DNA of 64,000 bases, taken from assembly GCA_902579465.1 (NCBI GenBank), contig CACHGV010000005.1:1-64000 (forward strand), written 5' to 3'. Shown here one piece after another: positions 1 through 64,000 of this stretch. The notes under the pieces were generated by a model. That model was not told the DNA's origin, did no database searches, and saw nothing but the letters and a program-made list of their open reading frames with translations. Every line of letters starts with the position of its first letter. Position 1 is the first letter of the stretch. The stretch comes from an uncultured Pelagibacteraceae bacterium. Lineage in GTDB: Bacteria; Pseudomonadota; Alphaproteobacteria; Pelagibacterales; Pelagibacteraceae. A program made the translations under genes and the position numbers.

Positions 1-86
1 TTGCAGACTTTTTTGCTGATTATTTGTTCTCCAACAATGACTGGGAAATTTGATTTAATTTTCTTTAGTTTGCTAATATTCAGCAT
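1..86 (-). CDS. N-terminus of an unidentified gene, cut by window edge
   Basis: On the minus strand an ATG lies at 86-84, immediately after the TAA of the ketopantoate-reductase-like gene (89-87), and opens a frame with no stop for the 28 codons available. The visible peptide starts MLNISKLKKIKS and continues with a hydrophobic patch FPVIVGEQII. The zero-base spacing matches the coupled gene packing seen elsewhere, so it is probably the next gene of the same operon. The short N-terminus does not identify a family; an aldehyde dehydrogenase is one possibility but this is only a guess. Confidence 0.5.
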   Translation of the reverse strand, partial: MLNISKLKKIKSNFPVIVGEQIISKKVC

Positions 87-1031
87 TTAGCTGTACATAC
101 CCTCTTTTACTCTAATCATTTTGTACATAAGGTCATTTAATGGCGTGGGTATTCCATGTTTTTTTCCTAGTTTAGATACAGCACCACTGATGAAATCAAT
201 TTCAGTTTTTCTTTTATAAAGTACATCAAAAGCCATGGAAGACTTATTTGTTTGTTTTGAATCAACTATTTTATTAAACATGAATAAACATTCATCTTCA
301 GAAACATCAACACCATCTGCTAAAGCAACATCTCTTGTTTCTAATATTATCTCTTTTCCTAAACCTCTAGAAATGTCATTAGCATTATTATTTATGTAAA
401 GATCAGTATGATGTAGATCAAAAATAGCTGAAAGTGGTCCTATTGCGGTTAAAGCAAAAAGTTTCATCCATTTTCTTTTTTTTACATCCTCAGCTGCAAT
501 CATTTCTAAATTATGAGCAGTAAAGGTGTTTGCAATTTCGTTTATTCTATCTGTTATCCCGCCATCATATTCTCCAATCCAAGAGGGTAGAGCAGCATGA
601 TTCATAATATGACCAGGGCCTAAGATATTTGATGCTTGAGTTGTTGTTCCCCCGATTACTTTTTCATCACCAACAATACTTTTAATTATAGCTTCATGTC
701 CAATTCCATTTTGAAAAGACATAAAAACTGTTTTATCGCTTATAATGTTTTTAATACTTTTTAAAGCAGGCTCTAGAGCTGTTGCTTTACACATAACTAT
801 CACAGCATCAACTTTTCCAATTGTAGATGGATCTGATGTTGCTGGTACCTTTATAAATCTATCACCACCATGACCATCCATTTTTAGACCATTTTTATTT
901 ATTTCATCAACATGCTCTTTCCAAACGTCAATGAGCGTTACATTTAGACCTTTTTCTGCTAGCAGCCCTCCAAATAGACAACCCATTGCCCCTGCACCAA
1001 GAACTGCAACTTTTAAATCTTTATTATTCAT
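87..1031 (-). CDS. ketopantoate reductase (ApbA/PanE) family oxidoreductase
   Basis: The protein has 314 residues and the two-domain layout of ApbA/PanE NADPH-dependent 2-ketoacid reductases. The Rossmann motif GAGAMG is at about residues 12-17 and FQNGIG near 107-112. The C-terminal signature SSMAFDVL, TEIDFISGAV and GIPTPLN is close to the family consensus. In the central helix the family motif K-x-x-x-N-x-x-x-NP reads KLFALTAIGP, so the two conserved Asn are Ala and Gly, which suggests a substrate other than ketopantoate. It is divergent from the DUF1907 and PanB-like genes, so a reductase paired with a PanB-like C-C enzyme may mirror pantothenate chemistry on a different 2-oxoacid. Family confidence is high; the exact substrate is unknown. 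Confidence 0.8.
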   Translation of the reverse strand: MNNKDLKVAVLGAGAMGCLFGGLLAEKGLNVTLIDVWKEHVDEINKNGLKMDGHGGDRFIKVPATSDPSTIGKVDAVIVMCKATALEPALKSIKNIISDKTVFMSFQNGIGHEAIIKSIVGDEKVIGGTTTQASNILGPGHIMNHAALPSWIGEYDGGITDRINEIANTFTAHNLEMIAAEDVKKRKWMKLFALTAIGPLSAIFDLHHTDLYINNNANDISRGLGKEIILETRDVALADGVDVSEDECLFMFNKIVDSKQTNKSSMAFDVLYKRKTEIDFISGAVSKLGKKHGIPTPLNDLMYKMIRVKEGMYS

Positions 1032-1094
1032 TTTTAAAATCGAAATATATTTATGTAAAAAAATTATGCAATATATTATGTACCTAATTTATAT

Positions 1095-2063
1095 ATGGAA
1101 TTAAAAATAGAAAAAGGAATTTTCAAAAAATTTAGGTTAGAAGAAATATTAAATGCATTAGAAAAAGGTCTGTCAAAGAATTATGAAAGTGTAAATGCAG
1201 AGGTAATTGATTGTCCAAATTTAAGAAATTGGGATTGTCCATCTGAAGGTATGAGTGGCAACCAAAGGATAATCGATGTTGGAGGAGAGCCTTACATGCA
1301 TGATCCAAAATATCTTGGAACTGAATTTGATTATTCAGAAATCTCAAAGATGATAGGATCAGAAAAATCATACGCACTTGGTGCAGGATCTGGAGCAATG
1401 TCTTGCCTTGATGGACACTGTGGAGAATTGGTAATAAATGAAAACTTTATAACAAAAGAAAATAGATCTTTAATTGCTAGGGTAGGAAAAGATAAAGAAT
1501 GTATAGTAGAGGACTATACCGCAAGCAAACATGGTGGGCTAGGTAATATTTATTATTCCGATGGAGTTAAAGGAAAAGTTATATATTTAAAAATAAAAAA
1601 AAGAATTGGAAAACAAGGTTCATTACCTCAATCAATAAGAACAGCACTTTCAGAAAATCTTAAAATTGGGAATAAAGATCATATTGCTCTTGCTGGTGTA
1701 TTTAGAGTTTTGAGCGGAAAAATAAGATCTCACGTACAACCAGATTATAAGGATATAAAACATGAATATTATGATCCACAATTGATGAAATGCACAAAAG
1801 ATTTTCTACAATTTTACGAACCTGTTGGACCAAAATTACAATGCTATACTGTTTTATGGACAGGTGATCCTACGGGGGGAGAATTAAATTTAAGAGAGTC
1901 CGGTGAGCATACTCACTTTCACTCATATGAGCATAAGAATGATGCTGGACATTATCATTTTGATGTATCTCCAGATGAAATTGAATATGAAGGATATTTT
2001 AATATTGCAAAAGAAGTACATAGAGTGAATAATATCTATAAAGAATTAAAAAATATAAAATGA
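1095..2063 (+). CDS. DUF1907 / C11orf54-like zinc-dependent hydrolase
   Basis: This 322-residue protein matches the DUF1907 family, whose human member C11orf54 (PTD012) is a zinc protein with esterase activity on artificial substrates. The C-terminal metal motif is seen as EHTHF (His272, His274) followed by HYHFD (His288); the human zinc ligands have the same order and similar spacing. Other family-like segments are VIDCPNLRNW near residue 38, VGGEPY near 62 and ALGAGSGAM near 94. The stop overlaps the start of the PanB-like gene by four bases (ATGA), so the two are translationally coupled. There is no signal peptide, so it is cytoplasmic. The natural substrate is unknown; a lactone or ester in sugar-acid breakdown is my inference from context. 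Confidence 0.82.
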   Translation: MELKIEKGIFKKFRLEEILNALEKGLSKNYESVNAEVIDCPNLRNWDCPSEGMSGNQRIIDVGGEPYMHDPKYLGTEFDYSEISKMIGSEKSYALGAGSGAMSCLDGHCGELVINENFITKENRSLIARVGKDKECIVEDYTASKHGGLGNIYYSDGVKGKVIYLKIKKRIGKQGSLPQSIRTALSENLKIGNKDHIALAGVFRVLSGKIRSHVQPDYKDIKHEYYDPQLMKCTKDFLQFYEPVGPKLQCYTVLWTGDPTGGELNLRESGEHTHFHSYEHKNDAGHYHFDVSPDEIEYEGYFNIAKEVHRVNNIYKELKNIK

Positions 2064-2875
2064 AAAAGATTTATACTTGGGCTGCTCAACCTGCCAACAG
2101 AACTCTTACAGTTGATGATCTTAAAAAAGCAAAAGGAAATAAAAAATTTACTCAAGTCACAGCTAATACAATAGATGAAGCCGAGGCCGCAGAGAAGGCT
2201 GGATTAGACATGATAATCTGCAATGCTTTTAATGTAGAACAGGTGAGAAAAGGATCAAAGAATCTATTTTTAACTGCTGCGCTAGTATTAAATAAGTTTG
2301 TCACTTCAGAAGATATAATGAGAGGAGCGTTTGAAGCCTTAGAAAATGGAGCTGATGCTGTAATGACACCTAGAAGTATGAAAATAGTAGAGATGTTGGC
2401 TAATGAAGATGTTCCAGTTATGGGACATCTTGGTTTAGTTCCAAGAAAATCCACATGGATTGGTGGATTAAGAGCAGTAGGAAAAGATAGTGAGGAGGCA
2501 CACAAACTGTTTTTAAAATTTAAAAGATTGGAAGATGCGGGAGCTTTTTCTGCTGAATGTGAAGTTATCCCAGAAAATGTTATGGGAGAAATCTCTAAAA
2601 GAACAAATATAGTTACAGTTTCTTTAGGTTCAGGAAAAAAAGCAGATGTAATGTATTTGTTCATGGAAGATATATGTGGAGATACTTTAAATCCTCCAAG
2701 ACATTCAAAATCTTATGGAAATTTATTAAAATTAAAAAATGAAATAAAAATTGAGAGAGTTCGAGCTCTTAAGGCATTCAAAAAAGATTCTAACGCAGGA
2801 AAATTTCCAGGAAAAAAACAGTCTTCAAATTTAAATAAAAAGGAGTTCGAATCTTTTCTTGATAAACTTGATTAA
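2060..2875 (+). CDS. PanB-like (ketopantoate hydroxymethyltransferase fold) protein, divergent active site
   Basis: The 271-residue protein aligns with PanB through VPVMGHLGLVPR (near residues 118-129), LEDAGAFSAECEVIPE (near 157-172) and GDTLNPPRHSKSYGN. PanB uses Mg2+ bound by two Asp and one Glu in the segments VGDS, ADLPF and LEGG. Here those places read ICNA (53-56), TAALVL (72-77) and TPRS (103-106), so all three ligands are absent. It is therefore unlikely to make ketopantoate and may be a metal-independent or differently acting member of the PEP-mutase/isocitrate-lyase-like barrel group. Four-base overlap with the DUF1907 gene suggests a joint pathway. It converges on the aldolase gene with a four-base overlap. 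Confidence 0.75.
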   Translation: MKKIYTWAAQPANRTLTVDDLKKAKGNKKFTQVTANTIDEAEAAEKAGLDMIICNAFNVEQVRKGSKNLFLTAALVLNKFVTSEDIMRGAFEALENGADAVMTPRSMKIVEMLANEDVPVMGHLGLVPRKSTWIGGLRAVGKDSEEAHKLFLKFKRLEDAGAFSAECEVIPENVMGEISKRTNIVTVSLGSGKKADVMYLFMEDICGDTLNPPRHSKSYGNLLKLKNEIKIERVRALKAFKKDSNAGKFPGKKQSSNLNKKEFESFLDKLD

Positions 2876-3663
2876 TATGTTTCAGACTCTTTTTTGCTTA
2901 TTGGGCCTTTCATTTTTTCAACAATTGCTTTAGCTCCAGCACTCATTGCTCTTTGATCAGCTCCAATTGTTACAAAATTAAAACCTTTATCAATCATTTT
3001 TTGAGCATACTCAGTTGTTCCATTATGTATTCCTGCGAAGATTTTATGTTTTTTGGCATGCTCTAATATTCTTAATATTTCTGAATAAGCTTTTGTATTC
3101 TCTGATCTGTCAAACCCAGGTTTCTCTCCAATCGCTAAACTTAAGTCAGCTGGACCAATATATATTCCATCCACACCATCTGTAGACATAATCTCATCTA
3201 ATTTATCTAAAGACTCTTTGGTTTCAATCATAGCTAACTTTAAAATTTCATCATTTGCATGATCGGCATAATCAGCTCCACCATAAATCAATCCTCTGAC
3301 GGGACCAAAACTTCTATATCCTCTTGGAGGGTACATACAGGCTTGTACAAATCTCTCTGCTTCTTCTTTATTGCTTACCATAGGACATATAATTCCATAG
3401 CAACCAGCGTCTAAAATTTTCATGATTTGGCCTGGCTCATTCCAATTTACTCTTGCAAGAGGAGTTACATTAGTTGATGAAATAGTTTGAAGCATTGGAA
3501 GTGCATTTGTATAATCAACAAGTCCATGCTGCATATCTACAGTTAGAGAATCCCAACCTTGATGTGCCATAACTTCTGCAGAAACAGTACTTGGTATTTG
3601 TAACCAACCATTTACAACAGGCTTACCTTCAACCATCATTTGTTTGACTTTATTTTTTCTCAT
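2872..3663 (-). CDS. HpcH/HpaI-family 2-keto-3-deoxy acid aldolase
   Basis: This 263-residue class II (divalent-metal) pyruvate aldolase is of the HpcH/HpaI, GarL and RhmA type. Visible signatures are ARVNWNEPGQIMK (pyruvate-binding Arg near residue 70), GIICPMV, PPRGYRSFGPVRG, MIETKESLD (metal Glu) and IYIGPADLS (metal Asp). Such enzymes split 2-keto-3-deoxy sugar acids into pyruvate plus an aldehyde. The ATG overlaps the stop of the upstream aldehyde dehydrogenase by one base (TAATG), so the dehydrogenase likely oxidises the aldehyde product. The sugar acid cannot be named from sequence alone. Confidence 0.88.
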   Translation of the reverse strand: MRKNKVKQMMVEGKPVVNGWLQIPSTVSAEVMAHQGWDSLTVDMQHGLVDYTNALPMLQTISSTNVTPLARVNWNEPGQIMKILDAGCYGIICPMVSNKEEAERFVQACMYPPRGYRSFGPVRGLIYGGADYADHANDEILKLAMIETKESLDKLDEIMSTDGVDGIYIGPADLSLAIGEKPGFDRSENTKAYSEILRILEHAKKHKIFAGIHNGTTEYAQKMIDKGFNFVTIGADQRAMSAGAKAIVEKMKGPISKKESETY

Positions 3664-5105
3664 TAATAATTGAGACCGAAGTGAGTGTACTTAACGTTCA
3701 AATAATCTTTGATAGCCATAGAACCACCTTCTCTTCCATAGCCTGTTTGTTTTATTCCTCCAAAAGGCACTTCAGCAAAAGCAATTGTTGGATGGTTTAC
3801 AGCACATGTTCCAGTTTCCATTTTTTCTGAGACTTTGTGCGCTTTTTCTAAAGAATTAGTGTAAATATAGCTTGCTAAACCAAGGTCATTGTCATTTGCT
3901 CTTTCCACAACTTCATCTGTGTCTTTAAAAGTAAGCAATGGCACTAAAGGTCCAAAGGGCTCTTCTTTAGCAATTGTAAAATTATCTTTAACATTGTCAA
4001 AAACAGTTGGTTCATAGAAATATCCTTTATTAAAACCAGCTGGTCTCTTTCCTCCACATAAAACTGTTGCTCCCTCATTTTTAGTTTTTTCTACTAATGC
4101 CTCTATTTCATTCAATCTTTTTTCTGTTGTTAAAGGCCCTAGAATTGTATCTTCATCCATTCCGTTACCAACTTTAAGCTTGGTAACCTTTTCAACTAAT
4201 GTTTTAGCAAATTCATCTTTTTTACTTTCATGAATGTAAAATCTTGCTGGTGATATACAAACTTGACCATTATTCCTAAATTTAGCAGTGATTGCCATGT
4301 CAGTTACTTTGTTTATGTCTACGTCGTCAAAAACTATGAAAGGTGAATGACCACTTAACTCCATTGTAACTCTTTGAACTTTTTCAGCAGCTTGTTTTAA
4401 AATTAGTTTTCCAACTCTTGTTGAACCAGTAATAGAAACTTTTTTTACTATATCAGATGATATTAATTGAGATGAGATTTTAGCTGGATCACCAGATAAT
4501 AAATTTACTACTCCTGGAGGAACCCCCGCATCATTTATAATATTCATAAGTTCCATTACACTACCTGGAGTAATTACATCAGGCTTACAAATTACAGAAC
4601 ATCCTGCAGCTAAAGCAGTGGAAATTTTTCTTGAGGACAAAACTATTGGAAAGTTCCATGGTATTAATCCAGCAACAACTCCAACTGGCTCATATTTTAC
4701 ATACATTCTAGTATGTTCAAATCTACTCTCAACTATCTGACCATAAATTCTTTTCGTTTCTTCAGAGTTCCATTCAAAAATATCTGCAGCTCCTCCAACT
4801 TCCCCTTTTGCTTCTGATAGTGGCTTTCCAACTTCTAATGTTAACCACTTAGCCAATACATCAGTTCTCTCTCTCATTAGATCGGCAATTTTTCTAATAA
4901 TTTTTGATCTTTGCCAAGGTGGAGTATTTCTCCAAACTTCAAGACCTTTTTCTGCAGACTTAAGTGCTTTGTTTACATCTTCTTCGCCTGCTTTAGATGC
5001 TTTACCTAAAACTTCTTCAGTTGCAGGATTTAAAACATCATAAGTTTCATTATTTTGTGATGCTTGCCACTTGCCGTCAATGAATTGTCCAAATTTGCTA
5101 TACAT
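3663..5105 (-). CDS. NAD(P)-dependent aldehyde dehydrogenase
   Basis: A full-length 480-residue aldehyde dehydrogenase with VGVVAGLIPWNFP (near residues 137-149), the cofactor loop ITGSTRVGK, the general-base Glu in TMELSGHSPF, the catalytic Cys in NNGQVCISPAR and the C-terminal FGGIKQTGYGREGG. The family converts aldehydes to acids; its closest named relatives by motif are succinate-semialdehyde and lactaldehyde/glycolaldehyde dehydrogenases. It is first in a minus-strand pair with the HpcH/HpaI aldolase, so its substrate is probably the aldehyde released by that aldolase (inference). It is divergent from iolD across a 55-base gap. Confidence 0.9.
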   Translation of the reverse strand: MYSKFGQFIDGKWQASQNNETYDVLNPATEEVLGKASKAGEEDVNKALKSAEKGLEVWRNTPPWQRSKIIRKIADLMRERTDVLAKWLTLEVGKPLSEAKGEVGGAADIFEWNSEETKRIYGQIVESRFEHTRMYVKYEPVGVVAGLIPWNFPIVLSSRKISTALAAGCSVICKPDVITPGSVMELMNIINDAGVPPGVVNLLSGDPAKISSQLISSDIVKKVSITGSTRVGKLILKQAAEKVQRVTMELSGHSPFIVFDDVDINKVTDMAITAKFRNNGQVCISPARFYIHESKKDEFAKTLVEKVTKLKVGNGMDEDTILGPLTTEKRLNEIEALVEKTKNEGATVLCGGKRPAGFNKGYFYEPTVFDNVKDNFTIAKEEPFGPLVPLLTFKDTDEVVERANDNDLGLASYIYTNSLEKAHKVSEKMETGTCAVNHPTIAFAEVPFGGIKQTGYGREGGSMAIKDYLNVKYTHFGLNY

Positions 5106-5160
5106 AATTTTTATTTTGTGGTTAATTAGTTGAATATTTGAAGAGAATATAACTAGAAAA

Positions 5161-7005
5161 ATGAAAAAAATAAAGCTTACTTGCGCGCATGCATTGGTTA
5201 AACATTTAATAGCTCAGAAAGTTTATATTGATGGTCAAGTTAACCCTTTGTTTCCTGGTGTATTCGGTATTTTTGGACATGGAAATGTCGCTTGTCTAGG
5301 ACAAGCATTAGAGGAAAATAAAGATCAACTCCCAACATTTAGAGGTCAACATGAACAAAATATGGCTTTAACAGGTGTGGCTTTTTCAAGAGCAAAAAGA
5401 AGAAAACAAATTTTTATTGCAACAAGTTCAGTTGGACCAGGATCAACAAATTTAGTTACAGCATCAGCAGTTGCTATGAGTAATAGATTGCCTATTTTAT
5501 TTTTACCTGGGGACACGTATGCAAATAGAATGCCTGATCCCGTATTACAACAAGTGGAACATTTTTCAAATCCTGGAATGACGGCTAACGACTCTTTTAA
5601 ACCAGTCACAAAATATTTCGATAGAATTACGAGACCTGAACAAATACTTCAATCTCTACCGCAAGCAATACAAACTATGCTTGATCCAGCAGACTGCGGT
5701 CCTGCATGTTTATCTTTATGCCAAGATGTACAAGGAGAAACATTTGAATATCCTGAAGAATTTTTTAAAGAAAGAATACACAATATTAGAAGACCTAAGC
5801 CAGATGATTTTCAAATTAAACAAGCTGTTGAAAAAATTAAGAATTCCAAAAACCCAATTATAATTTCAGGTGGAGGAGTATTTTATTCTGACGCCATGGA
5901 AGAGTTAAGCAACTTTGCAGTTAAACATAATATACCAGTAACTCAAACAGTTATGGGATACTCAACAATGAAAAGAGATCATTCTCATTTTGTTGGACCA
6001 ATAGGGGGTCTTGGAGGAAAGGCTGCAAATAATTTAGCTAAAGAAACTGATTTAGCAATTTGTATTGGTACAAAATTAGCTGACTTTACAACTGGATCAT
6101 GGGCGAATTTTGAAAATCCTCAATTTAAGCTAGTTTCAATTAATATTGCTAGACATGATGCAAATAAGCATTTAGCAGAAGCAGTTATTGGGGATGCAAA
6201 AGTATCATTAATAGAATTGTCAAATGCACTTGGAGATTGGAGGTCATCTGATAGTTGGCATAAAAAATCACAAGATGAGCTTAAGTCTTGGAATGAATAT
6301 GTAGATAAAGAGAGTGGTCCAACTAATCAAGAATTACCAAGTTATGCTCATGCTGTTGGAGCAATTTATAGGAATTCAGATCCAACTGATATAGCTGTAA
6401 CAGCAGCCGGAGGTTTGGTCGGAGAAGTTGTTCAAGTTTGGCGGCCAAAAGAGTTAAATACACATGAAACAGAGTGGGGATTTAGTTGCATGAGTTATGA
6501 GATTTCTGGTGCTCTTGGAATTAAAATGGCAAATCCAGATAAAGATGTTATTGCATTTGTAGGAGATGGTTCATATTTATTAAATAATTCTGACATTTAT
6601 TCTTCAGTATTAACGAATAACAAATTAATAATTATCGTGTGTGATAATGGAGGTCATGCTGTTATAAACAGACTTCAATTGTTCAAGGGTGGGAAAGAAT
6701 TCAATTGTTTATTTAATTCATCAAATGTTCAAAATTTAAAAGAAATTAATTTTGCTCAACATGCAGCAAGTATGGGGGCAAAATCAGAACATGTTTCTAG
6801 TATTTCAGAATTAGAAGAGGCATTTAAAAGAGCAAAACAATCAGATGTAACTTATGTTATATCAATTAAAACACATAGTTATGAATGGCTTGAGGGATCT
6901 GCTTATTGGGAAAGTCCTACGCTTGAAATGCCAACATCAAAAGAAAATGAAGAAGCATTAAAACTCCACAAAGAAGGAAAATCAAAACAGAGACAAGGTG
7001 TTTAA
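5161..7005 (+). CDS. iolD: 3D-(3,5/4)-trihydroxycyclohexane-1,2-dione hydrolase (IolD), ThDP-dependent
   Basis: The 614-residue protein has the three-domain thiamine-diphosphate enzyme layout. The catalytic Glu lies in RGQHEQNM (Glu65), followed by SSVGPGSTNLVTA, and the ThDP/Mg motif GDGSYLLNNSDIYSS is followed by NNKLIIIVCDN. Segments such as LPGDTYANRMPDPVLQQVEH are typical of IolD rather than acetolactate synthase. IolD hydrolytically opens the cyclic diketone formed in myo-inositol degradation, giving 5-deoxyglucuronate. The usual partners IolE, IolB, IolC and IolJ are not in this window, though the next gene is an inositol-dehydrogenase-type oxidoreductase. Either the other genes lie elsewhere or a different cyclitol is used. 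Confidence 0.9.
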   Translation: MKKIKLTCAHALVKHLIAQKVYIDGQVNPLFPGVFGIFGHGNVACLGQALEENKDQLPTFRGQHEQNMALTGVAFSRAKRRKQIFIATSSVGPGSTNLVTASAVAMSNRLPILFLPGDTYANRMPDPVLQQVEHFSNPGMTANDSFKPVTKYFDRITRPEQILQSLPQAIQTMLDPADCGPACLSLCQDVQGETFEYPEEFFKERIHNIRRPKPDDFQIKQAVEKIKNSKNPIIISGGGVFYSDAMEELSNFAVKHNIPVTQTVMGYSTMKRDHSHFVGPIGGLGGKAANNLAKETDLAICIGTKLADFTTGSWANFENPQFKLVSINIARHDANKHLAEAVIGDAKVSLIELSNALGDWRSSDSWHKKSQDELKSWNEYVDKESGPTNQELPSYAHAVGAIYRNSDPTDIAVTAAGGLVGEVVQVWRPKELNTHETEWGFSCMSYEISGALGIKMANPDKDVIAFVGDGSYLLNNSDIYSSVLTNNKLIIIVCDNGGHAVINRLQLFKGGKEFNCLFNSSNVQNLKEINFAQHAASMGAKSEHVSSISELEEAFKRAKQSDVTYVISIKTHSYEWLEGSAYWESPTLEMPTSKENEEALKLHKEGKSKQRQGV

Positions 7006-7014
7006 AAACTTTTT

Positions 7015-8172
7015 ATGAATAAGGTTTTTAAAATTGGTTTAATAGGTTGTGGACATATCGCTGAAACATATTTTAGAGCTGAAAAATATTTCAATAATAT
7101 TAAAATTGTTAAATGTGCAGATATTAATGTGAAAGCTGCAAAAAGTTGTGCATTAAACTATGGAATAAAATTTTTAACTGTAAATGAACTGCTAAAAGAT
7201 AAAGAGGTTGAAATTATTTTAAACCTTACAATTCCAAAAGCGCATTATTCAATATCTAAAAAAGCTTTAACAAATGGAAAACATGTATACTCTGAAAAGC
7301 CATTAGCAATAAATTTAAAAGATGGAAAAGATTTAATAAAATTATCAAAGAAAAAAAAGTTATATTTAGGTAATGCTCCCGATACATTTTTGGGTGGTGG
7401 AATTCAAAAATCAAAAGAACTAGTTGAAAAAAACATAATTGGAAAAATTAAATTAGGCAATGCAGTTTTTGCTTTTCCTGGAATTGAGTCTTATCATCCT
7501 AACCCTGAACCTTGGTTTGCAAAAAATGAGGGAGGCCCTGCTATCGATATGGGACCGTATTATATTACCGCTTTAGTAAATCTGTTAGGACCTGCAAAAA
7601 AAGTAACTAGCACCATCATTCAAGGTCAAAAATATAGAACTATTGGTATAGGACCCAAAAAAGGAAAAAAATTTAAGGTAGAATGTCCAACTACTTATTT
7701 ATCTACAATCACTTTTAAAAATAACTCCGTTATAAGATTAACATTATCATTTGATGTAATAGCTCATCAAAGAAATCACATTGAATTATATGGAGAAAAG
7801 GGCTCAATGATTGTTCCTGACCCAAATATGTTTGGTGGATCAGTGTTAACTTGTAATAAATTTGGGGAAAATTGGAAAGAATTTAAGACTACAAAAATGT
7901 CTTTGGGACGTATTAACATAAGAACACAAAGTTCTAGAGCTAACGAAGCACCAACTAATGCAAACTATCGAGGAGCTGGATTATCTGAAATGGCATATTC
8001 AATTGAGAATAAAAGAAAACATTTATGTAATGGTGAGATATCTTTACATGTATTAGAAATTATTACTTCTATTATGAAAGCAGCTAAATTTGGAACATCT
8101 GTGTCAATTAATTCTAACTGTGCAAAACCAAAAAAGTTTTTAGAAATAGATGCAAAGAAATTACTTAAATAA
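7015..8172 (+). CDS. Gfo/Idh/MocA family oxidoreductase (inositol-dehydrogenase-like)
   Basis: The 385-residue protein begins with a Rossmann motif GLIGCGHIAETY and carries the family signature SEKPLA (the EKP motif) near residues 93-98. The substrate-domain motif GGPAIDMGPYYITALVNLLGP has Tyr where many members have the catalytic His of D-x-G-x-H. It lies nine bases after iolD, so an NAD-dependent sugar or cyclitol oxidation in the same pathway is likely. Substrate and stereochemistry cannot be read from the sequence. Confidence 0.85.
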   Translation: MNKVFKIGLIGCGHIAETYFRAEKYFNNIKIVKCADINVKAAKSCALNYGIKFLTVNELLKDKEVEIILNLTIPKAHYSISKKALTNGKHVYSEKPLAINLKDGKDLIKLSKKKKLYLGNAPDTFLGGGIQKSKELVEKNIIGKIKLGNAVFAFPGIESYHPNPEPWFAKNEGGPAIDMGPYYITALVNLLGPAKKVTSTIIQGQKYRTIGIGPKKGKKFKVECPTTYLSTITFKNNSVIRLTLSFDVIAHQRNHIELYGEKGSMIVPDPNMFGGSVLTCNKFGENWKEFKTTKMSLGRINIRTQSSRANEAPTNANYRGAGLSEMAYSIENKRKHLCNGEISLHVLEIITSIMKAAKFGTSVSINSNCAKPKKFLEIDAKKLLK

Positions 8173-8179
8173 ATAGACC

Positions 8180-9202
8180 GTGAAGAAACATATAGTTATT
8201 TCGGATCCATATCCAAGAAGATTAGATTTAATCTTTTCAAAAAAAAAACTTAAGGAATTAAAATCAAAATATAAATTAATAACTGCTCCTAAGTTAAATA
8301 AAAAAGATTTTTATGAAAAAAATATTCATAAAGCTACTTTTATAATGGGTCAGCCAGATCTTGATAAAAATCTTTTATCAAAAGCTACTAAGTTGAAATG
8401 TATTATAAATGTCGAAAGTAATTTTATGGATAATATTGACTATGATTATTGCTTTAAAAAAAAAATAGATGTCATCGCTACATCACCTGTTTTTTCAAAG
8501 CCTGTTGCTGAAATAGCCCTAGGTATGACTTTGTCTATATTAAGAAATATACATAATGCTCATTTTGATTTTGTAAAAGGTAAAGAAAAATATGGTTTAA
8601 AAAGTAATTTGAATGCTTCCCTTTTGGCAAATAAAAAAATTGGTTTACTTGGTTTTGGAGATTTAGCTAAGGCGCTTTATCCATTGCTGCTACCATTTAC
8701 AAAAAATATAAATGTTTATGACCCCTGGGTCCCAAATAAAATAATAAAAAAAGCTGGTTTTAAGTCTATTAATTTAAATAAAATGTTTAGTGATTGTGAG
8801 ATTATTTATGTTCTAGCAACTGTCACAACTAAAAACAAAAATTTAATAAGCAAAAAATTATTAAATAAAATGAAGCCTAAATCAGTTTTTGTTTTAATGA
8901 GTAGAGCAGCAATCGTTAATTTTGTGGACCTAAAAAAAAGAATTAAAAAGGGAGATATATATGTCGCAACAGATGTATTTCCTGAAGAACCTGTAAAAAA
9001 AAATGATCCGATTAGAAAGCTTAAAAATATATTGTTTTCAGCTCATAGAGCCGGAGCTTTAGAACAGGCTTTTTTTGAAATGGGCGATATTGTTATAAAA
9101 GATATGAACTTAATTTTAAAAAAAATGCCTCCAAAATTCTGCAAAAGGGCTCAAAGAAAAACGGTAAATCTGTTAGCCTCAAAACCTGTTGCAATTAACT
9201 GA
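8180..9202 (+). CDS. D-isomer-specific 2-hydroxyacid dehydrogenase family protein (GTG start)
   Basis: The 340-residue frame begins at GTG 8180, seven bases after the preceding stop; no better ATG is available before the conserved region. The NAD-binding motif reads GLLGFGDLAKAL (near residues 154-165) with the acidic residue in VYDPW. Catalytic triad candidates are Arg in MSRAAIV, Glu in FPEEPV and His in SAHRAGA. These enzymes interconvert 2-hydroxy and 2-oxo acids. It is the last gene of the iolD-led run and is followed after 22 bases by an ABC transporter ATPase, so it may be cotranscribed with the transporter. Confidence 0.82.
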   Translation: MKKHIVISDPYPRRLDLIFSKKKLKELKSKYKLITAPKLNKKDFYEKNIHKATFIMGQPDLDKNLLSKATKLKCIINVESNFMDNIDYDYCFKKKIDVIATSPVFSKPVAEIALGMTLSILRNIHNAHFDFVKGKEKYGLKSNLNASLLANKKIGLLGFGDLAKALYPLLLPFTKNINVYDPWVPNKIIKKAGFKSINLNKMFSDCEIIYVLATVTTKNKNLISKKLLNKMKPKSVFVLMSRAAIVNFVDLKKRIKKGDIYVATDVFPEEPVKKNDPIRKLKNILFSAHRAGALEQAFFEMGDIVIKDMNLILKKMPPKFCKRAQRKTVNLLASKPVAIN

Positions 9203-9224
9203 TTTTTTTATATTTTCTTCACTT

Positions 9225-9974
9225 ATGTCATCAATTAATCAATTACTTCTAGAAGCAAAAAGTGTAACAAAATACTTTGGAACCATAACAGCCCTCGAGA
9301 ATGTAAATTTAAAGATACATGCAGGAGAATGTCTTGGTGTTGTGGGTGATAATGGAGCTGGAAAATCAACTTTAATGAAGGTTTTATCAGGGCTATACAA
9401 ACCAAGTGCAGGCTCATTATTCTTTGATGGTAAAGAGAAGATTTTAGAAAGCCCTAAAGATTCTCAAAATTTAGGTCTAGAAATGGTTTATCAAGACTTG
9501 GCATTAGCTGGCAATCTTCCAATAGGTGAAAATATTTTTTTAGGGCGTGAACCAACTAAAAATCTTGGACTACTTAAATTTCTAGATTATAAAAAAATTA
9601 AAGAACTTACTGATGCGCATCTTGGTAAATTAAAAATTAATGTCAAAAGTGCTGATCAAAAAGTAGAAGAACTTTCAGGTGGTCAAAGGCAAGCAGTTGC
9701 AATTGCAAGATCAACAGCATTTAATGCTAAAGTTGTAATAATGGATGAACCAACTGCTGCACTTGCAATTAAAGAGGTTGGTAAAGTTCTAGATCTTATA
9801 AATAGTTTAAAACAAACAGGTGTTGGAGTAATAGTTATCAGTCATAGAATGGATGATATTTTTGCCGTGTGTGATCGTGTGATGGCCTTATTCCAAGGAA
9901 CAAATTTTGCAGAGTCTGAATTATCTAAAACTTCAAGAGATGAAGTAATAGGTTGGATTATGGGTAAAAAATAA
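9225..9974 (+). CDS. ribose/fructose-type ABC transporter ATP-binding protein (single domain)
   Basis: Walker A GDNGAGKST, signature LSGGQRQAVAIARS and Walker B VVIMDEPTAAL are all present, followed by the switch His in VISHRMDDI. The best start is ATG 9225 (MSSINQ), giving about 249 residues; the longer frame from TTG 9189 would overlap the previous gene and has no ribosome site. Most RbsA/XylG-type ATPases are fused double domains of about 500 residues; this is the single-domain form known from FrcA-like systems. It energises the permease and binding protein that follow, in the order ATPase, permease, binding protein. Confidence 0.9.
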   Translation: MSSINQLLLEAKSVTKYFGTITALENVNLKIHAGECLGVVGDNGAGKSTLMKVLSGLYKPSAGSLFFDGKEKILESPKDSQNLGLEMVYQDLALAGNLPIGENIFLGREPTKNLGLLKFLDYKKIKELTDAHLGKLKINVKSADQKVEELSGGQRQAVAIARSTAFNAKVVIMDEPTAALAIKEVGKVLDLINSLKQTGVGVIVISHRMDDIFAVCDRVMALFQGTNFAESELSKTSRDEVIGWIMGKK

Positions 9975-9976
9975 TT

Positions 9977-10990
9977 ATGGAAAATAAAGATCAAGAAAAA
10001 AATTCGCTTTATTTAAAAATAATGCCATACCTTGAAAAGTATGGAATATTATTGCTACTGGTAATAATGATTGTAGTAATGCACTTCCTACAGCCAGATG
10101 TTTTCTTATCCTGGAGAAATGTTACCAATGTATTCAAGCAAATATCCTGGCAATCGATGTTAGCATTAGGTGTGTTTATGGTGATAGTTACTGCAGGGAT
10201 TGATCTATCGGTTGGATCAATAATGATGTTGTCGTTAATGATACTTGCAATAGTTGCTAAAGCAGGAGCGCCTTGGTACATAGTAGTAATAACGCCTTTG
10301 ATAGCAGGATTTCTATGTGGTCTATTTAATGGATTAGGAATAACGCTCCTGAGGATGCCTCATCCTTTCATAATGACTTTAGGAACATTGTATATCTTTA
10401 GAGGTACAGGAAATTTAATTTCAGGTGGAACCCCGATAAGTGGTTTTACAGACGAAGTTAGATATCTTGGTCATGGACGGATTGATTTAACTTGGCTTGG
10501 TTTAGAAAAATCACAATATTTACCAGTCAGTTTAGTTCTTATTGCAATTGTTTATATAATTTTTTGGATATTTATGAATAAAACTCGAACAGGAAAATGG
10601 ATTTATGCAATTGGAGGAAATCCTAATGCTGCAAGAGCCTCCGGTATTAACGTCAATAAAATTCTAGTAATAGTTTACTCACTCTGTGGATTTCTATCTG
10701 GAATTGGAGCACTTATTTTAGCTGGACGAACAGACTCGGGATATCCTAATGCTGGATTACAATCTGAATTAGATGCAATAGCAGCATGCATTATTGGGGG
10801 GGCGAGTTTTTTTGGAGGAAGAGGTACAGTTCTTGGAGTTTTTGCTGGTGTAATGATCATGGGTATTTTAAGAAATGGTCTTAATCTGATGGATGTAAGC
10901 TCATTTTGGCAACAGGTTCTAATTGGATCTATTATAGTGTTAGCTGTATATATCGACGTTCTTAGAAGAGATCTTGGTACAAGAAAATAG
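9977..10990 (+). CDS. ribose/fructose-type ABC transporter permease (RbsC/FrcC family)
   Basis: The 337-residue inner-membrane protein shows 8-10 hydrophobic segments and the family motifs GIDLSVGSIMML (near residues 74-85), TLGTLYIFRGTGN and GGASFFGGRGTVLG, with ARASGINV in the cytoplasmic loop that contacts the ATPase. It begins two bases after the ATPase stop. The BPD_transp_2 family takes up mono-saccharides such as ribose, xylose, fructose or inositol. With the ribokinase and FucU-like genes downstream, a pentose or deoxyhexose is the likely substrate (inference). Confidence 0.9.
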   Translation: MENKDQEKNSLYLKIMPYLEKYGILLLLVIMIVVMHFLQPDVFLSWRNVTNVFKQISWQSMLALGVFMVIVTAGIDLSVGSIMMLSLMILAIVAKAGAPWYIVVITPLIAGFLCGLFNGLGITLLRMPHPFIMTLGTLYIFRGTGNLISGGTPISGFTDEVRYLGHGRIDLTWLGLEKSQYLPVSLVLIAIVYIIFWIFMNKTRTGKWIYAIGGNPNAARASGINVNKILVIVYSLCGFLSGIGALILAGRTDSGYPNAGLQSELDAIAACIIGGASFFGGRGTVLGVFAGVMIMGILRNGLNLMDVSSFWQQVLIGSIIVLAVYIDVLRRDLGTRK

Positions 10991-11098
10991 CACACCTAAA
11001 AGTTGTAACTGTAAATTTGATGGTCTTTTATAACAGTTGAATTTTTTTTAAAAATTTCATTAAATTAATTTTTTAATAATTATTAAAGGGGTAAATAT

Positions 11099-12031
11099 AT
11101 GAGAGAACTAAACAGAAAAATTGTTGTTTTCATTTCAGCAATTTTTTTATTGATTAGCATGGGGTCAGTATCTTTTGCTGACGGACATGGTAAAAAAATC
11201 TTATTCAGTATTAAAGGACCTGGTTCTGGAAACCCATTCTGGGCTTCTGTAACAAAAGGTGCTGAAGAAGAGGCAAAAAAATTAGGAGTAAAATTAATTT
11301 TAATTGCTCCTCCACAAGAAGGTGATGTACAAGCCCAGATTAACCAAGTCGAGGACCAACTTGCAAAAGGGGTTGATGCACTAGCACTAGCACCAGGAGA
11401 TCCAAACGCTTTTGCACCAATTGTAGACGATGCTATTAAAAGCGGTGTTCCAGTTGTATTTGTTGATACAAAAGGAATTAATGAAGGTGTAACTTTCATT
11501 GGGACAAATAATATGAACGGTGCAGAATTAGCTGCAAAATTTATTTGTGATAAAACTCCAAAAGGATCCGATGTTGCAATTCTTACTGGCATTGAGTCTC
11601 AATCGACTGCATTACTAAGAAGAGATGGTGCAATTAAAGGATTTAAAAACTGTGGTTTAAACCTTGTTGCTACTCAAACAGCTGAGTGGGATACTGCAAA
11701 AGGTAGATCAGTTACTGAGTCAATTATCTTGAAAAATCCTAACATCAAAGCAATCTTTGCTTCTAATGACAATATGGGTTTAGGTGCTATGCAAGCACTA
11801 AAAGATGCTGACATGAATGATGTGATCGTTGTTGGTTTTGATGCTACTCCAGATGCTGCTACTAGCATCCTAAAAGGAGAGATGACTGCAACAATAGCTC
11901 AGTTCTCATACAACATGGGCGCGTATGGAGTTAAATATGCTCTTGAGCTAGCTAACGGTGGAAGTATTGATCCTAATATTGATACTGGTACACAATTAGT
12001 AACAACAGAAAACGCTAACGATTTTAAATAA
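11099..12031 (+). CDS. periplasmic sugar-binding protein (RbsB/peripla_BP_4 family)
   Basis: The 310-residue protein starts with a signal peptide (basic RELNRK, hydrophobic core, cleavage probably after SVSFA near residue 26). The mature part has the RbsB-type start ILFSIKGPGSGNPFW, the ligand-region motif QINQVEDQLAKGVDALALAPGD and IFASNDNMGLGAMQAL. A ribosome site AAAGGGG precedes the ATG. It is separated from the permease by 108 bases, has its own leader, and is followed by an intrinsic terminator, consistent with separate, stronger expression than the membrane components. Confidence 0.9.
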   Translation: MRELNRKIVVFISAIFLLISMGSVSFADGHGKKILFSIKGPGSGNPFWASVTKGAEEEAKKLGVKLILIAPPQEGDVQAQINQVEDQLAKGVDALALAPGDPNAFAPIVDDAIKSGVPVVFVDTKGINEGVTFIGTNNMNGAELAAKFICDKTPKGSDVAILTGIESQSTALLRRDGAIKGFKNCGLNLVATQTAEWDTAKGRSVTESIILKNPNIKAIFASNDNMGLGAMQALKDADMNDVIVVGFDATPDAATSILKGEMTATIAQFSYNMGAYGVKYALELANGGSIDPNIDTGTQLVTTENANDFK

Positions 12032-12051
12032 TCTTTAGAAAAATCAAAATT

Positions 12052-12086
12052 AAAAGGGTGGAATTTTATTTCACCCTTTTTTTTTA
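12052..12086 (+). terminator. Rho-independent terminator after the RbsB-like gene
   Basis: The stem AAAGGGTGgAA (from about 12053) pairs with TTtCACCCTTT (to about 12079), with a short AT loop, and runs into a stretch of nine T. It sits 20 bases after the binding-protein stop and 18 bases before the RbsD/FucU-like gene, so it should limit read-through to the mutarotase and kinase genes. Confidence 0.85.
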
Positions 12087-12103
12087 TATATTATAGTGGC
12101 CTA

Positions 12104-12568
12104 ATGCTAATTAAAATTAATCCAATTTTAAGCCCTGAGCTCCTATATCAGTTAAGGGCAATGGGTCATGGTGATAAACTTGTTTTAACTGATGCTAATT
12201 TTCCAGCATATTCTCACTCTTTAAATAATAAAGTGATTAGATTAGATGGAGTAGATATTTATGATGCTACAAAGGCAATTCTTTCTGTTTTTCCATTAGA
12301 TAGTTTCATTGATTCAGCTGCAAAAAGAATGCAAGTTGATAACAAACCTGATGAATTAACTGATTGTCATAAAGATTTTATTAAAGCTGTAAAAGAAACT
12401 TCCGGAGAAAATTGGAAGATTGGTTCAATTGAAAGACAAGAATTTTATAAAGAGGCAAAAAAATCTCAATTAATAGTATCAACCTCTGAAATGAGATCAT
12501 ATGGGTGTTTTATATTAACAAAGGGAGTAATTAAACCAGATGGTAGTGTTTGGGTTCTTGATAAATAA
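12104..12568 (+). CDS. RbsD/FucU family sugar mutarotase
   Basis: The 154-residue protein starts MLIKINPILSPELLYQL and carries RAMGHGDKLVLTDANFPA near residues 19-36, the motif of RbsD/FucU mutarotases that contains the catalytic His. These enzymes interconvert pyranose/furanose or alpha/beta forms of ribose or fucose. The wording ELLYQLRAMGHGD is closer to FucU than to RbsD, which would fit a deoxysugar. It overlaps the kinase start by one base (TAATG), so mutarotase and kinase are made together. Confidence 0.85.
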   Translation: MLIKINPILSPELLYQLRAMGHGDKLVLTDANFPAYSHSLNNKVIRLDGVDIYDATKAILSVFPLDSFIDSAAKRMQVDNKPDELTDCHKDFIKAVKETSGENWKIGSIERQEFYKEAKKSQLIVSTSEMRSYGCFILTKGVIKPDGSVWVLDK

Positions 12569-13482
12569 TGAGCTCAATATGTGTATTTGGAGTATTTGTA
12601 GCTGATCTTTGTTTTTTTGCAGACAAAATTCCAATCAAAGGTGAAACAGTTTTAGGTAAAAATCATATAGTTGGTCCAGGTGGAAAAGGGTCAAACCAAG
12701 CTATCGCTGCCGCAAGACTTGGTGGAAATGTAAATTTTATAACTAAGATAGGAGATGATCAAAATGCCAAGATGGCTCTTAAGTTGTATAAGGAGGCTGG
12801 AATTAATACAGAATCAATAATTCAAGATCCAAATCAGTCAACTGGTGTTGCAGGTATAATGATAAATGAAAACACGGGGGATAATGCAATTAATATTGTA
12901 CCTGGAGCTGCGGGTTCTATATCTAATGAAGATATTGACAACAATATTGAGTTTATAAAAAAATCTGAAATTTTTTTAACTCAACTAGAAACACCTAATG
13001 AAGTAACTAGTTATGCGCTCAATAGAGCAAAAGAGACAGGATCTACTACAATTTTTAATCCGGCACCTGCATCAGACATAAAAGAAAGTGATTTTAAATG
13101 TATTGATTATTTTACTCCTAATGAAACTGAAGCAAGTTTTTATTTAGATAAAAAGGTTGAGAGTAAAACAGAAATTGAAGAGTCTGCAAAAACTTTTTTA
13201 GAAAAAGGAGTAAAAAATATTATCATTACATTAGGTCCAAAAGGCCTCTACTTTGCAAACTCTGAGGAGAGTTTTTTTATAGATGTTTATAGTTTAAAGG
13301 ATAAAGTTATAGATACCACTGGAGCAGGCGATGCCTTTAACGGAGCGTTTGCATATGCTTTATCCAATAAATTAAAAATTAAAGATGCTCTAGAATTTTC
13401 AAATAAAGTAGCTGCAATTTCCACAACAAAAGCAGGTGCAGCTAATGCAATGCCTAAATTAGATGAAGTTGAAGTTTATTAA
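12568..13482 (+). CDS. rbsK: ribokinase-like PfkB-family sugar kinase
   Basis: The 304-residue protein has the PfkB signatures GPGGKGSNQAIAAARLGG (near residues 37-54) and DTTGAGDAFNGAFAYAL (near 251-267) with the catalytic Asp of GAGD. FNPAPASD and TPNETEA are characteristic of ribokinase. It phosphorylates ribose or a related sugar with ATP in the cytoplasm. The order binding protein, RbsD/FucU, kinase supports a ribose-like uptake route. It converges directly on the acid-sugar dehydratase gene with no spacer. Confidence 0.85.
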   Translation: MSSICVFGVFVADLCFFADKIPIKGETVLGKNHIVGPGGKGSNQAIAAARLGGNVNFITKIGDDQNAKMALKLYKEAGINTESIIQDPNQSTGVAGIMINENTGDNAINIVPGAAGSISNEDIDNNIEFIKKSEIFLTQLETPNEVTSYALNRAKETGSTTIFNPAPASDIKESDFKCIDYFTPNETEASFYLDKKVESKTEIEESAKTFLEKGVKNIIITLGPKGLYFANSEESFFIDVYSLKDKVIDTTGAGDAFNGAFAYALSNKLKIKDALEFSNKVAAISTTKAGAANAMPKLDEVEVY

Positions 13483-14658
13483 TTATTCAATTATTTTAAA
13501 ATCAGACTTAAATCTATCGGTAATTGTTAAACCTAGACCAGGTTTGTTATCATCTAAATCTATATATCCATTTTCAGGGGCAGGATCACCTTCAAAAATG
13601 TAATAAAATAATTCATTACCAATTTCTACGTCATGGACTGGAAAAAATTCAGATATTGGACAATTAAAATTTGACATTGTTAAATGATAATTATGCATTT
13701 GACCAGCATGCGGAATAACTGGCACTTGATGAGCTTCTGCCAATGCATTTATTTTATTTGCAATTGTAAATCCGCCAACTCTATTATTATCATATTGAAT
13801 ATAGCTGACTGCTTTAAGATCCAACAATTGTTTAAATCCAAATAAATTGAATTCATGTTCTCCACCAGAAATTGGAATTGCATTCATATTATTTAATTCT
13901 GCATAGCCATGAATATCATCTGCTATTACAGGTTCCTCCAACCATCTAGGGTTAAATTTTACTAATTTAGGGATCATCCTTTTTGCATAATCTAAGTTCC
14001 AACCCATATAACATTCCATCATTAGGTCGGTATCATATCCAATAACTTCTCTAACTGCTTCAGCTAGCTCAATATTTTTTTTCATACCATCAGGTCCATC
14101 TTTTGGCCCCCATCCAAATCTCATTTTAAACATTTTAAAACCTTGCTTAACATAGCTCTCAGCTTCTTTTTGCAAATCCTTAATTGGTTGGCTGTATAGT
14201 TTAGATGCGTAGACTGGTATCTTCTCCTTTGTTCGTCCACCTAATAGTTTAAAAACAGGTTTGTTTGTAATTTTTCCCATTATATCCCAGAGCGCAATAT
14301 CAATTGCAGAAATAGCTACCATCCCCAATCCTCTTCTTCCCCACGCATGCGTTCTTCTATACATTTTTTCCCAGATATAAGAGTAATCAAAAGGATCCTC
14401 ACCTATTACTAAAGGAGTAAGATAAGTATCGATTGTTTTTTTTACCAATTGAGGTGCTAGTGCCGCATTTCCAATTCCAACAATACCATCGTCTGTTTCG
14501 ATTTCACATATTAACCATTCATGAAATCTAAATGAACCCATAGCATCTGATTTTTCAAACAAGAGATCCGAAGCATTTGTGCAAAAATTATTTTGTGGAG
14601 GAACTGTTTTACCGTTCCATTGATATACCTTGGTACGAATACTTTTTATTTTAGACAT
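13483..14658 (-). CDS. enolase-superfamily acid-sugar dehydratase (RhmD-like)
   Basis: The 391-residue protein is of the mandelate racemase/muconate lactonizing enzyme group. Candidates for metal ligands are Glu in MMECYMGW, Glu in WLEEPV and Glu in SGGEHEF. The segments [12 protein letters not shown] and [11 protein letters not shown] resemble L-rhamnonate dehydratase, where the C-terminal His is catalytic. Such enzymes dehydrate sugar acids to 2-keto-3-deoxy acids. Its stop abuts the convergent ribokinase, and its ATG directly follows the stop of the PdxA-like gene on the same strand. The exact acid sugar is not determined. Confidence 0.82.
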
Positions 14659-15654
14659 TTAATTGTTTTTATTTTCTGCCATTGTTAATGCAATTTTGAA
14701 TGAATTCAAAGTAGGTTCTAAATTTGCTTTATTTTTACCTGCAATATCAAATGCTGTTCCATGAGCAGGAGTGGTTATAGGGATTGGCAAACCACCTTGT
14801 ACGGTTACACCTCTATCAAATCCAAATGCTTTTAATCCAGATTGAAGTGCATCATGATACATACCAACAATACAATCATGATTTCCATTTTTATAAGCTG
14901 TGATAAAAGAAGTATCACATGGTAAAGGTCCATCAGCATTAATACCTAGTTTTTTTGCCTCTTCTATTGCAGGTATAATTTCATCTTTTTCCTCTGTTCC
15001 AAATTCAGCATGTGGATTTAGTGCTTGGACTGCTACTCTTGGATTTTTAATACCATTTAATTTCATAGCTTCATTTATAAGCCTAATTGGTTTAATAATT
15101 TTTTCCTTTTTTACATGTTCTGGCACTTCTTTTATTGGAATATGTGATGATACTCTTGCTGTCCAAAAATTATCAATAACATTAAACTCACAAAAAAAAT
15201 TTTTAACCTCTAACTTTTCAGCCATTAAATGTAATTCATCAGAATATTTATTTCCTCCAAGTTTAAGGCTTGTTTTGTTAAATGGACCAAAGTTTATTGC
15301 ATGAATTTTGTTTTCTTTAGCAAGATTTAAAGCTAAATCTAAAGAAGATAAAACGCTTTCTCCCGCTTCTTTAGAGCACTCAGATAATTTATAATTATGA
15401 TTTTTACCTTTAGAGATATCTAGAAAAAATTTATTACCCTTTGCAAAATCAATATTATCGAAATCTTCTACAAAATGTAAATTATGTGATTTGCCTGAAA
15501 TTTTATTTCCACTTTCTAAAATATTTTTTTCACCTATGATAATTATATTTGCCTTGTTTGTAATTTCCTCAGATAATAGTTTTGAGACCAATTCGGGACC
15601 TATGCCAGAAGGATCTCCCAAAAGAACCGCTATGTTAATTTTATTTTGAGCCAT
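14659..15654 (-). CDS. PdxA-family dehydrogenase (probably PdxA2-type, catabolic)
   Basis: The 331-residue protein has GDPSGIGPEL near residues 13-22 and the C-terminal HDALQSGLKAFGFDRG followed by TTPAHGTAFDIAGK, the metal- and NAD-binding signature of 4-hydroxythreonine-4-phosphate dehydrogenase. PdxA2 relatives next to sugar-acid genes act on D-threonate or D-erythronate 4-phosphate rather than in vitamin B6 synthesis. Its place beside an acid-sugar dehydratase and a divergent TTT transporter favours a catabolic role here. The usual kinase partner (DtnK/DenK family) is not in the window, so this remains an inference. Confidence 0.82.
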   Translation of the reverse strand: MAQNKINIAVLLGDPSGIGPELVSKLLSEEITNKANIIIIGEKNILESGNKISGKSHNLHFVEDFDNIDFAKGNKFFLDISKGKNHNYKLSECSKEAGESVLSSLDLALNLAKENKIHAINFGPFNKTSLKLGGNKYSDELHLMAEKLEVKNFFCEFNVIDNFWTARVSSHIPIKEVPEHVKKEKIIKPIRLINEAMKLNGIKNPRVAVQALNPHAEFGTEEKDEIIPAIEEAKKLGINADGPLPCDTSFITAYKNGNHDCIVGMYHDALQSGLKAFGFDRGVTVQGGLPIPITTPAHGTAFDIAGKNKANLEPTLNSFKIALTMAENKNN

Positions 15655-15726
15655 TTTTTACTTTACGCTATGTATCAGATTATGTTTATATATTTAAATA
15701 TAAATTAACTTAAAAAGAGGGAAATA

Positions 15727-16701
15727 ATGAAAAAAAGTTTTAAATTATTTTTAGCTACCGCATTTTTGGTAACTGAATTTTTTGTTGTTGCACTTCCACT
15801 TATGATTACTTCTGTAAAAGCAGATGGTCACCCAATTCAAGCTATTACACACGCTGGTTTTGGTGGTGGTACTGACGTAACTACTAGAATGATGTTATTA
15901 AGAACTAGAAGGTATCTAAAACAAGATATGCAATTAGTTAACAAAAAAGGTGGTGGTGGAGCAGCATCAATGGATTATATGATGACTTTACCTGCGGATG
16001 GTCAACACACTTTAACTTGGACAACAGGTCATGCTGTATCAATGGCATTGGGTAAAACTAAAGTTAAATTAAGCGACATGCAACCATTAGCAAGAGGAAC
16101 AGATGATCCCCAGTTATTTGTTGTAAATTGTAAAAATGAAATCAAAGACGCTAAGAAATTTATCAGCGCACAAAAATCAAAATCATTAAAATATGGTACA
16201 ACTCACGTTGGTGGTATTGATGATGTAAGCGCGATTGCTTTTACAAAAAAAGGAAAATTAACAGACCCGACAATTGTTCCATACAAAGGAGTTGGTCCTA
16301 TTAAAACTAACCTAATCAAAGGAGATATTGATGTAGGTGTTTTAAACTTAGGTGAAGCAGTTACAGAAATTGAAGATGGAACATTATGTGTTTCAGTTGT
16401 TCTTGCAAGTAATAGAATGGAAAAATTAAGTAATGTTCCTACTGCCACAGAGCTTGGAATACCAGTTGTGTTATCAACTGTTAGAGGATTTGTAACAAGA
16501 AAAGGAGTTCCAGCAGACAGAAAGAAACAATTGGAAGATGCTATGATAAAAGCTATGGAGCATAAATATTTCCAAAGCTTTCTAACTGACATCGGACTTG
16601 ACTCAACTAGTGTTGTTGGAGCTGATGAGTGGGGTAAGCAAATGGAAGTGATGCTTGCAGAAATGACTGCTCAACTTAAAGCTTTGGGTTACATTAATTA
16701 G
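15727..16701 (+). CDS. tctC: TTT transporter solute-binding protein (TctC family)
   Basis: The 324-residue protein has a long signal peptide (KKSFKLF, hydrophobic core, probable cleavage after SVKA near residue 32). The mature region has THAGFGGGTDVTTR, NKKGGGGAASMDYM, VPYKGVGPIKTNLIKGDIDVG and LGIPVVLSTVRGF, all typical of the Bug/TctC family that binds carboxylates in the periplasm. A ribosome site GAGGGA precedes the ATG. It heads tctC-tctB-tctA. The divergent dehydratase and PdxA genes suggest a sugar acid or hydroxy-carboxylate ligand. Confidence 0.9.
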   Translation: MKKSFKLFLATAFLVTEFFVVALPLMITSVKADGHPIQAITHAGFGGGTDVTTRMMLLRTRRYLKQDMQLVNKKGGGGAASMDYMMTLPADGQHTLTWTTGHAVSMALGKTKVKLSDMQPLARGTDDPQLFVVNCKNEIKDAKKFISAQKSKSLKYGTTHVGGIDDVSAIAFTKKGKLTDPTIVPYKGVGPIKTNLIKGDIDVGVLNLGEAVTEIEDGTLCVSVVLASNRMEKLSNVPTATELGIPVVLSTVRGFVTRKGVPADRKKQLEDAMIKAMEHKYFQSFLTDIGLDSTSVVGADEWGKQMEVMLAEMTAQLKALGYIN

Positions 16702-16725
16702 TCATAAGAAAGTACATTTTTTTTT

Positions 16726-17232
16726 ATGAATAATGTACACAATAAAAAAAGGGCAAACAAAAGTTTGCCCTTTTTTTTTAAAGATGAGTTTAAAGTATTT
16801 TTTGTAATAATTTTTTTTTCTACAATATTATTAATTTCAACTTTTACTTTTGATAAGGTTCCACCAATCTTAAACAGAGGTATTCAGCCTGCAACGTTCC
16901 CAAAAGGATTGTTAGTATTGATAATGTTTTTAACAACAATTATTTATTATCTATCATTCAAAAATCCCTGGAAAAAAGAAAAAAAACTTCCAAAACCATT
17001 TTTTTTAACAATCTTAAGTTTTATTTTATTTGTTATAATCTCTAAAACATTAGATTTTTTCTTAGCTATTTCAGTTCTTTCAATATTTGTCTCTTACAAT
17101 TGGGGTGAAAAAAGAGTTTTTTATTTATTATTAGTTGGAATTATATTTCCACTAGTAGTTTTTATATTTTTCGAAATGATACTGGGTCTTAGATTTCCTC
17201 CAGGAATAATTACAAACCTTTATTATTACTAG
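16726..17232 (+). CDS. tctB: TTT transporter small membrane subunit (TctB family)
   Basis: The 168-residue protein has four hydrophobic segments, near residues 24-42, 62-79, 90-112 and 130-152, as expected for TctB. The motif ILNRGIQPATFPKG after the first segment is family-like. The only workable start is ATG 16726, 24 bases after tctC; no ATG, GTG or TTG in frame occurs before the first membrane segment. This places an intrinsic terminator inside codons 7-18, so tctB expression probably depends on read-through. Its stop is one base before tctA. Confidence 0.85.
   Translation: MNNVHNKKRANKSLPFFFKDEFKVFFVIIFFSTILLISTFTFDKVPPILNRGIQPATFPKGLLVLIMFLTTIIYYLSFKNPWKKEKKLPKPFFLTILSFILFVIISKTLDFFLAISVLSIFVSYNWGEKRVFYLLLVGIIFPLVVFIFFEMILGLRFPPGIITNLYYY
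16744..16779 (+). terminator. intrinsic terminator inside the 5' end of tctB
   Basis: A perfect 8-bp stem GGGCAAAC (16751-16758) and GTTTGCCC (16763-16770) with an AAAA loop is flanked by A7 before and T9 after, the full form of a Rho-independent terminator. It begins about 50 bases after the tctC stop, a normal position for a tctC terminator, but lies within the tctB reading frame. Ribosomes translating tctB would melt it, which gives a possible translation-linked read-through. Confidence 0.88.
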
Positions 17233-17233
17233 T

Positions 17234-18706
17234 ATGGATAATCTTTTATTAATGATGGCGCCTTTATTCAGTTCCAAGTTGTTAATCGTTTTACTTTTTG
17301 GAACTTTATTTGGACTTATTTTAGGTGTTTTACCAGGATTAGGTCCTACAACTGGTGGAGCATTAATTTTACCATTTACTATGACTTTGGACCCTCTTTC
17401 AGCAATAGTTCTTTTAACATCAATTTATTGCGCCGGAACATATGGTGGTGCAATCACTGCAGTTTTAATAAATACTCCTGGAACTCCAGCAGCAGCAGCC
17501 ACTTGTCTAGATGGTTATCCTTTAGCTCAAAAGGGAGAAGCAGGAAGAGCTTTAGGGATGGCAACAGTTTCAAGTACAGTGGGTGGAATATTTAGCGTGA
17601 TAGTTTTGGTATTTTTTGCACCTGTATTAGCTAAACTTGCCTATGAATTTGGCCAACCAGAATATTTTGCATTAGCAATTTTTGGTTTAACTATGCTCGC
17701 ATCAATTGGTGAAGGAAGTCCAATTAAAAATTTAATAGCTGGTGCATTTGGAATTTTAATTTCTACTATTGGAAAAGATTTTATGACTTCAATTGATAGA
17801 TTTACTTATGGAATTAATGAACTTTCGGTTGGTATTGGATTTATCCCAGTAGTAGTAGGATTATTTGCTATAAGCGAAATGTTAACTCAGTCAACACTTC
17901 TTGATCAAGTGTTCAAAAGAGTTGCATTAAAAGCAGTAAAACTCCCATCTCTAGATGATTATAAGAAAACTTGGAAAACCATTCTAAGATCAAGCGGCAT
18001 AGGATCTTTCATTGGTGTTTTGCCAGCAGAGGGAGGAACTGTTGCATCTTTAATTGGGTACTCAGAGGCAAAAAGATTTTCTAAAGAACCAGAAGAATTC
18101 GGCAAAGGATCAATAGAAGGAATTGCTGGAGCAGAAGCTGCAAATAATGCTGCAACTGGCGGCGCAATGGTTCCAACTTTAGCCCTTGGAATTCCTGGGA
18201 GTGCTACAACAGCAGTAATATTAACTGGTTTAATTATTCATGGTGTCAGACCAGGTCCAGATTTATTTAGAGAACAGCCAGACTTTTTATATGGAATCTT
18301 TGGGGCAATGTTAATTGCAAATGTTTTATTTTTTATATTTGGATTTTTTGGTGCAAAATTATTTGCAAGAATAACACTTGTACCTAACAAAATTTTATGG
18401 CCAATGATTTTTGCCGTATCTGTATGTGGAACTTATTCTTTAAGTCAGTCAATAATTGATGTCTGGATAATGTTATTCTTTGGTGTACTTGGATTTTTTA
18501 TGAGAAGATTTGGTTTTTCAGTTGTTCCAGTAATTATAGGATTAATTTTAGGAGAATTAGTAGAAGGAACCTTAAGACAATCTTTAGTGATTTTTGATGG
18601 AAATTGGCTGATGTTTTTAACAAGACCTATAGCATTAACCTTTTTTATTTTATCTTTTATTGCATTGGCTTTTCCTTTATTAAGGTCAAAAAAACAAAAA
18701 AAATAA
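17234..18706 (+). CDS. tctA: TTT transporter large membrane subunit (TctA family)
   Basis: The 490-residue inner-membrane protein has about 11-12 hydrophobic segments. The two TctA repeats are visible: GVLPGLGPTTGGALILPFT near residues 32-50, and the related GVLPAEGGTVASLIGY near 258-273. GAEAANNAATGGAMVPTLAL and GIPGSATTAVILTGL follow. It forms the ion-coupled permease with TctB and receives ligand from TctC. It begins one base after tctB and is followed by an SDR with a one-base spacer. Confidence 0.93.
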   Translation: MDNLLLMMAPLFSSKLLIVLLFGTLFGLILGVLPGLGPTTGGALILPFTMTLDPLSAIVLLTSIYCAGTYGGAITAVLINTPGTPAAAATCLDGYPLAQKGEAGRALGMATVSSTVGGIFSVIVLVFFAPVLAKLAYEFGQPEYFALAIFGLTMLASIGEGSPIKNLIAGAFGILISTIGKDFMTSIDRFTYGINELSVGIGFIPVVVGLFAISEMLTQSTLLDQVFKRVALKAVKLPSLDDYKKTWKTILRSSGIGSFIGVLPAEGGTVASLIGYSEAKRFSKEPEEFGKGSIEGIAGAEAANNAATGGAMVPTLALGIPGSATTAVILTGLIIHGVRPGPDLFREQPDFLYGIFGAMLIANVLFFIFGFFGAKLFARITLVPNKILWPMIFAVSVCGTYSLSQSIIDVWIMLFFGVLGFFMRRFGFSVVPVIIGLILGELVEGTLRQSLVIFDGNWLMFLTRPIALTFFILSFIALAFPLLRSKKQKK

Positions 18707-18707
18707 T

Positions 18708-19457
18708 ATGATTAATTTTGATTTAAAAAATAGAGTTGCAATAGTGACAGGAGGCGCACAAGGTTTTGGACTAGCTATTACTGAGAGATTTATTGCTTCT
18801 GGAGCAAGCGTTGTAGTTTGGGATATTGATGAAGAGGCAATTAAAACTGCAATAAAAAAAGTTAATTCAGATAAGGTTTCATACCAAATTGTAGATGTTG
18901 GAAATTATGAAAGTATAGAGAAAAATTTAGCTGATGTTGAAAAAACACACAAAAAAATTGATATTTTCATTAATAATGCAGGTGTTGCAGGTAAAAATAC
19001 CACGGTAGTTGACTATCCCCTTGATGAATGGAAAAAAGTTATAGATCTAAATTTAAATGCAGTATTTTATTGCTGTAAAGCCGTAACATCTTACATGATC
19101 AAAAATAATTATGGAAGAATTGTTAATATTGCATCTATTGCCGGAAAAGAGGGCAATCCTAATGCCAGTGCATATAGCACATCTAAAGCTGGAGTTATAG
19201 GTTTAACTAAATCGCTCGGAAAAGAGTTAGCATTAAAAAATATAGCCGTTAATTGTGTAACCCCTGCCGCTGCAAAAACAAGAATATTTGATCAAATGAC
19301 TGAGGAACATATAAATTATATGTTATCTAAAATTCCTAGAAATAAATTTGCCAAAGTAGATGAATTAGCATCTCTAGTAACTTGGTTATCTAGTGAAGAA
19401 AATTCTTTTTCAACAGCTGCGGTATTTGATTTGAGTGGTGGAAGAGCAACTTATTAG
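18708..19457 (+). CDS. short-chain dehydrogenase/reductase (FabG-like)
   Basis: The 249-residue classical SDR has the cofactor motif TGGAQGFGLAI near residues 14-24, NNAG in FINNAGVAGK, the catalytic Ser in IVNIASIAG, and Tyr/Lys in YSTSKAG. These enzymes oxidise or reduce sugars, sugar acids or 3-oxoacyl groups with NAD(P). It is packed one base behind tctA and two bases before a ROK kinase, so it likely acts on the compound imported by the TTT system. The substrate is not known. Confidence 0.85.
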   Translation: MINFDLKNRVAIVTGGAQGFGLAITERFIASGASVVVWDIDEEAIKTAIKKVNSDKVSYQIVDVGNYESIEKNLADVEKTHKKIDIFINNAGVAGKNTTVVDYPLDEWKKVIDLNLNAVFYCCKAVTSYMIKNNYGRIVNIASIAGKEGNPNASAYSTSKAGVIGLTKSLGKELALKNIAVNCVTPAAAKTRIFDQMTEEHINYMLSKIPRNKFAKVDELASLVTWLSSEENSFSTAAVFDLSGGRATY

Positions 19458-19459
19458 TT

Positions 19460-20362
19460 ATGCAAATAGGAATTGATGTAGGTGCTACAAAAATAGAAAG
19501 TGTAATTTTAGATGAAAAAGGTAATGAAAGCAATCGTGAAAGAACAGATTGCCCAAAAGATTATTTCCATATTGTTAAAACGATTAAAGATATTAACAAA
19601 AAATTAGAGAAAGAATTAAATAAATCATTACCAATCGGTGTATGTCATCCTGGCATACATTCACCTCAAACTGGTTTAGTTAAAAATGCTCCAAATTGTT
19701 ATTGGTTGGAAAAAAAACCATTTCAAAATGATTTAAGAAAAGAATTGGGTAAAGAGGTATTTTGCGAAAATGATGCAAATTGTTTCGCTTTATCAGAAGC
19801 ATTAGATGGTGCGGGAAAACATTATAAAATTGTTTATGGAATAATAATTGGTTCAGGTGTTGGTGGCGGTTTGGTAATAGATAAAAAAATAGTTAGCGGA
19901 CCTAATGGAGTAGCAGGAGAGTGGGGACATAATCAAATTACTCATTTAATTGCAAAAAAAGAAAACTTTGAGTCTACCAATTTAAGAGAGGGTGAGATTG
20001 AGAGTTTTATGTCAGGTTTAAGTTTAGCAAAAAAATTCAATAAAAAATTCAAAAAGAATTTAAAGACAAATGAAATTTTTGATTTATATAGAAAGCATGA
20101 TTTAGATGCTGAAGATTTAATAGATAATTTTAAAGTAAATTTAGCAATGTCCTTAGCGAATATAATTAATATTCTTGATCCTGATTGTTTTGTTTTTGGT
20201 GGGGGTGTTTCAAATGAAATTGATTTTTTAAGTGAAATCGAAACTATCGTAAGAAAATTTGTAACTGGCAGAGAATATGAAGGTGTGTTTCTTAAACCAA
20301 AGTACGGAGATGCTAGTGGCGTTAGAGGTGCAGCAAGATTAGGAAGAAAATCAATCTATTAA
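19460..20362 (+). CDS. ROK-family sugar kinase lacking the usual zinc-binding Cys cluster
   Basis: The 300-residue protein has the N-terminal phosphate motif IGIDVGATKIES, the substrate/catalytic CENDANCFALSEA and GIIIGSGVGGGLVI with AGEWGH. ROK kinases phosphorylate glucose, N-acetylglucosamine, N-acetylmannosamine or fructose. After AGEWGH most ROK kinases carry CxCGxxGC for a structural zinc; here the region reads HLIAKKENFESTNL with no Cys. It therefore belongs to the zinc-free minority or is a divergent member. It is the last gene of the tctCBA run, and an independent glucose-type ABC system follows. Confidence 0.82.
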   Translation: MQIGIDVGATKIESVILDEKGNESNRERTDCPKDYFHIVKTIKDINKKLEKELNKSLPIGVCHPGIHSPQTGLVKNAPNCYWLEKKPFQNDLRKELGKEVFCENDANCFALSEALDGAGKHYKIVYGIIIGSGVGGGLVIDKKIVSGPNGVAGEWGHNQITHLIAKKENFESTNLREGEIESFMSGLSLAKKFNKKFKKNLKTNEIFDLYRKHDLDAEDLIDNFKVNLAMSLANIINILDPDCFVFGGGVSNEIDFLSEIETIVRKFVTGREYEGVFLKPKYGDASGVRGAARLGRKSIY

Positions 20363-20397
20363 TATTACAAATCAATTAATAGTTGTATTTTTTTTTC

Positions 20398-20427
20398 TTG
20401 TAGTCTTTTAATAAATCAATCTATAAT
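20398..20427 (+). promoter_or_regulatory. candidate sigma-70 promoter of the glucose-type ABC operon
   Basis: A perfect -10 hexamer TATAAT is at 20422-20427, with a weak -35 TTGTAG at 20398-20403 and an 18-base spacer. The start codon of the binding-protein gene is 45 bases further on. In such AT-rich DNA a TATAAT can occur by chance, so this is tentative. Confidence 0.4.
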
Positions 20428-20435
20428 TGTTTTTT

Positions 20436-20449
20436 TTAAGTTAACTTAA
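20436..20449. promoter_or_regulatory. 14-bp perfect palindrome between the promoter and the sugar-binding-protein gene
   Basis: TTAAGTTAACTTAA is a perfect dyad eight bases downstream of the candidate -10, so it would overlap or follow the transcription start. It has the form of a repressor site, but no regulator gene is nearby and AT-rich palindromes of this length are expected a few times by chance in the window. Confidence 0.3.
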
Positions 20450-20471
20450 TTTAACAAATAAGAGGGAAAAT

Positions 20472-21728
20472 ATGAAAAAAATGTTAATAGCTTTAATCGC
20501 TTTTGCATTCACTTCCACATCTTCTTTTGCAGGACCAAAAATTGAGGTTTTGCACTGGTGGACATCAGGAGGTGAAGCGGCCGCACTTAAAGTATTAAAA
20601 GATGATTTCGCTGCAAACGGTGGTGAATGGTTAGACATGCCTGTAACTGGTGGTGGTGGAGACGCTGCTAACGTTGCACTTAAAGCAAGAATAGTTGCAG
20701 GAGATCCTCCTTCAGCTTCTCAAATTAAAGGTCCAACAATCCAAGAATATGATCAAGAGGGAGTAGTAGCTCCATACAACATTGATCCTATAGCTCAATC
20801 AGAGGGCTGGGATGGACTTTTAGATCCAATGATTGCTGCAGTTCACAAATGTCAAAACAATAGTGGTCCATACTGTGCTGCACCAGTAAACATTCATAGA
20901 ATTGATTGGATGTGGGCTAACAAAGCAGTATTTGATGCTAATGGAATTTCAGTTCCAACAACTTGGGATGAAGTAAATGCAGCAGCAGAGAAACTTCAAG
21001 CTGCAGGAATAATTCCTTTCGCACATGGTGGCCAAGCTTGGCAAGATGCAACAGTCTTTGAAGCAGTCGCTATGGGTATTGGTGGAAATAACTATTACAA
21101 AAATTGCTATGTAGATCTTAAAGAAACATGCCTAAGAAGTGAGACGACAGTAAAAGTTTTTGATCAAATGAGAAAACTTCAAGGTTTTACTGACGAAGGT
21201 AGCCCAGGAAGAGACTGGAACGTTGCTACTGGAATGGTTATTGAGGGAAAAGCTGGATTCCAGATTATGGGTGACTGGGCAAAAGGTGAATTTACAGCTG
21301 CTGGAAAAGTTCCAGGAGTTGATTACTATTGTTCTCCAACACCTTCGAATAATGGTTACTTGTACAACGTTGATAGCTTTATATTCTATAAAACAAGTGA
21401 TCCTGATAAACAAGAAGGTCAAAAGTTATTAGCTAAATTAATGATGGGTAAAAACTTCCAAAAAGTTTTCAACCTATATAAAGGATCAATTCCAGCACGT
21501 TTAGATGTTTCTATGGACGAATTTGATAAATGTGCAAAAACTTCGAATTCTGACATCAAAACTGCAGGTGCAGGTGGTGGATTAGTTCCTAGTTTTGCTC
21601 ATGGAATGGCTCAAGGTAATACGATGAAGGCTGCTTTACAAGATGTGATTACAGAACACTTTAATTCTGACATGTCCTCTGTTGATGCAGCAAACGCTTT
21701 GGCTGATTCAGTTTTAGATAACATGTAA
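20472..21728 (+). CDS. ABC transporter sugar-binding protein, glucose/mannose type (family 1)
   Basis: The 418-residue protein has a signal peptide (KKMLIALIAFAFTSTSSFA, cleavage near residue 20). The mature N-terminus KIEVLHWWTSGGEAAAL is the hallmark of GtsA-like glucose/mannose-binding proteins. Further family-like segments are SASQIKGPTIQEYDQEG, PVNIHRIDWMWANK and GFQIMGDWAKGEF. A GAGGG ribosome site precedes the ATG. It is followed by a strong terminator and then two permeases and an ATPase, so the binding protein is likely made in excess. Confidence 0.9.
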   Translation: MKKMLIALIAFAFTSTSSFAGPKIEVLHWWTSGGEAAALKVLKDDFAANGGEWLDMPVTGGGGDAANVALKARIVAGDPPSASQIKGPTIQEYDQEGVVAPYNIDPIAQSEGWDGLLDPMIAAVHKCQNNSGPYCAAPVNIHRIDWMWANKAVFDANGISVPTTWDEVNAAAEKLQAAGIIPFAHGGQAWQDATVFEAVAMGIGGNNYYKNCYVDLKETCLRSETTVKVFDQMRKLQGFTDEGSPGRDWNVATGMVIEGKAGFQIMGDWAKGEFTAAGKVPGVDYYCSPTPSNNGYLYNVDSFIFYKTSDPDKQEGQKLLAKLMMGKNFQKVFNLYKGSIPARLDVSMDEFDKCAKTSNSDIKTAGAGGGLVPSFAHGMAQGNTMKAALQDVITEHFNSDMSSVDAANALADSVLDNM

Positions 21729-21740
21729 AATACAAAAATT

Positions 21741-21774
21741 AAGGCCACCTAAAGTTTAGGTGGCCTTTTTTTTT
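21741..21774 (+). terminator. Rho-independent terminator after the glucose-type binding-protein gene
   Basis: A 12-13-bp stem AAGGCCACCTAAA with complementary TTTAGGTGGCCTT and a minimal loop is followed by a T9 tract. It starts 12 bases after the stop codon and ends 25 bases before the first permease gene, so the permeases depend on read-through or a second promoter. Confidence 0.92.
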
Positions 21775-21798
21775 AATCAAAATTAGAAAATATTTATA

Positions 21799-22674
21799 AT
21801 GCTCAAGTGGTTAGAAAAAAACCTACCAAAAATCGTAATGGCTCCAGCTGTTGGATTAATTGGCTGGTTTGTCTATGGTTTTGTACTTTGGACCTTATAT
21901 ATATCTTTTACAAATTCTAAAATCTTGCCTAAGTATGAACTTTGGGGAGTAGGTCAATATGTTAAACTTTGGGGTTCTAGAAAATGGCTTATTGCAGTTG
22001 ATAATCTTCTTATTTTCACAGCTTTATTCTTAATTTTTTGTGTTGTGATTGGAATTATTCTTGCAATATTTCTAGATCAAAAAATTAGGGCAGAAGGTGT
22101 CCTTAGAACTATTTACTTATATCCCATGGCTTTGTCTTTCATAGTCACTGGAACAGCATGGAAATGGATTTTAAACCCAACTCTTGGTATCCAAAAAATG
22201 TTTATTGATTGGGGATTTGAAAACTTTACATTCGATTGGTTGGTCAATCGAGAAATGGCCATCTACACCATTGTCATTGCAGGTGTCTGGCAATCTGCTG
22301 GATTTGTAATGGCGTTATTTCTAGCTGGATTGAGATCAGTCGAAGATGAAATAGTTAAAGCAGCTAAAATAGATGGTGCAAATTTATTTACAGTTTATTG
22401 GAAAATTCTACTTCCAATGATGAGACCAGTTTTTTTTACAAGTTTTGTAATTTTGGTTCATATTTCAATTAAAAGTTATGATCTTATAGTTGCGTTAACC
22501 CAGGGTGGTCCAGGCATATCTACAACTATGCCTGCATTATATATGACACAAACTGCATTCCACAAAAGTCAAGTTGGTTTGTCAGCAGCAAGTGCGATGA
22601 TGATGTTTATGGCAGTAGCAGCTGTGATTATACCTTATTTATACTCTGAACTTAGGAGAGAAAATGCAAGATAA
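21799..22674 (+). CDS. sugar ABC transporter permease (MalF/GtsB type)
   Basis: The 291-residue protein has six hydrophobic segments and the ATPase-contacting EAA loop VKAAKIDGANLFTVYWKILLPMM near residues 193-215. Length and topology match single-domain MalF-type permeases. It overlaps the next permease by 11 bases, indicating coupled translation of the heterodimer. It is one of two permeases served by the upstream glucose-type binding protein. Confidence 0.9.
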   Translation: MLKWLEKNLPKIVMAPAVGLIGWFVYGFVLWTLYISFTNSKILPKYELWGVGQYVKLWGSRKWLIAVDNLLIFTALFLIFCVVIGIILAIFLDQKIRAEGVLRTIYLYPMALSFIVTGTAWKWILNPTLGIQKMFIDWGFENFTFDWLVNREMAIYTIVIAGVWQSAGFVMALFLAGLRSVEDEIVKAAKIDGANLFTVYWKILLPMMRPVFFTSFVILVHISIKSYDLIVALTQGGPGISTTMPALYMTQTAFHKSQVGLSAASAMMMFMAVAAVIIPYLYSELRRENAR

Positions 22675-23566
22675 AATACACTCTTCATACAAACAGCTTG
22701 AACAAAAATCTAAGTATACAAATATGTTCCTTAGATGGTTTTTATATTTTGTTTTAGTAGTTTTTGCATTTTATTTTATTTTTCCATTATATGTGATGGT
22801 TGTTACTTCATTAAAAACAATGGAAGAAATCCGTCAAGGTACACTTCTAACTTGGCCAAGTGGATTAAATTTTGACTCATGGTTAGTTGCGTGGGGAGGT
22901 AGAGGATATGGTGCAGGTGATACTTTCTTAAAACCATATTTTTGGAATTCAATTAAAATGGTTGTTCCAGCAGTATTTTTTTCTACCTTCATTGGTGCGA
23001 TGGCTGGATATGTTTTAACAAAATGGAGATTTAAAGGAGACAAATGGGTTTTCCTTTTTTTATTATTTGGATGTTTTATTCCTTATCAAGCAATCTTATT
23101 ACCCATGGCTAGAACCCTTGGAGTTCTTGGAATATCGAATTCTGTAATTGGACTTGTTTTGGTCCATACAGTTTACGGAATTCCATTTACAACTTTATTT
23201 TTTAGAAATTTTTATGTTTCTATTCCTTCCGAATTAGTAAAAGCTGCTAGAATAGATGGAGCAGGATTTTTTAAAATATTTTTTAAAATTTTACTTCCAG
23301 TATCAACACCAATTATCGTAGTAACAATAATTTGGCAATTCACACAAATTTGGAACGACTTTTTGTTTGGCTCAACATTTTCATTTGGAGAGGCAGCGCC
23401 AATACAAGTTGCTTTAAACAATATGGTTTTATCAAGTACTAGTGTTAAAGAATATAATGTTGATATGGCATCTGCTATTATTGCAGGAATTCCAACACTT
23501 ATAGTATATGTCTTAGCAGGGAAATATTTTATTAGAGGATTAACTTCAGGAGCAGTAAAAGGTTAA
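22664..23566 (+). CDS. sugar ABC transporter permease (MalG/GtsC type)
   Basis: The 300-residue MalG-type permease has a cytoplasmic N-terminal stretch of about 25 residues, six membrane segments and the EAA loop VKAARIDGAGFFKIFFKILLP near residues 191-211. FPLYVMVVTSLKTMEEIRQG after the first segment is typical. It overlaps the preceding permease by 11 bases and precedes the ATPase by two, and forms the channel together with its partner. Confidence 0.9.
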   Translation: MQDKIHSSYKQLEQKSKYTNMFLRWFLYFVLVVFAFYFIFPLYVMVVTSLKTMEEIRQGTLLTWPSGLNFDSWLVAWGGRGYGAGDTFLKPYFWNSIKMVVPAVFFSTFIGAMAGYVLTKWRFKGDKWVFLFLLFGCFIPYQAILLPMARTLGVLGISNSVIGLVLVHTVYGIPFTTLFFRNFYVSIPSELVKAARIDGAGFFKIFFKILLPVSTPIIVVTIIWQFTQIWNDFLFGSTFSFGEAAPIQVALNNMVLSSTSVKEYNVDMASAIIAGIPTLIVYVLAGKYFIRGLTSGAVKG

Positions 23567-23568
23567 AA

Positions 23569-24663
23569 ATGAAAACATTAAAAATTGAAGAATTATCAAA
23601 GAACTTTGGATCAACTGAGGTTTTAAGGAAAATTAATTTAGAGATAGATGAAGGTAATTTCTTAGTTCTTTTAGGTCCTTCTGGATGTGGAAAATCAACC
23701 TTGTTAAACATTATTGCAGGATTAGAAACTATTAATGAAGGAAATGTTCACATAGATGATTACAATGTAAGTAAAGTAGAGCCAAAAGACAGAAATATTG
23801 CAATGGTATTTCAATCTTATGCTTTGTACCCATCAATGAATGTGCGTGAAAATATGATCTTTGGTCTTAAACAAGCTAAAGTTTCAAAGGAGAAAATCGA
23901 AGAGCAATTGGAAAAAGTATCAAAATTTTTACAAGTAGATGCTTTGTTAGAGAGAAAGCCATCACAATTATCTGGCGGACAAAGACAGCGTGTTGCAATA
24001 GGCAGAGCTCTAGTTAGAGAACCAAGAATTTTTTTATTTGATGAACCTTTATCAAATTTAGATGCAAAGTTAAGAGTTGAGATGAGACGAGAAATTAAAA
24101 AACTTCATCAGCAACTTAAAACAACAGTAGTTTATGTAACACACGATCAAACAGAAGCTATGAGTTTAGGTACAAATATTGCAATTATGAACCATGGTGT
24201 AATTCAGCAAAATGATACACCTGAAAATATTTATAATAAACCTAGTAATACTTTTGTGGCAGACTTTATAGGCTCTCCATCAATGAATTTAATAAAAGGC
24301 AATCTAAAAGAGAGTTCAAATAAAGTTTCATTCGTTACCCGTGGATCAAATATTGAAATTCCAATAAATGGATATGATTTCAAAGAAAAGTCTAATTTAG
24401 ATAGTAGAGAGGTTTTTTTTGGAATAAGACCAGAACATATATTTTTTAAAAAATCTAATGAAGAGGATTTTGAGATTAATTTAAGAGCAGATTTAAGTGA
24501 ATATATAGGACATGAACAGATAATGACCTTTAATTTTGAAAATCAAGAGGTGTTAGCTAAGTTTCCTTCAACAGTAAAAATAGATCTATCAAAAAATACA
24601 AAATTATTCTTTGATTTAACTCAAATTTCATTGTTTGATGCTAAAACAGAGGAGAGAATTTAA
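23569..24663 (+). CDS. sugar ABC transporter ATP-binding protein (MalK/UgpC family)
   Basis: The 364-residue protein has Walker A GPSGCGKST near residues 36-44, the Q-loop in MVFQSYALYPSM, signature LSGGQRQRVAIGRAL, Walker B IFLFDEPLSNLD and the switch His in VTHDQTEAM. The C-terminal third is a TOBE/MalK regulatory domain with FFGIRPEHI. It is the energising subunit of the glucose-type importer; such ATPases are often shared between several importers. The next gene begins immediately after the stop. Confidence 0.92.
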   Translation: MKTLKIEELSKNFGSTEVLRKINLEIDEGNFLVLLGPSGCGKSTLLNIIAGLETINEGNVHIDDYNVSKVEPKDRNIAMVFQSYALYPSMNVRENMIFGLKQAKVSKEKIEEQLEKVSKFLQVDALLERKPSQLSGGQRQRVAIGRALVREPRIFLFDEPLSNLDAKLRVEMRREIKKLHQQLKTTVVYVTHDQTEAMSLGTNIAIMNHGVIQQNDTPENIYNKPSNTFVADFIGSPSMNLIKGNLKESSNKVSFVTRGSNIEIPINGYDFKEKSNLDSREVFFGIRPEHIFFKKSNEEDFEINLRADLSEYIGHEQIMTFNFENQEVLAKFPSTVKIDLSKNTKLFFDLTQISLFDAKTEERI

Positions 24664-25425
24664 ATGAAAGTAAAATATTTTGACTTAAAAAATAAAAAAG
24701 TTTTTATTACTGGAGGTGGATCAGGAATTGGAGCTTCAATAGTTGAACATTTTTGTGAACAGGAATGTGATGTTTATTTTGTTGATATCAATAAGAAAGA
24801 CTCAAATAAATTAATTAAAGATCTTAAAAAAAAAGGTCTTAAAGTACCTTATTTTATTGAATGTAATCTTATTAAAATTAAAAAATTACAAACTATCATT
24901 CAAAAAATAATTAAATCAAAAGGTCCTATCGATATTTTAATAAATAATGCTGCTAATGATGACAGACACTCCACAGATCAAGTAGATGAAAAATATTGGA
25001 ATAATAGAATGGATGTGAATTTAAAACATTTTTTCTTTACAATTAAAGCAGTTTTAAAAGGAATGATTAAAAATAAAGGTGGAGCTATCGTAAATTTAAG
25101 TTCAGTTTCATGGATGTTGGGTGAGGGTGATAAAGTTGCTTATGAGACAGCAAAGTCTGCTGTTATTGGTCTGACTAGATCTTTTGCGAGAGAATTTGGC
25201 AAATATAATATTAGATGCAACTCAGTTACTCCTGGATCAATTGCTACTGAGAGACAAATAAAGCATTGGCTAACTCCAAAGTATAAAAAATTTATTCTTG
25301 ATAAACAGTGCTTGAAGAGACAGCTTAAACCTGATGATGTGGCAAGTTTAGTTGTTTATCTTTCATCTGACGTATCGTCAGGATGTACGAAACAAAACTT
25401 TATTATAGACGCTGGGATCACTTAA
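24664..25425 (+). CDS. short-chain dehydrogenase/reductase, sugar-type
   Basis: The 253-residue classical SDR has TGGGSGIGASI near residues 16-26, NNAA in DILINNAANDD, the active Ser in IVNLSSVSWM, and Tyr/Lys in YETAKSA. The C-terminal end DAGIT matches xylose/galactose-dehydrogenase-like SDRs. It is directly joined to the ATPase gene of the glucose-type importer, so it likely starts oxidation of the imported sugar to a lactone (inference). Confidence 0.85.
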   Translation: MKVKYFDLKNKKVFITGGGSGIGASIVEHFCEQECDVYFVDINKKDSNKLIKDLKKKGLKVPYFIECNLIKIKKLQTIIQKIIKSKGPIDILINNAANDDRHSTDQVDEKYWNNRMDVNLKHFFFTIKAVLKGMIKNKGGAIVNLSSVSWMLGEGDKVAYETAKSAVIGLTRSFAREFGKYNIRCNSVTPGSIATERQIKHWLTPKYKKFILDKQCLKRQLKPDDVASLVVYLSSDVSSGCTKQNFIIDAGIT

Positions 25426-25436
25426 AATTTATATAA

Positions 25437-26477
25437 GTGTCTAAGAAAATTAAAATATCTGTTGTTGGAATAGGTTTAATGGGACTACAACATATTAAAG
25501 CTATTCAAAAATCAAAATTAGCATCTCTTCACTCAATTGTTGAAATAAAAAAAACTGGGATAGAATTATCTAAAAAATTTAATGTACCACTTTATAAAAA
25601 TATCAAAATTTTATTAGCAAAAGATAAACCTGATGCAGTGATAATTGCAACACCAAATGTTCTACACGAAACTGATACTGTTCTATTTTTAAAATCTAAA
25701 ATTCCTGTATTATTAGAAAAGCCGATTTCAGATAATATTAAATCTGCAAAAAAAATTATTAATAGTGCACACTCAAATAAAACTTCATTACTGATAGGAT
25801 ATCATAGACGCCATAATTCAATTGTTAATAATGTTAAAAAAATAATTGAAAATAAAAAACTTGGAAAAATTGTATCTGCAAATATTTTATGCTGGCTCTA
25901 TAAACATAAAAAATATTTTAATGAAAAGTGGAGAGTAACAGAAGGTGGTGGTCCATTAGGTATTAATTTAGTTCATGATATTGATATGATTTGTTATTTA
26001 CTTGGTCCTGTTAAGTATGTTCAGGCATTTAAATCAAATAATATTAGGAAATATAAGGTTGAGGATACAGCTTCAGTAAATTTATTTTTTAAATCTGGAA
26101 CTTTATGTACTCTAAATGTATCTGATACGATAACTTCACCATGGAGCTATGAATTAACAGCTGGGGAAAATCCTGCTTATCCAATAACTGACCAATCTTC
26201 ATATTTTATTGGAGGAACAAGAGGCTCTGTTCAATTTCCTAATTTAAAATTATGGTATTATAAAAAAGAAAGAAGTTGGTGGAATAAAATTTTTAATAAT
26301 AAAATTAAAGTTCAAAAAAGCAATGAAACTTTAATAAATCAGATCGATCATTTTTCTAGAGTAGTTTTAAAAAAAGAAAAACCAAAAGTGACTGGTAAGG
26401 ATGGGTTAAATTCTTTAATAATTTTTGATGCAATAAACAAAAGTTCTCAATCAGGTAAAAAAATAAGAATTAGTTAA
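25437..26477 (+). CDS. Gfo/Idh/MocA family oxidoreductase (GTG start)
   Basis: The 346-residue protein starts at GTG 25437 (residues SKKIKISVVG), 11 bases after the SDR. The Rossmann motif is VVGIGLMGLQH near residues 9-19, the EKP motif is LLEKPIS, and GGGPLGINLVHDIDMICYLLG carries the catalytic Asp and His of the family. It likely acts with the neighbouring SDR on sugar from the ABC importer. It converges on the DMT-exporter gene with an eight-base overlap. Confidence 0.85.
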   Translation: MSKKIKISVVGIGLMGLQHIKAIQKSKLASLHSIVEIKKTGIELSKKFNVPLYKNIKILLAKDKPDAVIIATPNVLHETDTVLFLKSKIPVLLEKPISDNIKSAKKIINSAHSNKTSLLIGYHRRHNSIVNNVKKIIENKKLGKIVSANILCWLYKHKKYFNEKWRVTEGGGPLGINLVHDIDMICYLLGPVKYVQAFKSNNIRKYKVEDTASVNLFFKSGTLCTLNVSDTITSPWSYELTAGENPAYPITDQSSYFIGGTRGSVQFPNLKLWYYKKERSWWNKIFNNKIKVQKSNETLINQIDHFSRVVLKKEKPKVTGKDGLNSLIIFDAINKSSQSGKKIRIS

Positions 26478-27354
26478 TTTTTTTAACTTTCTTTGTTCCT
26501 TCAACTCTAATAAACAAAACTCCAAAGATTATAATTCCAATAAGACCAATTATCTTACTTATATCTGCCGGAACCCCAAAAATTAAAAAATTAATTATTG
26601 TTGACCAAAGCAATTGAGAATACTGAAAATTAGTTACAAATGACAAATTAGATAATTGAATTGCATAAATGATTATAAAATGACTTATAAAACCAAAAAT
26701 TCCCATAGCAACTAAACCAATCCAATAAATGTTATTTTCGATTGGTACCCAATTAAATGAAATATAAATTGTAAATATCAAAGCTCCAGTAACTGCCGTA
26801 TAAAAAACTGCTGAGAAAGGTTCATTGTTTCCTGAAATAAGTTTTGTAAAAAATTGATAAAGTGCCCAACATAGTGGTGGCACAATAGGAAAGATTAATT
26901 CTGGCGATAATACTTTCATGCTAGGTCCTAAAGCATAAATAATTGATCCAAAACTTAGCAACATCAAAATTATACCTTTAGGAGACAATATATCTTTTAA
27001 AAAATATGCTGATAAAAGTGAAACAATTAATGGAGCGCTAAAAAAAACTACGTATATGTCAACCAAGTCAAATCTTTGTAATGAGTTAAACATAAAGAAA
27101 GTCGCTGTAACCATTAATAATGATCTAATAATTTGAATTTTAAAATTTCTAGTTAAATTTAGCTTTGGCTTAAAGACTACGAAATAGACACAAAGAGCGA
27201 CAAAGTGAAAAAAAAATCTTCCCCACACAGCTTGTGTAACTGGCATAACATTTCCTAAATATTTTGCAGTTGAGTCCATACAAACAAATAAAAAAAAACC
27301 TGAAGCGGATAGAAAAATAACCTTAATTAAAGAGGCTTTTTGATTTTTTGACAT
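26470..27354 (-). CDS. EamA/DMT-superfamily membrane transporter
   Basis: The 294-residue protein has ten hydrophobic segments arranged as two EamA repeats, typical of RhaT/YdcZ-like drug/metabolite transporters. The first repeat holds VTQAVWGRFFFHF and the second MLLSFGSIIYALG and PPLCWALYQFFTKL. Substrates range over amino acids, nucleosides and sugars and cannot be read from sequence. It lies 28 bases downstream of the UxaA-like gene on the same strand, so it may be cotranscribed with it. Confidence 0.85.
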   Translation of the reverse strand: MSKNQKASLIKVIFLSASGFFLFVCMDSTAKYLGNVMPVTQAVWGRFFFHFVALCVYFVVFKPKLNLTRNFKIQIIRSLLMVTATFFMFNSLQRFDLVDIYVVFFSAPLIVSLLSAYFLKDILSPKGIILMLLSFGSIIYALGPSMKVLSPELIFPIVPPLCWALYQFFTKLISGNNEPFSAVFYTAVTGALIFTIYISFNWVPIENNIYWIGLVAMGIFGFISHFIIIYAIQLSNLSFVTNFQYSQLLWSTIINFLIFGVPADISKIIGLIGIIIFGVLFIRVEGTKKVKKIN

Positions 27355-27382
27355 GATAATTTATGAAAAATTTATCAAAAAG

Positions 27383-28888
27383 TTACATCACTACGCCTAC
27401 TTGCCAAGGATTAAACTCCTCGTCACCGTAGCCGTTAATTTCACTTTTCGATTTATTTCCTGAAGCAGTGTTTACAACTAGATCAAATATTCTATTTCCA
27501 ACTTTTTCAATGTCTTCTTTGCCTTCTGCAATAGTCCCACAATTTATATCCATATCTTCTTCCATTTTTTCATACATCGCAGTATTTGTAGATAATTTTA
27601 AACTTGGAACAGGTTTACATCCAAAACATGAACCTCTACCTGTTGTAAAACAAATTACATTTGCACCTGATGCAACTTGACCTGTTACAGACACCGGGTC
27701 ATACCCTGGAGAATCCATAAAGTTAAAACCTTTATTTTTTAATGGTTCTGCATATTCAAGTACATCTTCTAGAATTGATTTACCACCTTTTGCAACAGCA
27801 CCCAGTGACTTTTCAAGTATGGTAGTTAAACCACCTCGTTTATTCCCAGGAGCAGGGTTATTATCCATTGTGCTATTATTAATTGAAGTATAGTTTTTCC
27901 ACCATTTTAATCTTTCAATTAATTTATCTGCTGTTTTTTGACTGTTTGCTCTATTAATTAGAAGATGCTCAGCCCCATAAATTTCAGGAGTTTCAGATAA
28001 TATTGAACTTCCACCTTTTTTAACTAACAAATCAGCTGCAACACCCAAAGCTGGATTTGCAGTAATACCAGAGTAACCATCTGATCCTCCACATTGAAGA
28101 GCTAAAGTTAAATGACTTACAGACTGAGGAATTCTTTTAATTTTGTTAGCTTCAGGTAATAAATTTTTTATTTGCGATAGAACTTTTTCGACAATTTTTT
28201 TAGTTCCACCTTCGTCCTGGATTGTTAAAAAATGAATTCTATTATGTTTTTTTATAGACTCATCAAACAAACTCACTTGAGCACATTCACAACCTAAGCC
28301 AATAACAAATACATGAGAAAAATTTGGATGGTTCTTAAAACCATCAATTGTTCTTTGAAACATTTGCATTCCCTCGCTAACAGTATTCATTCCACATCCA
28401 GTTGAGTGTGTAATAGGAACTATGCCATCAATATTAGGATAATCATTTAGAATGTTAGAATATTTAATTTTTTCTACAATCATCTTAGTGACAGTTGCCG
28501 AACAGTTAACTGTACTAACGATACCTATATAATTTCTGGTAGCTACTTGACCGTTATCTCTTAATATTCCATTGAAAAAGGTATCAACTTTTTCATCAAC
28601 AATTGTTTTTTTATTTTTTACATGAAATTCTCTGTCAAATTCTTTGAATTCTAAATTATGAGAATGAACATGTTCACCAGCGGTAATATTTTTTGACGCA
28701 AACCCAATTATCTGATCATACTTAATTATAGGATCACCTTTGTTTATGGGTTTTAAACAAACTTTGTGTCCAAATGGTATAGGATCAATAGTGCTTATAT
28801 CTTGACCATTAATTTTCGTTCTTTCTGGTATAATAAATTGACTTACACCTACATTATCATTTTTATTGAGTACAATTAGACTATTCAT
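27383..28888 (-). CDS. UxaA-family sugar-acid dehydratase (altronate/galactarate dehydratase-like)
   Basis: The 501-residue protein has an N-terminal SAF-like domain (to about residue 95, with GEHVHSHNLEF), then the UxaA core starting at FNGILRDNGQVATRNYIGI with THSTGCGMN, CGGSDGYSGITANPALG and GSCFGCKPVPSLK. UxaA-family enzymes are iron-dependent and remove water from altronate or galactarate to give 2-keto-3-deoxy acids. Family members vary in sugar acid used, so altronate is only one option. It is divergent from the IlvD/Edd-type dehydratase across 47 bases. Confidence 0.87.
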   Translation of the reverse strand: MNSLIVLNKNDNVGVSQFIIPERTKINGQDISTIDPIPFGHKVCLKPINKGDPIIKYDQIIGFASKNITAGEHVHSHNLEFKEFDREFHVKNKKTIVDEKVDTFFNGILRDNGQVATRNYIGIVSTVNCSATVTKMIVEKIKYSNILNDYPNIDGIVPITHSTGCGMNTVSEGMQMFQRTIDGFKNHPNFSHVFVIGLGCECAQVSLFDESIKKHNRIHFLTIQDEGGTKKIVEKVLSQIKNLLPEANKIKRIPQSVSHLTLALQCGGSDGYSGITANPALGVAADLLVKKGGSSILSETPEIYGAEHLLINRANSQKTADKLIERLKWWKNYTSINNSTMDNNPAPGNKRGGLTTILEKSLGAVAKGGKSILEDVLEYAEPLKNKGFNFMDSPGYDPVSVTGQVASGANVICFTTGRGSCFGCKPVPSLKLSTNTAMYEKMEEDMDINCGTIAEGKEDIEKVGNRIFDLVVNTASGNKSKSEINGYGDEEFNPWQVGVVM

Positions 28889-28891
28889 TTT

Positions 28892-28920
28892 TTAATTTAG
28901 GTTTTATATATCATTATAAT
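28892..28920 (+). promoter_or_regulatory. candidate promoter for the IlvD/Edd-led operon
   Basis: The 47-base divergent gap holds TATAAT at 28915-28920 and a weak -35-like TTAATT at 28892-28897 with a 17-base spacer. The ATG is 15 bases downstream of the -10, so the mRNA leader would be very short. The AT richness makes this tentative. Confidence 0.3.
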
Positions 28921-28935
28921 ATATTTTATTATTTT

Positions 28936-30711
28936 ATGAAAAAGAAGAATTTAAGAAGTAAACAATGGTTTGACGACCCAAAAGATCCAGGCATGACAGC
29001 CATGTATTTAGAAAGATATCTAAATTATGGTCTTACGAGAAAAGAACTTCAATCAGGAAATCCAATAATTGGAATAGCCCAATCAGGGAGCGATTTATCT
29101 CCATGTAACAGACATTTTTTGGATTTAAGTAAAAGAATTAAAGATGGAATTAGAAGAGCAGGTGGTATTCCGATGGAATTTCCTACTCACCCAATTCAAG
29201 AAACTGGAAAAAAGCCTACCGCAATGTTGGATAGAAACTTATCATATTTGTCTTTGGTTGAGATACTTTATGGATACCCACTTGACGGAGTTATACTTAC
29301 AACTGGATGTGATAAAACTACCCCAGCAGCGTTAATGGCAGCTGCAACAGTTAATATTCCTGCAATTGTTTTATCTGGTGGTCCAATGCTAGATGGAAAT
29401 TATAAAGGCAAGAAAGCTGGTGCAGGAACCATTATTTGGGAAGCAAGAAGACTGCATGCTAAGGGAGAAATTAATTACGAAGAATTTATGGATATGGCAG
29501 CAGCATCTTCACCAAGTCCTGGTCACTGTAATACAATGGGAACAGCTTCATCAATGAATTCTGTTGCTGAGGCATTGGGAATGTCTTTACCAGGATGTGC
29601 AGTAATACCAGCTCCCTATAGAGAAAGAGAACAAATTTCTTTTGAGACTGGATCTAGAATTGTAAAAATGGTTCACGAAGATTTAACTCCTTCAAAAATT
29701 ATGACAAAGAAAGCTTTTGAAAACGCAGTTATAGTTGCAAGTGCTATAGGAGCTTCTAGTAATTGTACTACACATTTAATTGCTATAGCAAAACATATGG
29801 GTGTTAAATTTGATTTATCTCATTGGCAAAAGCTTGGGCACAAAATACCTTTATTAGCAAACTGCCAACCTGCAGGTGAACATTTAATGGAAGGTTTTTA
29901 TAGAGCTGGAGGTATACCAGCAATCATGAAAGAATTAATGAAGAATAATAAAATTCACAAAAACTTAATTACTGTAACTGGTAAAACAGTTGCGCAAAAT
30001 TTAAGAAAAAAAATTGATGTTGATAGAAATGTGATTAAAACATTTAAAGATAATTTGACTGATAAGGCTGGGTTTCTAGTTATGAAAGGAAATTTCTTTT
30101 CATCTGCAATTATGAAGACTTCAGTAATTAGCAAAGAGTTTAGAGATAGATACTTATCAAACCCCAAACATCCAAATGTTTTTAAAGGAAAAGCAGTAGT
30201 TTTTGAAGGTCCAGAGGATTATCATGACAGGATCAATAGCAAAAAACTAAAAATAGATGAAAACTCTATTTTAATAATAAGAGGTTGTGGGCCTGTTGGA
30301 TACCCTGGTTCTGCTGAGGTAGTTAATATGCAACCACCTGATAGACTACTAAAAAAAGGTATTAATGCACTTCCAACCCTTGGAGATGGAAGACAGAGTG
30401 GTACCTCCGAAAGCCCATCAATACTTCATGTATCACCAGAGTCTGCTGTTGGCGGTGATTTAGCTATTGTTAAGACAGGAGATAAAATGACAATAGATCT
30501 TAATAAAAGAAGAGTCGATCTTCAAATAACAAAGTTAGAATTTATTAAAAGAAGAAAAAAGAAAAGGATAAAAAAACTTACAAATCAAACTCCGTGGCAA
30601 GAAATATCTAGATCAAATGTTGGTCAACTTGAAGACGGCGCATGCATTATGTCAAGAGATCAGTATTTAGACATCACTAAAACAAAAGGTGTTCTAAGAA
30701 ACTCTCATTAG
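28936..30711 (+). CDS. IlvD/Edd-family sugar-acid dehydratase (arabinonate/xylonate-type)
   Basis: The 591-residue protein is of the subgroup that dehydrates pentonates and hexonates with a [2Fe-2S] cluster. Cluster ligands are visible as Cys in SDLSPCNRH, TTGCDKTTPAA and GHCNTMGTASS. The start LRSKQWFDDPKDPGMTA is characteristic of L-arabinonate/D-xylonate dehydratases rather than branched-chain IlvD. It makes a 2-keto-3-deoxy sugar acid. The next gene, a 2-hydroxyacid dehydrogenase, begins directly at its stop, followed by a TRAP transporter that may deliver the acid. Confidence 0.9.
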   Translation: MKKKNLRSKQWFDDPKDPGMTAMYLERYLNYGLTRKELQSGNPIIGIAQSGSDLSPCNRHFLDLSKRIKDGIRRAGGIPMEFPTHPIQETGKKPTAMLDRNLSYLSLVEILYGYPLDGVILTTGCDKTTPAALMAAATVNIPAIVLSGGPMLDGNYKGKKAGAGTIIWEARRLHAKGEINYEEFMDMAAASSPSPGHCNTMGTASSMNSVAEALGMSLPGCAVIPAPYREREQISFETGSRIVKMVHEDLTPSKIMTKKAFENAVIVASAIGASSNCTTHLIAIAKHMGVKFDLSHWQKLGHKIPLLANCQPAGEHLMEGFYRAGGIPAIMKELMKNNKIHKNLITVTGKTVAQNLRKKIDVDRNVIKTFKDNLTDKAGFLVMKGNFFSSAIMKTSVISKEFRDRYLSNPKHPNVFKGKAVVFEGPEDYHDRINSKKLKIDENSILIIRGCGPVGYPGSAEVVNMQPPDRLLKKGINALPTLGDGRQSGTSESPSILHVSPESAVGGDLAIVKTGDKMTIDLNKRRVDLQITKLEFIKRRKKKRIKKLTNQTPWQEISRSNVGQLEDGACIMSRDQYLDITKTKGVLRNSH

Positions 30712-31680
30712 ATGAAACCAAAAATTTTAGTTTCTCGAAAAATTTCTGATGGTGCTGAAGAAATATTAAAAAAAGAATTTGATGTAACCCTTAATTTGGA
30801 AGACAAACCTTACACATATGAGGAATTAATAAAACTTTCTAATGAATATGATGGTTTAATATCTACAAGTTTTGATAAATTAGATAAAAATTTTTTTGAT
30901 AGTTTAAATGGAAAATTAAAGATTATTGGTCATGTTGGGGTTGGCTATGACAATATTCATACACAATCAGCTAAAGAAAAAAATATCAAGGTTTCAAATA
31001 CACCAAATGTATTAAATGATGCTGTAGCAGAAATAACAATTCTTTTAATTTTAGCATCATCAAGAAGAATTGGTGAGGCTTATAATTTAGTTAAGACAAA
31101 TACTTGGAAAGATCATAGACCAGATATTACTAAATTAATGGTTGGTAATGAAATTACAGGAAAAACTTTAGGTATAATAGGTATGGGAAGGATCGGACAA
31201 ATAGTTGCAGATAGGGCTAGAGCGTTTAAAATGAAGATAGTTTATTACAACAGAAATAAGTTAACTAGTGATTTAGAAAAAGATGCAACTTATTACCCTG
31301 ATTTAAAATCAATGCTACCAAATTGTGATTATGTAAGTTTGCATACTCCTGCTACCTCAGAAACTAAAAATATAATTAATTCAGAAATTTTAAAATTATT
31401 TCCAAAACATTCAGTCTTTATAAATACTTCTAGAGGATCAACAGTAGATGATGATGCTCTGATTAAAGCTTTAAAAAATAAAAAAATCTATGGAGCTGGA
31501 TTAGATGTTTTCAATAATGAACCTAATCTTGATAAGAGATATTTAGAGTTAGAAAATTGTTTTGTTCTTCCTCATGTAGGTAGTGCGACACATGAAACTC
31601 GATTAGCTATGAGTATGTTAGCTGTAAAAAATATAAAATGTTTTTTCTCTCAAAAACCTCTTTTATCAGAAGTTGTTTAA
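30712..31680 (+). CDS. D-isomer-specific 2-hydroxyacid dehydrogenase (glyoxylate/hydroxypyruvate reductase-like)
   Basis: The 322-residue protein has the NAD motif GMGRIGQIVADRARAF near residues 157-172 and NTSRGSTVDDDAL (catalytic Arg), NNEPNL (Glu) and LPHVGSATHETR (His). The composition matches glyoxylate/2-ketogluconate reductases. It begins immediately after the dehydratase stop. Glycolaldehyde- or hydroxypyruvate-level intermediates of pentonate breakdown would suit it, but this is inference. Confidence 0.88.
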   Translation: MKPKILVSRKISDGAEEILKKEFDVTLNLEDKPYTYEELIKLSNEYDGLISTSFDKLDKNFFDSLNGKLKIIGHVGVGYDNIHTQSAKEKNIKVSNTPNVLNDAVAEITILLILASSRRIGEAYNLVKTNTWKDHRPDITKLMVGNEITGKTLGIIGMGRIGQIVADRARAFKMKIVYYNRNKLTSDLEKDATYYPDLKSMLPNCDYVSLHTPATSETKNIINSEILKLFPKHSVFINTSRGSTVDDDALIKALKNKKIYGAGLDVFNNEPNLDKRYLELENCFVLPHVGSATHETRLAMSMLAVKNIKCFFSQKPLLSEVV

Positions 31681-31746
31681 ACAATACAACTTTAAGTTGT
31701 AATTATATAAACTAATTATTTTTAGAATTTTATTTCTGCCTTTTAT

Positions 31747-31775
31747 TTGAATTTTTTTTCTCTTTATGTTTAAAT
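31747..31775 (+). promoter_or_regulatory. candidate promoter for the TRAP transporter operon
   Basis: TTGAAT at 31747-31752 and TTAAAT at 31770-31775 are separated by 17 bases, 29 bases upstream of the dctP start codon. The 124-base gap (31681-31804) also contains a small dyad ACAACTTTAAGTTGT just after the previous stop. No riboswitch-like structure was recognised. Confidence 0.33.
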
Positions 31776-31804
31776 TTAGAAAAACATAACCGAGAGGGAA
31801 AATA

Positions 31805-32821
31805 ATGTTAAAATTAATAACAAAAATAACTGCTGCGATTGCTGTAGTGTCTATTGCTTTATTTGGTTCTGCTAATGCAAAAACTTTAAAAATAGAAACT
31901 CACTTTACAGCTAGTTCACCAAATGGTGAAGTTGCAGCTCAATTCGCTAAAAACGTAGAAAAGTTTTCTGGTGGAAGCTTAAAAGTACAAATGTTCTACT
32001 CATCATCAGTTACAGGAAAGTCTGCTGAGGTATTTAACTCTGCACAAACTGGAATTATTGACTGTGATATGACAGGTGCTGGATACCAAACTGGTAAAAA
32101 TGCAGCTTTTCAATTCGCAGGTGATGTAATGGGTGGATATGATAACCCATATCAACAATATGAATTCTTGAATTTCCCAGGAGCTCAAGAAGCTGTTGAT
32201 GCACTTTACAATAAATATGGAATGACTTTAATTGGTTGGTGGATACCAGGACATGAGTCTTTAATATCTAGTAGACCAATTCCGGATGTTGCTTCACTAA
32301 AAGACTTTAAATTTAGATCACCTCCAGGAATGGAAAGTATGATCTTTACTGCATTAGGAGCTAAGCCAATCGTTATGGACTTTGGTGAAGTTCCAACTGC
32401 TTTACAAACTGGTCTAATCGATGGTGCTGACTATTCATCATTAGCAACAAACTATGCTGGTGGACACTATGAGCAAAACAAATATGCTACATATCCAGGT
32501 TTTCACTCAATGCCAGCTGACCACTTAGCTTGTAACACAAAAGTTTGGAACAAGTTAAAGCCTCATGAACAAGGCGCAATGTTAGCTGCAATCGAAATCT
32601 GTGGTAGAACTATCACTAGCTTAGTTGAAAGAAAAAACGCAGAAGCTGTAAAGGCTTTGAAAGAAATGGGCGTTACTCTTCACGACTGGTCTAGAGAGGA
32701 CAGACTTAAATTCAGACAAGCTGCACTTGGTGCTTGGGAAGAATGGAAGAAAAAGTCTCCAGAAGCTGCTGCTCTTATAGAGATTCATAAAGCTTACATG
32801 AAAGCTAACGGTATCCTATAA
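31805..32821 (+). CDS. dctP: TRAP transporter solute-binding protein (DctP family)
   Basis: The 338-residue protein has a signal peptide (LKLITKITAAIAVVSIALFGSANA, cleavage near residue 25). The mature region has THFTASSPNGEVAAQFAKNVE, FRSPPGMESMIFTALGAKPI containing the conserved ligand-binding Arg, and VPTALQTGLIDGADY. These periplasmic receptors bind organic acids, including uronates and aldonates. A GAGGG ribosome site precedes the ATG. A hairpin separates it from dctQ. Confidence 0.9.
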   Translation: MLKLITKITAAIAVVSIALFGSANAKTLKIETHFTASSPNGEVAAQFAKNVEKFSGGSLKVQMFYSSSVTGKSAEVFNSAQTGIIDCDMTGAGYQTGKNAAFQFAGDVMGGYDNPYQQYEFLNFPGAQEAVDALYNKYGMTLIGWWIPGHESLISSRPIPDVASLKDFKFRSPPGMESMIFTALGAKPIVMDFGEVPTALQTGLIDGADYSSLATNYAGGHYEQNKYATYPGFHSMPADHLACNTKVWNKLKPHEQGAMLAAIEICGRTITSLVERKNAEAVKALKEMGVTLHDWSREDRLKFRQAALGAWEEWKKKSPEAAALIEIHKAYMKANGIL

Positions 32822-32844
32822 TAAAAAGCACTTAACAAAACATA

Positions 32845-32867
32845 GAAGGGCCTAAAATAGGCCCTTC
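32845..32867 (+). terminator. stem-loop between dctP and dctQ (partial terminator or mRNA stabiliser)
   Basis: GAAGGGCCTA (32845-32854) pairs perfectly with TAGGCCCTTC (32858-32867) across an AAA loop. The T tract does not follow directly; TTTTTTTT occurs about 13 bases later, next to the dctQ start. This could weaken termination or protect the dctP 3' end, giving more DctP than membrane subunits. Confidence 0.7.
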
Positions 32868-32890
32868 TCACAAAAGAATTTTTTTTGCCA

Positions 32891-33475
32891 ATGAGTGATA
32901 AAGAATTACAAGACAAACAATTACAAGAGCAAAACGAAAAAGTTGCAAGTAAAGATGATTTTCCAATAACTTGGATTGATAGAATTTCGTTATTTTTAAG
33001 CCATACAATTAAATATTTAATTCCCGTAATTGTAATCGTAATGATGTACGAAATTTTCATGAGATATATACTGGAAAAACCAACCTTATGGGTTAATGAG
33101 CTATGTCTATGGTTGGCTGGTGTTTGTTATTTAGTTGGCGGAATCTATGCAACAAGACTTAGAAGCCATATCAGAATTGTCTTATTATATGACTATGTAA
33201 GCAGGCCAACTCAGCGTATTTTTGATCTAATTAGCACTTTAATTATTGTTACTTTTGCAGCTGCTGTAATTTATGGAGGAATGGAGGATGCATATAGATC
33301 ATTTATAAATTGGGAAAGATTTGCAACTTATTGGGACCCACCAATTCCTGCAACTATGAAACCACTAACACTTATTTGCATATTTCTCATTGCTCTACAA
33401 TCAATAAATAATTTAATTATTGATTGGAAAAATCCTAAGGAAAAACAGTACCAACCTGCCAAAGATTTAAAATAA
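32891..33475 (+). CDS. dctQ: TRAP transporter small membrane subunit (DctQ family)
   Basis: Four hydrophobic segments follow a charged, Gln/Lys-rich N-terminal tail of about 35 residues. EIFMRYILEKPTLWVNELCLWLAG is the typical DctQ motif after the first segment. The ATG at 32891 (MSDKEL, 194 residues) is preferred over the TTG at 32885 that would add two residues. dctM begins one base after its stop. Confidence 0.87.
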   Translation: MSDKELQDKQLQEQNEKVASKDDFPITWIDRISLFLSHTIKYLIPVIVIVMMYEIFMRYILEKPTLWVNELCLWLAGVCYLVGGIYATRLRSHIRIVLLYDYVSRPTQRIFDLISTLIIVTFAAAVIYGGMEDAYRSFINWERFATYWDPPIPATMKPLTLICIFLIALQSINNLIIDWKNPKEKQYQPAKDLK

Positions 33476-33476
33476 A

Positions 33477-34799
33477 ATGGAATTTGAGATAGGTACACTC
33501 TCGATAATATTAATCGTAGGATTATTAGCGCTGATATCAATTGGCGTACCAATGGGTTTTGCTTCAGGTTTTATGGGAGCAGTGCTTGTATTTTTATATA
33601 TAGGTGAACATGCTTTAGGAATTTTACTCTCAAGATATTATTCTCTTGTTGTAACCTATTCATTCTTATCGGTACCGTTATTTATATTTATGGCTTCCTT
33701 ACTCGAACGCTCGAATATTGCAAGAGACTTGTATGATGCATTAAATGCTTGGTTAAGAAAAACTAGAGGTGGAGTAGGTGTAGTAACAGCTATCATGGCA
33801 ACAATCATGGCAGCTATGAGTGGAATTATTGGAGGAGAGATAGTTTTATTAGGACTAATTGCATTGCCTCAGATGTTGAGATTGAAATATGATCAAGATA
33901 TGTCGATTGGTATTATTTGTGCATCAGGTTCTTTAGGCACAATGATCCCTCCATCTATTGTTTTAATTATTTATGGACTTACAACAGAAACTTCAATTAC
34001 CATGTTGTTTCAAGAGGCAATCGTACCTGGTTTAATGATCTCAGGTTTAATAATTACATATATTCTTATTCGAACAAGACTACAACCTCATCTTGCGCCT
34101 TTAAGTGATGAGCCAGCTTTAACTCTAAAAGAAAAGATGTCGTATCTTCCTGGTCTTTTACCACCTATTGGTATTGTGATAATTGTTTTAGGTTCAATTT
34201 ATTCTGGAATGACAGGAATTACTGAGGCAGCTGGAATGGGTGTAGTTGCAACATTAATTATCATAGCTGCCAGAAAAGAGCTCACATGGTTTTTGTTTAA
34301 AGATGCACTTGTTAGAACTTTTAAAGCTTCAGGAACTATATTAACAATTACTTTTGGTGCTACAGTTTTAGCAGGAGCATATTCTCTTGCAGGTGGACCT
34401 ACTTATGTCGCTGAAACAATTTTAGCTTACGATTTAAAACCAATGTATCTAATTTTTATGATGCAAATAATGTTTTTAATAATGGGTGCATTTATGGATT
34501 GGGTTGGAATAGTTCTATTAGCAATGCCAGTTTTTTTACCAATAGTTCTAGCTCTTGGTTTTGATCCTATTTGGTTCGGAATATTGTTCTGTGTAAACAT
34601 GCAAGTTTCATTTTTAAGCCCACCATTTGGTCCTGCAGCATTCTATTTAAAATCAGTTGCTCCACCACACATTTCACTAACTGATATTTTTAGAGGTTTT
34701 GCACCATTTATAGTAATTCAATTGATTGTTTTAGCTTGTGTTATGTTCTTTCCAGAAGCAATGACACAAAACTTTCACGATTTTGTCCCTAGAAAATAA
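33477..34799 (+). CDS. dctM: TRAP transporter large membrane subunit (DctM family)
   Basis: The 440-residue protein has about 12 hydrophobic segments. GVPMGFASGFMGAVLVF near residues 22-38, PLFIFMASLLERSNIARDL, GSLGTMIPPSIVLIIYGL and FLSPPFGPAAFYLKSVAPP are DctM signatures. It is the ion-coupled permease of the TRAP system. The next gene begins directly after its stop, showing that the transporter and catabolic enzymes are one transcriptional unit. Confidence 0.93.
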   Translation: MEFEIGTLSIILIVGLLALISIGVPMGFASGFMGAVLVFLYIGEHALGILLSRYYSLVVTYSFLSVPLFIFMASLLERSNIARDLYDALNAWLRKTRGGVGVVTAIMATIMAAMSGIIGGEIVLLGLIALPQMLRLKYDQDMSIGIICASGSLGTMIPPSIVLIIYGLTTETSITMLFQEAIVPGLMISGLIITYILIRTRLQPHLAPLSDEPALTLKEKMSYLPGLLPPIGIVIIVLGSIYSGMTGITEAAGMGVVATLIIIAARKELTWFLFKDALVRTFKASGTILTITFGATVLAGAYSLAGGPTYVAETILAYDLKPMYLIFMMQIMFLIMGAFMDWVGIVLLAMPVFLPIVLALGFDPIWFGILFCVNMQVSFLSPPFGPAAFYLKSVAPPHISLTDIFRGFAPFIVIQLIVLACVMFFPEAMTQNFHDFVPRK

Positions 34800-35672
34800 A
34801 TGACAAAAAAAATAGGTTTTATAGGCATAGGCCTGATGGGTCTGCCAATGTCTAAAAATATAGCAAAAGCAGGATATAATTTAACAGTATTCAATAGATC
34901 AAAGAATAAAGCAGAACCACTAAAAGAATTTGGAGCAAAAATTTCAAATACGTTAAAAGATGCTGTGGATGGAAGCGATATTGTCATCACAATGTTAACA
35001 GATGATACTGCTGTGGATGCAGTGATAAATAATTCTGATTTTTTAGAAAACTTAAAATCTGGTTCAATAGTTATTGATATGAGTTCAGTTAAACCAACTA
35101 CTGCAACAAAACATGGTAATAATTTAAAATTAAAAAGTGTAAATTATTTGGATGCACCTGTGTCTGGAGGAACAATTGGTGCAGAGGAAGCTTCATTGGC
35201 TATAATGGTTGGCGGAGAACAAAATATTTTTGATTATGCATTTGATATTTTAAAAACAATGGGTAACCCAACTTTAGTTGGTCCAATTGGAAGTGGACAA
35301 GTATCCAAATTAGCAAATCAAATCATTGTTGGTTTAGCAATTGGAGCTGTGGCAGAGGCCGTGACTCTTTGTGAAAAAGCAGGAGCTGATCCAAATAAAA
35401 TGATTAAAGCTTTGTCAGGTGGTTGGGCAGACAGTAAAGTTTTACAAACACATGGAAAAAGAATGATCGATAAAGATTTTTCTCCTAAAGGCAAAACATC
35501 TGGTCAATTAAAAGATATGAATAATATCTTAGAATGTGCCAATAATTATAATACTCATTTACCTATTTCAAATTTGGTTAAAGAAATGTATAAATCTCTT
35601 GTTGACAAAGGACATGGTGAAACAGACCATAGTTCACTTTATAAAGAAATTGAAAGGATAAATAATAAATGA
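34800..35672 (+). CDS. 3-hydroxyacid dehydrogenase (GarR/tartronate-semialdehyde-reductase family)
   Basis: The 290-residue protein has the N-terminal IGFIGIGLMGLPMSKN, the substrate motif DAPVSGGTIGAEEASL, the catalytic Lys in SKLANQIIVGL and KGKTSGQLKDM near the C-terminus. The family includes tartronate semialdehyde reductase and 3-hydroxyisobutyrate dehydrogenase. Packed at zero spacing after dctM and overlapping the next SDR by four bases, it acts in the same acid-sugar pathway. The precise substrate is open. Confidence 0.88.
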   Translation: MTKKIGFIGIGLMGLPMSKNIAKAGYNLTVFNRSKNKAEPLKEFGAKISNTLKDAVDGSDIVITMLTDDTAVDAVINNSDFLENLKSGSIVIDMSSVKPTTATKHGNNLKLKSVNYLDAPVSGGTIGAEEASLAIMVGGEQNIFDYAFDILKTMGNPTLVGPIGSGQVSKLANQIIVGLAIGAVAEAVTLCEKAGADPNKMIKALSGGWADSKVLQTHGKRMIDKDFSPKGKTSGQLKDMNNILECANNYNTHLPISNLVKEMYKSLVDKGHGETDHSSLYKEIERINNK

Positions 35673-36412
35673 GTGGAAGATTAGAAGGTAAAAAAATTGT
35701 AGTTACAGCAGCAGGCCAAGGCATCGGAAAAGCAACAGCAATCGCTTTTCATAATGAAGGGGCCCATGTAATAGCAACAGATTTGAATGAAAAAACTTTA
35801 GCTGATTTAAATCAAGAATATCCTAATATTAATATTAAAACTTTAGATTCTACAGACAACAAAGCAATTTTAGATTTTGTTAAAACTCTCGATGAAGTAA
35901 ATGTTCTTTTTAATGCAGTAGGATTTGTTCATCATGGAACAATTTTAGATTGTGAAGAAAAAGATTGGGATTTTTCTTTTAATGTAAACATTAAATCTAT
36001 GTATTTCATGTGTAGAGCAATTTTACCGTTAATGGTTAAGCAAAATGGTGGGAGTATAATCAATGTTTCGTCTATTGCCTCCAGTTTAAAAGGTTTACCA
36101 AATAGATTTGTTTACGGCGCTTCAAAAGCTGCAATTATTGGGTTAACTAAGTCTATAGCTTCAGACTTTGTAAAACAAAATATTAGATGTAATTCAATAG
36201 CACCAGGAACAGTTTTCTCTCCTTCTTGGCAAGATAGAGTAAACCAGAGTCCTGATCCTGTTCAAGCTAAGAAAGATTTTATAGCAAGACAACCTATGGG
36301 AAGACTAGGAACTGCTGAAGAAATTGCTTCTATGGCTATTTATTTAGCTGGCGATGAATCAACATTTACAACAGGAAATACATTTTCTGTTGATGGTGGA
36401 ATGACAATTTAA
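35669..36412 (+). CDS. SDR of the BDH2/2-keto-3-deoxy-L-fuconate dehydrogenase type
   Basis: The 247-residue SDR has VTAAGQGIGKATAIAFHNEG, then GFVHHGTILDCEEKDWDFSF, Ser in NVSSIASSLKG, and Tyr/Lys in YGASKAAIIGLTKS. This wording is very close to mammalian BDH2 (DHRS6) and to bacterial 2-keto-3-deoxy-L-fuconate dehydrogenases. The next gene is an FAH-family hydrolase, the enzyme that splits the 2,4-diketo product. Together they suggest the non-phosphorylative fucose/rhamnose route ending in pyruvate and lactate (established for the families; inferred here). Confidence 0.86.
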   Translation: MSGRLEGKKIVVTAAGQGIGKATAIAFHNEGAHVIATDLNEKTLADLNQEYPNINIKTLDSTDNKAILDFVKTLDEVNVLFNAVGFVHHGTILDCEEKDWDFSFNVNIKSMYFMCRAILPLMVKQNGGSIINVSSIASSLKGLPNRFVYGASKAAIIGLTKSIASDFVKQNIRCNSIAPGTVFSPSWQDRVNQSPDPVQAKKDFIARQPMGRLGTAEEIASMAIYLAGDESTFTTGNTFSVDGGMTI

Positions 36413-36428
36413 ATATAAAGGAGAAACA

Positions 36429-37271
36429 ATGAAACTATTAAGAGTAGGTGAAAAAGGAAAAGAAAAACCAGCAATTTTAGACGCTGATGGAAAAATAAGA
36501 GACATAAGTTCTCAAATAAACGATTTAAACCCAGAAAATTTAAATTTTGAAACAATGTCAAAAATTCAAAGCGCAGACACATCAAGTCTTCCTGAACTTT
36601 CATCTAATCAAAGAGTAGGTTCATGTATTACCAGTCCTGGAAAATTTGTAGCAATAGGACTTAATTACTCAGATCATGCAGCTGAAGTCGGTGCTGATAT
36701 TCCTAAAGAACCAATAATGTTTATGAAAGCAACTAGCTCAATGTGCGGTCCTAATGATGATGTAGAAATAGTCTCTGGATCAAAAAAACTAGATTGGGAA
36801 GTTGAACTTGGAATTGTAATTGGAAAAGAAGCAAAACATATTTCAGAAAGTCAATCACAAGATCATATTTTAGGGTATTGTTTAGTAAACGATGTCAGTG
36901 AACGAGAATGGCAAATTGAAAAAATGGGACAATGGGTTAAAGGAAAGTCTCATGACACTTATGGACCTACTGGGCCTTACTTGGTAACTAAGGATGAAAT
37001 TAAAGATATTAATAATTTAAAGATGATGTTGGATGTAAATGGTGAAAGAATGCAAACAGGAAATACAAGTACTATGATTTTTAATGTAGATATCATTGTA
37101 TCTTATGTGAGTAAATTTATGTCATTACAACCTGGAGATATTATAACTACAGGCACCCCACCAGGAGTAGGCATGGGAAGAAAGCCTCAAGTATTTTTAA
37201 AAGCTGGTGATGAAATGAAATTATCTATAGAAAATTTAGGAGAACAGAACTCTAAAGTAGTTGCTGTTTAA
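36429..37271 (+). CDS. fumarylacetoacetate-hydrolase-family protein (2,4-diketo-3-deoxy sugar-acid hydrolase candidate)
   Basis: The 280-residue protein has CITSPGKFVAIGLNYSDHA, the metal-binding WEVELGIVIGKEA and NDVSEREWQ, and the family C-terminus GDIITTGTPPGVGMG. A clean AGGAG ribosome site lies before the ATG. FAH-family enzymes cleave C-C bonds of diketo acids; the close relatives paired with BDH2-like SDRs hydrolyse 2,4-diketo-3-deoxy-L-fuconate. The operon position directly after that SDR supports this. Confidence 0.86.
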   Translation: MKLLRVGEKGKEKPAILDADGKIRDISSQINDLNPENLNFETMSKIQSADTSSLPELSSNQRVGSCITSPGKFVAIGLNYSDHAAEVGADIPKEPIMFMKATSSMCGPNDDVEIVSGSKKLDWEVELGIVIGKEAKHISESQSQDHILGYCLVNDVSEREWQIEKMGQWVKGKSHDTYGPTGPYLVTKDEIKDINNLKMMLDVNGERMQTGNTSTMIFNVDIIVSYVSKFMSLQPGDIITTGTPPGVGMGRKPQVFLKAGDEMKLSIENLGEQNSKVVAV

Positions 37272-37276
37272 TAATT

Positions 37277-38449
37277 GTGAAGATCAGCTCAATCAAAAGT
37301 CATGTACTTAGATATGAGTTGGATAAAGAACTAGGATATTCTCAACAATATTACAAACACAGAACCGCTCACCTAGTAGAGATAGAAACTGATGAGGGTA
37401 TTACAGGTTGGGGAGAATGTTTTGGCCCTGGAAATATAGCTCTCGCTAACAAATATATTGTAGAAAAAGTAATACAGCCTTTAATAATAGGAGAAGATCC
37501 AATTAATAAAGAATATATTTGGCATAAAGTTTATAATTTACTTAGAGATAGCGGTCAGAAAGGAATGCCTATTCAGGCATTATCAGGAATTGATATAGCA
37601 TTATGGGATATACTAGCGAAAAAAGCAAAATTGCCTCTTTATCAATTATTAGGGGGTAAAACTAATAACAAAATTCCAGTTTATGGTTATGGAATGATGC
37701 TGCAAAAAAAACCTGTCGAAGAATTATGTGAATTATTCAAAAAAGAGGCAAATCAAATAAAAGAAAAAAAATTCAAGGCGATGAAGATGAAAGTTGGTTT
37801 AGGTCCAAAAGAAGATTTAATGTTAGTAAGCGCAGTAAGAGAAGCAATTGGCAAAAATTTTAAACTAATGGTCGATGCCAATCATGCTTATAACAGAAAT
37901 GATGCTTTGTATGTTGGTAAAGGATTGGATGAAATGGAAATCTATTGGTTTGAAGAACCTGTGGCACCAGAAGATTACGATGGATACAAAGAATTAAAAG
38001 AAAAATTAAAAACAAATATTGCCGGTGGTGAAGCAGAGTTCACAAAATATGGTTGGAACCAATTAATTAAAAATAATTGCATTGATATAGCCCAACCAGA
38101 AGTTTGCGGTTTAGGTGGAATAACAGAATATTTAAAAGTATCAGCACTAGCTCAGTCGAATTTCATCCCAATTGTTAATCATGTATGGGGTTCAGCTTTA
38201 AGTGTAGCAGTAAATTTGCATTTACTTACTTCTTTACCAGATATGCCAGGTGGATTATTTCCAACAAAATCAATGTTAGAATTCGATACTACTGAAAAAA
38301 ATATTTTTATTACAGATCTTGCTGAAGAAAAATTTTCAATTTTAGATCAGGTTAAAGATAAAGATGGATTTGCTTCACCATTAGAAAATATAGGAATTGG
38401 AATTAATCCAAAAAAAGATTTTATAAAAGAATACGAGTATAATGGCTAA
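37277..38449 (+). CDS. enolase-superfamily acid-sugar dehydratase, mandelate-racemase type (GTG start)
   Basis: The 390-residue protein starts at GTG 37277, five bases after the FAH gene. It shows the Lys-x-Lys motif in AMKMKVGLG, metal ligands in DANHAY, FEEPVAP and GGEAEF, and the His of NHVWGS. The conserved Asp that usually pairs with this His is in the place of QPEVCGLGG, where Glu is seen; this needs an alignment to confirm. It would make a 2-keto-3-deoxy acid for the BDH2-like SDR. It overlaps the SMP-30 gene by eight bases. Confidence 0.85.
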   Translation: MKISSIKSHVLRYELDKELGYSQQYYKHRTAHLVEIETDEGITGWGECFGPGNIALANKYIVEKVIQPLIIGEDPINKEYIWHKVYNLLRDSGQKGMPIQALSGIDIALWDILAKKAKLPLYQLLGGKTNNKIPVYGYGMMLQKKPVEELCELFKKEANQIKEKKFKAMKMKVGLGPKEDLMLVSAVREAIGKNFKLMVDANHAYNRNDALYVGKGLDEMEIYWFEEPVAPEDYDGYKELKEKLKTNIAGGEAEFTKYGWNQLIKNNCIDIAQPEVCGLGGITEYLKVSALAQSNFIPIVNHVWGSALSVAVNLHLLTSLPDMPGGLFPTKSMLEFDTTEKNIFITDLAEEKFSILDQVKDKDGFASPLENIGIGINPKKDFIKEYEYNG

Positions 38450-39353
38450 GATTATAACTTCAAAACCTGAAGTTTTGTGGAATTTAAAATGTACATTAGG
38501 TGAAGGTACTTTGTGGGTCAAAGAGCATAACTCAATTTATATTACAGACATCAAAAAAAAAAGAATTCATATTTTAAATATAAAAAATAAAAAAAAAGAA
38601 ACTATTAAAGTAAATAAAGAAATAGGATTTTTAGCTCATATAAAAAATAATATATTTATATTAGGTCTCCAAGGTGAATTAAGAATAGTAAATCTAAAAA
38701 GTAAAAAAAAAATTAAATCAATAGCCATTGAAAAGCCATTAAAAATGAACAGGATTAATGATGGCAAAACAGATCTAAATGGAAAACTATGGTTTGGAAC
38801 CATGGATAACCCCGAAAGAAATATCCCAAATGGAGCTCTTTATTGCCTAGATAAAAAATTTAATCTTAAAAAAGTAGATGACGATTACATGATTACTAAT
38901 GGACCTGCTTTTATTGATAAAAAAAACTTTTATCATACAGATAGTAGAAAAAGAATAATCTACAAAATTAAGATAGATAAAAATCAAGATATAATAAGTA
39001 AAAAAATATTTAAAAGATTTTCAAATAAGGAAGGAGTGCCAGATGGCATGACCTTAGATAAAGCTGGAAATTTATGGGTATGCCAGTATCATGGAGCTTG
39101 CGTAAGTGTTTTAAATAAATTTGCCAAACAGATACATAAGATCAATTTACCCGCTAAAAATGTTACTAATTGTGCTTTTGGTGGTCCAAAAAATTCAGAT
39201 TTATTTGTCACATCTGCTTTAAAAGGCATGAAAAACAGTGAAATTAAAAAATTTAAATTTTCAGGAAGTTTATTTAAAATACAAACTAATGCTATTGGTA
39301 TAAATCAAAAAAAATTTGTAATAAAAAATGTTAAAAAGAGACCTCTACTATGA
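38442..39353 (+). CDS. SMP-30/gluconolactonase-family lactonase
   Basis: The 303-residue beta-propeller protein has the metal Glu in CTLGEGTLWV near residue 18, Asn in RINDGKTDLNGKLWFGTMD near residue 103, and Asp in VPDGMTLDKAGNLWV near residue 201. The family opens sugar lactones to acids with a divalent metal. No signal peptide is present. Placed after the acid-sugar dehydratase, it would supply the aldonate, for example fuconate from fuconolactone (inference). The overlap with ppc is 26 bases. Confidence 0.87.
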   Translation: MAKIITSKPEVLWNLKCTLGEGTLWVKEHNSIYITDIKKKRIHILNIKNKKKETIKVNKEIGFLAHIKNNIFILGLQGELRIVNLKSKKKIKSIAIEKPLKMNRINDGKTDLNGKLWFGTMDNPERNIPNGALYCLDKKFNLKKVDDDYMITNGPAFIDKKNFYHTDSRKRIIYKIKIDKNQDIISKKIFKRFSNKEGVPDGMTLDKAGNLWVCQYHGACVSVLNKFAKQIHKINLPAKNVTNCAFGGPKNSDLFVTSALKGMKNSEIKKFKFSGSLFKIQTNAIGINQKKFVIKNVKKRPLL

Positions 39354-42015
39354 AAGAATACCCACAAAATCTCTTAGAGATGATGTTCGATTTTTAGGAA
39401 ACATATTAGGAAGAGTAATTAAAGAACAAGAGGGACAGAAATTCTATGATCTAGTTGAAAAAATTAGATTACTTTCCAAAGCAAATATTGCCAACAAAAA
39501 TCGTAAAGATCCATTTAAAAAAATTTTAAACGAAATTAAAAAATTACCACCACATTTATTATTTAAATTAACTCGCGCATTTAATCATTTTATGAACTTT
39601 TATAATTTGGCTGAGTCAATTGATGCTTCTAGAACTCTAGATCTTTATGAGAACGTTAAACAGGAGAAAAAATTTCAAAATATTTTCATAGAAGAAATAT
39701 TTGAAAATTTTTTCAAAAATAAAAAAATATCTAATAATAAAATTTATAATATTGCAAAAAGTCTAAATATAGGAATTGTGCTCACGGCACATCCAACCGA
39801 AGTAAAAAGAAGAACTTTGATACAGAAATACCATTCTTTAACAGAAATATTAGAACAAAGAAACTTACTTAAAAATTATCCCTCAAAATTAAAAGTTTTA
39901 GATCGTAAGGTTTTTGACGAAATCACAATTATATGGAATACAGACGAAATCAAAAGATCTAAACCAACTCCTGCAGAGGAGGCAAGATGGGGACTAGCAA
40001 TTATTGAAGATAGCCTGTGGGATACAATTCCAAAAGTTTATAGAAGATTAAATCAAATATTTGAAAAAAATATGGGTAAAGGTTTGCCTAAAAATTTTAA
40101 TCCTATTGAGTTTGGATCGTGGATGGGTGGTGATAGAGATGGCAATCCATTTGTTACTGCAGAAGTTACTAAAAGAGTTATTTTGTTATCAAGGTGGGAG
40201 GCAGCTAAACTTTATGAGAAGTCAATGACAAAGTTAATTAGATCTTACTCTATGGAAAAATGTTCAAAAAAAATATTAAAAACTACAGGAAGAACATTCG
40301 AGCCTTATAGAGTTTATCTAAGACCTTTAAGGGATAAATTAAGAAAAACACATAGAGCAATAGAAGGTTACTTGGCAAACAATAAACCATTGAATGAAAA
40401 AGATCTACTATCAGAGAGAGAAGAAATTTTAAAACCATTGAGAGTTGTAAGAGAATCGTTAGAACAAAACCAAAGTGAAAATATAGCAAGTGGTGATTTA
40501 TTAGATTTAATGCGAAGAGCTAAGTGTTTTGGAATAAATCTTGCACGACTTGATATAAGACAAGAGTCTTCAAGACATTCTCAATTATTAGCAGAATATA
40601 TAAAGAAAAAACTAAACCAGAATTATTCTACTTGGGATGAGGACCAAAAAATTAACTATTTATCGAACAAAATGCAAAGTAAAAATGTATTAAAAAATTT
40701 TCAATTTAAAAATAAAGAAAATAAAGAGGTTTGGTCTACTTTTAAAGTATTAGCAAGTCAACCTAAGGAGTGCTTAGGAGCATATGTAATCTCAATGACA
40801 TCTTCGGCCTCTGATATATTATCAGTCATGTTTTTTCAAAAAGAAGCAAAAATTGAGAATAGACTTAGAGTAGTTCCTCTTTTCGAAACACTTGATGATC
40901 TGATAAATGCAAAACCAATAATGGAAAAACTTTTTTCATTAAAATGGTACAGAAAAGATATTAATAACAAGCAAGAAATTATGATTGGGTACTCTGACTC
41001 AAGTAAAGATGCTGGAAAGCTTTCTGCGAGTTGGCATCAATTTAAATTACAGGAAGAAATAATTAAACTTGCTAAAAAATTTAAAATAGACGTTACATTT
41101 TTTCATGGAAGAGGAGGGTCTGCAGGAAGAGGTGGTGGACCGATACAAGCAACACTGAGATCACAACCAGCTGGATCGGTCAATGGTAAAATTCGAATAA
41201 CCGATCAAGGAGAAGTAATACAGCAAAAATATGGTTATGAGCCTTTAGCAAAATATAATCTGTGCAGTTATATAGGATCTGTTATGGAAGCTACTTTAAA
41301 CCCACCTCCAAAACCAAAAGACAGTTGGAGACAATTAATTCAAAGTATGTCTGAGATATCAACAAGTTCTTATCGAAAAAATATAAATCACAGTTCAGAT
41401 TTTATAAGATATTTTAAAACCGTGACTCCGCATATGGCACTTGGGAAATTATCAATTGGTTCTAGACCTTCTAAAAGAAAAAATGTTGATAATATAAATA
41501 GTTTAAGAGCTATTCCTTGGGTTTTTGCCTGGACTCAAATTAGATTAATGTTACCCGCTTGGTTAGGCACTGCCGAGGCTTTAAGATATTCATCTATTAA
41601 GAAATTTAAAAAAACACTTATTGATATGGAAAAAAACTGGCCTTATTTTAATTCAACAATGGACTTGCTTGACATGGTAATTTCTAAGGTAGACCCAGAA
41701 ATATCAAAAATTTACGAAAAAAACCTAGCTGATGATAAACTTATCAGAGTTGGAAAAAAATTAAGATTTCAATTTGATGCTGTTAAAAAATTGAATGATC
41801 AAATAACACCAAAAGAAATTTTTAAACAAAGAAAAATTTTTAGAGGTCCAGCAATTATTAGAAACATATATTCTGAAATCCTTAATGTTTTACAAGCAGT
41901 AGTGATGAATAAGCTTTTAAAAAGAAATTTAAATAAAAAAGATAAAAAAGATTTAAATGATGCAATGATGGCATCAATAGCAGGTATTTCTGCAGCTATC
42001 AAAAATACTGGATAA
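39328..42015 (+). CDS. ppc: phosphoenolpyruvate carboxylase
   Basis: The 895-residue protein is a full-length bacterial PEP carboxylase. The first catalytic His is in VLTAHPTEVKRR near residues 154-165, followed by GSWMGGDRDGNPFVTAEV, FHGRGGSAGRGGGP (PEP-binding loop) and PAGSVNGKIRITDQGE. It adds bicarbonate to PEP to make oxaloacetate, refilling the TCA cycle. The start at 39328 overlaps the SMP-30 stop by 26 bases, longer than other overlaps here, so a later start is possible. Its place at the end of a sugar-acid operon links carbon intake to anaplerosis. Confidence 0.95.
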   Translation: MLKRDLYYERIPTKSLRDDVRFLGNILGRVIKEQEGQKFYDLVEKIRLLSKANIANKNRKDPFKKILNEIKKLPPHLLFKLTRAFNHFMNFYNLAESIDASRTLDLYENVKQEKKFQNIFIEEIFENFFKNKKISNNKIYNIAKSLNIGIVLTAHPTEVKRRTLIQKYHSLTEILEQRNLLKNYPSKLKVLDRKVFDEITIIWNTDEIKRSKPTPAEEARWGLAIIEDSLWDTIPKVYRRLNQIFEKNMGKGLPKNFNPIEFGSWMGGDRDGNPFVTAEVTKRVILLSRWEAAKLYEKSMTKLIRSYSMEKCSKKILKTTGRTFEPYRVYLRPLRDKLRKTHRAIEGYLANNKPLNEKDLLSEREEILKPLRVVRESLEQNQSENIASGDLLDLMRRAKCFGINLARLDIRQESSRHSQLLAEYIKKKLNQNYSTWDEDQKINYLSNKMQSKNVLKNFQFKNKENKEVWSTFKVLASQPKECLGAYVISMTSSASDILSVMFFQKEAKIENRLRVVPLFETLDDLINAKPIMEKLFSLKWYRKDINNKQEIMIGYSDSSKDAGKLSASWHQFKLQEEIIKLAKKFKIDVTFFHGRGGSAGRGGGPIQATLRSQPAGSVNGKIRITDQGEVIQQKYGYEPLAKYNLCSYIGSVMEATLNPPPKPKDSWRQLIQSMSEISTSSYRKNINHSSDFIRYFKTVTPHMALGKLSIGSRPSKRKNVDNINSLRAIPWVFAWTQIRLMLPAWLGTAEALRYSSIKKFKKTLIDMEKNWPYFNSTMDLLDMVISKVDPEISKIYEKNLADDKLIRVGKKLRFQFDAVKKLNDQITPKEIFKQRKIFRGPAIIRNIYSEILNVLQAVVMNKLLKRNLNKKDKKDLNDAMMASIAGISAAIKNTG

Positions 42016-42722
42016 TGATTGAATTTATTTTAGCTTTTGGAGCTGGTTTGCTTAGCTTTTTATCTCCATGTGTTCTGCCTCTAATACCAGGATATATATC
42101 ATATATATCAGGATCAACTCTTAATGAATTACTTGAAAAAAAAACTGTAAATATTTTTCCTATTATTTTATTTGCAGTCGGATTTTCTATTGTATTCATA
42201 AGTTTTGGAGCTACTGCTACATTTTTAGGCTCACTAATTCTAGATAATTCATATCAACTCAGAATTGGAGCTGGAATAATCATTATAATATTTTCTTTAC
42301 AAATATTAGGGCTCATAAATCTTAAGTTTTTAAATTATGAGAAGAGATTTCAGACAAATAATAATACTGGAATAATAAGTTCAATATTAATTGGTATGGC
42401 TTTTGGTTTTGGTTGGACACCTTGTATTGGTCCAATTTTAGGATCAATTCTTGCAATCGCTTCAACTGAAGATAGTATTAATAAAGGAATTGGTCTTTTA
42501 TCATTTTATTCCCTTGGACTAGCAATTCCCTTTGTTCTATCAGGTTACTTGATACAAAAATTTATGATTTTTTCTAAAAATCTAAAAGCGAAAATGAAGA
42601 TGATAAATATGTTTGGTGGATCTCTACTGTTAATTACAGGAGTACTAATGATTACCAATCAGTTGCAAGCTTTAGGTTATTATCTTCTTGAGTATATGCC
42701 TTTTTTACAAAGCATAGGTTAA
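42015..42722 (+). CDS. ccdA: CcdA-type cytochrome c biogenesis / thiol-disulfide transmembrane protein
   Basis: The 235-residue protein has six hydrophobic segments. The two redox Cys lie in FLSPCVLPLIPGYISY (near residue 20) and FGWTPCIGPILGSILA (near residue 138), the pair that moves reductant across the membrane in CcdA/DsbD-family proteins. The start overlaps the ppc stop by one base. The partner thioredoxin-like CcmG is not next to it. It converges on the TauD-like gene. Confidence 0.9.
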   Translation: MIEFILAFGAGLLSFLSPCVLPLIPGYISYISGSTLNELLEKKTVNIFPIILFAVGFSIVFISFGATATFLGSLILDNSYQLRIGAGIIIIIFSLQILGLINLKFLNYEKRFQTNNNTGIISSILIGMAFGFGWTPCIGPILGSILAIASTEDSINKGIGLLSFYSLGLAIPFVLSGYLIQKFMIFSKNLKAKMKMINMFGGSLLLITGVLMITNQLQALGYYLLEYMPFLQSIG

Positions 42723-42723
42723 A

Positions 42724-43842
42724 TTAATTTATATTAAACTTTCTTTGTAAATGTCTAAGCTTGCTATCAGTACTATCATATTCAATATAGCACCCTTGTA
42801 AAAATCTTTTACCCTCATTCGGATTAAATTCTGTTCTACCATGAAGCAATCTGTAATTATCCATCATAATTAAATCTCCGGACATTAATCTAAATTCTAT
42901 TCTATAGAAATCAGAGTTATATAAATCAGATAATTTTTTTCTAGCTTTATAATAAAGATCTAGTTCCTGTTTTTTTAAAACTGGTACGTAATCAAGCCGA
43001 GGACTAAATCTAACTTGTTTAAAATTCTTGTTTTCATCAAGCTCTATTAATTCAGACCAGTCTTCTAAGATCACATCTTTATCAATAAATTTAAATTTTA
43101 CTTTTACTTTAGTTAATATTTCATAATATTCAGGAAAGTCTTTTTTTAAATCTTCAGTAACAGTATAACCATCAACCAACGTAGATAAACCACCGGTTAC
43201 TTCATTCTCAATACAATGCAATATCTGAATACAAGGGACTGGATTTCTATATGGATTATCGGTATGAGGAGCCAACGGCAAAGGTGTATATGCAAGATCA
43301 TTAGGATTAGGTTTAGACGAAACATTAAAGTGTTCACCAAAATTAGTTCTTCTAACACTGCCCACAGAGTTAGCAAATTTGATTAAATAATTATCATGAG
43401 TTGGAACATTCTTTAAAATTGCAAATCCATACTTGTAAAAAGAAGCAAGTAATTCATGCATTTCAATACTTTCATAAATATTCTCATGAAAATTAAATTT
43501 TTTTACATCATTAAGTGAAGAAGTCCATTTTACTTTTTCTTTAATTTTAATAATTGAGTTGGAATTTTTAAATTCTCGAATTATTTTATTAATATCAATT
43601 TTAGTTTCTATTCCATCTGAAAAAGTTATGTTTAAGAGGTCCTTTTCAATTATTGCTGACTTTATAATGACGTCTGATTCCATTGTGCTTGGATCAAATA
43701 GTCTCTGCTGTGTTTTTTGATCCAATAATTCAACATTTTCTACTCTTTCTCTAAGCCAAAAAGGATGAATTTCTTCATTCAGATTTTCATCTATAAAGAA
43801 AACCTTATTATTATCTAATTCAATTTTCATAAAATTGAGCAT
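42724..43842 (-). CDS. TauD/TfdA-family Fe(II)/2-oxoglutarate dioxygenase, gamma-butyrobetaine-hydroxylase-like
   Basis: The 372-residue protein has an N-terminal DUF971/GBBH-N-like domain (IHPFWLRERVE near residues 25-35) and a C-terminal TauD domain. The iron ligands are seen as His-x-Asp in PHTDNPYRNP and the distal His in LLHGRTEF; Arg of GKRFLQGCYIEYD would bind 2-oxoglutarate. This two-domain form is typical of gamma-butyrobetaine and trimethyllysine hydroxylases. An alternative start lies at 43830. No carnitine genes are adjacent, so the substrate is open; the glycine betaine importer about 12 kb away is only a weak hint. Confidence 0.85.
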   Translation of the reverse strand: MLNFMKIELDNNKVFFIDENLNEEIHPFWLRERVENVELLDQKTQQRLFDPSTMESDVIIKSAIIEKDLLNITFSDGIETKIDINKIIREFKNSNSIIKIKEKVKWTSSLNDVKKFNFHENIYESIEMHELLASFYKYGFAILKNVPTHDNYLIKFANSVGSVRRTNFGEHFNVSSKPNPNDLAYTPLPLAPHTDNPYRNPVPCIQILHCIENEVTGGLSTLVDGYTVTEDLKKDFPEYYEILTKVKVKFKFIDKDVILEDWSELIELDENKNFKQVRFSPRLDYVPVLKKQELDLYYKARKKLSDLYNSDFYRIEFRLMSGDLIMMDNYRLLHGRTEFNPNEGKRFLQGCYIEYDSTDSKLRHLQRKFNIN

Positions 43843-43891
43843 TAATTAAAAAATATCTTTAATCAAGAGAAATTAAGTAGTATTTGGAATT

Positions 43892-44695
43892 ATGGATAGC
43901 AATCTAATAATTAAAAATAATGAATTTCCAAAGTTTTTGAACCAACTAGCAATTGATTTAACAAATTTTTATTTTAAAAAACTCAATAAGCCTTTTAAAG
44001 TAAATAATAAATTATTTGGCAAAGGATATGACCCTGTTACTACATGCGATAAAGCTTTTGAAAAATTCATTAGAGCAAAGATAGGCAAAAAATTTCCTGG
44101 TCATGAAATTATTGGAGAGGAATTCGGTTACAAAAAAACTAAAAGTGATTTTAGTTGGGTAATTGATCCCATAGATGGAACCAGGTCATTTGTAATAGGA
44201 AGTCCTACTTGGAGTAATTTAATATCTGTAAATTATAAAGGCAATCCTATATTTGGTTTGGCAAACTTCCCAATGTTAAACAAATATTATTACAATCAAT
44301 CTTCAAAAATTGCATATGTTGTTGAAAATAAAAAAAGAAAAAAAATATTAGTCAACAAGAATGTTAAATTTAAATATATTAAATTAACTGCTGGTTTTCA
44401 TGGAGCTATTTCTTTAAATAAACAAAAAAAAATTCCAAAGCTTCTTAAATTAATACAATTTCCTTGTTCAGATGCATTATCATATGCTCAGATATGTGAA
44501 GGTAGAATTGATGTTGTCATACAATGTAATAATAAAATTTGGGACATTCATCCACTAATACCAATTATTAATGCTGCTGGTGGTATTGTAACAACTTGGG
44601 ACAATCAAAATGCAAAACAGGCAGGACATGTAGTGGTATCATCCAATAAAACAATTCATAAAAAAATATTAGGTTTGCTAAAACCCGTCGTTTAA
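43892..44695 (+). CDS. inositol-monophosphatase-family phosphatase (HisN-like)
   Basis: The 267-residue protein has the Mg-binding motifs GEEFG near residues 74-78 and WVIDPIDGTRSFVIGSP near 89-105, and the C-terminal KIWDIHPLIPIINAAGG. Family members dephosphorylate inositol phosphate, histidinol phosphate or 3'-phosphoadenosine phosphate. The spacing SFVIGSPTW resembles HisN-type histidinol-phosphatases. It leads a four-gene plus-strand run with tight spacing. Confidence 0.85.
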   Translation: MDSNLIIKNNEFPKFLNQLAIDLTNFYFKKLNKPFKVNNKLFGKGYDPVTTCDKAFEKFIRAKIGKKFPGHEIIGEEFGYKKTKSDFSWVIDPIDGTRSFVIGSPTWSNLISVNYKGNPIFGLANFPMLNKYYYNQSSKIAYVVENKKRKKILVNKNVKFKYIKLTAGFHGAISLNKQKKIPKLLKLIQFPCSDALSYAQICEGRIDVVIQCNNKIWDIHPLIPIINAAGGIVTTWDNQNAKQAGHVVVSSNKTIHKKILGLLKPVV

Positions 44696-44697
44696 TA

Positions 44698-45429
44698 ATG
44701 GAAATTCTTGTTCTTCAACACATTAAAATTGAAGATCCCGGTTATATAAAAGATTTAATGATCAAAGATGGAGTTAATATTAGAACAATTGAATTAGATG
44801 AAGGTGAAAAAATTCCAAATAATCTAAATTTTTTTGACGGAATGCTATGTATGGGCGGACCTATGGATACATGGATGGAAAAGGATTATCCTTGGCTTAT
44901 AGATGAAAAAAATAAAATTAAAGAGTTTGTTGTAGAATTAAATAAGCCATACTTAGGTTTTTGTCTAGGATGTCAATTGCTAGGAGAAGTAATTGGAGGA
45001 AAAGTAGTTAAAACTAATAATCCAGAAATTGGAATGATGGATATAAATTTTTTGGATGAAAAAAAGAAAGATATACTTTTTGCAGATTTTCCAGAAAAAA
45101 TTACATCATTACAATGGCACTCTTATGAAGTTAAAGAATTAGAAAAAAATAAAGATGTAACATTAATTGCTTCATCAAAAGAGACAAAATATCAGATATT
45201 TAGATATAAAAATAGTGCTTATGGTATCCAATTCCACATAGAGATTAAGGATACAACAGTAAATGATTGGGGGTGCGTACCTGAGTATAAAGCATCTTTA
45301 GAAAACCAATTAGGACAAGGTGCGCTAGAAAAATTTGATAAAGAAGCTAAAGAAAATATGCAAGATATGAATAATTATTCAAAAATTTTGTATACAAAAT
45401 TTAAGAGTGATATCATAAACAAAAAATAG
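44698..45429 (+). CDS. class I glutamine amidotransferase-like protein (GuaA N-domain-like)
   Basis: The 243-residue protein has the nucleophile elbow YLGFCLGCQLLGE (Cys near residue 89), QWHSYEV, and IQFHIEIK carrying the catalytic His followed by Glu. Stand-alone proteins of this type often hydrolyse gamma-glutamyl compounds or act as amidotransferases for unknown partners. It begins two bases after the IMPase-like gene. The substrate is not evident. Confidence 0.82.
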   Translation: MEILVLQHIKIEDPGYIKDLMIKDGVNIRTIELDEGEKIPNNLNFFDGMLCMGGPMDTWMEKDYPWLIDEKNKIKEFVVELNKPYLGFCLGCQLLGEVIGGKVVKTNNPEIGMMDINFLDEKKKDILFADFPEKITSLQWHSYEVKELEKNKDVTLIASSKETKYQIFRYKNSAYGIQFHIEIKDTTVNDWGCVPEYKASLENQLGQGALEKFDKEAKENMQDMNNYSKILYTKFKSDIINKK

Positions 45430-45440
45430 GAGGAAATAAG

Positions 45441-45827
45441 ATGTTCAAACCAATTGAAGAAAAAGATGCAACTGGCAAAGTAAAAGAAATTTTTGATGAA
45501 ATAAAAGAAGCTCGACAAATAACTGAAATTCCGAATTTTTGGAAAACTATGGCTAATAGTCCAGAAACATTAGAAAGAACTTGGAGATCATTACAACAAG
45601 TAATGGGAAAAGGTGAATTAGATCCTGCTGTAAAGGAGCTTATTTATGTTGCAGTTTCAATTACTAACAATTGTGAATATTGTATTAAATCTCATTCCTT
45701 AGCAGCCAGAAAAAAAGGTGCAACAGATGGAATGATAAACGAAATGATCGCAATAGTTGGAATGGCAAATGAAACAAATCGTTTAGTTGAAGGTTATCAA
45801 GTAGAGGTAGATAACTTTTTAAAATAA
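45441..45827 (+). CDS. AhpD-like / carboxymuconolactone-decarboxylase-family protein
   Basis: The 128-residue all-helical protein has the AhpD-type redox motif NNCEYCIKSHSLAARKKG with Cys-x-x-Cys and a following His near residues 73-80. Such proteins are peroxidase partners or thiol oxidoreductases. A strong AGGAGG ribosome site precedes the ATG. It is one of several redox proteins in this half of the window. Confidence 0.88.
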   Translation: MFKPIEEKDATGKVKEIFDEIKEARQITEIPNFWKTMANSPETLERTWRSLQQVMGKGELDPAVKELIYVAVSITNNCEYCIKSHSLAARKKGATDGMINEMIAIVGMANETNRLVEGYQVEVDNFLK

Positions 45828-45828
45828 A

Positions 45829-46173
45829 ATGAATTTCGATTTTGTCTACAAGATATGCACAAAATCAGAGTGGAGTAATGCAAAACAAAATAATATTTTT
45901 AAAGGCACTACATTAGATTTAAAAGATGGTTATATTCATTTTTCAGACAAAGATCAGATCAAGCAAACACTAAATAAGTTTTATGTTAATCAAACTAATT
46001 TAATAATTCTTAAAGTGGATGCTCTAAAATTAAAAAATCTGGTTTGGGAGCAATCAACTGATGGCAACATGTTTCCACATTTATACTCAGATCTAAATTT
46101 AGATTTTGTAGTTAAAGAATATATGATCAATTTAAAAGATGACGGTAAGCATGATCTGCCAGATGAACTTTAA
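45829..46173 (+). CDS. DUF952 family protein
   Basis: The 114-residue protein matches DUF952 by VYKICTKSEWSNA at the start, LKDGYIHFSDKDQIKQT near residues 31-47 and HLYSDLNLDFV near 85-95. The function of the family is unknown. It begins one base after the AhpD-like gene and is the last gene of the run, converging on the SMR-like gene. Confidence 0.82.
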   Translation: MNFDFVYKICTKSEWSNAKQNNIFKGTTLDLKDGYIHFSDKDQIKQTLNKFYVNQTNLIILKVDALKLKNLVWEQSTDGNMFPHLYSDLNLDFVVKEYMINLKDDGKHDLPDEL

Positions 46174-46176
46174 TAT

Positions 46177-46515
46177 TTAATTTGATTTTCCTACTAAATT
46201 AACAATTAAAACTCCAGATATAATTAGTATTAGACCTATAATTGTAAAAAAGTCAGGAATTTGATTAAATTTATAAATTCCCACAATAGAAGTAGCTATT
46301 ATACATAAGCCTGCGAATGAAGCATATGTTACGCCAACAGGAATAGTTTTCATAACTAAGGATAGTGTATACATACATGCAACTATTGTTATTGCTGTAA
46401 AGACACTTGGTAAAAATATTGTAAAACCATTTGCAGCTTTGGCAAAACCATTTGATGCTGTACCAAGAGCAACTGCAATAATTAAGATTATATAAGCTGT
46501 TATATTACTCATCAA
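46177..46515 (-). CDS. SMR-family-like small membrane protein lacking the conserved Glu
   Basis: The 112-residue protein has four membrane segments and aligns with EmrE through GFTIFLPSV, IPVGVTYASFAGL and the C-terminal ISGVLIVNLVGK. In EmrE and other drug-efflux SMRs the first segment holds Glu14 in AEVIGT, required for proton and drug coupling; the matching segment here is AVALGT, with Val15 in that place. A drug/proton antiporter role is therefore doubtful. It lies 42 bases after the cupredoxin gene on the same strand, probably the last gene of the small-protein operon. Confidence 0.75.
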   Translation of the reverse strand: MMSNITAYIILIIAVALGTASNGFAKAANGFTIFLPSVFTAITIVACMYTLSLVMKTIPVGVTYASFAGLCIIATSIVGIYKFNQIPDFFTIIGLILIISGVLIVNLVGKSN

Positions 46516-46557
46516 TTAAGAATAATATTATCTAAAATTAATATCTATAAAATTATA

Positions 46558-47055
46558 TTATTCAATAATAATTGGCCCAACCATTCCAGTTTCATAATGA
46601 CCCGGAATATTACACGCCATTTCTAAAGAAATATCTTTTGAAAACTTCCAAATAATTTCTCCTGTTTTATTTGGCTCTAGCATTACACTATTTGCGTGTT
46701 TATGGCCTAATGAGTGATCTTTTTTAGACATTTCTTTCATTTTTTTATGATCAATACGGTCGCCTAAAAGAATATCGTGTTCAATTAATCTTGCCATTTC
46801 GGGTTGGTGATCAATATGCATCTTTTTAGTGCCAATATTATATTCATGTACCAGTTCACCTAAATTTTTAACAATTATTTTTACTGTTTCACCTTTTTTA
46901 ACTTGAATTGAACTTGGCTCATAATAATTGTCATACATCTTTACTTCTATTACTCTAGTAACATCATTTGGATTACCCTTAGATCCAATCATCTTCATTG
47001 AAGCTGCATTTGAATTAAAGGCGATAAAAATAAATAAAAGTATTAGTTTTTTCAT
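46558..47055 (-). CDS. secreted cupredoxin with a His/Met-rich insertion
   Basis: The 165-residue protein has a signal peptide ending near FNSNAA (residue 18). A type 1 copper site is visible as His in LGELVHEYNIG and Cys-His-Met in MACNIPGHYETGM. Between the two halves (about residues 80-125) is an insertion with about eight His and several Met, for example MHIDHQPEM and DHSLGHKH, suited to extra copper binding or copper transfer. The ATG overlaps the stop of the upstream SnoaL-like gene (TAATG), so it is part of the operon of small proteins. A periplasmic electron carrier or copper chaperone is likely. Confidence 0.85.
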   Translation of the reverse strand: MKKLILLFIFIAFNSNAASMKMIGSKGNPNDVTRVIEVKMYDNYYEPSSIQVKKGETVKIIVKNLGELVHEYNIGTKKMHIDHQPEMARLIEHDILLGDRIDHKKMKEMSKKDHSLGHKHANSVMLEPNKTGEIIWKFSKDISLEMACNIPGHYETGMVGPIIIE

Positions 47056-47375
47056 TATTTAGGCATTGGTGTTGCGCCAGTCTCTAAACTCATGATTTTT
47101 CCATTATCATATTTATAGACTGCCATTACTGCTTCTGTATTTCCGTCATCAAATGTTACAAATGCGTGGTGTACACCCACTTCATCATTTTCATATACAA
47201 CTCGTGTATCTCTTTGATTAATATCACCACTCATCGCCCATTTGATCACTTCAGCTTTACCTAAAGTATTTCCTGATTTATGCATTGTGAATTTAAAGTC
47301 ATCATGCAAAAGCTCATTCATAGCTGCTTCATCTTTATTTTTTAATGCAGCACTGTATTTTTCTAATATTGACAT
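47055..47375 (-). CDS. SnoaL/NTF2-like small protein (paralogue of the gene at 50101-50430)
   Basis: The preferred start is ATG 47375 (MSILEKYSAAL, 106 residues), with AAAGGAG before it; an upstream ATG at 47399 would overlap the DUF1330 gene. The length, the start MSILEK, an acidic HDDFKF segment, and the end LETGATPMPK match the paralogue near the other end of the operon. NTF2-like proteins form cone-shaped dimers that bind or isomerise small molecules; no catalytic residue can be assigned. One-base overlap with the cupredoxin gene indicates coupling. Confidence 0.8.
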   Translation of the reverse strand: MSILEKYSAALKNKDEAAMNELLHDDFKFTMHKSGNTLGKAEVIKWAMSGDINQRDTRVVYENDEVGVHHAFVTFDDGNTEAVMAVYKYDNGKIMSLETGATPMPK

Positions 47376-47385
47376 TTTATCTCCT

Positions 47386-47673
47386 TTATACTCCTTCAAC
47401 TATTATTCCATTAGTATCTGCGTTATCTAATCGAATTTGTTTTATTGGTTTATATTCTTCAGAATTATACCATTCTTTCGCTTTCTCGTAACTTGGAAAT
47501 TTTATCACAACTGTCCTTGGATGCTGCCATGACCCTTCAATAGTCTCGCTGCTACCACCTCTTACAAGATACTCCCCACCAAATTTTTCTGCAGTGGGTT
47601 TAACTTTGTCTATGTATTCCTTATAATTTTCAGGATTGTTAACATTAAGGTTAAAGATCGCATAACCACTCAT
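47386..47673 (-). CDS. DUF1330 family protein (dimeric alpha/beta barrel)
   Basis: The 95-residue protein matches DUF1330 from AIFNLNVNNPENYKEY through VKPTAEKFGGEYLVRGG (near residues 25-41) and RTVVIKFPSYEKAKEWY. The family has a ferredoxin-like dimeric barrel fold and no settled function. AGGAG precedes its ATG. It sits between the GYD and SnoaL-like genes of the operon. Confidence 0.85.
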   Translation of the reverse strand: MSGYAIFNLNVNNPENYKEYIDKVKPTAEKFGGEYLVRGGSSETIEGSWQHPRTVVIKFPSYEKAKEWYNSEEYKPIKQIRLDNADTNGIIVEGV

Positions 47674-47675
47674 AA

Positions 47676-47999
47676 TTATTCTCCTGGTTTAATAACAGAC
47701 TTTGTGGCATCTGCAGCATTTTGAAAAGCTTTATTGTAGTCAATAACTTCATGTACCATCAAATCATCCATTAGTCCTGAATTTTTAAAAGCAATCTTCA
47801 AGGCTAGTGCTTGTTCATAATCTCCTTCTACACATGAGATAACATCAAATCTACCTCTTACCCATTCATAGCTGATCAATTTTAAACCAGCAGCCTCGGT
47901 AACTTTCTTAGTCGATGCATATCTATCCGCAGAAGGATCATTTTGCATTCTTTTCATTAATTCTGCACTTATTTTGCCAATCAAATAAAATCTTGCCAT
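47676..47999 (-). CDS. GYD-domain-like small protein
   Basis: The best start is ATG 47999 (MARFYLIGK, 108 residues), directly after the upstream gene's stop; the longer frame from 48011 overlaps that gene. The pattern LIGKISAELMKRM, RYASTKKVTEAAGLKLISYEWVRGRFDVI fits the GYD domain (DUF family with ferredoxin-like fold). Function is not known. It is one of six probable alpha/beta-barrel proteins in this operon. Confidence 0.7.
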   Translation of the reverse strand: MARFYLIGKISAELMKRMQNDPSADRYASTKKVTEAAGLKLISYEWVRGRFDVISCVEGDYEQALALKIAFKNSGLMDDLMVHEVIDYNKAFQNAADATKSVIKPGE

Positions 48000-48000
48000 A

Positions 48001-48291
48001 TTACATTTCAACTTTCGTTAAATCCCAAGCAGTCATTTTGATAACACATTCATCGTAAATTTCCTTTCCAACTGGATGTGTACCAGATATTAGTTCTTTC
48101 ATTTTTTCCATATTATGAACAAATACCTTAAACATTACGCCACTTTTATCTGGCTTTACTGCTCCTATAGTTTTTTCTGGATGAGCTGCAGATTTTCTCA
48201 CACTCATACCTTCATCTGATTGCATCCATCCCATAAATTTTTCAAGTTTTCCCTCTTTCAAATCTACGATCACTAAAACTTCTTTTTCCAT
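48001..48291 (-). CDS. small protein, probable dimeric alpha/beta-barrel fold
   Basis: I do not recognise a named family. The 96-residue protein has the beta-alpha-beta rhythm of ABM-like domains: VLVIVDLKEGKLEKFMGWM, then a Lys/Pro-rich loop, then GVMFKVFVHNMEKMKELI and an edge strand CVIKMTAWDL. A perfect AGGAGG precedes the start. It is flanked by other genes of the same size and likely fold. Confidence 0.65.
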   Translation of the reverse strand: MEKEVLVIVDLKEGKLEKFMGWMQSDEGMSVRKSAAHPEKTIGAVKPDKSGVMFKVFVHNMEKMKELISGTHPVGKEIYDECVIKMTAWDLTKVEM

Positions 48292-48300
48292 TTTTTCCTC

Positions 48301-48588
48301 CTATTTGTTAAAATCGAAAACTTCTTCTTTAACCTCAGTAAATTGGTGAGGTTCAAAAAAATCATTCATCTGAGTAAGCTGTTCATTAATAGCATCAGTA
48401 CTTTCTGCCATCCAATGACAAAACATTGTCATAGTATCACCTGGAGTGTAATATGTCATTTGGCATTTAGCTTTATCGCTAGTGGAAGATTTAATCATAT
48501 CTTCTCTGGACATACCGCCTAAAACCTCGTTAAATTTGTCTTTCATTTCTTTAGATTTAAAAGTGTGAGTTACCATATAATATTTCAT
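48301..48588 (-). CDS. small protein of unknown family, probable alpha/beta-barrel fold
   Basis: The 95-residue protein begins KYYMVTHTFKSKEMKDKFNE and has Cys in AKCQMTYYTPG and FCHWMAES, near residues 42 and 57. The alternation of strands and helices and the size match the neighbouring ABM-like proteins; a CHW motif could bind metal but this is speculative. AAGGAG precedes the ATG. Confidence 0.62.
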   Translation of the reverse strand: MKYYMVTHTFKSKEMKDKFNEVLGGMSREDMIKSSTSDKAKCQMTYYTPGDTMTMFCHWMAESTDAINEQLTQMNDFFEPHQFTEVKEEVFDFNK

Positions 48589-48641
48589 TTTTTTCTCCTT
48601 TTTTTTATTTCGTATTTTAAATCAATCTTATGATTATTCAA

Positions 48642-49124
48642 TTATTTCATTAAAGAATATCCACCTTTAAAATAAATTGATGAGGCAAATTTATTTTCTT
48701 GGGCTGAGTTAATTGGTGTGTACCCTGTTGAGCCACTACATTCTATTCCTTTATATTTTCCTGTTCCCCCTAAACATTTAAATGTACCATTCATTGAGTC
48801 TCCAAGTGGAATTTCGTAGTATGTAAAAATAGTATCCCCATCCATTTGATTTATTTTACAGTGTCCCATTTCAAATCCCTTTCCTGGGATTGTACCTGCG
48901 CCAATGCAATATTGTGAAGCATTATCCATGAATGTTGTACCTTCGACTGCCATTAATCCTCCAACTCCATCGTAAGTAAAAGTTAAAAAATTACCCTCGT
49001 TATCAGTAAGAAATTTGTTATCTCCAACAATAAAACCTTTAAGATCAATTTTTCCTTTATGACCGTCTGCAAAACTTGATGTTGTAAATATTAAAAACAA
49101 CATAATTACATATATTTTTTTCAT
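48642..49124 (-). CDS. secreted small protein of unknown function (possible allene-oxide-cyclase-like barrel)
   Basis: The 160-residue protein has a signal peptide KKIYVIMLFLIFTTSSFA with cleavage near residue 19, directly followed by DGHKGKIDLKG. The mature part is rich in Gly and beta-strand residues, with three Cys: CIGAG, MGHCK and FKCLGGTGKYKGIECSG. The phrase GTGKYKGI is seen in allene-oxide-cyclase/dirigent-like barrels, a weak resemblance. It is the only fully beta secreted protein in the operon besides the cupredoxin. Confidence 0.68.
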   Translation of the reverse strand: MKKIYVIMLFLIFTTSSFADGHKGKIDLKGFIVGDNKFLTDNEGNFLTFTYDGVGGLMAVEGTTFMDNASQYCIGAGTIPGKGFEMGHCKINQMDGDTIFTYYEIPLGDSMNGTFKCLGGTGKYKGIECSGSTGYTPINSAQENKFASSIYFKGGYSLMK

Positions 49125-49132
49125 TATTAGAA

Positions 49133-49426
49133 TTATCCTTTGTGGTTCATTACAGATTCATCAGTCATCATGGTCATTTTAGATTGGTCCATTATTACTC
49201 CAGAATCTATTCTTGCTTGAGTTAGTTCTGCATCTCCACCAAAACCTTTTAAGCCCTCGGGTGATTCAAAATGAATAACTACAGTCATAGCATTATCATC
49301 TTCTTTATCTGCACCTGCAAAAGCTATAGTCATTCCATACTTTTTAAGTTTCTCACTATTTGCAAGCATCATTTCCTTCCAAGAATTAAAACCTTTTGAA
49401 AGTTTTTGTTCTATTTTTACAAACAT
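49133..49426 (-). CDS. small ABM-like protein (related to the next gene upstream)
   Basis: The 97-residue protein has FNSWKEMMLANSEKLKKYGM and AMTVVIHFESPEGLKGFGG, then RIDSGVIMD. This W-x-x-M ... G-x-x-x-x-x-G ... VV-x-F-E-S pattern matches the protein encoded at 49453-49722, suggesting an old duplication. Function is not known; the family has a ferredoxin-like dimeric barrel. AGGAG precedes the start. Confidence 0.65.
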   Translation of the reverse strand: MFVKIEQKLSKGFNSWKEMMLANSEKLKKYGMTIAFAGADKEDDNAMTVVIHFESPEGLKGFGGDAELTQARIDSGVIMDQSKMTMMTDESVMNHKG

Positions 49427-49452
49427 AATATATCTCCTTTTTTTTTCTTACT

Positions 49453-49722
49453 TTAATCAGAGCAAACGCTCATTACTGTTGTCTCTTGTTTATGACCAGA
49501 TTCCGCAATTACTTTAGCATTCTCTGGATTCTGCATAAATTTTTGCATAGTGTCTGCTGCTGGTGTTTCCATCACAATATGTACTTTATTTGGATTTTCT
49601 ATTTCATTACCTACGTAAATAGTTTTAATACCTGCTGCTTCCCTAGGACCAGAGTGCTCATCAAACATTTTTTTCCAGTGAGCCCAGTCTTTTACTTCAA
49701 AGTTACCAACCATTTTTACCAT
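49453..49722 (-). CDS. small ABM-like protein
   Basis: The start is set at ATG 49722 (MVKMVGNFEV, 89 residues), one base after the cupin stop with GGAGAA before it; the ATG at 49776 would overlap the cupin gene. The pattern VKDWAHWKKMFDEHSGPREAAGI, then KVHIVMETPAADTMQKFM is like the antibiotic-biosynthesis-monooxygenase-type fold. It ends SVCSD. No catalytic role can be assigned. Confidence 0.65.
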   Translation of the reverse strand: MVKMVGNFEVKDWAHWKKMFDEHSGPREAAGIKTIYVGNEIENPNKVHIVMETPAADTMQKFMQNPENAKVIAESGHKQETTVMSVCSD

Positions 49723-49723
49723 T

Positions 49724-50074
49724 TTATTCTCCCCAAACCCCGGCAAACTCATATGCTTCAACAGGTTCATTGCCAACTACCCAAGCGTCATGACCTGGTG
49801 TTACGGAGTAAGAATCTCCTGCTTTATATGTAACCTCTGTTCCATCATCGTGTTTTGCACAAACAGATCCCTTTGTGATAATTCCAATATGGTTTGCCTG
49901 ACAACTGTCAGTTCCAATATGTGGCTTAACATCTGTAGACCATTTCCATCCTGGTTTTAAATGTAATCTAACTACTCTTTGACCGCCTACTTTAACTGCT
50001 TCTATTTTAGCATTATTAAACTTATCAACTACCTCATCTGCTTTATCAAAGGTTTTAACTTCAATACTACTCAT
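49724..50074 (-). CDS. cupin-domain protein
   Basis: The 116-residue protein has the cupin core from VVRLHLKPGWKWSTDVKP through ANHIGIITKGSVCAKHDDGTE (motif 1) to YKAGDSYSVTPGHDAWVVGNE (motif 2). His residues are available for a metal but the first motif is not the full consensus. AGGAG precedes the ATG. It may bind a small ligand; its place is third in the small-protein operon. Confidence 0.8.
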   Translation of the reverse strand: MSSIEVKTFDKADEVVDKFNNAKIEAVKVGGQRVVRLHLKPGWKWSTDVKPHIGTDSCQANHIGIITKGSVCAKHDDGTEVTYKAGDSYSVTPGHDAWVVGNEPVEAYEFAGVWGE

Positions 50075-50100
50075 ATTAAACTCCTTCTGTTAGTTTATAA

Positions 50101-50430
50101 TTATTTTGGTATTTTGGTTGCGCCTGTTTCGAGTTCAATGATTTTACCATCTTTAAATTTCCAATAACACATTAAAGCCTCTTTATTTCCATCTTCGGCA
50201 TAAGTAACAATAGAATGATCAAAACCTATTTCATCGTTTTCATATAAAATTCTATATTTATCAACTTTCATGAAACCTTTGTTAATTGCTTCAATCATAC
50301 CTGTTTTTCCACTTTCAGTATAGGCTCCCTGAAGATGAGAATATCTCTTATAATCATCATGAATAATCTCAGCTGCTGCTGCACCATCTTTTTCCATGAT
50401 TGCTTTATTAAGTTTTTCTAAAATTGACAT
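50101..50430 (-). CDS. SnoaL/NTF2-like small protein (paralogue of 47055-47375)
   Basis: The 109-residue protein starts MSILEKLNKAIMEKDGA and ends LETGATKIPK, like the other paralogue. Shared segments include HDDYKR, RILYENDEIG and FKDGKIIELETGAT. The function is not known; the fold is NTF2-like. AGGAAC precedes the ATG. It is second in the operon. Confidence 0.8.
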   Translation of the reverse strand: MSILEKLNKAIMEKDGAAAAEIIHDDYKRYSHLQGAYTESGKTGMIEAINKGFMKVDKYRILYENDEIGFDHSIVTYAEDGNKEALMCYWKFKDGKIIELETGATKIPK

Positions 50431-50438
50431 ATTGTTCC

Positions 50439-50822
50439 TTACTTCTTCATTGCATTGAACATGCTAAGCGTATCATCAAAAGTCATCATAACTTTAGTTT
50501 TTCCCTCATCACTTACTTCAAAATAGTGACCAAACATAGTATCCATGTTATCCGCAGTTGCATGAACTCTTGCAAAAACTTTATTTCCTTCACTTATCAT
50601 ATCTAAAACTTTTAAATGGAAATTTGGCCAAGTAGCTGGGATTTTAGACATTGCAGCCATCATAGCTTGTTTCCCTTTGTGAACTCCAGAAAGTGGATGT
50701 ACACCTTCTTTACCTGGAAAAGTCCAAACGATTTCATCATCGATCATATCATTAAAAAATGTTTCCATATCTCCTGAACCAAATAGTTCATATGCTTTTT
50801 TAGTTTGCTCTTTTACGTCCAT
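50439..50822 (-). CDS. SnoaL-like/ketosteroid-isomerase-fold protein
   Basis: The 127-residue protein is a typical SnoaL-like domain: KKAYELFGSGDMETFFNDMIDDEIVWTFPG, then HPLSGVHKGKQAMM and VFARVHATADNMDT. This architecture matches PHZA/PHZB and SnoaL-like proteins and not the shorter MSILEK paralogues. It is the first gene of the operon; AAAGGAG lies before the ATG, and a candidate promoter and dyad lie upstream. Confidence 0.82.
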   Translation of the reverse strand: MDVKEQTKKAYELFGSGDMETFFNDMIDDEIVWTFPGKEGVHPLSGVHKGKQAMMAAMSKIPATWPNFHLKVLDMISEGNKVFARVHATADNMDTMFGHYFEVSDEGKTKVMMTFDDTLSMFNAMKK

Positions 50823-50858
50823 AGTTTCTCCTTTAAATTAATTGTTATATTAGAGTTT

Positions 50859-50864
50859 ATTATA
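50859..50864 (-). promoter_or_regulatory. candidate -10 element of the small-protein operon
   Basis: On the minus strand TATAAT reads from 50864 down to 50859, leaving a leader of about 30 bases before the SnoaL-like ATG at 50822. No good -35 is seen at 17 bases; the place is taken by an inverted repeat. The gap 50823-50907 is the only one upstream of this operon. Confidence 0.38.
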
Positions 50865-50873
50865 AGATAGAAA

Positions 50874-50891
50874 TGTAATGAATTTATTACA
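50874..50891. promoter_or_regulatory. inverted repeat TGTAAT-N6-ATTACA upstream of the small-protein operon
   Basis: TGTAAT (50874-50879) and ATTACA (50886-50891) form an 18-base dyad centred where the -35 of the operon would lie. The form is that of a dimeric regulator site. No regulator gene is near, so the cognate protein would be encoded elsewhere. Confidence 0.35.
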
Positions 50892-50907
50892 GTACTGCTA
50901 TGCGTGA

Positions 50908-51909
50908 TTATATCCAGTGAGGATAGGGAAGACCTTTTTCTTTTAAAAAAGATTTATTGAACATCTTTGAGTTGTATTTATCAGATTTATCACAAAGAAT
51001 TGTGACAATCGTTTTACCTGGTCCTAAAAGTTTACCCAATCTTATTGCTCCAGCAATGTTCACTCCACAACTTGTACCTAAACTTAAACCTTCTTTTTCA
51101 ATTAAATCGAATAAAACAGGTAAAGACTCATGATCACTTATTGAAAATGCTCCATCAATACGTGCTTTTGCAAAATTCGCAGTAACTCTACTAGATCCAA
51201 TACCTTCAGTTATTGAACCACCTTCACTCTTTAATTCACCATTTTCAACGTAACTATATAGAGAGGAACCTGTTGGATCTGATAAATATATTTTAATATC
51301 TTTATTCTTTTCTTTTAAAAAACTACTTACACCTGCAATTGTACCACCAGTACCAGATGAACATACAAAACCATCTATTTTGCCATCAGTCTGTTCCCAT
51401 ATTTCTGGCCCTGTTGTTTCATAATGACCTTTAGAATTGGCTGTATTGTCAAATTGATTAGCCCAAACTACACCGTGATTGTTACTACTTTTTAATTCAT
51501 CAGCCAATCTTCCTGCATATTTAACAAAGTTATTTTCATCTTTATAAGGTTTTGGTGGAACTAACCTTAAATCAGCCCCAATATTTCTTAATAAATCTTT
51601 TTTTTCTTGTGTTTGATTATCATTCATTACGATAATAGTTTTATAACCAATAGAATTTCCTAATAGACATAACCCAATTCCGGTATTACCAGCAGTTCCT
51701 TCAACAATTGTTCCACCTTTTGAAATTAGTTTTTTTTCTTCAGCATCTCTTATCAAAGCTAAAGCTGCTCTATCTTTAACAGAGCCTCCCGGATTAAGGT
51801 ACTCTGCTTTTCCATAAATATTACAACCAGTAATTTCTGATGCGGCTTTTAATTTAAATAATGGAGTGTTTCCTATTGCTTCGACAAAATTATTTTGTAA
51901 AGTTTTCAT
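50908..51909 (-). CDS. cysK: cysteine synthase (O-acetylserine sulfhydrylase) CysK
   Basis: The 333-residue PLP enzyme has [14 protein letters not shown] with the PLP Lys near residue 44, the substrate loop [11 protein letters not shown], and [13 protein letters not shown] binding the PLP phosphate. Its start [20 protein letters not shown] is family-like. It makes cysteine from O-acetylserine and sulfide. The start overlaps the cysE stop by four bases, so it is coupled to CysE, the enzyme supplying its substrate. Cystathionine beta-synthase-type variants are less likely given this pairing. Confidence 0.93.
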
Positions 51910-52487
51910 ACATCAAGTTTTGTATCACCTCCCGGTGCAACACCATAGGGTTTAAATTCTTCTGATGCAGTTCCAACATTTTTTGCAGGAATTCCAACCA
52001 TTACTGCATTTTCTGGAACATCTTTTGTAACAACAGCGTTGGCTCCAATTTTTGCATTTTTACCAACTACTACTGGTCCAAGTATTTGTGCACCTGATCC
52101 AACAACAACATTTTCTTTTAATGTTGGGTGTCTTTTAATATTTCTCTGATTGTCTGAATTTATACTAGGAGCAATTCCGCCTAATGTTGCCATGTGATAG
52201 ATAGTAACGTTATCTCCAATATCAGATGTTTCTCCAATAACTACTCCCATACCATGATCTATAAAAAGATTTTTTCCAATTTTAGCATTTGGATGGATTT
52301 CTATACCTGTTAAAAATCTTGAGAACTGAGAAATTATTCTTGCAAAAAGATGAAATTTTGCAATTGAAAAAAAATTTGCAATTCTATGAAAAAATACAGC
52401 TTTAACACCAGGATAAGTTAGTATTAAACTCAACTTTGATCTTGCAGCAGGATCTCTTTTAATTATCGACTCTAAAAAATCATTCAT
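51906..52487 (-). CDS. cysE: serine O-acetyltransferase CysE (short form)
   Basis: The 193-residue protein has the left-handed beta-helix hexapeptide repeats ending in [23 protein letters not shown], with the catalytic His-Asp in IDHGMG, followed by [32 protein letters not shown] and VGIPAKNV. It acetylates serine with acetyl-CoA. It lacks most of the N-terminal helical domain of the 273-residue E. coli enzyme, as in the short form of many bacteria. It is cotranscribed with cysK. Confidence 0.93.
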
Positions 52488-52517
52488 GTTAATTTAAGAT
52501 TAGTTATTAAAATTTAA

Positions 52518-52628
52518 CTACTTGTTACAACAGCAGTTTTCTGATGATGGTTTGCAATCACAGTTTTTACAAACGCATCTGTCACAAGAACAGTCTTTAC
52601 ATTTACAGTGTATATTATTGCATGCCAT
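52518..52628 (-). CDS. 36-residue Cys-rich metallothionein-like protein (12 Cys)
   Basis: A short minus-strand frame, ATG 52628 to TAG 52520, encodes 36 residues of which 12 are Cys. From residue 8 to 25 the Cys fall in strict Cys-x-Cys-x-x steps (CKCKDCSCDRCVCKNCDC), ending after Pro-Ser-Ser-Glu-Asn with a CCC triplet. Such a repeat is not expected by chance and looks like a metal- or sulfur-binding peptide. No good ribosome site is seen upstream. It lies in the gap between cysE (cysteine synthesis) and the persulfide dioxygenase, which fits a thiol/metal role. I cannot assign a family. Confidence 0.75.
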   Translation of the reverse strand: MACNNIHCKCKDCSCDRCVCKNCDCKPSSENCCCNK

Positions 52629-52682
52629 AGGAGTTATATAATTGTATATTTTTTAAAAACAATACTAATAATACCCCTGATT

Positions 52683-53375
52683 TTAGAGTTCTTTAAGCGT
52701 TAATCCCTTTAGATTTGCAGGAACTGCAATATCCATCATTTTTGGATTGGCAAGATTAAGATTATCCATTATTTCAGCATATTCCTCTTTTGAGCTAACT
52801 TGTAATCGAGGATTATTACTTTTCTCACTACCAATTGTTGAATTTTTTTTCCCATTATAATCATGAGCAGGATAAACAAGTGTTTCTTCTGGAAGCTTTA
52901 ATAGTTTGCCAAATAATGACTCATAAGCTTGATGAGCACTACCATTTTGAAAATCTGTTCTACCAGTACCGTTAATTAAAAGAGTATCTCCTGTAAAAAC
53001 TCTATCATTCATTAAGTAACTATATGAACAATCTGTATGACCTGGCGTATAAATGGCTTTAAGTTCAATATTCTCAATATTAATATTTTCATCATCTTTT
53101 AATTTAATATCAATAACTTCAGATTTTGAATTTTCTCCCATTATACGAACACAGTTCGTTCTCTGATTTAACTCGTTAAGACCTGTAACATGATCAGCAT
53201 GTATGTGAGTATCAATGACCTTAACTAATTTGAGATCCAAACTTTTTAACATTTTAATATAGTCATCGGTATGTTCTATAACCGGATCAATTATTAGAGC
53301 TTCTCTGCCTTTTCCGCTTGAAATAATGTATGTATAAGTTGAGGATTTTTGATCAAATAGTTGGTTAAATATCAT
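52683..53375 (-). CDS. ETHE1-like persulfide dioxygenase / MBL-fold hydrolase
   Basis: The 230-residue protein has the metal motif VIDTHIHADHVTGLNEL near residues 54-70, GHTDCSYSYLM near 113-123, and the ETHE1 signatures GRTDFQNGS and AHDYNGKKNSTIGSEKSNNPRL. ETHE1 enzymes use iron and oxygen to oxidise glutathione persulfide to sulfite. The second half is shorter than glyoxalase II. The neighbours cysK, cysE and the Cys-rich peptide support a sulfide/persulfide role. It is divergent from the peroxiredoxin gene. Confidence 0.88.
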   Translation of the reverse strand: MIFNQLFDQKSSTYTYIISSGKGREALIIDPVIEHTDDYIKMLKSLDLKLVKVIDTHIHADHVTGLNELNQRTNCVRIMGENSKSEVIDIKLKDDENINIENIELKAIYTPGHTDCSYSYLMNDRVFTGDTLLINGTGRTDFQNGSAHQAYESLFGKLLKLPEETLVYPAHDYNGKKNSTIGSEKSNNPRLQVSSKEEYAEIMDNLNLANPKMMDIAVPANLKGLTLKEL

Positions 53376-53453
53376 ATTAAAAGACTATTAAAATTTGCAT
53401 ACCAAATCAATCTTGATTATAATTATTCTAAATAATAATTAAGGAGAGACTAA

Positions 53454-54113
53454 ATGTTAAAAATAAACAGTATGTGCCCAGATTTTCAATGCAAAACCAC
53501 TGAAGGAGATATCTCTTTTCATGAATGGCTTGGAGATAGTTGGGGCGTGTTATTTTCTCACCCTAAAGATTTTACACCAGTTTGTACTACAGAATTAGGT
53601 TCATTAGGGCAAATGAAAGCTGAATTTGATGCAAGAAATGTTAAAGTAATCGGATTAAGTGTAGATGGGGTTGAGGATCATAAAAAATGGTTAGAAGATA
53701 TAAAAGATGTATCCGGAACAATGCCAGGTTATCCAATTATTGCGGATGAAGATTTGAAAGTTGCAAAACTTTTCAACATGCTCGAAGCTGATGCCGGAAC
53801 AACTTCAATGGGGCGAACTGCAGTAGATAATGAAACTGTTAGAACTATTTTCGTTGTAAGACCAGATAAAAGAATTGGTCTTTATTTAACATACCCAATG
53901 GCCACAGGTAGAAATTTCAACGAGATTTTAAGAGCCATAGACTCTATGCAACTTACTGCAAAACATAAAGTTGCTACACCAGCTAACTGGAAAAAAGGTG
54001 AAGACGTAGTTATTCTTCCTGCTGTAAAAGATGAAGAAGCTAAAAAAATATATCCAGATGGATGGGAAACAGTCAAACCATATTTAAGAAAAGTACCAGA
54101 CCCGTCAAAATAA
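53454..54113 (+). CDS. 1-Cys peroxiredoxin (Prx6 type)
   Basis: The 219-residue protein has the peroxidatic Cys in SHPKDFTPVCTTELG near residue 44 and the Prx6-type length with the C-terminal ITDR-like domain; there is PVCTTELG and RTIFVVRPDKRIGL. No resolving Cys of the 2-Cys type is placed in the C-terminal arm. It reduces peroxides using glutathione or thioredoxin. AAGGAG precedes the ATG. It is divergent from the persulfide dioxygenase and followed by a terminator. Confidence 0.92.
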   Translation: MLKINSMCPDFQCKTTEGDISFHEWLGDSWGVLFSHPKDFTPVCTTELGSLGQMKAEFDARNVKVIGLSVDGVEDHKKWLEDIKDVSGTMPGYPIIADEDLKVAKLFNMLEADAGTTSMGRTAVDNETVRTIFVVRPDKRIGLYLTYPMATGRNFNEILRAIDSMQLTAKHKVATPANWKKGEDVVILPAVKDEEAKKIYPDGWETVKPYLRKVPDPSK

Positions 54114-54138
54114 CTATGGTATTAAAGTAATCAATTAT

Positions 54139-54172
54139 CTCAGTTTTAGCTTAAACTAGAACTGGGGTTTTT
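54139..54172 (+). terminator. Rho-independent terminator after the peroxiredoxin gene
   Basis: CTCAGTTTTAG (54139-54149) pairs with CTAGAACTGGG (54156-54166), with two G-T pairs, across a six-base loop and is followed by GTTTTT. It begins 25 bases after the stop and overlaps the 3' end of the convergent racemase-like gene. Confidence 0.65.
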
Positions 54173-54864
54173 GATTTATATTTTTTCATTGAAATATTTG
54201 CCAAAAGTAGATTTGGATCAATAAATACTTTAGATTGCTTTATTTTTTTAAAAGATTTGTAAGCAAATATTGCGATTGGCAACTCAGTACATCCAAGAAT
54301 TATTTTTTTACATTTAATTTTCATTAAATAATTTACAGCTGGTCTGATTGCTTTTTCTGCTTCTTTAATTTTTCCCATTTTAACTAGTTTTATTGATTTA
54401 TTTACTGAATTTTTTTGTAAACTTTTGTTCGGACTTACTAAATTAAAATTTTTATCAAAATATTTATTATAAACTTTAGTGTTTAATGTAGCCTCAGTAG
54501 ATAAAATACCAATCTTAGAGTTTTTTTTACAGTTTTTTGATGTGTCTAAGTAAACTTCTTTAGGCATACTAAGTATTGGTATTTTAACTTTTTTTCTTAA
54601 ATCATCGTACCAATAATGGGCTGTGTTGCATGGCATTACTATGAATTTACAATTATTTTTTTGTAACATTTTACACCCTTCAACAAGTGAATCTAAAACG
54701 TTGTAATATTTTTTTAAATTTTCTGGTCGTTTTGGAATGTTAGACTTGTTATATAAAACAAACATTGGATATTGTTGATCAAGTTTCCCAGCATTTATTT
54801 TCGCAAGTTTATTGCAAAAATCTAATCCAGCCTGTGTTCCCATTCCTCCAAGAATACCAATCAT
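54151..54864 (-). CDS. aspartate/glutamate racemase-family protein
   Basis: The 237-residue protein has the two active-site Cys of the family in MPCNTAHYWYDDL (near residue 82) and ILGCTELPIAI (near residue 194). The start MIGILGGMGTQAGLDFCNKL is typical of the YgeA-like aspartate racemase group. Such enzymes racemise Asp or Glu, or act on hydantoins. It converges on the peroxiredoxin gene. Confidence 0.85.
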   Translation of the reverse strand: MIGILGGMGTQAGLDFCNKLAKINAGKLDQQYPMFVLYNKSNIPKRPENLKKYYNVLDSLVEGCKMLQKNNCKFIVMPCNTAHYWYDDLRKKVKIPILSMPKEVYLDTSKNCKKNSKIGILSTEATLNTKVYNKYFDKNFNLVSPNKSLQKNSVNKSIKLVKMGKIKEAEKAIRPAVNYLMKIKCKKIILGCTELPIAIFAYKSFKKIKQSKVFIDPNLLLANISMKKYKSKTPVLV

Positions 54865-54924
54865 AAATCTACTTTGAATTTTGTTTTAAAAGTTACAATA
54901 TACAACTATATTTTATAAACAATT

Positions 54925-55677
54925 ATGCAAGATATTTATATTGATGATATTGGTTCAGGATATCCACTAGTTTTGGTTCATGGATATCTAGGATCATCAG
55001 AGATGTGGAAACTCCAAAAAGATTATCTTCATAAAAAATTTAGAGTTATTGCTCCAGCTTTACCAGGATTTGGTGAAAGCTTTAATGCAAAATCTTTAAA
55101 TAGTATTAGTTTAATGGCTAAATTTATTATTCAACAAATTGATTTAAAAAACATAGATAAGTTTAATTTAATGGGTCACTCGATGGGTGGAATGATAGTA
55201 CAAGAAATTGCAAATCTATCCGGAGATAGAATTAATAAATTAATTTGTTTTGCTACTGGACCTATTGGTGACATCCCGGGAAGATTTGAACCTATAAATA
55301 CATCGATAAAAAAGCTGGGTGAGGAAGGAATTAAAGAACAAGTAAAAAGAATACCACCAAAGTGGTTTGTTGAAGGAGATCAAGCCAAAAATTATTATTT
55401 TTGTGAAAATGCAGTTAAAAATATATCTGAAGAAACAGCACGTAATGCCTTAATAGCAATGAGAGATTGGAATGGATTACAAAATTTAAAAAAAATAAAA
55501 AATAAAACTTTGATAATTTGGGGGGATAAAGACAAATCTTATAATTTTGAACAAGTCTCAACACTTAAAAATAATATTCCTGATAGTGATTTAAAAATAT
55601 TTAAGAACTGCTGTCACAATGTACATCTTGAGCAACCTCAGAAATTTAACCAAGTTGTTGAAGACTTTCTTGTTTAA
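54925..55677 (+). CDS. alpha/beta-hydrolase-fold esterase
   Basis: The 250-residue protein has the oxyanion motif VLVHGYLGSSEMW near residues 17-29, the nucleophile elbow NLMGHSMGGMIVQ (Ser near residue 88), the acid in IIWGDKDKSYN and His in CCHNVHLEQP. This is a complete catalytic triad. No signal peptide is seen, so it is cytoplasmic. The substrate is not known; the gap of 119 bases to proX shows it is a separate unit. Confidence 0.85.
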   Translation: MQDIYIDDIGSGYPLVLVHGYLGSSEMWKLQKDYLHKKFRVIAPALPGFGESFNAKSLNSISLMAKFIIQQIDLKNIDKFNLMGHSMGGMIVQEIANLSGDRINKLICFATGPIGDIPGRFEPINTSIKKLGEEGIKEQVKRIPPKWFVEGDQAKNYYFCENAVKNISEETARNALIAMRDWNGLQNLKKIKNKTLIIWGDKDKSYNFEQVSTLKNNIPDSDLKIFKNCCHNVHLEQPQKFNQVVEDFLV

Positions 55678-55733
55678 ATCGGCCATTTTAGGTTTTTGCA
55701 TAGCAGTATCTACATTTTAGCTTATTAGAAATG

Positions 55734-55763
55734 TTGACTCTAAATTTAAAACAAAGTTAGATT
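55734..55763 (+). promoter_or_regulatory. candidate promoter for the proXVW operon
   Basis: TTGACT (55734-55739) and TAGATT (55758-55763) are spaced by 18 bases, 33 bases before the proX start codon. This is the best -35/-10 pair in the 119-base gap (55678-55796). No glycine or other riboswitch pattern was recognised in it. Confidence 0.4.
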
Positions 55764-55796
55764 TTACTTATATAAATTAACTCAAATGGGGAAAAT

Positions 55797-56759
55797 ATGA
55801 ATATAATCAAAAAAATTCTTGTGGCTGGAGTAATTTCATTATTTATACCAGCTTCAAGTTTTGCTGAAAAAGTCAAAATTGGTGATCCTGGTTGGACGGG
55901 TGCAACTGCAATTGCAAATTTACTTGCTGCTGTTGTCATTGATAAAATGGGTGGTGAAGCCGAGTTAGTCCCAGGTAACAATACTGCAATCTATGGAGCG
56001 ATTGATAGAAGCAAAGGTGAAATCGAAGTTCACCCTGATATTTGGCTACCAAATCAAGAAGCTTATACAAAAGATTTAGTACCAAAAGGAACATTAAAAT
56101 TAAGCAAAAATCCTTATGAGGGAAATCAAGGCTATTGTGTTTCTCAACAATTTGCAAAAAAAATGAATATTACTGCAATAGAAGATTTGGGGAGACCAGA
56201 AGTTGTTAAAGCAATGGATAGTGATGGAAATGGAAAAGGTGAGTTTTGGATTGGTGCAGACGGATGGGCTTCTGCAAATGTAAACCAAGTAAAACTTAGA
56301 GACTATAAACTTTACGATGCTGGTATAGAACCAATTAGAGCTGCTGAGGCAGTTAAAAATGCTAGAGTTTTAGACTCGATCAAAAAGGGTGAAGGCTATG
56401 CATTTTATTGTTACAAACCTCATGCTATTTGGGGAATGGCTGATGTAGTTATGTTGGAAGAACCAAAGTATGATCCAGCTAAATATAAAATGATTCAACC
56501 AAAAGCAGACGCAGATTGGTATCAAAAATCATATGTAGCTTCAAAGGATGCTTTGAAAAAAATTCAAATCGGATGGGGAACTTCACTAGAAAGTAAATCA
56601 CCAGCGATTGTTGAATTTTTTAAAAATTTCCAGATCACAGCAGATGATGTTTCTTGGATGGCATATGAAGTATCAGTTCAAAAAAGGGACCCAGGAGAAG
56701 TTGCAAGAGACTGGATGGCTAAAAATAAATCAACAGTTGATGGTTGGTTAGGTCTTTAA
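55797..56759 (+). CDS. proX: glycine betaine ABC transporter substrate-binding protein (ProX/OpuAC family)
   Basis: The 320-residue protein has a signal peptide (NIIKKILVAGVISLFIPASSFA, cleavage near residue 23). The mature region begins EKVKIGDPGWTGATAIANLL and has PDIWLPNQEAY, GAIDRSKGEIEVHPD and WGTSLESKSPAIVEF, typical of the OpuAC family with Trp residues for the quaternary amine. It binds glycine betaine, proline betaine or related compatible solutes in the periplasm. A hairpin follows before proV. Confidence 0.92.
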   Translation: MNIIKKILVAGVISLFIPASSFAEKVKIGDPGWTGATAIANLLAAVVIDKMGGEAELVPGNNTAIYGAIDRSKGEIEVHPDIWLPNQEAYTKDLVPKGTLKLSKNPYEGNQGYCVSQQFAKKMNITAIEDLGRPEVVKAMDSDGNGKGEFWIGADGWASANVNQVKLRDYKLYDAGIEPIRAAEAVKNARVLDSIKKGEGYAFYCYKPHAIWGMADVVMLEEPKYDPAKYKMIQPKADADWYQKSYVASKDALKKIQIGWGTSLESKSPAIVEFFKNFQITADDVSWMAYEVSVQKRDPGEVARDWMAKNKSTVDGWLGL

Positions 56760-56782
56760 TTTAGTCAATTTAAATTTTATTT

Positions 56783-56807
56783 ACCTGGCGACTTATAGTT
56801 GCCAGGT
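56783..56807 (+). terminator. stem-loop between proX and proV (weak terminator or stabiliser)
   Basis: TACCTGGCGAC pairs with GTTGCCAGGTA over 11 base pairs (one G-T) with a short TATA-type loop. A strict T run does not follow (ATCATTTTC), so it may only weaken read-through or protect proX mRNA. It occupies most of the 82-base gap between the two genes. Confidence 0.65.
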
Positions 56808-56841
56808 ATCATTTTCGATAATTTTAAGCTAAAATCCTTTT

Positions 56842-57894
56842 ATGGAAGCTGCCATACAGATCCAAAATGTTTGGAAAATATTTGGAAATACATCCAATGA
56901 TGCATTGGACGCAATACAAAACAGAAAAATTTCAAAACAAGAAGCCTTAGAAAAATATAACTCAGTAATTGGTGTTTCCGATGTTTCATTTGATGTTAAT
57001 AAAGGTGAAATCTTTTGTGTTATGGGATTATCTGGGAGTGGGAAATCAACACTTGTAAGGCATATTAATAGATTATTAGAACCAACATCTGGAAAAATTT
57101 TAATAAACAATCAAGATGTAATGCAATTTAATAAAGAAAATTTACAAGAACTTAGAAATAAAAAAATTGGTATGGTTTTTCAAAATTTTGCATTGATGCC
57201 CCACAGATCTGTTTTAGATAATATTGCAATGCCTTTAGAAATAAGAGGAGTAAGTAAAAATGATAGGTTAGATGCAGCAAATAACATCTTAAATATTGTT
57301 GAATTACAAGGGTGGGGTAATAAATACGCACATGAATTATCTGGAGGAATGCAGCAAAGAGTGGGTCTAGCTAGAGCATTAGCAGCAGATCCAGAATTTC
57401 TTTTGATGGATGAACCTTTCAGTGCCTTAGACCCTTTAATTAGACGACAACTTCAAAGTGAATTTATAAAACTTTCAAAGCAAATGAAAAAAACAACTGT
57501 ATTTATAACTCATGATTTAGATGAGGCAGTAAGAGTAGGTCACAGAATAGCTATTATGAGAGATGGAGAAGTAGTACAAATTGGAACGCCAGAGGAAATA
57601 GTAGTAAGCCCATCTGATGAATATGTTGCAGATTTTGTAAAAGGAATTTCAAGATTAAAAGTCGTTCAGGCTAAGACAATTATGCAATCTATCGAAGAAT
57701 ATAAGAAAACTTTTGGAGATAATTTAAACAATAATGAAAGAGTTAATGAAAACGACATATTAAGCAAACTTATTGAAACGTCTGTAACAGAAGATAAACC
57801 AATAATAGTTACAAATAATGACAACTTAGAAGTTGGTATAATTACACAATCAGATTTGCTGAAAGCAGTTGTTGAGGGTAATGATAGTGAGTAA
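56842..57894 (+). CDS. proV: glycine betaine ABC transporter ATP-binding protein (ProV/OpuAA family)
   Basis: The 350-residue protein has the family-specific N-terminal insert (SNDALDAIQNRKISKQEAL), Walker A GLSGSGKSTLVRH, signature LSGGMQQRVGLARA, Walker B LLMDEPFSALDP and switch His in ITHDLDEAVRV. About 80 C-terminal residues make a CBS-like regulatory region, shorter than the two CBS domains of OpuAA. It energises betaine import. Its end overlaps proW by 17 bases. Confidence 0.92.
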   Translation: MEAAIQIQNVWKIFGNTSNDALDAIQNRKISKQEALEKYNSVIGVSDVSFDVNKGEIFCVMGLSGSGKSTLVRHINRLLEPTSGKILINNQDVMQFNKENLQELRNKKIGMVFQNFALMPHRSVLDNIAMPLEIRGVSKNDRLDAANNILNIVELQGWGNKYAHELSGGMQQRVGLARALAADPEFLLMDEPFSALDPLIRRQLQSEFIKLSKQMKKTTVFITHDLDEAVRVGHRIAIMRDGEVVQIGTPEEIVVSPSDEYVADFVKGISRLKVVQAKTIMQSIEEYKKTFGDNLNNNERVNENDILSKLIETSVTEDKPIIVTNNDNLEVGIITQSDLLKAVVEGNDSE

Positions 57895-59389
57895 AGAAAT
57901 TAAAAATTTATCTAGATCTGAATTAATTAAAAATTTTGTGATTTCTAATCCAGATTACTACATTGATGAATTTAAAAAAATTGGAAGCAAACCCTCTTAT
58001 TCTTTTTCTTTTAACTTATTTGCAGCATTATTTGGACCAATGTGGTTTGGATTAAGAAATATTTGGAATTATGCCTTAGCATTCTTAATAATCGAAACAT
58101 TTGCTGTTGTTCAAATAATTAGAGGCCTATTTGGAAATATTACTAAAGATGCCTTAGAAAAAATTGATAAAATTCAATCAACTATTGATTTTAGATACAA
58201 ACAATTACAGGCTGCAAAAGAAAACAACCCAGATAAAGTCGAAGTCTACGAAAGAGCAATTAAATCACTTGAAGAGGCAATGAAGGAATATGTAGTTGAT
58301 GTTCAGCAAATTGAGGCTTCGGCAATATGGATTACTATTTCAGGAATTTTATTATTAATTTTTGTAAAATTTATTCAAGGAATATTAGCCAATACCGTTT
58401 TAGAAAAAAGATACTCTGAGTGGCTATCAAATAAAACAATAAGTCCTGGTATGAAACCAAAAAATTACTTACTTAGTATTGGCTTTACAATAGTAATAAT
58501 GTTTTTTTCAGTAATACATTATAGTTTTCCAGGTTTCTTCTCAATAATGAATGATTTTCCTACTCATCCAGAAATAAGACTTACTTCAATTAAATGGGTA
58601 GAAACAATTTTTGATTATGCTGTTATAAAAGGAGACGCAGTATTTACTGCAATTACAATTGGAATTAGATCTGTTCTAGATTTTTTAGAACTTTTATTTG
58701 TTAAAACACCTTGGATTGTGATTATAACTACCATTGTAGTTTTAACTGCTTTGTCAGCAGGAATAAGAACCGCAATATACTCTGCAGGATTTTTAGCTTA
58801 CATGGGTTTTTTAGGTTTTTGGGTTAAGGCAATGACAACACTTGCTTTGCTTGGAACAGCTGCAATTTTAAGTATTGCTATAGGAATACCTTTAGGAATT
58901 TATTGTGCGAGACGTCAAAGATTTTATTCAATGATAAGACCAATAATGGATTTTATGCAAACTATGCCTGCATTTGTATTTATGATTCCAGTAATTGCAT
59001 TTTTTGGAACAGGAAAGGTTGCAGCTGTCATCATTACAATGATTTTTGGAGGAACACCTGTTGTAAGACTTACAGTACTAGGTTTAAGAGGAGTTCCTGA
59101 AACTATCAGAGAAGCTGCAATAGCTTATGGAGCATCTAAATGGTATTTACTTAGAAAAGTTGATTTACCTTTAGCAACCCCATCAATACTTGCAGGAGTA
59201 AACCAAACTGTGATGTTAAGCTTAGCGATGGTTGTAGTAGCATCATTAATAGGAGCTAAAGGCCTAGGACAAGACGTGCTTGAGGCACTACAATATGCAA
59301 ATGTAGGCCAAGGTATTTTAGCTGGAATTGCAATATTATTTGTTGCTTTAATATTGGACAGAGTAGTTCAAGGCAAGAAAAGAGTATAA
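57878..59389 (+). CDS. proW: glycine betaine ABC transporter permease (ProW family) with long N-terminal extension
   Basis: The start is best set at ATG 57878 (MIVSKEIKNL, 503 residues), within the proV end. The permease core (about residues 250-500) has the EAA loop REAAIAYGASKWYLLRKVDLP and typical ProW segments such as MQTMPAFVFMIPVIAFFGTG. The first 220 residues are unusual: a DUF2628-like segment (FNLFAALFGPMWFGLR), membrane segments, and a charged heptad-like coiled coil (residues about 90-145, with EKIDKIQSTIDFRYKQLQAA). Its role may be in sensing or assembly; this is inference. Confidence 0.88.
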   Translation, partial: VMIVSKEIKNLSRSELIKNFVISNPDYYIDEFKKIGSKPSYSFSFNLFAALFGPMWFGLRNIWNYALAFLIIETFAVVQIIRGLFGNITKDALEKIDKIQSTIDFRYKQLQAAKENNPDKVEVYERAIKSLEEAMKEYVVDVQQIEASAIWITISGILLLIFVKFIQGILANTVLEKRYSEWLSNKTISPGMKPKNYLLSIGFTIVIMFFSVIHYSFPGFFSIMNDFPTHPEIRLTSIKWVETIFDYAVIKGDAVFTAITIGIRSVLDFLELLFVKTPWIVIITTIVVLTALSAGIRTAIYSAGFLAYMGFLGFWVKAMTTLALLGTAAILSIAIGIPLGIYCARRQRFYSMIRPIMDFMQTMPAFVFMIPVIAFFGTGKVAAVIITMIFGGTPVVRLTVLGLRGVPETIREAAIAYGASKWYLLRKVDLPLATPSILAGVNQTVMLSLAMVVVASLIGAKGLGQDVLEALQYANVGQGILAGIAILFVALILDRVVQGKKRV

Positions 59390-59396
59390 TATCTTA

Positions 59397-60563
59397 ATGA
59401 ATAAAAATGTATGGTTGCTATTTGCTAGCAATGCATGCGCATTTTCAGTTGCACCTGTAACAGTTTTTTTAAGTGGAATAATTGGATCAAGCATAAGCCC
59501 AATCAAATCTTTGTCTACTTTACCCATGTCCTTATCAATTGTTGGTACAGCCATTTTTATAATAGCTGCTTCCAAAATAATGAGTATCACTGGTAGAAAA
59601 AAAGGATTTATATTATCATCAATTACAACCTCATTGTTTGCTTTACTGGCAGCCTATGCAGTGATGAAGCAAAATTTTATTCTTTATTCATTCTCATGCT
59701 TTTCACTTGGATTTGGGATGGCATTTGCTCATCAATATCGTTTTGCAGCAGCCGAAAGTGTAGATAAAAAACAGGCTCCAAAAGCCATTTCTTTGTTACT
59801 TTTTGCAGGAATTTTGTCAGCTTTATTAGGTCCCAATCTAGCTAATCTTGGAAAGAATATTGTTTCGGAGGGTTTATATGTTGGTTCTTATATATGTTTG
59901 TCATTATTAACTTTATCATCAATAGTTTTTTTAGTTTTTTATAATGAAAATAAAATTACTGATAAAAAAAAAATTTTAAAAGGAAGATCAATTTTAGAGT
60001 TAATTTCTAAACCAAGATTTCTACAAGCATTAGTCTCCTCATCTTTTGCTTATGCGGTAATGTCATTTTTAATGACTGCTACTCCCATAAGTATGCATAT
60101 TAATGATAATATGTCTTTAAATAGCACCAGTTTTGTAATTCAATTGCATATTATAAGCATGTTCCTGCCAGCATTAGTCACTGGAAATCTAATTAAAAAA
60201 TTCGGACATAGCAAGATAATGTATTGCGGGGTATTATTTTTTATAATCACAATATTTCTTAGTTATCTTGATCAAACAGTTATAAACTATCTTTTTTCAT
60301 TAGTATTTTTAGGCCTTGGATGGAATTTTCTGTTTATATCAGGAACAAGTTTACTTGTATTAAATTACAGAGAAGAGGAAAGGTTTAAGGCTCAAGGTTT
60401 TAATGATTTTATAGTTTTTTCAATTCAAGCAACTGCAAGTTTAACAGCAGGTATTGTATTAAGTTATACGAGCTGGAAAACAATGAATATGCTGTGTGTA
60501 CCTTTTTTAATTATAATTATTTTTACAACACTTAGAGCAGAAAGATTATCAAGAAAAGTATGA
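59397..60563 (+). CDS. major facilitator superfamily transporter
   Basis: The 388-residue protein has 11-12 hydrophobic segments. The MFS motif A between segments two and three is in a weak form ASKIMSITGRKKGFI. It resembles YfcJ/YcaD-like efflux proteins by length. It starts seven bases after proW, so it may be cotranscribed. Its substrate is not known. Confidence 0.8.
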   Translation: MNKNVWLLFASNACAFSVAPVTVFLSGIIGSSISPIKSLSTLPMSLSIVGTAIFIIAASKIMSITGRKKGFILSSITTSLFALLAAYAVMKQNFILYSFSCFSLGFGMAFAHQYRFAAAESVDKKQAPKAISLLLFAGILSALLGPNLANLGKNIVSEGLYVGSYICLSLLTLSSIVFLVFYNENKITDKKKILKGRSILELISKPRFLQALVSSSFAYAVMSFLMTATPISMHINDNMSLNSTSFVIQLHIISMFLPALVTGNLIKKFGHSKIMYCGVLFFIITIFLSYLDQTVINYLFSLVFLGLGWNFLFISGTSLLVLNYREEERFKAQGFNDFIVFSIQATASLTAGIVLSYTSWKTMNMLCVPFLIIIIFTTLRAERLSRKV

Positions 60564-60627
60564 TCCTTACAGGCCGTGTCAACTTGTAACAGAAATTACT
60601 TGTTGTAAGATTATTTTAAAAGCATAT

Positions 60628-61080
60628 ATGCAACCCATGAAATCGCACAATAAATTTTTAATTATAATTTCGTTTTTATTATCAACCCTATATGCAAATA
60701 TCAGTCTAGCTGCAGATGTAACCGTAGATATGCTAAATAGACTGGATAAACAGTCAAATATCTTTGAGCCAAAAATAGTAAGAGTTAACGTTGGAGATAC
60801 TGTTCTTTGGAAAGCTAAAGACAAAGGTCATAACGTTGAATTTATTAAAAAAGGAGTTCCAGAAGGTGTAGGTAAGTTTAAATCAAAATTCAACAAAGAT
60901 GTTGAATATAAATTTGAAATTCCTGGAATTTATGCATACTGGTGTACACCCCACAAAAATATGGGTATGATTGGGTTTGTGGTTGTAGGTGATGATAAAT
61001 CAAATCTAGAAGCAATAAAAAAACTTAGATTTTCGTCAAAATCTAAAAAAATGGCTCCAGATTTAATAAATTCACTCTAA
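60628..61080 (+). CDS. pseudoazurin-type cupredoxin
   Basis: The 150-residue protein has a signal peptide (KSHNKFLIIISFLLSTLYANISLA; cleavage near residue 27). Type 1 copper ligands are seen as His in KGHNVEF near residue 66 and Cys, His and Met in YWCTPHKNMGMIGF near residues 109-117. Pseudoazurins carry electrons in the periplasm to nitrite reductase, N2O reductase or oxidases. It is one of two cupredoxins in the window and unlike the other has no His-rich insert. An alternative start lies three codons later. Confidence 0.9.
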   Translation: MQPMKSHNKFLIIISFLLSTLYANISLAADVTVDMLNRLDKQSNIFEPKIVRVNVGDTVLWKAKDKGHNVEFIKKGVPEGVGKFKSKFNKDVEYKFEIPGIYAYWCTPHKNMGMIGFVVVGDDKSNLEAIKKLRFSSKSKKMAPDLINSL

Positions 61081-61736
61081 TTAAATATCAAATTAGTATT
61101 TAATCTTCTTACTCTAAATAGTGAATTTTTGAACTTACTATCTGTGTGAAAATCACCTGGAAAGGCAACACATTTAATTTTTGCTTTTATAGCAGATTTT
61201 AGACTTATTTCGGTATCTTCAATTGCAATACATTCATTATTTCTTAATTTAAGTTTTTTTAAACAATGTTTGTAAACTTCTAATTTTGTTTTTGTATTTT
61301 TATTTCTTTTAGCATTCCCAATATAATTGAAATCTCTCTTTTTGAGATATTTTGCTGTGGATAAAAAAACTGAATCAATATTATTTTTTGTTGTAGATGT
61401 TACAAATCCTATCTTTATTTTATTTCTCTTACAGTGATTAATAATATCTAACACTCCAGGTCTTGGTTTAATTTTATTTTTTTTTAAATAATTATTAAAT
61501 ATTAATGTTTTTAAATTTCTTATTTTTTTTGCATTTGTTGTTGTATTATTTTCTAAACTATATTTCCTTACTCTTTTCTCTCCGCCTGGTTTTTTTAGCA
61601 TTGATTTATAAATTTTTTTACTCCAGTACCAATTTAATCCTTCTTTTTGAAATGCTTGATTAAAACAATGTCTTTGTATATCAGAGGTCTCAATAATTGT
61701 TCCAATTGAACCAAATAAGACTGCTTTGATTGTCAT
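61077..61736 (-). CDS. HAD-superfamily protein of the CbbY type lacking the nucleophile Asp
   Basis: The 219-residue protein has a CbbY/beta-phosphoglucomutase-like layout. The motif-I segment, normally DxDGT, reads FGSIGT near residues 8-13, so both catalytic Asp are replaced by Gly and Ile. Motif II (VTSTT) and motif IV (AIEDTEISL) are kept. The first-position change would remove the phospho-acceptor, so classic phosphatase activity is doubtful. It starts directly at the end of the ABC permease gene, so it belongs to that operon. A similar FGSIGT form is, as I recall, shared by other alphaproteobacterial members. Confidence 0.82.
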   Translation of the reverse strand: MTIKAVLFGSIGTIIETSDIQRHCFNQAFQKEGLNWYWSKKIYKSMLKKPGGEKRVRKYSLENNTTTNAKKIRNLKTLIFNNYLKKNKIKPRPGVLDIINHCKRNKIKIGFVTSTTKNNIDSVFLSTAKYLKKRDFNYIGNAKRNKNTKTKLEVYKHCLKKLKLRNNECIAIEDTEISLKSAIKAKIKCVAFPGDFHTDSKFKNSLFRVRRLNTNLIFN

Positions 61737-62617
61737 TATCCTTTAATGGCACCAGCGGTTAATCCACTTATAACTTGTCTTTGAAAAAACATTACTAATA
61801 GAAATAATGGAGCTGTAGCAGACACAACTGCAGATACAGCCCACATTAAATTTCCTTCATGCTGATTGGTTCCAAGGTAACTTTGAATTTTGGGAACCAT
61901 AGTATGGTTCTCTTGGTTTAATAATAAAGCTGTTACAGTAAAGTCATTATAAGCTAACATGAGACTAAACAATCCAGCTGTGATTACCCCAGGCCACATC
62001 ACAGGCATGATAATATGTCTAAAGGCTTGAAAGTATGAGCAACCATCAATCAAGGCACTTTCATCTAATTCTTTAGGCACAGTTTTAAAAAATGAATAAA
62101 GGAGCCATAAAGTAAAAGGTTGATTGATTGCAACAAGAACTACAATAGTGGTTGGTAAAATTCCCCAAATTTGTAATTGAAAAAAAGGAAATAGATAACC
62201 TGACACCAATGTTATATGCGGCATTGCTCTAAAAATTAAAGCAATGATTAAAATCCAAAATGCATAATTTTTTGTAGATCTGGATAGTGCGTATGCTCCT
62301 AATGTGCCTAGAAATAATGAAATTGAAACAACACTTATTGTAACTATCACTGTGTTTCTTGAAGCTTTCCAAAATTCACCCTCAAACCAAGCGCCACTGT
62401 AAGCTTCCTTTGTAAATCTAGCGCCAGTTTCAATTAAAGTATTAAAAGCTGTTATTGCATACCACCAATCAGCTCTTGAGAAAAAGTCAGCTCTGACTTT
62501 AAAGGATCCCCAAAACGTCCAAATAAATGGAAAACATGCAAGTAACAACCATATAACGATAAATATTGTGTTGAAGGTTTTTAAACTGTTTGATTTTTTA
62601 TCTAATCCAAAATCCAT
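61736..62617 (-). CDS. sugar ABC transporter permease (MalG-type)
   Basis: The 293-residue protein has six hydrophobic segments and the EAA loop ELDESALIDGCSYFQAFRHIIMP near residues 184-206, close to the MalG consensus. It pairs with the permease encoded upstream on the same strand, with a two-base gap. The stop overlaps the start of the HAD gene by one base. No ATPase is in view; it may be past the HAD gene or be a shared MalK-type subunit such as the one at 23569-24663. Confidence 0.87.
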   Translation of the reverse strand: MDFGLDKKSNSLKTFNTIFIVIWLLLACFPFIWTFWGSFKVRADFFSRADWWYAITAFNTLIETGARFTKEAYSGAWFEGEFWKASRNTVIVTISVVSISLFLGTLGAYALSRSTKNYAFWILIIALIFRAMPHITLVSGYLFPFFQLQIWGILPTTIVVLVAINQPFTLWLLYSFFKTVPKELDESALIDGCSYFQAFRHIIMPVMWPGVITAGLFSLMLAYNDFTVTALLLNQENHTMVPKIQSYLGTNQHEGNLMWAVSAVVSATAPLFLLVMFFQRQVISGLTAGAIKG

Positions 62618-62619
62618 AA

Positions 62620-63648
62620 TTATCTATTTGTTCTAAACTCTTTCCAAGTTCTCAGTAAAACTGGCGTTAAAATTATTGATATTCCTACAATAGTCATAAT
62701 CGATGTTGCTGCTGCTGAACCAAATAAAATTACTTCCTCATTAACTAAGTTATCATAAATCAACCATGATAAAGATTGGGCACTACCTTCAGCACTAAAA
62801 CCTATGATGGGTTCAAATACTCTAAAATTATCCATTAATGAAATTAAAGCAACAAAGGTAACTACAGGGTATATATGTGGTAAAACTATATGTTTAACTC
62901 TTTGAAATCTTGAAGCACCATCTATAATTGAAGCTTCCAATGGTTCTTGTGGAACAGTTTGAAGTGCTGCATAAAAAACAACAAAAGCAAAAGGGGAGTG
63001 ATGCCAAACTCCATAAATAATAATTGTAATCCAAGTTAAAGCTTTTGATGATTTAACAGATAAGTAAGGATCATCCATTAATATTTGAAGATTTGCACCT
63101 ATAATTCCTTCTGCATCAATCATCCAGAATAACACTAGAGAACCTACCAAAGGAGTTACAATCATTGGTAAAATTGTACCAAAAATAAGAGGACCTCTTA
63201 TTTTTCTAGAAATTGCGTTTAGACTTAGCGCAATAATAAATCCTAAAAGCAGAACGCACGGTGTAACAATTACACAATAGGTTAAGGTAAATACTAAAGC
63301 TTTGTAAAATGGAAGATTTCCTACCTTGCCAATAAATTCACCTACTGATTTACTCTCACTCCAAAATTCTGACACTTGATCAGATGCCAAGTGATTTCTA
63401 TCAATGTATGTACCAAAACCATTAAATTTTCCTAATGGTTTCTCTTCTTTAATTTTTGAAGTAGCTTCTTGATCTACAACTACTGATGTTTTGCATCCAA
63501 ATGGATCACATTTTTTAACTTCAATAAGTATTTGATCATGTTGAGCGTAAAAAGATTGAATGCCTGTTGAAATAATTGGCAGCCCAATGAATAAAATCAT
63601 TGCTAATCCTGCTGGGAAAAAAAACCAGAAAAAACTTCTATTGGGCAT
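62620..63648 (-). CDS. sugar ABC transporter permease (MalF-type) with periplasmic loop
   Basis: The 342-residue protein has six hydrophobic segments, and a loop of about 80 residues between the first and second (residues about 35-115) containing the Cys pair KKCDPFGCK. The EAA motif PLEASIIDGASRFQRVKHIVLP is near residues 228-249. It is the MalF-type partner of the next permease, served by the binding protein whose C-terminus is at the window edge. Confidence 0.87.
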   Translation of the reverse strand: MPNRSFFWFFFPAGLAMILFIGLPIISTGIQSFYAQHDQILIEVKKCDPFGCKTSVVVDQEATSKIKEEKPLGKFNGFGTYIDRNHLASDQVSEFWSESKSVGEFIGKVGNLPFYKALVFTLTYCVIVTPCVLLLGFIIALSLNAISRKIRGPLIFGTILPMIVTPLVGSLVLFWMIDAEGIIGANLQILMDDPYLSVKSSKALTWITIIIYGVWHHSPFAFVVFYAALQTVPQEPLEASIIDGASRFQRVKHIVLPHIYPVVTFVALISLMDNFRVFEPIIGFSAEGSAQSLSWLIYDNLVNEEVILFGSAAATSIMTIVGISIILTPVLLRTWKEFRTNR

Positions 63649-63658
63649 GATAAATATT

Positions 63659-63686
63659 TAAGTGGGGATAATTATACCCCCACTTA
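63659..63686 (-). terminator. stem-loop between the binding-protein and permease genes at the right edge
   Basis: TAAGTGGGG (63659-63667) pairs perfectly with CCCCACTTA (63678-63686), nine base pairs with a ten-base AT loop. Read on the minus strand it sits just after the binding-protein stop and is followed by an AT-rich but not pure-T stretch, so termination is probably partial. Confidence 0.6.
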
Positions 63687-63699
63687 ATTAATTTATATT

Positions 63700-64000
63700 T
63701 TATAGAAAACCTTGTTCTTTTGCTTTAGTGATATAAGCAGCTTCAACATCTTTTAACGCTTGTTCAGCTGACTCATTTCCTTGCAAAAACTCAACAATTT
63801 CACTACCCAAAGCACCATGCATTAATCCCATTTGTGGTAACATTGGATAAGGTTTTGCTCCCATTTTAACTGCTTCAATTACTCCGACAGATTTTGGACC
63901 AGGCACAAAGCCTTCTACTAACCAAACAGCTTGATCAGCAGCTTTCGCAACCATCTCTTTTGATGATGCTGCATGAGCCATTGCTCTAAAAGAAGCTTCT
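63700..64000 (-). CDS. C-terminal part of a sugar ABC transporter binding protein, cut by window edge
   Basis: About 100 residues are seen, open at the window end (no stop or clear start between 63981 and 64000). VEGFVPGPKSVGVIEAVKMGAKPYPMLPQMGLM and the C-terminal QALKDVEAAYITKAKEQGFL are typical of the last helices of family 1 extracellular sugar-binding proteins. The two downstream permeases and the stem-loop confirm this as the binding-protein gene of a third sugar ABC system. Confidence 0.75.
   Translation of the reverse strand, partial: EASFRAMAHAASSKEMVAKAADQAVWLVEGFVPGPKSVGVIEAVKMGAKPYPMLPQMGLMHGALGSEIVEFLQGNESAEQALKDVEAAYITKAKEQGFL

Follow-up and report, generated by a model that had tools for sequence, protein, structure and literature searches.

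Thirteen small genes on the minus strand of a SAR11 genome form a single operon-like block (positions 46177-50822) that, together with its relatives, constitutes an array of fixed position and variable content carried by nearly every genome of the genus that we examined. The block lies in the window, a stretch of 64,000 nucleotides from an uncultured Pelagibacteraceae bacterium. The existence of the array as a system is well supported, and by analogy with related folds we infer that it may handle reactive small molecules.

Gene products of the block

A preliminary description of this DNA had proposed thirteen consecutive, tightly spaced small genes, and all of these open reading frames were recovered in place, with 12 internal gaps of -1 to 53 bp. 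Lengths below are those of the ATG-started frames, and all genes are on the minus strand.

50439..50822, minus: g1 (SnoaL_a), NTF2-like, 127 codons; Pfam SnoaL_2 E 2e-11, over the cut-off; PDB polyketide cyclase IdmH E 0.004
50101..50430, minus: g2 (SnoaL_b), NTF2-like, 109 codons; DUF4440 E 1.7e-4, below the Pfam cut-off; sequence cluster and family model in common with g11
49724..50074, minus: g3, cupin, 116 codons; Cupin_2 E 5e-4, below the cut-off
49453..49722, minus: g4, DUF3764, 89 codons; Pfam DUF3764 E 4e-10, over the cut-off, on a longer TTG-started frame, the ATG at 49722 being our choice of start
49133..49426, minus: g5, DUF3764, 97 codons; DUF3764 E 6e-5, just below the cut-off (23.6 vs 24 bits)
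48642..49124, minus: g6, secreted barrel protein, 160 codons; N-terminal hydrophobic signal (by eye), no Pfam match, classed by AlphaFold and Foldseek
48301..48588, minus: g7, SCO4226-like, 95 codons; Pfam E 5e-4, below the cut-off
48001..48291, minus: g8, ferredoxin-like, of dimeric alpha/beta-barrel type, 96 codons; no useful Pfam match, classed by AlphaFold and Foldseek
47676..47999, minus: g9, GYD-domain protein, 107 codons; GYD E 4.5e-6, below the cut-off (27.0 vs 31.4)
47386..47673, minus: g10, DUF1330, 95 codons; Pfam E 2e-34, PDB 2fiu E 3e-19
47055..47375, minus: g11 (SnoaL_c), 106 codons; SnoaL_2 E 8e-8, over the cut-off
46558..47055, minus: g12, secreted CopI-like cupredoxin, 165 codons; Cupredoxin_1 E 4e-8, NCBIfam CopI E 5e-45
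46177..46512, minus: g13, SMR-fold membrane protein, 111 codons; Multi_Drug_Res E 5e-13, lacking the EmrE glutamate

The strong ribosome sites also attributed to the block hold for ten of the thirteen genes, which follow AGGAG, GGAG or AAGGA-type motifs, while the GYD, CopI and SMR genes have no obvious site. Mis-called or chance reading frames are ruled out by the ORF check, by the arrays of relatives and by dN/dS. Inside the block, intrinsic terminators and sigma-70 sites showed no excess over shuffled sequences. Inspection by eye found a signal peptide or membrane span in g6, g12 and g13 and none in the other ten proteins.

The fold inventory of the preliminary description agrees with the Pfam and AlphaFold results: three SnoaL/NTF2 proteins (g1 and g11 pass the SnoaL_2 cut-off, g2 does not), six of dimeric alpha/beta-barrel type, a cupin, a secreted barrel, a cupredoxin and an SMR homologue. 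Among the six, g10 is assigned from its sequence matches to DUF1330 and 2fiu, whereas g8 is predicted from a monomer model (pLDDT 91.7) whose Foldseek matches are led by the polyketide cyclase OAC (E 1.1e-4), then ABM and LsrG; for g4, g5, g7 and g9 we take the fold to be that of their Pfam families. The model of g6 (pLDDT 84.9, eight strands) predicts a barrel like that of dirigent proteins and allene oxide cyclases, with matches to dirigent JAC1 (E 8.9e-5), cyclase PloI4 (3e-4) and allene oxide cyclase (2e-3) and TM-scores of about 0.45-0.56 across nine Foldseek matches with E <= 0.001. As had been proposed, nearly every soluble member thus has a small-ligand-pocket fold.

A fixed slot behind cysK

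Across the genus, 51 of 53 informative cysK loci, the window's included, carry an array of this repertoire behind cysK; the two loci without one are L089 and L091. This cysK-based set is free of the sampling bias of our wider collection, whose 100 complete loci were partly found via DUF3764, so that DUF3764 and linked genes are over-counted. The relatives found in that way are the best 80 of 146, and some loci belong to the same genome (for example L034/L124 and L032/L113). Genes were called with a custom ORF caller and with HMMs trained on clusters from these loci, and clusters that were not modelled stayed without a family label ('u'). On this basis, 92 distinct arrays resolve into 51 gene architectures, one of which arises from the splitting of g6 into two ORFs in L127. 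The median protein has 109 aa and 96% of the genes lie on the cysK strand. The SnoaL_bc family occurs in 83 of the 92 arrays and a DsbA-family gene, which we take to be HCCA-isomerase-like, in 36; two of the 51 architectures hold genes that are presumably glyoxalase-like.

The preliminary description had held that genes scattered in varying combinations among relatives would reduce the block to a chance collection. The combinations do vary widely, but they occupy a single fixed site and keep a quasi-fixed order, mostly behind a conserved element: pairwise order is kept in 920 of 965 cases (95%) over the 92 distinct arrays, against a shuffled mean of 62% and maximum of 66%. The window's own 13-gene order recurs in 7 other genomes. 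The block behaves as one multi-gene system. Moreover, the only two SnoaL_2 matches and the only SMR match of the window's genome (~79% complete) fall inside it, and given this and the genus-wide positional conservation, the block is no chance collection. This genome has two further copies of DUF1330 and one of ABM outside the block, which therefore does not hold all proteins of these folds. The 95% order conservation is also at odds with the free cassette order of an integron array, and the labelled array families include no integrase.

One could still imagine a recombination hot spot at which small accessory genes accumulate though they have no function in common. The strongly varying content would suit it, as would the alleles swapped gene by gene between arrays and the breakage of g6 in two loci (shortened in L123, which has the window's gene order, and split in L127). 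We hold it to be very improbable in view of the restricted repertoire, the order consistency, a private cis element (below), the presence of the same families in further genomic contexts, and the median dN/dS of the array families (0.05-0.47, from pairs that are not independent), which shows the genes, as far as substitution ratios tell, to be mostly under purifying selection. Selection is not uniformly strict: in the same non-independent pairs DUF3764 reaches a median of 0.47 and a 90th percentile of 1.03, SMR, tm75 and g6 have medians of 0.36, 0.31 and 0.28, and the 90th percentiles of GYD, tm75, sec124 and g6 are 0.67-0.73.

The array is preceded by a conserved element and, in the window, by a -10-like hexamer.

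50874..50903, minus: cis element GCATAnCwG-n3-TGTAAyAAAAnnnTTACA, 30 bp; the window copy has 1 mismatch and a 6+6 dyad, TGTAAT/ATTACA
50859..50864, minus: TATAAT, -10-like hexamer after the cis element, read from the sequence

At up to 3 mismatches the element is single-copy in 42 of 81 same-genus genomes, and a reversed control pattern gave 0 matches; 20 of 58 cysK-bearing genomes lack it at 3 mismatches. Where a gene m137 faces cysK the full element is absent, and most of these loci have another conserved spacer. The hexamer is not among the sites of a promoter scan that itself yielded no more sites than shuffled sequences. In L071, and more weakly in L077, the element has stayed with the array although genes are inserted behind cysK; a role as cysK terminator is thus not its whole meaning, and the element as merely a terminator was rejected, although it may also end cysK transcripts where the two are adjacent. 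A second copy, as a regulon would have, was found in none of the 42 element-bearing genomes, many of them incomplete, and Rfam contained no known RNA element matching it. No regulator was recognised within the array; an HxlR-type regulator occurs in just 5 of 41 genomes, the window's not among them.

The cysK linkage in 51 of the 53 loci could point to a system for thiols, persulphides or cysteine that involves cysK-cysE and the upstream genes for an ETHE1-like hydrolase and a peroxiredoxin. In an unrelated alphaproteobacterium (L215), a cupin gene and a cysK-like gene stand 8 bp apart, which would fit the same idea. However, past inserted genes the cis element follows the array and not cysK, no array protein of the window belongs to a sulphur-tied Pfam family, and another SAR11 family (f2), which has no match to the window's cysK at E <= 1e-100, carries the gene set as a second operon adjoining msrA as well as an SDR-like and a putative methyltransferase gene. 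We regard such a system as distinctly unlikely.

Outside SAR11, relatives of the g3 cupin occur in 12 of 288 other genomes of the class, and the contexts described here come from nine of these twelve (all but G191, G215 and G243). Mini-arrays read g8-cupin-abm104-SnoaL (L207), g8-cupin-SnoaL (L208) and cupin-(111-aa gene)-cupin-GYD-g7 (L213), and near another (L211) lie genes for an HxlR regulator and a GST. DUF3764 is also found apart from the other array families (L037-L039, L108, L109, L162); none was found in viral contigs.

The cupredoxin and the SMR-fold protein

The preliminary description had considered a metal-handling role for the block, to which g12 lends some support. Its best NCBIfam model is CopI, though its 153.4 bits fall short of the equivalog cut-off of 280, and all 24 distinct CopI-family members have C-x4-H-x4-M plus an upstream His, which we assume to be the copper-site pattern. 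g7, below its cut-off, resembles nickel-responsive SCO4226. Handling of copper or another metal with periplasmic parts nonetheless appears improbable: CopI is found in only 27 and g7 in 33 of the 92 distinct arrays, and in three loci (L073, L090, L098) the CopI-family gene sits outside the array beside an ETHE1-like gene. With CopI in a minority of arrays, the array is not a copper system, and copper as the common function was rejected. The g12 protein shares model and ligand pattern with the CopI cuproprotein and differs in its score and its patchy occurrence.

By sequence g13 belongs to the SMR family (Multi_Drug_Res, 49.9 bits vs a cut-off of 23.7) and matches EmrE at E 8e-13 with similar length. 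In SMR antiporters, anionic pocket residues, namely the membrane-embedded Glu14 of helix 1, are required for coupling, and Trp63 and Tyr60 are named as highly conserved (PMC11133458, as far as its available text goes). Among 93 distinct SMR sequences, the Glu14 position holds V in 59 and I in 34, and none of the 21 helix-1 columns contains E or D; in a gapless alternative alignment, by our reading, the invariant Gly would take this position. F replaces Trp63 in 50 sequences and Y does so in 43, Tyr60 is retained in all 93, and helix 1 has an invariant Asn and Lys. These proteins thus share family, length and Tyr60 with EmrE-type exporters and differ at Glu14 and Trp63. With Glu14 lost in 93 of 93, they are unlikely to export as EmrE does, and the drug-pump reading fails. 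These proteins offer a clean natural test of the SMR fold without proton-coupled drug export.

Function and comparison with known systems

Our preferred reading, to which we assign a probability of roughly 0.4, is that the block is one operon, driven by a promoter between cysK and g1, and forms an adaptable set that handles reactive small organic molecules. Mechanistically, the whole block would be transcribed as a single transcript from that promoter. In the cytoplasm, the proteins of SnoaL, alpha/beta-barrel and cupin type would bind reactive organics and convert them by isomerisation, cyclisation, oxidation or hydrolysis, candidates being quinones, enals and other aldehydes, oxylipins or polyketide-like compounds from seawater or photo-oxidation. 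The secreted barrel of dirigent/AOC type may work on these compounds in the periplasm, joined in some genomes by a cupredoxin or a secreted cupin. Transfer of a non-cationic compound or lipid through the membrane, or anchoring of the set, could fall to the membrane proteins of the SMR-fold and DUF2798 kinds, and populations would tune the set to local chemistry through homologous recombination between the flanks, which are conserved. Consistent with this reading, the nearest folds are those of known small-molecule cyclases and ABM proteins, and the DsbA-family and glyoxalase-like genes, the upstream peroxiredoxin and metallo-beta-lactamase-fold genes, and the HxlR and GST genes of L211 point the same way. 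Speaking against it, the same folds are used in biosynthesis or simply to bind ligands, and with content varying this much no one substrate can require every part. The missing Glu14 of the SMR proteins, the absence of a recognised regulator from the array, the 20 cysK-bearing genomes without the element and the broken copies of g6 also count against it, as does a sulphur-limitation study of a SAR11 isolate, which reports no induction of cysK and cysE and, in its available part, does not mention the array set.

A bolder form, which we consider rather doubtful, has one private operator/promoter element in the fixed slot driving ordered, interchangeable pocket proteins, so that each genome would own its converting line, with the Glu-less SMR-fold protein or pair, in that case a new functional class of the SMR family, moving or anchoring the product.

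A compact biosynthetic or tailoring pathway, in which cyclases and oxygenases would make a small secreted molecule for signalling or defence and gene content would set the product, would account for fixed order with variable content, and the nearest structures include the natural-product cyclases IdmH, OAC and PloI4 and dirigent proteins. We judge it unlikely: by Pfam none of the 13 genes encodes a core synthase (polyketide, terpene or peptide), we recognised none in the labelled families that make up the arrays of relatives, and nothing in the block supplies a scaffold. The folds are in common, with SnoaL/IdmH for g1, g2 and g11, OAC/ABM/LsrG for g8 and dirigent/AOC/PloI4 for g6, but there is no synthase near the array, and sequence identity in the structure matches is low (~6-18%). 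Anti-phage defence was also rejected: PADLOC, run on ten of the thirteen proteins (g1, g3 and g5-g12), returned only a weak g9 match (E 0.002, 33 residues).

Compared with known variable regions, and within the available parts of the sources cited, the array resembles replacement flexible genomic islands (PMC4033161) in holding different genes of similar type in the same slot, and in both cases the genes may plausibly be exchanged through homologous recombination between flanks that are conserved. Those islands typically encode exposed surface structures, whereas the array encodes mainly cytoplasmic pocket proteins and keeps its gene order and own cis element. SAR11 regions HVR1-HVR4 likewise vary in content at fixed places, but with mainly cell-surface, transport/secretion and unknown genes; the available text (PMC2217521) does not mention cysK, cysteine synthase, cupin, SnoaL or multidrug. 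An Arctic SAR11 glycine-betaine island (PMC12421898) includes SMR and DMT transporters, lactoylglutathione lyase and 3-hydroxyisobutyrate dehydrogenase, types seen in some arrays. Its core, unlike the array, consists of genes for glycine betaine/carnitine that invariably lie upstream of betaine/choline/proline ABC genes, and the available text names no SnoaL, barrel or cupin genes.

Our literature search found no published description of the array. SAR11 is the most abundant bacterial group of the surface ocean and has among the smallest genomes of free-living cells. If it spends ~4.6 kb on a fast-changing set of pocket proteins with a promoter element of their own, it must face molecules that streamlining has left uncleared, and naming the substrate of the array would expose a so-far-unseen chemical interaction in seawater.

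The gene block and its setting

In the genome of the window (G000; 1.11 Mb in 27 contigs, about 79% complete), 13 consecutive genes run on the minus strand from 50822 down to 46177, with gaps of -1 to 53 bp inside the block and 85 bp between the upstream cysK and the first array gene. The preliminary description gave the number of genes, their sizes and their folds correctly. The region is laid out as follows.

Opposite strand, on the upstream side beyond the metallo-beta-lactamase-fold gene: 1-Cys peroxiredoxin
Same strand as the array, upstream: cysK, then a hexapeptide-repeat acetyltransferase gene (cysE-like) and a metallo-beta-lactamase-fold gene, presumably ETHE1-like
46177-50822, minus strand: the array, g1 to g13 (SnoaL_a; SnoaL_bc; cupin; two DUF3764; secreted barrel g6; SCO4226-like g7; ferredoxin-like barrel g8; GYD; DUF1330; SnoaL_bc; CopI-like cupredoxin; SMR-fold membrane protein)
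Opposite direction, far side of the array: DUF952 and CMD genes

Elsewhere in this genome, two tandem DUF1330 genes lie alone among other genes on contig 4 (L191:6770-7399).

A conserved slot with variable gene content

The array is a real system, with a gene order and an upstream cis element of its own. A search for cysK in 121 genomes (that of the window and 120 relatives) returned 58 matches, every one in the window's genus. The downstream stretch was taken for 57 full-length matches, window included; four were lost to an early contig end, and 51 of the 53 loci assessed carry at least three array-family genes behind cysK, the exceptions being L089 and L091. The repertoire comprises SnoaL_a, SnoaL_bc, DUF1330, g8, g7, GYD, DUF3764, cupin, secreted cupin and g6, a secreted 124-residue protein, a 104-residue protein of no assigned family, a DsbA-family protein that we take to be HCCA-isomerase-like, DUF2798, one or two SMR-fold proteins, and others.

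Pooling the cysK-based loci with those of named relatives gave 100 complete intervals, corresponding to 92 distinct arrays with 51 architectures. Short types also occur, for example cysK-sec124-m137-SnoaL-tm75-SMR. SMR proteins are present in 90 of the 92 (one gene in 47, two in 43), followed by SnoaL_bc (83), DUF1330 (73), g8 (71), SnoaL_a (57), DUF3764 (55), g6 (45), GYD (34), g7 (33), CopI (27) and cupin (18). When two families were compared for relative order, 920 of 965 comparisons (95%) followed the majority; 200 shuffles averaged 62% and never exceeded 66%. Since the window's 13-gene order also occurs in L034 (the same locus as L124), L111, L115, L118, L120, L123 and L125, an assembly accident is ruled out. 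Behind CMD, six loci (L032, L033, L052-L055) carry a four-gene ABC-transporter cassette that the window does not have, presumably of the peptide/opine type by sequence.

Most loci have a 30-bp element, GCATAnCwG-n3-TGTAAyAAAAnnnTTACA, in the spacer that separates cysK from the array. Across 2.43 Mb of loci, with some genomes counted twice, its longer form was matched 81 times, 80 of them directly behind cysK; the remaining one (L071) follows an inserted gene, yet still directly precedes the array, and L077 has a weaker copy in the same arrangement. Scanning whole genomes, we found the element once each in 42 of 81 same-genus genomes, while the reversed control gave 0 matches. By coordinates, it lies within 10 bp of the end of the cysK match in 36 of the 42; G066 is the L071 case, G032 carries its copy on a different contig, and the other four, G409 and G414-G416, stood outside the cysK search.

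Allowing 3 mismatches, the element is present in 38 of the 58 cysK genomes and absent from 20; the latter include loci where m137 faces cysK, others that have inserted genes and others cut by a contig end. The m137 loci mostly have another conserved spacer instead. This spacer, approximately TGCATAtCTGTCGCG, lies between m137 and the array in L035, L083, L087, L092 and L135-L141, and may be an alternative form of the promoter. Most positions of the element's 6+6 dyad can pair, and substitutions there occur in pairs, C-G for T-A and once G-C for A-T (a count including a few background matches); this would fit a DNA site bound by a protein as well as a hairpin in RNA. The element matched no Rfam family.

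Folds of the array proteins

Pfam assigned the SnoaL, DUF3764, DUF1330, GYD, cupin, cupredoxin and SMR families, several of them below curated cut-offs, and the two orphans with no useful Pfam family, g6 and g8, were taken to structure models. The g8 model (mean pLDDT 91.7) matches the polyketide cyclase OAC (E 1.1e-4), ABM proteins and LsrG. The secreted g6 is modelled as an eight-stranded barrel (mean pLDDT 84.9); its nearest matches are dirigent domains and the cyclase PloI4, followed by pyocyanin demethylase and allene oxide cyclase, with modest TM-scores of about 0.45-0.56 for the nine matches with E <= 0.001. From these assignments and models, most soluble members would adopt folds best known from proteins that bind small organic molecules or rearrange them. 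Biosynthesis remains the first-ranked rival reading of the operon. Metal handling, ranked third, could draw on the cupredoxin, but copper is not favoured as the common theme because CopI occurs in a minority of arrays (27/92).

Passages of PMC11133458 call Glu14, Tyr60 and Trp63 highly conserved among SMR proteins and state that coupling needs anionic pocket residues. Aligned to EmrE, all 93 distinct SMR sequences (86 from the 92 arrays) have V or I at the position of Glu14 and F or Y at that of Trp63; Tyr60, together with one Asn and one Lys of helix 1, is invariant. No acidic residue occurs in the helix-1 columns of the 93 sequences, and six longer open reading frames have such residues only in an N-terminal extension. 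With Glu14 replaced in every sequence, the reading as an EmrE-like drug pump was rejected.

Mosaic evolution and recurrence elsewhere

We compared 28 loci sharing the window's layout (two genomes present twice) gene by gene with the window. Each gene differs on its own scale, as in SnoaL_a (99-100, 87-94 or 60-62% identity), SnoaL_b (99-100, 91 in one case, or 75-80%), GYD (96-100, 88 or 72%) and DUF1330 (91-100, 82 in one case, or 65-71%). Adjacent genes of the same locus are often 97-100% identical to the window; the cupin, both DUF3764, g6 and g7 stay at 95-100% wherever present. Recombination also reaches beyond the array, because the flanking DUF952 and hisN vary too (72-100%). The array genes are largely preserved, with median dN/dS values of 0.05-0.47 across the families (flanks, 0.04-0.22); preservation is loosest for DUF3764 and SMR. 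In L123, one of the loci with the window's gene order, g6 is shortened (10300-10698), and in L127 it is split in two (10300-10785); it is therefore in course of loss in places.

That these families work together is best supported by their recurrence as groups in unrelated places. Among 48 relatives outside the genus, 31 have DUF3764 relatives, all in another SAR11 family, f2. The f2 loci examined have one short operon drawn from GYD, an ABM protein, SnoaL_a, cupin or g7, a sec142-like protein and DUF3764, the subset differing between loci. Among 289 class-wide genomes, the window's own counted, DUF3764 occurs in 5 (the G404 copy with an internal stop) and cupin in 13. Loci around these matches, for the cupin in nine of the 12 outside genomes, and two gammaproteobacterial records were surveyed.

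Small groups of array families or similar ones outside the genus
L207: g8-cupin-abm104-SnoaL_bc
L208: g8-cupin-SnoaL_bc
L213: DUF6854-cupin-(111-aa gene)-cupin-GYD-g7
L211: ABM-like gene and cupin, with a GYD-like gene farther along; HxlR regulator and GST nearby
L107: SnoaL_bc-DUF3764 next to a phage-integrase gene
L149: DUF3303-DUF3764
L142: GYD-DUF3764

Five outside matches (L108, L109, L209, L212, L214) have no companion array families. In L107:1-5046, from an alphaproteobacterium of about 2 Mb, the pair is flanked by the integrase gene (Phage_integrase plus DUF6538) and a second DUF6538 gene truncated where the contig stops, which suggests that small units of the array are transferred. 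In an unrelated 3.3 Mb alphaproteobacterium, an array-type cupin is followed after 8 bp by a cysK-like PALP gene (L215:5078-6390). In a SAR11 genome, six type IV pilin-like genes of one sequence cluster surround a lone DUF3764 gene (L037:1354-10493), the N_methyl motif being confirmed in both genes scanned.

The f2 operon mostly adjoins msrA, an SDR-like gene and a methyltransferase-like gene, the first two named from sequence and the third without a Pfam match. In the window's genome, an ABM-family gene on contig 3 (L192:5250-6505) adjoins a rhodanese-like gene and msrB. Because of these msrB and msrA neighbourhoods, small barrel proteins may have a connection with the repair of methionine sulphoxide. 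A thiol or persulphide link to the array remains the second-ranked rival.

Full-text searches of the open PMC library on SAR11 or Pelagibacter together with array families found no description of the array; subscription journals, preprints and supplements lay outside this scope. One paper there joins SAR11 and small multidrug resistance; the glycine-betaine island that it treats (PMC12421898) shares some gene types with certain arrays, but no barrel, SnoaL or cupin genes are named. Nor is the array described in the passages retrieved from papers about SAR11 hypervariable regions (PMC2217521), about replacement islands (PMC4033161), about sulphur limitation (PMC5069961) or about habitat genes (PMC12636525).

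Ahead of biosynthesis, a thiol or persulphide link and metal handling, we tentatively favour, at a probability of roughly 40%, an operon that would handle reactive small molecules and whose gene content would be tuned via recombination.
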